Virus record (IMG/VR): IMGVR_UViG_3300006920_005275
Location: 1-20,001 of that record
Strand: one strand, 5' to 3'
Length of the DNA: 20,001 nt
From: a virus
The notes under the pieces were generated by a model. That model had not been told where the DNA came from, ran no database searches, and was given only the letters and a program-made list of their open reading frames with translations. Made by a program: the position numbers and the translations under genes. Positions 1 to 20,001 of the stretch are shown here, piece by piece (within the stretch, counting starts at the first letter, position 1; every line of letters begins with the position of its first letter).

Positions 1-294
1 GATGTAGGACTTAAGTTTAGCTTTATTGAGCCTGGATTTTGGGTTAAGATCGAAGGTAGATCTGGACTTGGGTTCAAGCATGGTATTATGCCTCATCCTG
101 GTATTATTGATGAAGGTTATCGTTCTGATGCAGGTGTAAAATTATACAATCTAACTGATAGAGACTATGAAGTCAAAGCTGGGGATCGTATTGCTCAGTT
201 TGTTGTGTATGCTAATCACCCTGTAGTTGTGAGTGAAGGTGAAGCTGTTGAATCCGAAAGAGGTGAAAAAGGCTTTGGGTCCTCAGGAAGATAA
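1..294 (+). CDS. dut: dUTPase (dUTP diphosphatase), C-terminal part, 5' end outside window
   Basis: Hydrolyses dUTP to dUMP and pyrophosphate, keeping uracil out of phage DNA and feeding dTMP synthesis. The frame is open from base 1 to the TAA at 292-294, giving 97 visible residues; the true start lies upstream, and the ATG at 88 is internal. Conserved motifs of the trimeric all-beta family appear in order: motif II GRSGL (residues 19-23), motif III GIIDEGYR with the catalytic-type Asp and base-stacking Tyr (34-41), motif IV AGDRIAQ, and the glycine-rich C-terminal arm with RG..GFGSSG. The arm is complete, so this end looks functional. It sits 4 bases upstream of a small basic ORF and then the clamp loader gene, consistent with an early DNA-metabolism operon. 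The family is seen from motifs; the phage role is inferred. Confidence 0.93.
   Translation, partial: DVGLKFSFIEPGFWVKIEGRSGLGFKHGIMPHPGIIDEGYRSDAGVKLYNLTDRDYEVKAGDRIAQFVVYANHPVVVSEGEAVESERGEKGFGSSGR
285..290 (+). promoter_or_regulatory. Shine-Dalgarno sequence AGGAAG
   Basis: AGGAAG lies 8 bases upstream of the ATG at 299, inside the last codons of the dUTPase. It supports translation of the 37-residue ORF and shows that genes of this early cluster use a conventional ribosome binding site, unlike the late genes further right. Confidence 0.6.
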
Positions 295-298
295 AGAT

Positions 299-412
299 AT
301 GGGCACAACAAGAAAAACAAAGGTAACAGAGCGAAAAGTAGGTAAGACTAAGATTAGAAAGACCGTTACAGTATCTGTAAGTAAACCTAGTAAAAAACGT
401 AAAAAACGATAA
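299..412 (+). CDS. 37-residue, very basic protein of unknown function
   Basis: A short ORF with ATG at 299 and TAA at 410-412. By count, 16 of its 37 residues are Lys or Arg against a single Glu, and the C-terminus ends in the cluster KPSKKRKKR. I recognise no family. Support for it being real: an AGGAAG ribosome binding site at proper spacing, a 4-base gap after the dUTPase, and a stop that overlaps the clamp loader start (TAATG), which suggests translational coupling. The composition suggests binding to nucleic acid or another polyanion, but this is inference from charge alone. It could also be a translation-coupling leader peptide with little function of its own. Confidence 0.65.
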   Translation: MGTTRKTKVTERKVGKTKIRKTVTVSVSKPSKKRKKR

Positions 413-1338
413 TGATTGATTTTAAAGGTATTTGGTGTGAAAAGTACAGGCCGACAAAGCTTGATGATCTTATCTTAGATGAACAATCTCTTCGAGTTGT
501 TAGTCAGTTTAAGGATGAAATACCTAACTTACTATTCACCGGTAATCCAGGTACAGGTAAGACGACCTTAGCTAGGATTATTGTTAATGATATATTAGGA
601 TGTAATTATCTTTATATTAATGCGTCAGATGAGTCAGGTATTGACACCATCAGACACAATATCACTAACTTTGCTCAGACCAAGTCATTCGACGGTGGCG
701 TTAAAGTGGTAATACTAGATGAGGCTGACGGTCTAACCTCTCAGGCACAGGGAGCATTGCGTAATACTATGGAGACGTACGCTAAGTACTGCCGCTTTAT
801 TCTTACTGCTAACTATAAGCATAAAATCATTCCTGCTCTACAGTCTAGGTGTCAATCACTTGATCTGAAGCCTGTAATTGATCAGGCTGTTAAGAGGTGT
901 TATAGTATTCTACAACAAGAAGAGGTAGTAGTATCAGATGTACAGAAGAAAGAGTTTGTAATGCTCGTTAAGAGGTACTTCCCTGATCTTCGTAAGACTA
1001 TTAACGAGTTGCAGAAGAGTGTAATTAACTCCGAGCTGCATATTACAAATAGTACTGCAGATGAAGCTCTACTTAAGTCGATCTTCGAAAAGATAGCTAC
1101 CGGTAAGTCATTAGAACTAAGAAAGCACTTAATTGAGAGTGAAGATAGGTTTCAAGGCGATTATGATACCCTTATGGCTAACTTTCTCGATCATCTATAC
1201 GAACAACCTATTGATGACATGAAAAAGAAAGAGATGATCACTATATTAGCTGATCATCTCTATAAAAGCGCGTTAGTACTGGATAAGGAAATTAACGCAT
1301 TTGCTTGTTGGGTTAATCTAGAGAGAGTATTGTCTTAA
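412..1338 (+). CDS. 44: Sliding-clamp loader large subunit (T4 gp44-like AAA+ ATPase)
   Basis: ATPase subunit that opens the sliding clamp and loads it onto primer-template DNA for the phage replisome. The 308-residue length is close to that of T4 gp44. The N-terminus carries the RFC-type WCEKYRPTKLDDL signature (residues 8-20). Walker A is GNPGTGKTT (44-52), Walker B is VVILDEAD (99-106), a sensor-1 type Asn lies in ILTANY (about 130-135), and the arginine-finger SRC motif is at 145-147. The C-terminal third should be the helical collar domain. The start ATG overlaps the stop of the preceding ORF (TAATG); no good Shine-Dalgarno sequence is visible, so coupling is likely. The expected partner, the small subunit gp62, does not follow: the next gene is convergent and overlaps the last 21 bases. 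Strong family call. Confidence 0.95.
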   Translation: MIDFKGIWCEKYRPTKLDDLILDEQSLRVVSQFKDEIPNLLFTGNPGTGKTTLARIIVNDILGCNYLYINASDESGIDTIRHNITNFAQTKSFDGGVKVVILDEADGLTSQAQGALRNTMETYAKYCRFILTANYKHKIIPALQSRCQSLDLKPVIDQAVKRCYSILQQEEVVVSDVQKKEFVMLVKRYFPDLRKTINELQKSVINSELHITNSTADEALLKSIFEKIATGKSLELRKHLIESEDRFQGDYDTLMANFLDHLYEQPIDDMKKKEMITILADHLYKSALVLDKEINAFACWVNLERVLS

Positions 1339-1650
1339 GTAAGCCTCACACTGCTCATTAAAACGCGTACCTGTTGATTTCTGTGTTGTTGCTGCTTGCT
1401 TTATAGTCCGTGCACCTTTAACAGCTAGCTTTCTAACAGGCTTAGCCTTAAAGATCTTAATTACATCGGCAAACGGAACCATAGAAACAGCGCTTATACC
1501 AGCGTTAATAAGATGCTTCTTCTTACTATCCTTTTCGTCAGCCGCTGCAGCTCTTAAAAGAGATATAACAGCGTTTGCACCATCTGCAGCTGTACCTATA
1601 GTAGGTTCAATACCTGCGACATCTAAAGCTGCTTGTACTTTATCTAACAT
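1318..1650 (-). CDS. Small protein with pretoxin-like hydrophobic hairpin, unknown function
   Basis: A 110-residue ORF reading leftward from ATG at 1648-1650 to TAG at 1318-1320; the last 21 bases overlap the end of the clamp loader gene on the other strand. Residues about 8-32 (LDVAGIEPTIGTAADGANAV and following) and about 49-65 (NAGISAVSMVPFADVIKIF) resemble the paired 'LD..G..P.IG...D..NA.I' and 'A..S..AMVPF' helices of pretoxin domains in bacterial polymorphic toxins; related stretches also occur in phage structural proteins. No toxin domain follows, only a basic tail. Between the two segments lies a charged patch (DEKDSKKKH). It is the second gene of a two-gene minus-strand unit, 5 bases after the 196-residue ORF, with its own Shine-Dalgarno sequence. 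The family resemblance is from memory of the pattern; function is not assigned. Confidence 0.72.
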   Translation of the reverse strand: MLDKVQAALDVAGIEPTIGTAADGANAVISLLRAAAADEKDSKKKHLINAGISAVSMVPFADVIKIFKAKPVRKLAVKGARTIKQAATTQKSTGTRFNEQCEAYLRQYSL

Positions 1651-1655
1651 ACTAA

Positions 1656-2246
1656 TTATCCTTTCAAACCGCTCAGGTAATCCTTCGTGTATGCATTAAC
1701 TTCCATTGATGGGGTTACTGCATCCGAAGGAATTTCTGTGTTCTGTGTAGGAAGCTTTCTTTCTGTCTGACTAAGCTTTCCGTCACCCTTATCTGTCTTG
1801 TTAGAAAGGTTTTCTTCGTCCTCGGCTAGTTCTTCTGGCTTAATATTAACCTTATTCTTACGATACAAGCTATCAGGGATAGGGTCTTGATTTGGGTAAG
1901 GAGACTCACCAGGTTGACCTAAACAACAAGGAATAGAGCAACGATGTGTAATTCTACCGCCTGTATTATCAAGTGCAATATTGAGAACTGGTGCTAATGA
2001 ACCACCATCACTGTTAGCAGGGTATCGTTGTGGTGACACATCTTTAATACCTACAACACGAATATGTAGACCAGACTCAATCATCTCGTCAAGCATATCC
2101 TTAACGTTTTGACCTAGTTCTTTGTATTCATCATGACTCTTAAAATTGTCATCAAACTCGAAAATGTCACCTACTAAAAAACCACCGCGTTCGAACCTTT
2201 TCATATAGGATTCGAGTAGTGGAATAAATTTCTTTTGCTTAGCCAT
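1656..2246 (-). CDS. Conserved-looking phage protein of unknown function, possibly virion-associated
   Basis: A 196-residue protein on the minus strand. The N-terminal part (about 1-120) looks folded and starts with a basic segment (MAKQKKFIPLLESYMKRFER), followed by GDIFEFDDNFKSHDEY and an amphipathic stretch. A Cys cluster, CSIPCC, lies near residues 103-108. From about residue 125 on, the chain is polar and low-complexity (EELAEDEENLSNKTDKGDG...), likely disordered, ending in DYLSGLKG. There is no signal peptide or membrane segment. I cannot name the family; it resembles proteins of T4-like marine phages, but that is recollection, not a search result. A CATAAATA motif ends 5 bases before the ATG, so late expression together with the downstream 110-residue gene is likely. 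A structural or assembly role is inferred only from that timing. Confidence 0.75.
   Translation of the reverse strand: MAKQKKFIPLLESYMKRFERGGFLVGDIFEFDDNFKSHDEYKELGQNVKDMLDEMIESGLHIRVVGIKDVSPQRYPANSDGGSLAPVLNIALDNTGGRITHRCSIPCCLGQPGESPYPNQDPIPDSLYRKNKVNIKPEELAEDEENLSNKTDKGDGKLSQTERKLPTQNTEIPSDAVTPSMEVNAYTKDYLSGLKG
1659..1665 (-). promoter_or_regulatory. Shine-Dalgarno sequence GAAAGGA
   Basis: On the minus strand GAAAGGA ends 8 bases before the ATG at 1650-1648 and lies within the 3' end of the upstream 196-residue ORF. It favours the ATG at 1650 as the start. This distal gene has a normal ribosome binding site and no TAAATA motif, while the first gene of the pair shows the reverse. Confidence 0.6.
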
Positions 2247-2251
2247 AACAT

Positions 2252-2259
2252 TATTTATG
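2252..2259 (-). promoter_or_regulatory. Late-promoter-like motif CATAAATA, minus strand
   Basis: On the minus strand CATAAATA ends 5 bases before the ATG at 2246. It matches seven of eight positions of the T4 late promoter TATAAATA. It is the leftward half of a divergent control region and would drive the 196- and 110-residue genes. Confidence 0.65.
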
Positions 2260-2327
2260 CCGCTTTGTTAACATTTACAGCGAAAGTTATGAAATTAAAT
2301 AATTTGCTTTCAAAGGTGTTGTATTGA

Positions 2328-2334
2328 TTAAATA
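2328..2334 (+). promoter_or_regulatory. Late-promoter-like motif TTAAATA before the gp25-like gene
   Basis: TTAAATA is followed by exactly 5 bases and then the GTG at 2340. No Shine-Dalgarno sequence lies in the usual window. An in-frame TGA at 2325-2327 rules out an upstream extension, so the GTG is the likely start. Confidence 0.65.
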
Positions 2335-2339
2335 TACTT

Positions 2340-2822
2340 GTGATTGAGTTAGATATACTAGAACAGTCTAAAGCGGAGCAGAGATCTCTAGAGAGAGGAT
2401 ATCTATATAAGGATATTAAACTAGATCTTGAATTCTCTAGATATGTAAGGGATGAGTTATATTCAATAGCTGAACCAAAGGATTTGGCTGAGTTACAAGA
2501 CGCTCAGTCAGTCTTTAATGCTGTTCAGAATATTATGACAACAGCCCCGGGAGAGAAGTTACTAAATCCAACGTTTGGGCTAGACTTGAGGGGTTACTTG
2601 TTTGAGCCAATTAACACTACAACGTCGTTTTTTATTGCCTCTCAAGTATACAATAATCTAGGTGTACAGGAGCCACGTATAGAATTAGAGGGTGTCTCAG
2701 TTACTGGTGAGCCTGATGAGGCAGAGTATTATATTGACATCCTGTTTTCAGTACCATCACTAGATATATACAACCTTAACCTAAAGGCGACTTTGAACCG
2801 CGACGGATACGTAACGATTTAA
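2340..2822 (+). CDS. 25: Baseplate wedge protein, T4 gp25-like
   Basis: Baseplate wedge component at the inner baseplate, in a family (GPW/gp25) shared by contractile phage tails, type VI secretion and other contractile injection systems; in those systems it helps nucleate sheath assembly. The protein has 160 residues, longer than T4 gp25 (132) because of an N-terminal extension. The family core is clear: PGEKLLNPTFGLDLRGYLF (residues 70-88) followed by EP, then the EPRI motif (111-114) and a beta-rich C-terminus. It starts with GTG, the first plausible start after an in-frame TGA at 2325. A TTAAATA motif lies 5 bases upstream and there is no Shine-Dalgarno sequence. It is followed after 44 bases by the gp6-like gene, the usual neighbour. 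Strong call. Confidence 0.92.
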   Translation: MIELDILEQSKAEQRSLERGYLYKDIKLDLEFSRYVRDELYSIAEPKDLAELQDAQSVFNAVQNIMTTAPGEKLLNPTFGLDLRGYLFEPINTTTSFFIASQVYNNLGVQEPRIELEGVSVTGEPDEAEYYIDILFSVPSLDIYNLNLKATLNRDGYVTI

Positions 2823-2845
2823 GCTATTAATAGTGATCTACATAC

Positions 2846-2852
2846 ATAAATA
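2846..2852 (+). promoter_or_regulatory. Late-promoter-like motif ATAAATA before the gp6-like gene
   Basis: ATAAATA (in acATAAATAtac) ends 14 bases before the ATG at 2867. This is the longest gap among the exact copies in the window. Confidence 0.6.
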
Positions 2853-2866
2853 TACATAATACATCG

Positions 2867-4693
2867 ATGAACATAGATAACTTTACAGATTTTAAATTAC
2901 CAAAAGATGCTTACTTAAGTTTCGATGCAAATTCTCTTAAGGAGCTGATTATTGAAAGATTAAATGAGAATGAAGCATTTACTGATCAGAACTTTGAGGG
3001 ATCCAACTTTAGCGCTTTTATTGATGTTGTAGCATACATGTATCATGTTTTACTATTCTACCTAAACACAACATCAAACGAGAGTACATTTACAACAGCT
3101 ACTATATATGAAAATATGAGTAAGCTTGTGTCAAACATCGGTTACAAACCTCTCGGTGATCAGACATCAATATTAGACGTGAGCTTACAGGCTCAGAACT
3201 TGGATTCAGGGGTGTATGTTCTGCCGAAGTTCTCATTTGTTAATCTTGGAGCGGCTGGTTATTATACCCTCGAAGATATTACCTTTGAAAAGGTTGAATC
3301 TACTGTTCTAGAGGACTTAGAGGTTAACTACAGTATACTGCATCAAGGATCGCTTAAAGAGGCGTTGTTTACGGCTGCTGGTGAGGGTTACGAGACTATT
3401 ACACTAATTGATAGCTATACATCACCACAGGTAAAGAAGACAGCAAAGAATATCTCTGATGAACAATTTATAGCTGATAACACCTTTAATGTTTATGTTA
3501 AATCCAATGTTACAGGTAACTGGGCACAATGGACAGAAACAGCATCACTGTTTTTAGAAGCACCAAGTAATACTTGTTATGAAAAGAGACTAAATCATGA
3601 TGGTAATTATGAATTTAAGTTCGGTGATAATAACAACGGCTTTGCGTTAAGAGAAGGTGATACTGTTGCTGTATTTTATATAGTGTCAGACAACGAATCA
3701 GGGCTAGTTGGTAATGGATCAACTAACGGATCAAACTTCAATCTGTTTAATACGGCAGTGTTTACTGAGATAAAGGAACAACTGTATGTTGATGTTAATA
3801 CAATTGTACCGGCAACACTACCAACTATTACGGTAAACAATGAATATGCTTCAACACCTATTAAGTTAGCTGAGTCAGTTGAAGATATAAGAAATAACGT
3901 ATCAAAGATATTTGCTTCACAGGATAGGTTAGTTAGCAAGACCGACTATGAGGCACATGTAGATAGAAACTTCGGAACTATAACAAGACCTGTTAAAGTT
4001 TTATCCAACGAAGATTACACATCGCAGGTGTTATTTTACTTTAACAACATTGGTGTGAAACGTGGTATAGACGATGCACGTACGTTACTGTCACAGGTTA
4101 ATTTTTCAACGTCAACAAACTTTAACAATATTTATATATACACTGTACGTACTAATCAACCGGTTATTGATGAGCGTATTCCTCACTACCTAAACGAAGG
4201 TCAGAAAAAGCTAATTGCTGAATACTGTAAGAAAAAGAAAGATATAACACATAACGTAGTTATATCTGATCCAATCTTTAAAGCGTTTAGTTTCGGTGTT
4301 GGTGAGGTTACCGAGAGCAATACTATTGATAATATCGTCAATGACACAATGTTACGTGTTACTGTTGATAGGAATGTTTCGATTAGTGATGCTGCAATTC
4401 GTAGCGGTATTGCAAAGGTAATTAAAAATGAATTTACTTCAGCTGAGCTAGGCAGTATTGTTGATACATCACAGATTACAAAGGATATATTAAACATTGA
4501 CGGTATAGTTGGTCTCGAGACTGTTAACGGTAATAATGTAACACCAAATTTAAGCTTCGTAGTATGGAACCCAAATTATAGATATATTGATAATGCAATT
4601 CTTGCAAGAGACTATCAATTAAAAGATTTTGAGTATGCATATTTCTACAAAGTATCAGATGTTGCAGATAAAGTTACCATACGTAGGGTCTAA
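2867..4693 (+). CDS. 6: Baseplate wedge protein, T4 gp6-like (baseplate J family)
   Basis: Main structural subunit of the baseplate wedge; in T4, gp6 dimers form the inner ring that ties the wedges together around the hub. The protein has 608 residues against 660 for T4 gp6. The N-terminal signature FEGSNFSAFIDVVAYMYHVL with FYLN following (43-67), then NESTF and a 'NIGYKPLG' segment, is typical of gp6-like proteins of T4 relatives. The middle contains the beta-rich baseplate-J-like region, with a 'FKFGDNNNGFALREGDTVAV' stretch near 250-270. The C-terminal part ends in a VTIRRV strand. It lies between the gp25-like gene and a PKD-domain protein, in one direction with short gaps. No Shine-Dalgarno sequence is seen. 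Family identity is strong; details of the fold are from family knowledge. Confidence 0.9.
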   Translation: MNIDNFTDFKLPKDAYLSFDANSLKELIIERLNENEAFTDQNFEGSNFSAFIDVVAYMYHVLLFYLNTTSNESTFTTATIYENMSKLVSNIGYKPLGDQTSILDVSLQAQNLDSGVYVLPKFSFVNLGAAGYYTLEDITFEKVESTVLEDLEVNYSILHQGSLKEALFTAAGEGYETITLIDSYTSPQVKKTAKNISDEQFIADNTFNVYVKSNVTGNWAQWTETASLFLEAPSNTCYEKRLNHDGNYEFKFGDNNNGFALREGDTVAVFYIVSDNESGLVGNGSTNGSNFNLFNTAVFTEIKEQLYVDVNTIVPATLPTITVNNEYASTPIKLAESVEDIRNNVSKIFASQDRLVSKTDYEAHVDRNFGTITRPVKVLSNEDYTSQVLFYFNNIGVKRGIDDARTLLSQVNFSTSTNFNNIYIYTVRTNQPVIDERIPHYLNEGQKKLIAEYCKKKKDITHNVVISDPIFKAFSFGVGEVTESNTIDNIVNDTMLRVTVDRNVSISDAAIRSGIAKVIKNEFTSAELGSIVDTSQITKDILNIDGIVGLETVNGNNVTPNLSFVVWNPNYRYIDNAILARDYQLKDFEYAYFYKVSDVADKVTIRRV

Positions 4694-4695
4694 TA

Positions 4696-4702
4696 TTAAA
4701 TA
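4696..4702 (+). promoter_or_regulatory. Late-promoter-like motif TTAAATA before the PKD-domain gene
   Basis: TTAAATA lies immediately after the stop codon of the gp6-like gene, with a 5-base gap to the ATG at 4708. No Shine-Dalgarno sequence is present. Confidence 0.62.
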
Positions 4703-4707
4703 ATCGT

Positions 4708-6987
4708 ATGGCCCAGGGTGATTCATCAAACGATACTGAATTTCAGTATACCTTTTACTACACAGTAGCAGGTGCTACTGGTCAAGAGACATTGAGCAGT
4801 TATGCAATGTCTATTTCACCACTATATTTTAAGCCTACTATTGGTGATGAGTGGTTGGATATTCTTTCTGATAAGCGAATTGTTTGGGATTTCGGTGATG
4901 GTACAAAAATGGAGGCCTTGACAGGTGTCCACGCGTATGAGAAGCCTGGTCAATATAGAGTTCGTAGTTATCTTTATGATAGGGACGGTAACGGTTACTA
5001 TAATACGTTCTCTGTTACGATTGATGTGTTTGATTTTATTCAAGACCGAATACTACTTGATATAGATAAAAATACATGTGATATTAACCATTTAACTGGT
5101 GAAGTTAAAAATCCTATTAATGTTACACAATATAATTCATATAGATCGTTTGATAAAAATGGTAGACCACCTTCAGTTGTAACATATATTGATTCACAGA
5201 GTTTTACGAGGGATTACGACCTGTTTGGTAGCGGTTTAATAAACAAAACTTACGGGCATCTTATACCATCGTATACTATGCTACAAACAATTAATGATAT
5301 AGAGAATGTACCGATAAGTGCTGTGCAGGTTGTTGAGTATGATAACATTTACGCATACGCCTCCGGTGGTCAATTATTTACATCACCAGTTGAAGTAGAG
5401 AACTCAACCTTTGCTGGTGTATCTAGCACAAACCAGGTTTACTTTAGAAGTGATATACCAGGTGTATACAATATGTCTTTTGGCTTTGAAGGAGGTTCTG
5501 TATTTGACTTTACAAATACAACAACATACGGTATTTCAGCGAAGATATGTGAGAATCTCGCGCATGAGAGTCTCAGTGTAACATCTAATGGTATTGACGG
5601 TGAGGGTATTGCGGTTGATACATTTAATATCGCTCCAGTCAAGTTTGCATGTACGAGTATACCGTTTGTAGTTAAGATAAAGGATGACGAGGGGTTTGCT
5701 CAGAAGAGTCTACCTGTTATGGAGCTGGAGCCGTTACCAGGAAGTGCCCACTTACCTCTAGAGGTAACATTAACTGATGGTACAACAACATATGATGCTA
5801 CCTTTAGTTCAGACTTTAATAGTATCTCTGGTGATCTTGTACCAGGTTATTTTGCTGGATACTCTGGTGGATTCTTTAAGGGGTATTTAAGTGTAGATAC
5901 AGATACTGTTATTAAGGATGTATATGTACGCGTTACTACAGTATACGATGGTGATACATTAGTTGGAACAAGTAGCAAGTTTACCATTTACCCAAAAGAC
6001 CATTATGTTGTAGCAAAGCATGGCGAAGACATTGATTTTACAGATGTGTTTAAGGATGTTGCAATACAGCCGTTATTTACAGATAGTAGAATGCTCATTA
6101 ATGAGTTTATAGGTAGTATATTCGGTAATATTGAGTCAGCGCAAGATTCAATAGGTAAAAGAACATACGAAAAGATACAAAACTTCACTGATAACAACTC
6201 GGTTATCGATTATGCAAACATTGATCAGTTGGCAGGTATATTAAAATCTGTAGACCTCCCGAGGATAAACAGATATTCAACACCACCTAAAGTTAAGAGA
6301 CTTTTGGACTTACTATCAATAAGTCAGACAAGATTATTTGGTGATGTTAATCAGAATAGAGATGACTTTAACTCGTTTGGTTATAGTGATAATAGTAACT
6401 ACGGTGCAGATAGGTGTGACCCCATACCAAAAGATGGTGTGTTATTTGCTGGGTTCGATATTGTTGCATTTGAGAAGTTTAGTGGTAAGTGGACTACACT
6501 AAACACCATGCTTCCGCTTTGTGCTAGTAGTGCACCGCCGTTGTTTAATATAAAGCTTGATCCAACATCAGATATTTCATCGTGTATCTCCACACTTTCA
6601 TGTAGTAGTATACAGACAGAGTCACTATCCGCAATTAAAATAGAATCTGGCTACTTCTCAATATGTATTGAAGGAACACTAACATCAAATAACAGCTTAT
6701 TATTTAGTACGAGTTACTATAACTTAAGTGATTACAATGCTAGCTGGGGTTGGCCGTTAACACTTGACGGTGACGGTACATTGTTTGATGTTTATGAGTT
6801 TTACTATAAGACAACTTACGAGAAAACAGATATTGAAGGCTCAGTTATTAATTTTAAGGATAAGAACACCACTATTGATAGTGATTATACGTATACTGAA
6901 TGGTCGAAGGAGAATGGTGTTATGTCAAACATCTTTGCAAATGCTCTTTACGATGGTTTAGATTTATTTGAGTGTGAAGAACAATAA
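4708..6987 (+). CDS. Large baseplate or tail structural protein with PKD domain
   Basis: A 759-residue protein directly after gp6, where T4 relatives place further wedge proteins (gp7/gp8). A PKD-type Ig-like domain sits at about 40-112, with the signatures WDFGDGT (60-66) and HAYEKPGQY (75-83). The next roughly 330 residues are beta-rich and look like further Ig-type or jelly-roll domains. Around 465-560 there is a more helical part (EFIGSIFGNIESAQDSIG, and PPKVKRLLDLLSISQTRLFG) resembling the core of a wedge protein rather than a fibre. The C-terminal 200 residues are again beta-rich, with several Cys. No signal peptide is seen. I infer a wedge or peripheral baseplate component, perhaps the functional counterpart of gp7, with the PKD domain exposed. 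It could instead be a long fibre connector. Confidence 0.78.
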   Translation: MAQGDSSNDTEFQYTFYYTVAGATGQETLSSYAMSISPLYFKPTIGDEWLDILSDKRIVWDFGDGTKMEALTGVHAYEKPGQYRVRSYLYDRDGNGYYNTFSVTIDVFDFIQDRILLDIDKNTCDINHLTGEVKNPINVTQYNSYRSFDKNGRPPSVVTYIDSQSFTRDYDLFGSGLINKTYGHLIPSYTMLQTINDIENVPISAVQVVEYDNIYAYASGGQLFTSPVEVENSTFAGVSSTNQVYFRSDIPGVYNMSFGFEGGSVFDFTNTTTYGISAKICENLAHESLSVTSNGIDGEGIAVDTFNIAPVKFACTSIPFVVKIKDDEGFAQKSLPVMELEPLPGSAHLPLEVTLTDGTTTYDATFSSDFNSISGDLVPGYFAGYSGGFFKGYLSVDTDTVIKDVYVRVTTVYDGDTLVGTSSKFTIYPKDHYVVAKHGEDIDFTDVFKDVAIQPLFTDSRMLINEFIGSIFGNIESAQDSIGKRTYEKIQNFTDNNSVIDYANIDQLAGILKSVDLPRINRYSTPPKVKRLLDLLSISQTRLFGDVNQNRDDFNSFGYSDNSNYGADRCDPIPKDGVLFAGFDIVAFEKFSGKWTTLNTMLPLCASSAPPLFNIKLDPTSDISSCISTLSCSSIQTESLSAIKIESGYFSICIEGTLTSNNSLLFSTSYYNLSDYNASWGWPLTLDGDGTLFDVYEFYYKTTYEKTDIEGSVINFKDKNTTIDSDYTYTEWSKENGVMSNIFANALYDGLDLFECEEQ

Positions 6988-6995
6988 CATAGTTA

Positions 6996-7002
6996 ATAAA
7001 TA
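6996..7002 (+). promoter_or_regulatory. Late-promoter-like motif ATAAATA before the 386-residue gene
   Basis: ATAAATA (within TTAATAAATA) lies 5 bases before the ATG at 7008, in the 20-base gap after the PKD-protein gene. No Shine-Dalgarno sequence is present. Confidence 0.65.
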
Positions 7003-7007
7003 ATAAT

Positions 7008-8168
7008 ATGCCTGGCTCACTTCCCATACCTGACCCGATCAGCAACCCACTCGTTTGTACGACGTCAACCGCGCCTGCATCAGTTACAGTCAGTAAAACA
7101 GACATATCAACGGGACCGTACTCTGAGGGAGATACTATAACATATCAGGTCGCTGTTACTAATAACAGTACAACAGATCTATCAAACGCGACACTTTTTG
7201 AATCTTTAACACCGATAACTATAACTAGTGACCCATTAGGTTTACTAACTGGTGGTGTTTGCATTAACGCAGGATTTACTTCTCTTATTACCTATGATTA
7301 CGTTGTTAAAGGTGCAGATTATACTGCTGGTGGTATTACAAACACCGCTACACTTACCTCACCAAGTATAAGTGAGCAGGCTTCATACTTTATTAATATT
7401 AATAATTCAGGTGTTATGAATATCGCTAAGAGTGTAACGTCAAATACAATCTATACCCTAGGTAGCACCATATCATATCGAGTAGATGTTTCAAACAGTG
7501 GTGGATCTAACGTAGACAATATTAAGGTTAGTGATATTCTTTCACCAATAACAGTTACAAGTGATTTATCCGGTATATTAGGTCAAGGTAGAACATTTAC
7601 ACCAGGTGCTGCGGCGACGGTTGAGTATAATTATATAGTGACAGCGTCTGATGTATTAAATGGTAATGTAAGTAACCAAGCGTCTATTACCGTACAAACT
7701 GGTGGTAATTTACCGTTTACGATTACTGACGAGACGGTGACACCGCTTGTCCCACCAGGTGAGTTTGCAGTCACCAAATCAACAGTAGGTACTGGACCAT
7801 ATGTGGTTGGTGATGAGATTGTTTATGATATATCTATCCTAAACCTCACACCTATTACAATTACTGACGTCTCTATTATTGACGACCTTACACCTATAAC
7901 ATACGTCTCTGGTACAAACGAACTACTCACAGGTAGTATTGATATAGCGCCAGCTGAGAGTTATTTTGTACGATATAAGTATCTAGTGACGCAGGGTGAT
8001 AACAATAGCACGCTCACTAACACTGCAACCTTAAGTACATCAAACTATGGCACAACAGTAGTAAGTGTAAGTTCTATAATTGATGATAACAGGTGGGAAA
8101 TTCAGGATACGTTCTGGGAGACTACTAGTACATATGATTGGGAAACATCATATGAAGATTTTAGTTAA
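7008..8168 (+). CDS. Three-repeat DUF11 surface protein with Trp/Tyr-rich tail
   Basis: A 386-residue protein made almost wholly of three DUF11-type Ig-like repeats, beginning near residues 26, 135 and 251. Each carries a '(S/G)TGPYxxG' turn or a variant (STGPYSEG 34-41; SNTIYTLG; GTGPYVVG), a 'D.L.PITxTSD..GLLTG' segment and a closing 'TNTATL' or 'SNQASI' strand. The last 27 residues are acidic and aromatic (four Trp, in RWEIQDTFWETTSTYDWE), unlike the repeats. No signal peptide, LPXTG or membrane anchor is seen, so export is not expected; it more likely belongs to the virion. DUF11 repeats are common in bacterial cell-surface proteins and here probably act as a spacer or a weak surface-binding element on the tail. 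The same repeat triplet recurs in the 761-residue protein at 16269. The repeat family is a confident call; the role is inferred. Confidence 0.82.
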   Translation: MPGSLPIPDPISNPLVCTTSTAPASVTVSKTDISTGPYSEGDTITYQVAVTNNSTTDLSNATLFESLTPITITSDPLGLLTGGVCINAGFTSLITYDYVVKGADYTAGGITNTATLTSPSISEQASYFININNSGVMNIAKSVTSNTIYTLGSTISYRVDVSNSGGSNVDNIKVSDILSPITVTSDLSGILGQGRTFTPGAAATVEYNYIVTASDVLNGNVSNQASITVQTGGNLPFTITDETVTPLVPPGEFAVTKSTVGTGPYVVGDEIVYDISILNLTPITITDVSIIDDLTPITYVSGTNELLTGSIDIAPAESYFVRYKYLVTQGDNNSTLTNTATLSTSNYGTTVVSVSSIIDDNRWEIQDTFWETTSTYDWETSYEDFS

Positions 8169-8195
8169 TTTGCTTGGTAAAATCCACGTCGTGTA

Positions 8196-8202
8196 ATAAA
8201 TA
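8196..8202 (+). promoter_or_regulatory. Late-promoter-like motif ATAAATA before the 852-residue fibre gene
   Basis: ATAAATA (in TAATAAATATAC) lies 5 bases before the ATG at 8208, within a 39-base gap. No Shine-Dalgarno sequence is present. Confidence 0.65.
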
Positions 8203-8207
8203 TACAT

Positions 8208-10766
8208 ATGGCGGATGAGAACTTAACAGGGTTAAAGATAAAAGATACGTATGAAGGCTTGCTGCATGTTGGTGATGGTGGATTATCCCCTAACGCGTCA
8301 ACAACAAAGCGTGTATATGATGGTTTCGGTGAAGAGACGGTATTAAACTTATCTATTCTAAATACTGCTGACCCACTATCAGGAATTGCTTCAGTTGATG
8401 GTACGCTTGAGGTAGGTGGTGAGTTACATCTTGACGGTCAAATGAGATATGGCTACGGTACACCTGCTACCGGTAAGGTTCTCACGTGTAGTGACGCTAC
8501 AGGTGAAGTTGTATGGGAGGAACCTACAGGTGGTATAAGTAGTGCTCCTAGTGATAAGGAATACGTCAGTATTTCCGGTACAGGTGGTGCAACAGCTTTA
8601 TCTCAAAATACAACTGGTGTATATACATATCAGATCAGCGACTTACAAGGAGTAGGTGTTGATAGTAGTAAGATACGTGGACTTTATATTAGATGTAAGG
8701 GCAGAGCAAGTGATGGTGGTGCTACTATAAATGCTACGCTACCAGATGACATAAATACATTGCGACCGTTTTTTCAGACTAGTGAGATCAATAATATCGT
8801 TGGTCATGATTTTATAGAGTTAATTCGGTTTTTACCTATTAATAAGTACCAACCAAGTTTTAAACTTGATATTATTTCGGATGGAGTAGATTATATAGCG
8901 TATGAGATTTTAGGTGCTGAGCAGTTTATTATAGGTGCTGAGAGTGGTACAGGTGATAAGGAGTATGTTGGTCTTACTGGTGGTACTGTAAATCTACAGC
9001 AATCCTCAACCACAGCCGAACCTGGCATTAACTATAATGTGGCTGACTTTACTGGTCCAGGTCTAGAAGTAAGTGATATTAGAGGTATATATGTAAGGGT
9101 TTATGGTGAATATCTATCAGATAGTGGTGTTACATTTTTTAGCACTATGCCAGATGGTTCTACAGAAGAGATTGCACAGTTTGATGGTCAGACTAGTGCC
9201 GGTACCGGTGTTGGTTCAAAGTTAGTATTTATACCTATAAATAAAAATCAATCTAATGTGACTCTATCTACTCTCATCAATAATCAAGGTAGCACACGAA
9301 CGTGGAGTTGGAATATTTTAGGTGCAGAACAGATTACATCTGGCTCCGGGACTGATATTAATGCACAGTTAAGTATTAGTATGGCTCAGGGTAGACCCGC
9401 TACGACAGCTGAGATGGGTACAGCCGCCACAACCGGTTATCAATATGTTGATTTAAATCAACCAGGGTTATTAAATCAGGGAACCAACACCGGTAGGGGT
9501 AACATATTAGCACGTGACGGTGTGTTTGACCCAAACGGTGGTCCGATTCTTATACAGGTTGCTTATGCACATCACGGTGATACTACTAATGGCGGTGCAA
9601 TAGATCAGGCAATTGCTAGGGTCTTTAAAAATAACGTCAATGGAGATCCGACGAAAATTATTGTAGAGTGTTCTAACTCACCAAAAGATGCTAGTGGTAG
9701 ATTGAATGCATACTTTAATATCACCGCTGTACAGCACGGTGGACCTGGTGGTGGTGTAGGATCTTCACTTATTAAGTATGGTGAAATAGATGCTGGTAAC
9801 ATTGGAGTAGTCGCTCCAAACCCAGTAACAAGAGGGGATTTTACAACCACTGTCATTTCGAATAGCATTGCAGGTGATACTCATGATACTACCTTTGAAT
9901 GTGTATTTAATACATCACTAGCTAACGATAATTACAGCGTGATGTTTGAAATAATTTCAAAAGGTCCTGATATTAATAAAGATAATAATTTGAAAACACC
10001 CGTTGTTTTCAATAAGACAGCGGCCGGCTTTAGGTTTAATGTAGAAGAGGGAGCTGTCAGTAATGTTGGTAACAATCAAATCAACGTACGTGTTGAGTCT
10101 ACTATACCGGTACCAGCTCAAGGCATTAGTATTAATGAGTTATTTTACCCCACTTTTGCAAAAATGGAGTTAAATTCAGGGTCAGCTAGGTATGGTGTAA
10201 GTAAGTGCTCAGGGCAAAGTGTGATAACTTTACCTTCTACATCTGTTGGGGATGCATCCTTAGCTATGAGTGTTGGTACATTTACAGTAGCAGAAGTTAA
10301 TACATGTATGGCACAAAACGTGAATGGTATCACAAGTGGTACTAACAAGTGCTTAGTCTTCCCTGCAAATGTAAAAGTTAGTTTGGTTTTTTCCGGGTTG
10401 ATTGATTTTGCAGGCAGTACTACACAACGGCGAGGTGTAGCTTCATTACCATGTTTAATGAATACAACTGGAGCAAACGCTTCACCCTCTGGCGCTTTAC
10501 CCGGTTATAGTGTATTTACTGGCAGCGTCGCACCACTCTATGTAACACGGAGTCGAGATGGTGATTTTAGCTTTTCATTCAACACAGGTGACCAAGGCGC
10601 AAAGTTAGCAATTATCAGTCGTCAAGGAAACGCGGAGAGCAGTCCCGGAGTAATGTATAATGGTGCTTATGGAACTTTTAGCCTTAGAGATTGGGGCGTA
10701 GGTTATGACCGCGGAGCCATTAATCTGGATTGCTTTATTAAATCGGTGACGATTAAAAGTAGCTGA
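8208..10766 (+). CDS. Modular tail fibre protein (852 aa)
   Basis: A long, beta-rich, Gly/Thr/Asn-rich protein typical of phage tail fibres. Order of parts: an N-terminal segment with 'TYEGLLHVGDGG' and 'RVYDGFGEETVLNLS' (to about 50), shared with the 225-residue fibre at 10811; a connector ending in GKVLTCSDATGEVVWEEP, a common fibre-stalk motif; two tandem copies of a roughly 127-residue domain (116-241 and 250-376), each closing with 'ILGAEQ'; a domain at about 395-515; a module at 518-631 shared with the 1153-residue fibre; and a unique C-terminal domain (about 640-852) with four spaced Cys and the end 'DRGAINLDCFIKSVTIKSS', a likely receptor-binding head. I see no chaperone or peptidase domain. 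The N-terminus is probably the attachment end, inferred from its sharing between fibres. Confidence 0.85.
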   Translation: MADENLTGLKIKDTYEGLLHVGDGGLSPNASTTKRVYDGFGEETVLNLSILNTADPLSGIASVDGTLEVGGELHLDGQMRYGYGTPATGKVLTCSDATGEVVWEEPTGGISSAPSDKEYVSISGTGGATALSQNTTGVYTYQISDLQGVGVDSSKIRGLYIRCKGRASDGGATINATLPDDINTLRPFFQTSEINNIVGHDFIELIRFLPINKYQPSFKLDIISDGVDYIAYEILGAEQFIIGAESGTGDKEYVGLTGGTVNLQQSSTTAEPGINYNVADFTGPGLEVSDIRGIYVRVYGEYLSDSGVTFFSTMPDGSTEEIAQFDGQTSAGTGVGSKLVFIPINKNQSNVTLSTLINNQGSTRTWSWNILGAEQITSGSGTDINAQLSISMAQGRPATTAEMGTAATTGYQYVDLNQPGLLNQGTNTGRGNILARDGVFDPNGGPILIQVAYAHHGDTTNGGAIDQAIARVFKNNVNGDPTKIIVECSNSPKDASGRLNAYFNITAVQHGGPGGGVGSSLIKYGEIDAGNIGVVAPNPVTRGDFTTTVISNSIAGDTHDTTFECVFNTSLANDNYSVMFEIISKGPDINKDNNLKTPVVFNKTAAGFRFNVEEGAVSNVGNNQINVRVESTIPVPAQGISINELFYPTFAKMELNSGSARYGVSKCSGQSVITLPSTSVGDASLAMSVGTFTVAEVNTCMAQNVNGITSGTNKCLVFPANVKVSLVFSGLIDFAGSTTQRRGVASLPCLMNTTGANASPSGALPGYSVFTGSVAPLYVTRSRDGDFSFSFNTGDQGAKLAIISRQGNAESSPGVMYNGAYGTFSLRDWGVGYDRGAINLDCFIKSVTIKSS
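8553..8930 (+). repeat. Tandem domain repeat, copy 1
   Basis: Encodes residues 116-241 of the 852-residue fibre. Landmarks are DKEYVSISG, then SSKIRGLYIRCKG, INATLPD, INKYQPSFKLDI and ILGAEQFI. It is followed closely by copy 2 and is recognisable at protein level; the DNA has diverged apart from short stretches. Confidence 0.75.
8955..9335 (+). repeat. Tandem domain repeat, copy 2
   Basis: Encodes residues 250-376 of the 852-residue fibre. Its landmarks parallel copy 1: DKEYVGLTG, VSDIRGIYVRVYG, FSTMPD, INKNQSNVTL and ILGAEQIT. Confidence 0.75.
9759..10100 (+). repeat. Module shared with the 1153-residue fibre, copy A
   Basis: Encodes residues 518-631 of the 852-residue fibre: GSSLIKYGEIDAGN ... 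RGDFTTT ... FECVFNTSL.N.NY ... KTAAGFRFNVEEG ... INVRVES. The matching stretch is at 14953-15285. By eye about half of the residues are identical. Confidence 0.82.
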
Positions 10767-10796
10767 TTAAAAATGGTTGAAAACTAGAGCACTAGC

Positions 10797-10803
10797 ATAA
10801 ATA
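10797..10803 (+). promoter_or_regulatory. Late-promoter-like motif ATAAATA before the 225-residue fibre gene
   Basis: CATAAATA spans 10796-10803 and is followed by 7 bases and the ATG at 10811. No Shine-Dalgarno sequence is present in the 44-base gap. Confidence 0.62.
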
Positions 10804-10810
10804 TAAACAT

Positions 10811-11488
10811 ATGCCGAACGCTTTAACAGATACAAACATTAGTACAACCTATGCCGGTGTATTGCACGCGCAGGGTGAGCCGATACCAGCTACAGGGTTA
10901 AAGGTAGTTTACGATGGTATAGGTAATAAGAGCTCATTATCAGTAGGTCGCGATGGTCAGGGTATTAGGGTCACCGGTACAATATATGCAGATTCAATTG
11001 ATGTTGGTAGTGGTGGATTAGATCAAGGATCAGTACAGGAAATCGTTAATTTAATTTACCCAGTTGGTGCAATAGTAATAACAGCTAGCTCAACCGGGCC
11101 TTCATATCCAGGTACAGAATGGGATCAGGTCGCGAAAGGTAAGTTTATAGCAGGTGTAGGAACCGGAAATGATGGTTCAGATAGTGTAGCTATAGTTGCT
11201 GGTGATGATAATAATCAAACTAATCAGGGTAAGTATAATGTTACTTTAGATGCTACACAAGTGCCGAAAGTTACTGGTCAAATTTCGATTGACTCGTGGA
11301 TTAAGCCATCTGGAGCCTTCACGACCGTAGCCTCTTCACAAATGTCAGATTACATTAATAATTCAAGTGCTTCGGCCCCAGCTGGCACGACAAATAAGGT
11401 TAAGTTTGATAATGGAGGGTCAAACACACCGTCACACACAAACATCCCACCTTGGTTTGGTGCCTATGTATGGGAAAGAACAAGTTAA
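10811..11488 (+). CDS. Short tail fibre or fibre-tip protein (225 aa)
   Basis: The N-terminus (TYAGVLHAQGEPIP and VVYDGIGNKSSLSV, to about 45) is paralogous to that of the 852-residue fibre and probably docks at the same site. Residues about 80-120 read LIYPVGAIVITASSTGPSYP then GTEWDQVAKGKFIAGVG, the pattern of phage tip domains of the type 'YPVGSIYISVSSTNP...GTWEQI..GRFLLG'. The C-terminus (SHTNIPPWFGAYVWERTS) matches the usual 'SHTHxxPP...YxWxRT' ending of such domains. The whole gene is therefore a compact fibre: attachment domain, very short link, conserved tip. It may sit beside, or compete with, the longer fibre sharing its N-terminus. The tip family is confidently recognised; the receptor is unknown. 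Confidence 0.85.
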   Translation: MPNALTDTNISTTYAGVLHAQGEPIPATGLKVVYDGIGNKSSLSVGRDGQGIRVTGTIYADSIDVGSGGLDQGSVQEIVNLIYPVGAIVITASSTGPSYPGTEWDQVAKGKFIAGVGTGNDGSDSVAIVAGDDNNQTNQGKYNVTLDATQVPKVTGQISIDSWIKPSGAFTTVASSQMSDYINNSSASAPAGTTNKVKFDNGGSNTPSHTNIPPWFGAYVWERTS

Positions 11489-11497
11489 TTTAATAAT

Positions 11498-12550
11498 ATG
11501 CCAGATATTGAAATAGTAAAGTTAAAGATTAGACGTGGACCAGATTCACAGCGTAAGCTTGTAACATTGGAGCAGGGTGAGTTGGGTTATACTACTGACT
11601 TTAAGCGTGTTTTTATCGGTGACGGTATCACAGTTGGTGGTGCAGTTATAGGTAATAAGGTTCACCCACAATTAGGTGCAAAAACAAATATAACTAGCGC
11701 GGTTACTAATGACATCGTTTATGAAAGTAACAAGCTATACCAGCTAACGGGTAGTAGTCCTACTGTTAACGGAAACTGGACGTTCATTGGAACAAAGCCA
11801 GATACTACCTTTCTCGAGTATGATGTAAGTAACGAGTTAACTCTAGCTGATCAAGGAATCACCATTGGTAAGATCAACCCGAATATTGTTGATATAACAG
11901 GGTGTGTAAATTATGATAGTTTAAGTGGTCTTTCAGTTAACGTCGACAATCAGACTATAGTAACAGATGCTAATAGTTTAAAAGTACAGACTATTGACGA
12001 AGAGCATATTAATTCTACAGCGCTTGGTAACGGATTAGTTGGTGGTAGTGGTACTACTATAACCGTTGATGCAAATGTTGCACAATTTGGATTTGCTGGT
12101 AACAGCCTTACACTTGAAGCACTACCTAACGGTATTGTTGATGTACCATCACTCAGTGCTGATAGCCTCGGTGATGGATTAAAGATTACACCCGGTAATA
12201 AACTCGACACTGTTGTACAAGGTGGTGATACTAGTACTATCACACTTGATACATTCTCCGGACAGCTCTCACTATCAGCTGTTGGTGCTGGATCGCTTGA
12301 TACCTTTGGTACGCTGACATACGATCAATACGGTCGTGTAACAAACACTGAATCGTCATTACAACAATCACTATGTGCTGAGGGTGCTACACCGTATAAC
12401 GGTTTTGTTACACAGACAGCATATACTGATCAGACAATCATTGACGTTCTATCAGGTACAAATACAGTAAGTCTATCATCTGCTGGATTTATTCAAGTCG
12501 AGACATCACTTGGTAAGCTAGCGATTCCTGTATTCCTACCACCACAATAA
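11498..12550 (+). CDS. Tail fibre protein with Mtd-like N-terminal domain (350 aa)
   Basis: Residues about 8-43 (KLKIRRGPDSQRK, LEQGELGYTTD, RVFIGDG) match the N-terminal domain of major-tropism-determinant-like fibres ('RRGT...L.eGElGy.tDt..lfiGdG'). The first roughly 95 residues are paralogous to the start of the 1153-residue fibre. The remainder is repetitive beta structure with short motifs (TLADQGITIGKINPNIVD, GNGLVGGSGTTITVD, GDGLKITPGNKLDT, FGTLTYDQYGRVTN), typical of a trimeric fibre shaft. The C-terminus is short and Pro-ending (IPVFLPPQ), with no recognisable receptor-binding tip. It is 9 bases after the previous gene. It lacks a clear (A/T)TAAATA motif: only a degenerate TTTAATA at 11489-11495 precedes the ATG, and no Shine-Dalgarno sequence. 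It may be co-translated from the upstream message. Confidence 0.83.
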   Translation: MPDIEIVKLKIRRGPDSQRKLVTLEQGELGYTTDFKRVFIGDGITVGGAVIGNKVHPQLGAKTNITSAVTNDIVYESNKLYQLTGSSPTVNGNWTFIGTKPDTTFLEYDVSNELTLADQGITIGKINPNIVDITGCVNYDSLSGLSVNVDNQTIVTDANSLKVQTIDEEHINSTALGNGLVGGSGTTITVDANVAQFGFAGNSLTLEALPNGIVDVPSLSADSLGDGLKITPGNKLDTVVQGGDTSTITLDTFSGQLSLSAVGAGSLDTFGTLTYDQYGRVTNTESSLQQSLCAEGATPYNGFVTQTAYTDQTIIDVLSGTNTVSLSSAGFIQVETSLGKLAIPVFLPPQ

Positions 12551-12554
12551 AATA
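12547..12554 (+). promoter_or_regulatory. Degenerate late-promoter-like motif ATAAAATA
   Basis: ATAAAATA, with one extra A compared with the other copies, lies 10 bases before the ATG at 12565 and overlaps the stop of the upstream fibre gene. It is a weaker member of the motif set. Confidence 0.35.
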
Positions 12555-12564
12555 ACTTTTTCAC

Positions 12565-15500
12565 ATGGCTAAAAAAATTGAAATTCTAGAAAATACTCTA
12601 TTAAAGCTCCTCGTACGTAGAGGTACTGATACTGATAGACGTAATATTTCCCTATCTGAGGGTGAGCTTGGTTATACGACTGATACAGAGCGATTGTTTA
12701 TCGGTAATGGTCAGCCTGGTGGTGTTGTTGCTGGTAATAGATATCTAGGTTCAGACAGTGACCCATCTGCTACGTTTACTACAGCTTTAACTGGTGATTT
12801 AGTGTTTGACACAAATACTAAGAGCCTATGCGCGTTTAAGGGATCCGGTACATGGGAGAGAGTATCATCTCTTACTGAAAGTACTGGTGATATTGATGTT
12901 TCTGTTGATGCTGGTGATATACTTTCAAATGCATGTGGACGTAACTTAAGTATAGATACTAACGGTAGAATACAGACAAATACTGCAGTAGTCTTTAATA
13001 AAATTAACACTGCTGGCTGGGCTTATTTAAATATACCACGTAAAGTTAGATTTTACGACGGTTCGTCTAGTGAGGCGTTTACCTTCCCTACAAATGCGTT
13101 AGGTGGTAAGTATCTAAGAACAGACGCTAGTGGTGTCCTTACGTGGGAAGACCCAGTTGGTGCTGCGGAGTTCTTCTATAACAGTGAGAATGGACCTATT
13201 CCAGTTGGTGCTGTTTTACCGTTTACTGCAGGTGGTGTTATACCAACAGGCTATATTGTTTGTAACGGGCAAGAAGTATCACAAACAACTTACTCCGATC
13301 TATTTGATGTTATTGGCACAAATTATGGAACAACAAACCCAGGTGCATCATTCAAAGTACCTGATTATAGTCTCAGCACTCTTTACGGTGTTAATTCAGA
13401 TCCACATAATGCACAAGTCTATAAAGTAGGTGCAGATGTTAATTTAGGTGGTGGAGCAAACTTCGGTACAGTGTGGACGGCGGGGCCCGGCAGTATTGGT
13501 CGTTTTGATGGTCCTAGTGGTGGTTTCCAGGCTCAAGCAACCACATATACTAATGACACAGGTTATTATTTAGTTATAAACGCGCAAGGCCAAAAAGACG
13601 GGCAAGACGCAATTACGGTCCGGGTTGTTCTAGGGGATGTTAACTACGGTACAACTATATATCAGAATAGTAACTTAACGCTTATTGGTGCTACAAACTC
13701 TGGTGGTGGGGTTTTAGGTACCGGTACTGTAATTATTCCACCAGGTGAAAAATATACATATTTCTTTCAAACCGGTGAGCGAACAGGTTTGACTTCTTTC
13801 TATACCTGGGAGCTGAGAGGTCCCGCTAGCGGTGGTGGTAGTAGTGGCAGTAATACAACATACACAGGCTCAGAGTATGTTGCAATTGATGTAGGGGATA
13901 TAGACGGTACAACTGCTGACCCGGTACTTAAAAATAATACAAGCGACGACTGGTTCGTTACGACAGGTAGTAATTTATCATATAACCGCGCGATGTATAT
14001 TCGTAACTCGGATACTGATCCATGGTTAAATATACACCCTGCAGACGATGGGGATAGGGGGCCTTTTGTTGCTATCTTACAACCTGGCGCATCAATAGGA
14101 CATAGTGGTGGTTATACGGCTAAATACTGGGTACTAAAAGGTACAGCTACCACAACACCATCTACACAATCACCGTTAAGTGCGCAGGGTACGATTTACG
14201 TTATTAAAGCCATACCAGATACTGTTGCTAACCCAACACTGACGGTAGTCTCACCACTCACTGCAACAGTTGATGGTGTTAATAAGACAAATACAGCTTT
14301 CTCACCACTTGTAGGTGATATTGTAATTGGTCAGCCAGATGCTGCAGTAGCTGTACCGCCTGGTGTTGAGGCCTTTGATACTGCAGGTACTGATACATTT
14401 ACAACAGTAACTCGTTATACAAAGTTTTATGTAACTGGTAGTGGTAGTGGTGCGGTAAGGCACACCGGCGCTAGTGCTGGTACGTGTATTGGTTATTTAG
14501 ATTTACCGGTAGGCACGGTCTTAAATCTCACAGTTGGTGAAGGTGTAGGTTCAGATGTTACCACCGGCAATTACACGCAGATAGTGCATAACGGAACTGT
14601 GCTGGTTAGATCTGACGGAGCTGACCACCCAAACACAACCTCTAACACATTTAACTGGAACGCATCACCAAACACAGGCACGCTTAATACAGCATACACT
14701 GTTGCCGGTAATCAGGTAGTATCACAGGGCAGCTTTATTATACCAGGAGCATCGCAAGGAGTTGATGGTAATGGCGACAATGAGGAATCGGTTGGATCGG
14801 CTAGTTTTTGGGGAGCGTACCCCGCGGCTGGTTCTGGTATGCATGCAAACGGGGCAGGTAACAGCCGCCCTCCGAAAACCGCGGATGGTATAGTAATGTT
14901 TGAGTGGGTTGATACCGTTAGTGGTGGAGGTACAACTCAAGTTACTGGTGGTGGTTCATCACTATTGAAGTATGGTACGATTGATGTTGGTAATCCAGGT
15001 CCAATAGCTGGTGGAAGTGTACCTACAACCGGCGACTTTACAACAATTGATTTAGGTACCGATGGTGCTAGTTTTTATGATATTTTTGAATGTACATTTA
15101 ACTCGTCTCTACCGAATAATAACTACAATGTAGTGTTTGAGCTAATATCTAATGGAAGTGTTAATGCTGATAATAATATGAGATATCCTATTATTACGGA
15201 AAAAACAGCAGCCGGGTTTACGTTTAGTATAGAAGAAGGTACTACTGCAGTGCAGGACCTAGAAATTAACGTACGTATCGAGTCTAATCAGGCAAATGCC
15301 GTTATCGCTGATCAAAAATGGGAAGCTGTTACAGACGGTACATATGATTTCGATCAAGCTAGTAATCTAGAAACATCAGTGTATACCAATAGTACAGGCT
15401 CACCACTAGTTATTAGGGGACAATTTGCAAAGATAGCCGTTGGATCGGCGGATGATATTAATCTAGCAGCTCATATAACACACGCCGGTGAGACTACACA

Positions 15501-16026
15501 TGTATCGGTACCTTTTGCTACAGAAATTGGCTTCCAAGAACCAACTGGTTACTCGACTGTTGTTGGTGATATAACAATACCAGCTGGAGCCACGTATAAA
15601 TTTGTAAGAACTACTACTAACTATACTAACTTATACTGGTTTAAGATGACTACTACTGCTGTCGTTGGTGGTGTTGGTGGTCTTAAAGACCCAAATCACA
15701 GTGGTGGTACAATTAATGTCACCACATCTTTCCAAGACTTAGACCTCAGTAGTATTGTCGGTAGTAATAAAGCGCAGGTTACGATGGAAGTATATGGTGG
15801 TAGTACTGGTGTTGGAACGCTTTTCCGTACAAAGGGCTCAGTAATTGAGCGATTTGCTGTTGGCACGAGCGCGGGTTGGGGCTCTAGTGGAGTAACACCA
15901 GGTCCAACTGATCAGGGTGGAGTTGTAACTTTAACTACAGATTCAAATGGTGTGGTTCAATTTAATGGAGCTGGTACATCTACCGGTGTTAACTACAAAG
16001 TACTTACTTACCAGGTTATATCGTAG
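12565..16026 (+). CDS. Giant modular tail fibre with Mtd-like N-domain and internal collar domain (1153 aa)
   Basis: The largest protein in the window. The Mtd-like N-terminal domain (RRGTDTDRR 18-26; EGELGYTTDTERLFIGNG 32-49) is shared with the 350-residue fibre. A stalk connector, GKYLRTDASGVLTWEDP, ends near 200. A phage tail collar domain lies at about 209-270 (IPVGAVLPFTAGG, GYIVCNGQEVS, YSDLFDVIGTNYG, FKVPDYS), internal rather than terminal. Three beta domains of one apparent type follow, interrupted by a Gly-rich domain (about 610-785) ending GIVMFEWVD and by the module at 797-907 that is shared with the 852-residue fibre. The C-terminal part (about 1035-1153) is a further beta domain ending in LTYQVIS. 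This mosaic suggests growth by domain shuffling. The role is probably receptor binding by a long side fibre; the receptor is unknown. Confidence 0.86.
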   Translation: MAKKIEILENTLLKLLVRRGTDTDRRNISLSEGELGYTTDTERLFIGNGQPGGVVAGNRYLGSDSDPSATFTTALTGDLVFDTNTKSLCAFKGSGTWERVSSLTESTGDIDVSVDAGDILSNACGRNLSIDTNGRIQTNTAVVFNKINTAGWAYLNIPRKVRFYDGSSSEAFTFPTNALGGKYLRTDASGVLTWEDPVGAAEFFYNSENGPIPVGAVLPFTAGGVIPTGYIVCNGQEVSQTTYSDLFDVIGTNYGTTNPGASFKVPDYSLSTLYGVNSDPHNAQVYKVGADVNLGGGANFGTVWTAGPGSIGRFDGPSGGFQAQATTYTNDTGYYLVINAQGQKDGQDAITVRVVLGDVNYGTTIYQNSNLTLIGATNSGGGVLGTGTVIIPPGEKYTYFFQTGERTGLTSFYTWELRGPASGGGSSGSNTTYTGSEYVAIDVGDIDGTTADPVLKNNTSDDWFVTTGSNLSYNRAMYIRNSDTDPWLNIHPADDGDRGPFVAILQPGASIGHSGGYTAKYWVLKGTATTTPSTQSPLSAQGTIYVIKAIPDTVANPTLTVVSPLTATVDGVNKTNTAFSPLVGDIVIGQPDAAVAVPPGVEAFDTAGTDTFTTVTRYTKFYVTGSGSGAVRHTGASAGTCIGYLDLPVGTVLNLTVGEGVGSDVTTGNYTQIVHNGTVLVRSDGADHPNTTSNTFNWNASPNTGTLNTAYTVAGNQVVSQGSFIIPGASQGVDGNGDNEESVGSASFWGAYPAAGSGMHANGAGNSRPPKTADGIVMFEWVDTVSGGGTTQVTGGGSSLLKYGTIDVGNPGPIAGGSVPTTGDFTTIDLGTDGASFYDIFECTFNSSLPNNNYNVVFELISNGSVNADNNMRYPIITEKTAAGFTFSIEEGTTAVQDLEINVRIESNQANAVIADQKWEAVTDGTYDFDQASNLETSVYTNSTGSPLVIRGQFAKIAVGSADDINLAAHITHAGETTHVSVPFATEIGFQEPTGYSTVVGDITIPAGATYKFVRTTTNYTNLYWFKMTTTAVVGGVGGLKDPNHSGGTINVTTSFQDLDLSSIVGSNKAQVTMEVYGGSTGVGTLFRTKGSVIERFAVGTSAGWGSSGVTPGPTDQGGVVTLTTDSNGVVQFNGAGTSTGVNYKVLTYQVIS
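14953..15285 (+). repeat. Module shared with the 852-residue fibre, copy B
   Basis: Encodes residues 797-907 of the 1153-residue fibre: GSSLLKYGTIDVGN ... TGDFTTI ... FECTFNSSLPNNNYNVVFEL ... KTAAGFTFSIEEG ... INVRIES. It is paralogous to 9759-10100, with local DNA similarity around the conserved words. Confidence 0.82.
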
Positions 16027-16033
16027 TATTTGA

Positions 16034-16040
16034 TTAAATA
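16034..16040 (+). promoter_or_regulatory. Late-promoter-like motif TTAAATA before the 70-residue gene
   Basis: TTAAATA in the 19-base gap, followed by exactly 5 bases and the ATG at 16046. No Shine-Dalgarno sequence is present. Confidence 0.63.
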
Positions 16041-16045
16041 CTTAC

Positions 16046-16258
16046 ATGCTATCGAAGGCAAAAGCTTACGTTCTATTAGAGGAGTTCACCGACTTTGTCT
16101 TAGTTGATGAGACCAGAGATAGTATTGTTGTTAGTGTAGAGAAAGAGTACTTAAAAGTAATTAACTACGAGTTAAGGAAGTTTAGATATCAGCTGGTTCA
16201 TAAGTCAGTAGTAGGTGACACTGATTCTTTTACTTTAGTTTTCATGCTGAGGGATTAA
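16046..16258 (+). CDS. Small protein of unknown function within the fibre array (70 aa)
   Basis: A 70-residue, mixed-charge protein with the look of a compact alpha/beta fold: a hydrophobic N-terminal stretch (AYVLLEEFTDFVLVDE), a strand (SIVVSVE), a basic helix (KVINYELRKFRYQLVHK) and a final strand (SFTLVFML). There is no signal peptide or membrane segment. I recognise no family. The 5-base spacing after a TTAAATA motif and the tight fit between two large surface-protein genes argue that it is a genuine late gene. Small proteins in such positions can be fibre assembly factors or adaptors, but the sequence gives no direct evidence for that. Confidence 0.75.
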   Translation: MLSKAKAYVLLEEFTDFVLVDETRDSIVVSVEKEYLKVINYELRKFRYQLVHKSVVGDTDSFTLVFMLRD

Positions 16259-16265
16259 ATAAATA
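16255..16265 (+). promoter_or_regulatory. Double late-promoter-like motif TTAAATAAATA
   Basis: Two overlapping copies, TTAAATA (16255-16261) and ATAAATA (16259-16265), include the TAA stop of the 70-residue gene (16256-16258) and end 7 and 3 bases before the ATG at 16269. Confidence 0.6.
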
Positions 16266-16268
16266 AGA

Positions 16269-18554
16269 ATGGATTATCCTACCAATTTACCAGTTGACGC
16301 AGCGTCTGTTAATATCAGTGACGGTGAGTTCTCACCTTTCTTTGATATAGTATGGTCGATTAAGTATGAGATTGTAAATTGGAACGGTGCTGATGAATAT
16401 GGTCTTTGTTTCTTTCTTCAAGACTCTAGTGTCCCTATAGAAGGTGGCGGACGTGGTATTGATCTCGGTTATTCAGGCACCTCAACATCAGTACCCGGGT
16501 TTTCATACGCGAGAGGTATGACTGGCGGTGTTATAGGTATAGGTCTAGATACAAGAGGTATGTTTGCAGCGAATACAGTATGGCCTGGAGGTGAAACAAG
16601 ATCAGGTTTAAATGATGTAGAGCTACTACCAAACTCGATTACTGTTAGAGGTGGTGCAGCAGATAATTATGCTTTTGTACAGACAAGTGGTATTGGAGCG
16701 TTTAATCTGCTAAGTGATGGTGTAAAGATTTTAAGAGCTCGACTTGGTAATTACGGTAGAACACTTTACTTAGACTATAGAGGTGCGGGTGATACTGATT
16801 TTGTTAACATACTTACACAGGATGTAGATCTAGATATAAGTATGGGAGATAGGCTCACGCCAGGTGTTTCGTTTGCAAAACCACTAAACTCAACCTCTAC
16901 ACTTAACATTAAAGTTGATACGTTTCATGTTGAGGGTAAGGACGATGATCCGGTAGTTTCACAAGAGTATCCCGAGCCGCTCGAGCCATTAGACTGTACT
17001 ACACAATTTGTAGGTAATACCATTGACCCAGCACCTACAGGTGATATAGTTACTTCGGATATTCCTACTTTAGTTATGTGTAATCCTCCGAATCCGGGTG
17101 ATATTATTGTTAGAAAGACAGTTACCTCAACCGGACCGTATGAACTTGGAGATACAATTGACTATAAAATTGTAGTAACTAGTGATGGTGAATATCCACT
17201 ACAGAACGTTACCTTAACCGATACAATACCTGCTTCACGTCGACAGAATACTGTTGATAGCTATGGATTGTTCACCGGCAATAAGGTACTAGCACCTGGT
17301 CAAAGTGAGGAAGTTACATATTCTATTACTGTTGGTATAAGTGATGGATTTAGTATAACAAATACAGCAAAGGTTACAACTGGTATTGGCGTTCAGGGTG
17401 AGAGTACGATTACAGTACAGACAGTAGCAGCCAAGGATCTTATTATCACCAAGGAGCTATTGTCAACAGGTCCATATGAAATTGGGCAGGATATTCTTTA
17501 TAAGATCGTAGTCAGTAACCCAAATACAGTGCCTATTACAAACATACAACTTACAGATACATTACAGCCCAATATTACAGTAACTAGTGATGTTGACGGT
17601 CTGTTTGCTGGTAATGTAACTATCGCTAATGGCGCTTCTGCAGAAGCTCAGTATACATATACTATTGTAAATGCAAGCACGGTTAACAATGTAGCGTGTG
17701 TTGATTCTGAAATCGGAACATTCTGCAGTACTTCTATCGCAACACCTATTACTCCACGTAAGAGACTTCTTATCTCGAAGGTAGTAACATCCACCGGGCC
17801 ATACGAGCAAGGTGCTCCAATAGAATATAGTGTGTCTGTAACGAACCCGAACTTCTCACCACAGAGTGATGTTTATCTTACTGATACACAGAGTTCTGAA
17901 ATAACAAATATCGTTGATACAAATAACCTGTTTACTGGTACGACAATACCTGGTAATACTACATATACAGCAACCTATGATTATGTTATACCGAATAATA
18001 ATGGAATAGATGTGGTTAACACTGCACGCGCATCGTGGCCGGGTGACTCGATTACAGCATCTGTAACGGTACCAACCAAGATATCAGTATGCATATATGT
18101 ATCTTTCTGTGATGAATCAAATAGTTCAAGTACTAGTAATCACTACAGTGGGTTCGAAACGTTTAGGATACGTAATCCAAAGAGCCCGTTCTTTATTATG
18201 CAGCAGAACGATCAGAACCTTAACGATCTCAGACTACCCTCCAACTTCACTGCAGATAGTGATGCAAGTGTAGTTAGAATAACGAAAAACAGAACAGAAG
18301 ATTGGTTTGGGATGCTAAGTCTAGATAAGTATGGTCCTAACTCAAAGGTATACTTTGCTGTAGATAACTCTGGTAGCTTTACTAGAGCACAGCTAACAGG
18401 CAGCACTCACGGTAGTAGTTGGTCTCAGTTCCAGGCGGACGTAATCACTGCCTTTGGAACACCTGTAAATGATCTTGGTAACTTTACTGACAATGAGAAC
18501 TGGATAGGGAACTTTGTAGGTCAGAGATGTGACATTGATATTACAATACCGTAG
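16269..18554 (+). CDS. Lectin-like adhesin with three DUF11 repeats (761 aa)
   Basis: Predicted surface adhesin of the virion. The N-terminal region (about 1-225) resembles an L-type lectin / concanavalin-like jelly roll: EYGLCFFLQDSS (the 'dGfaFvlq' strand), a Gly-rich GGGRGIDLGYSG loop, GGVIGIGLDTRGMFA (compare 'vaVeFDTygN'), and KILRARLGNYGRTLYLDYRG (the 'v.I.ydg.t.Ltvyl' strands). A linker with Cys residues follows (about 226-277). Three DUF11 repeats start near 278, 390 and 499, each with STGPYE(L/I/Q)G. The C-terminal domain (604-761) is unrelated, contains FRIRNPKSPFFIMQQNDQN and ENWIGNFVGQRCDI, and is of unknown type. The DUF11 triplet is paralogous to the 386-residue protein. The lectin call is from pattern recognition only, without a search; carbohydrate binding is inferred. 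Confidence 0.82.
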   Translation: MDYPTNLPVDAASVNISDGEFSPFFDIVWSIKYEIVNWNGADEYGLCFFLQDSSVPIEGGGRGIDLGYSGTSTSVPGFSYARGMTGGVIGIGLDTRGMFAANTVWPGGETRSGLNDVELLPNSITVRGGAADNYAFVQTSGIGAFNLLSDGVKILRARLGNYGRTLYLDYRGAGDTDFVNILTQDVDLDISMGDRLTPGVSFAKPLNSTSTLNIKVDTFHVEGKDDDPVVSQEYPEPLEPLDCTTQFVGNTIDPAPTGDIVTSDIPTLVMCNPPNPGDIIVRKTVTSTGPYELGDTIDYKIVVTSDGEYPLQNVTLTDTIPASRRQNTVDSYGLFTGNKVLAPGQSEEVTYSITVGISDGFSITNTAKVTTGIGVQGESTITVQTVAAKDLIITKELLSTGPYEIGQDILYKIVVSNPNTVPITNIQLTDTLQPNITVTSDVDGLFAGNVTIANGASAEAQYTYTIVNASTVNNVACVDSEIGTFCSTSIATPITPRKRLLISKVVTSTGPYEQGAPIEYSVSVTNPNFSPQSDVYLTDTQSSEITNIVDTNNLFTGTTIPGNTTYTATYDYVIPNNNGIDVVNTARASWPGDSITASVTVPTKISVCIYVSFCDESNSSSTSNHYSGFETFRIRNPKSPFFIMQQNDQNLNDLRLPSNFTADSDASVVRITKNRTEDWFGMLSLDKYGPNSKVYFAVDNSGSFTRAQLTGSTHGSSWSQFQADVITAFGTPVNDLGNFTDNENWIGNFVGQRCDIDITIP

Positions 18555-18585
18555 AATTATTCTTTAGCTTAACAAAGGTTCTATA

Positions 18586-18592
18586 TTAAATA
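18586..18592 (+). promoter_or_regulatory. Late-promoter-like motif TTAAATA before the GTG-started gene
   Basis: TTAAATA (in ATATTAAATATATACA) is followed by 6 bases and the GTG at 18599. It supports that GTG as the start. An AAAGG upstream (18574-18578) is 20 bases away, too far to be a ribosome binding site. Confidence 0.63.
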
Positions 18593-18598
18593 TATACA

Positions 18599-20001
18599 GT
18601 GAATAAAGCTATATATAACAGTACTAGAGACCTGGCTTTTCCGGATGGAGTCTATCCCGACGAGCGTAGACTGTTTAAACAGTATAGAACCAACCTCGAA
18701 CAAGGTTTCCGGGTGAATAATATACTGGCTTTTAATAATGTACAAGATCAGAAGAATAACAACTTCAGCTTAAACTACATCTCAAAGCCTGATTTACTCA
18801 CAAACTTCATGGAGTTGTCAACTCTCAAAGCAAAGCTTGAGACTGTGACTACACGGCTTGAGTTCTTTAAGAACGATTTACAGGCATCAAAGTTTATATA
18901 TATCTACAACACTACTAGTGCACAGGAAGAAGGTGGTAAGCAAAGATCAATAGGTGTGTTAGACATAAACACTGGTGCGTTTAATAACAGTTATTATTTT
19001 GAATTGGATTTATTAGACGATTACTTTCTCAGAGTCAGACATAATGATGGAAGGTATGATTTCTTTTTACATTGGGATGAAGCCGGTAACAAGCTAGCTT
19101 TCTTTAGAGGTGATGATAGTGTTGATCAGCCAATAGTTGAGACTAGTGATAAGTTTAGATATAACATAGACGAAAACGGTAGGCTCTTTTTATATAAATG
19201 CTATAATAGTGATCTTTATATACTGTCATTGACTGATGGTTTAGATATTACCATGACACTTGTCGCTAGTGATGGTGGAGTTGAGGTTAGTGGTCAGAAC
19301 ACAATTTATGTTGACTATAACTTTGAGGATATAGGTACATCACAAAACAACGACTTTATTTCATATAAGACTGGCGCTCTTAATACTCTACACATAGATA
19401 CAGAGAGAAGTTTGTTTGATGATAAAGGTCAATACTTATTTCACTGCGAATATAACGATCAAGACATTACCAGCGGTCAGATTAAGTTTAACTTCTTTAC
19501 TTTAGATACTAGTAGATCAGAATACGGCTTTATTAAGAGGGGCGCGAACTTGTTTAATGCACTGGATGATATACCAACATTTAAGTATAGGACATATAAC
19601 ACCTTCGACACAGGAGGCAATGAAGAAGGTGGTAATGATAAGATGTCACTAATATATACGTTTTATGATAAGGATGTTTATATTGAAAATGGCTCGACTA
19701 CTATCTTTAGAGCGCCATCATCAATCTACCCGTTTACTAAACTCAATATAAACGATACTACGTTTACAAAGAACGGAGCCTTTAGTGGACCGTCACCACA
19801 AATTGCGGATAAAGTTTACATTAAGCAAGATCAGCCGAGTCAATATAAGAATGGCCGGTATTTATGTACTTGGCTCTCAGCGGGTAGCCCACAGGATTCA
19901 GGAGTATGGGTAGATAGGTATTACTACCCGGATGCTGTTACAAAGCAGCAGGCACTTGGTGATATACCAAAGTACTATGCATCATTTTTAGATAACATCG
20001 A
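18599..20001 (+). CDS. Large structural-type protein, 3' end outside window
   Basis: An open frame from GTG at 18599 runs to the end of the window with no stop (467 complete codons). It is easy to miss because it starts with GTG and is cut off. The protein is rich in Asp, Asn, Phe and Tyr and looks like a soluble, beta-rich structural protein. A short helical segment (MELSTLKAKLETVTTRLEFF, about 75-94) is followed by strand-rich sequence (LDINTGAFNNSYYFELDLLD, HNDGRYDFFLHWDEAGNKLA). Near the end it reads GRYLCTWLSAGS and GVWVDRYYYPDAVTKQQALG, a 'visible through surface' motif I associate loosely with large marine phage structural proteins. No signal peptide or membrane segment is seen. Position and the late-type motif 6 bases upstream favour a tail or baseplate role; I cannot name the family. 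Confidence 0.82.
   Translation, partial: MNKAIYNSTRDLAFPDGVYPDERRLFKQYRTNLEQGFRVNNILAFNNVQDQKNNNFSLNYISKPDLLTNFMELSTLKAKLETVTTRLEFFKNDLQASKFIYIYNTTSAQEEGGKQRSIGVLDINTGAFNNSYYFELDLLDDYFLRVRHNDGRYDFFLHWDEAGNKLAFFRGDDSVDQPIVETSDKFRYNIDENGRLFLYKCYNSDLYILSLTDGLDITMTLVASDGGVEVSGQNTIYVDYNFEDIGTSQNNDFISYKTGALNTLHIDTERSLFDDKGQYLFHCEYNDQDITSGQIKFNFFTLDTSRSEYGFIKRGANLFNALDDIPTFKYRTYNTFDTGGNEEGGNDKMSLIYTFYDKDVYIENGSTTIFRAPSSIYPFTKLNINDTTFTKNGAFSGPSPQIADKVYIKQDQPSQYKNGRYLCTWLSAGSPQDSGVWVDRYYYPDAVTKQQALGDIPKYYASFLDNI

Follow-up and report, generated by a model that had tools for sequence, protein, structure and literature searches.

Several described systems come close to the gene analysed here. L-type lectins (PF00139, PF18483, the Emp46p/ERGIC-53 type and the M. 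jannaschii legume-lectin domain of PDB 7elv) have a canonical Ca/Mn and sugar site with the metal-site pattern E-x-D-x-[YWF]-x-N, and DUF11 (B_ant_repeat) modules, represented by PF01345 and TIGR01451, are repeats of cell-surface proteins. In phage T4, Hoc combines an array of Ig-like repeats with one conserved domain and is located on the capsid. Concanavalin-like domains occur in phage tail fibres, for example in those of Acinetobacter phages (PMC11058221), and the host-recognition islands of marine phages are reported to include lectin-like proteins (PMC3909814); for L-type lectins in phage tail fibres, we found no report in the openly accessible literature. The gene described here encodes an N-terminal domain with a predicted L-type-lectin fold, followed by DUF11 repeats and a separate C-terminal domain, and the lectin-fold domain is a conserved, previously unnamed module present in dozens of related uncultivated T4-like phages.

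The window, by which we mean the whole 20,001-bp IMG/VR virus record that was analysed, has the gene content of a T4-like phage: a clamp loader and, upstream of the adhesin gene, baseplate proteins of the gp25 and gp6 types, a gp10-C protein and fibre proteins carrying Mtd_N or tail-collar domains. Its cultured relatives are distant: the gp6 matches, mostly from Synechococcus phages, reach at most 30% identity, and the clamp loader is matched at about 40%. The adhesin gene is an intact ORF that starts 10 bp after a 70-aa ORF and lies within a tail/baseplate-fibre cluster whose synteny is kept in relatives. The parts of the locus are as follows.

16046..16258, plus strand: s70, a small conserved ORF of 70 aa directly upstream of the adhesin gene
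16269..18554, plus strand: the whole adhesin gene, 761 aa (predicted L-type-lectin-fold domain, linker, three DUF11 repeats, C-terminal domain)
16269..16961, plus strand: N-terminal domain, residues 1-231, with an L-type-lectin fold as predicted by AlphaFold2 and a Foldseek search of the PDB; strands at residues 13-222
16962..17093, plus strand: linker, residues 232-275, matching no family
17100..17381, plus strand: DUF11 repeat 1, PF01345 above cut-off
17436..17708, plus strand: DUF11 repeat 2, PF01345 above cut-off
17769..18035, plus strand: DUF11 repeat 3, divergent, singly below cut-off; E 7.6e-4 in the genome search
18087..18551, plus strand: C-terminal domain, residues 607-761, the most divergent part of the protein, with no Pfam match

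Scanned as a whole, the 761-aa protein matched Pfam DUF11 (E 7.5e-17; 62.1 bits against a curated cut-off of 24.6) and DUF7507 (E 4.3e-17), as well as the DUF11-type repeat model TIGR01451 of NCBIfam (E 1.5e-12; 47.3 bits against a cut-off of 24). It had no PHROGs match at E 0.1 and no Pfam fibre domain; residues 1-231 belong to no family in Pfam, PHROGs or NCBIfam, and no Pfam family was found for the C-terminal 155 residues. An initial annotation of this DNA had proposed an ORF with a lectin-like domain, three DUF11 repeats and a separate C-terminal domain. The observation is confirmed for the ORF, and the distinct C-terminal part is borne out; as for the repeats, when they were scored one by one, repeats 1 and 2 (E 1.6e-10 and 2.3e-7) exceeded the Pfam cut-off, and the third was weak and fell below it (DUF7507 E 0.002, DUF11 E 0.022). 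All four motifs quoted in that annotation (GLCFFLQD, GGGRG, GVIGIGLDTRG and YGRTLYLDY) occur in the protein, and their occurrence is not due to chance because they are located in conserved stretches of the 31-member family described below. Its placement of the protein in a phage-tail setting agrees with the gp25, gp6, tail-collar and Mtd_N neighbours, and we consider its reading of the protein as adhesin-like to be right.

Relatives of the protein are hard to detect. Scans with the single sequence returned only one relative, a 770-aa protein with the same architecture and an identical sequence on three contigs (L004/L010, on a 55.6-kb contig), which is the nearest relative of the whole protein, and a two-sequence alignment used as a query added no others. 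The family was found via a degenerate DNA pattern for GRT[LI]Y.DYR, which picked out 31 viral stretches, all 31 of which contained a protein matching the lectin-domain profile with an E-value of at most 7.2e-22. An alignment-based scan extended this set to 42 loci with flanks, representing 31 distinct full proteins, including that of the window, plus L091. No family member was found in the cultured phages of INPHARED and no relative in GTDB genomes, and a tblastn search of the phage collection for DUF11 gave no match.

Each of the 31 phage records contains exactly one copy of the lectin domain. In 28 of the 31 distinct proteins, the domain begins within residues 1-3; it is internal in L054, L055 and L068, and in L091 it follows about 1000 residues with leucine-rich repeats. 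An N-terminal position, which the initial annotation had called unusual, is thus the family norm. What is attached to the domain varies: three DUF11 repeats, repeats rich in proline, serine and threonine, a segment with a weak trypsin-like match, leucine-rich repeats or an 'NFGYK' module. DUF11 is present in only two of the 31 family records, those of the window and of its nearest relative. Five distinct proteins consist of the lectin domain alone or nearly alone, and in four of these five cases the 'NFGYK' module, which is C-terminal in other members, is encoded by a separate downstream gene, which suggests that genes were split or fused and that the two parts work together.

Some arrangements stand apart. 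In L054 (8144-12241) and L068 (8753-11707), the lectin domain lies between Pro/Ser/Thr/Val repeats of 400-600 residues (PSVTPT-like). The 1368-aa phage protein of L091 (6902-11008) contains leucine-rich repeats, an MBG domain and, at its C-terminal end, the lectin domain. In L055 (9065-11338), the domain is preceded by about 300 residues that contain GDSGSP; their trypsin-like match (E 0.035) is weak and was not relied on.

The fold of the N-terminal domain was predicted by AlphaFold2 from an alignment of 31 sequences (the window protein and 30 IMG/VR homologues). The resulting model of residues 1-231 (pLDDT 83.9, pTM 0.85) is all-beta with eleven strands; an earlier model derived from a two-sequence alignment (pLDDT 27) was set aside. 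In a Foldseek search of the PDB, all 50 of the matches listed were legume or L-type lectins, with peanut lectin as the best of those listed (E 5.7e-8) and soybean agglutinin, Emp46p and 7elv (TMt 0.61) also among them. The TM-scores to PDB lectins are moderate, about 0.5-0.6, and therefore point to the same fold and a remote kinship with L-type lectins. Sequence profiles give a weak, independent pointer to the same family: HMMER matched the profile to 7elv at E 0.45, and a pairwise hhalign comparison with 7elv gave E 0.0006 over DIVWSF...GGxGxDLGYSG, which spans the first core strands. Pfam lectin models matched none of the family members scanned, and PF18483 matched neither the window nor 15 family records, although the controls were detected. 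Weak matches to PDB porins (E 0.3-1), which were confined to a single G-x-D-x-x-G-L-F stretch, were rejected. The predicted model therefore supports an L-type-lectin fold for residues 1-231, in keeping with the concanavalin-like N-terminus that the initial annotation had read from the sequence: the structure search returned a jelly roll nearest to L-type lectins, with no LamG domain among the listed matches.

The canonical lectin site was located on the family by hhalign profile alignment and strand order, and the equivalences below hold to the extent that this alignment does. Three stretches of the domain are of particular interest.

16443..16478, plus strand: GGGRGIDLGYSG, residues 59-70, the putative counterpart of the glycine-rich stretch that follows the first core strand in lectins
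16536..16565, plus strand: GIGLDTRGMF, residues 90-99, matching the legume-lectin metal strand VAVEFDT; G92, D94 and G97 invariant in 31 members
16725..16781, plus strand: conserved hairpin KILRARLGNYGRTLYLDYR, residues 153-171, with predicted strands at 152-160 and 165-171

By hhalign, DEYGLCFFLQD aligned to the lectin ADGLxFFL and VIGIGLDTR to the metal strand VAVEFDT; both HMMER and hhalign aligned the glycine-rich stretch to GGTGGDLGYGG of 7elv, and in this stretch Y68 is invariant and L66 and G67 are nearly invariant among the 31 members. The alignment would place Y44 of the window protein at the loop-A Asp, G92 at the metal Glu, D94 at the metal Asp, R96 at the aromatic and M98 at the Asn position. 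Throughout the family, only the metal Asp is kept (31 of 31). The metal Glu position is Gly in all 31 members, position 44, the Asp of A-D-G in lectins, is A, F, L, G, Y or E and never D, the aromatic position is mostly Thr, otherwise R, N, H or L, and the Asn position is L, C, S, V or another residue. The phage family thus departs from E-x-D-x-[YWF]-x-N, and the sugar-binding surface that the initial annotation had expected is not supported for the known kind, since Y44, G92, R96 and Leu, Cys or other residues replace the canonical site. Judged by its site residues, the domain is unlikely to be a lectin of the canonical type. The lack of the lectin sugar-binding surface, which the initial annotation had named as a refutation of its proposal, thus applies to the canonical site, whereas a rewired site keeps some probability.

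The family has a conserved set of its own, part of which lies elsewhere in the domain. Y68, D94, G97, N122, R127, R156 and G163 are invariant in the 31 members, and R111, K153, R158, N161, T165 and D169 are nearly so. Several of these residues belong to the hairpin, which has the family consensus RARLGNxGRTxYxDYR and lies outside the canonical sugar site; K153, R158, N161, T165 and D169 are each present in at least 29 of 31 members, and Y167 and R171 in 27 of 31. As R156 and R158 on one predicted strand and T165, Y167, D169 and R171 on the adjacent one alternate, these residues would be expected to share one face of the hairpin.

The domain and its attachments have different histories. Distances between pairs of lectin domains follow the primase distances with r = 0.84, as do those of the structural protein p33216 (also 0.84); the values for the fibre Mtd350 and the collar-fibre N-terminus are 0.35 and 0.47, respectively. 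Given the non-independence of the pairs, all of these correlations are descriptive. When the window is compared with its nearest relative, identity is 65% in the lectin domain, 36% in the linker, 38, 45 and 34% in DUF11 repeats 1, 2 and 3, and 32% in the C-terminus, compared to 70% for baseplate gp6, 59% for s70 and 35% for a DUF11-only protein. The lectin domain is inherited like the core genes, and the parts attached to it are interchangeable.

The small gene s70 accompanies the lectin-domain gene. A homologue of s70 adjoins it in 38 of the 40 loci with readable upstream DNA (L087 and L091 have no s70; L090 ends at the contig edge), at a gap of 4-17 bp except for one annotated overlap. The two genes stay paired although the position of the p33216-p36650 block changes: it precedes them in most relatives and follows them in the lineage of the window. 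For s70 itself, a KOW-like match (E 0.0055) fell below the cut-off and was given no weight. The number of T4 late-promoter octamers (TATAAATA) in the window is that expected by chance (three found, 2.9 expected).

The surrounding cluster has features of its own. A second window protein (7008-8168), also in the baseplate/fibre cluster and absent from the initial annotation's account of the adhesin, consists almost wholly of three DUF11 repeats (7089-7358, 7419-7697 and 7770-8075), and its counterpart in the relative is a two-repeat version (L018:1265-2014). The same relative encodes a 1108-aa protein (L018:16650-19976, contig 36650-39976) with a conserved N-terminal part, two DUF11 repeats and a von Willebrand A domain (E 4.3e-7), an unusual mix for a phage structural gene. 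The fibre genes at 8208-10766 and 12565-16026 of the window and at 23824-27360 and 28411-30585 of the relative's contig have blocks of ~115-140 residues in common, but in a different order, which suggests module shuffling among fibre genes. Between the clamp loader and a 196-aa ORF, the window contains a 110-aa ORF (1318-1650, minus strand) without a counterpart in the relative; as the flanking genes abut there, this ORF is possibly an insertion.

Combining these findings, we favour, at about an even chance, a virion-associated modular adhesin whose lectin-fold part is a constant core or docking module. Residues 1-231 would be an L-type-lectin jelly roll in which the canonical Ca/Mn and sugar site has been lost and which most likely docks the protein onto the baseplate or tail, the array of three DUF11 repeats would form an Ig-like stalk, extended and displayed on the surface by analogy with bacterial examples, and the divergent C-terminal domain would be the probable tip that contacts the host. 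A core that is present once per phage, inherited vertically and strongly conserved, and whose attachments can be exchanged, behaves more like a holder than a hand, and it is on this basis that docking is preferred to glycan binding by a rewired site. Vertical inheritance and conservation would, however, also be compatible with binding of a ligand common to all hosts; the domain has no known tail-attachment motif, and the 300-1000 residues that precede it in L054, L055, L068 and L091 make a simple N-terminal anchor awkward. The less probable account, to which we nevertheless give real weight, is that the domain is a true lectin that recognizes a cell-surface glycan through a rewired site in the canonical loops or close to them and provides initial reversible adhesion, while the C-terminal part adds specificity. 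The predicted fold, the high conservation around the glycine-rich stretch and the metal strand (including D65, Y68, D94, R111 and N122), where legume lectins have their ligand site, and the lectin-like proteins reported from marine phage host-recognition islands (PMC3909814) are consistent with it, as are the five standalone relatives, according to which the domain can therefore act without a fused tip. Against it stand the replacement of the sugar Asp, the metal Glu, the aromatic and the Asn of the canonical site, the separately encoded 'NFGYK' module in four of the five standalone cases, and the expectation that a receptor-facing domain should diversify and recombine as Mtd350 does, which the lectin domain does not.

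Two further readings carry less weight. A decoration or accessory protein located elsewhere on the virion (on the head or whisker-like) and not on the tail would account for the Hoc-like layout of a repeat array and a conserved domain and for the lack of any matching fibre family, but it is improbable, as fibre genes of the tail-collar and Mtd_N kinds immediately precede it in the window and in almost every relative and no family member convincingly matches a PHROGs head family. That the N-terminal domain is of a LamG- or glucanase-type concanavalin-like fold, or not a jelly roll at all, its likeness to lectins being superficial, would suit the absence of sequence-family matches, including the silence of PF18483 in 15 family records. 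We regard this as very improbable given that LamG and glucanase structures are both missing from the 50 listed matches and that the two profile comparisons with 7elv weakly favour an L-type lectin.

Returning to the docking reading, its evolutionary extension is tentative: this T4-like clade may have turned an L-type lectin into a docking module by losing its sugar and metal site, with the invariant RARLGNxGRTxYxDYR hairpin surface now holding the protein on the tail while stalks and tips (DUF11, LRR, Pro/Ser/Thr repeats, protease-like) are swapped. If true, the change from sugar binding to virion docking would clearly exemplify how a lectin can be put to new use as a structural socket, and the likely place of the host-recognition determinants could be read from the border between the constant core and the exchangeable tip. 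The domain family is absent from Pfam, PHROGs and NCBIfam, serves as a marker for a clade of uncultivated T4-like phages and offers a handle on how these phages hold their host-recognition proteins.

Compared to known systems, the phage domain resembles L-type lectins in its predicted fold and strand order, the G-x-x-F-x-L strand, the glycine-rich stretch and the metal-strand Asp, and differs from them in having no Pfam hit, in the replaced site residues and in a conserved set of its own (R111, N122, R127, R156, R158, N161 and D169). A clear member by structure is UniProt A0A6J7XBQ8 of BFVD, an unnamed and uncharacterised 315-aa protein of an uncultured Caudovirales phage (26% identity, TM 0.77 on the query, E 1.5e-15). 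The adhesin shares its repeats with DUF11 cell-surface proteins, but here they sit on a phage structural gene, in a small minority of the family. The likeness to T4 Hoc is an analogy of how the parts may work, drawn from layout, and Hoc is a capsid protein. The concanavalin-like domains of tail fibres (PMC11058221) likewise place a beta-sandwich in a phage adhesion gene, whereas the domain described here is nearest to L-type lectins in the fold search, conserved, single-copy and co-inherited with core genes.
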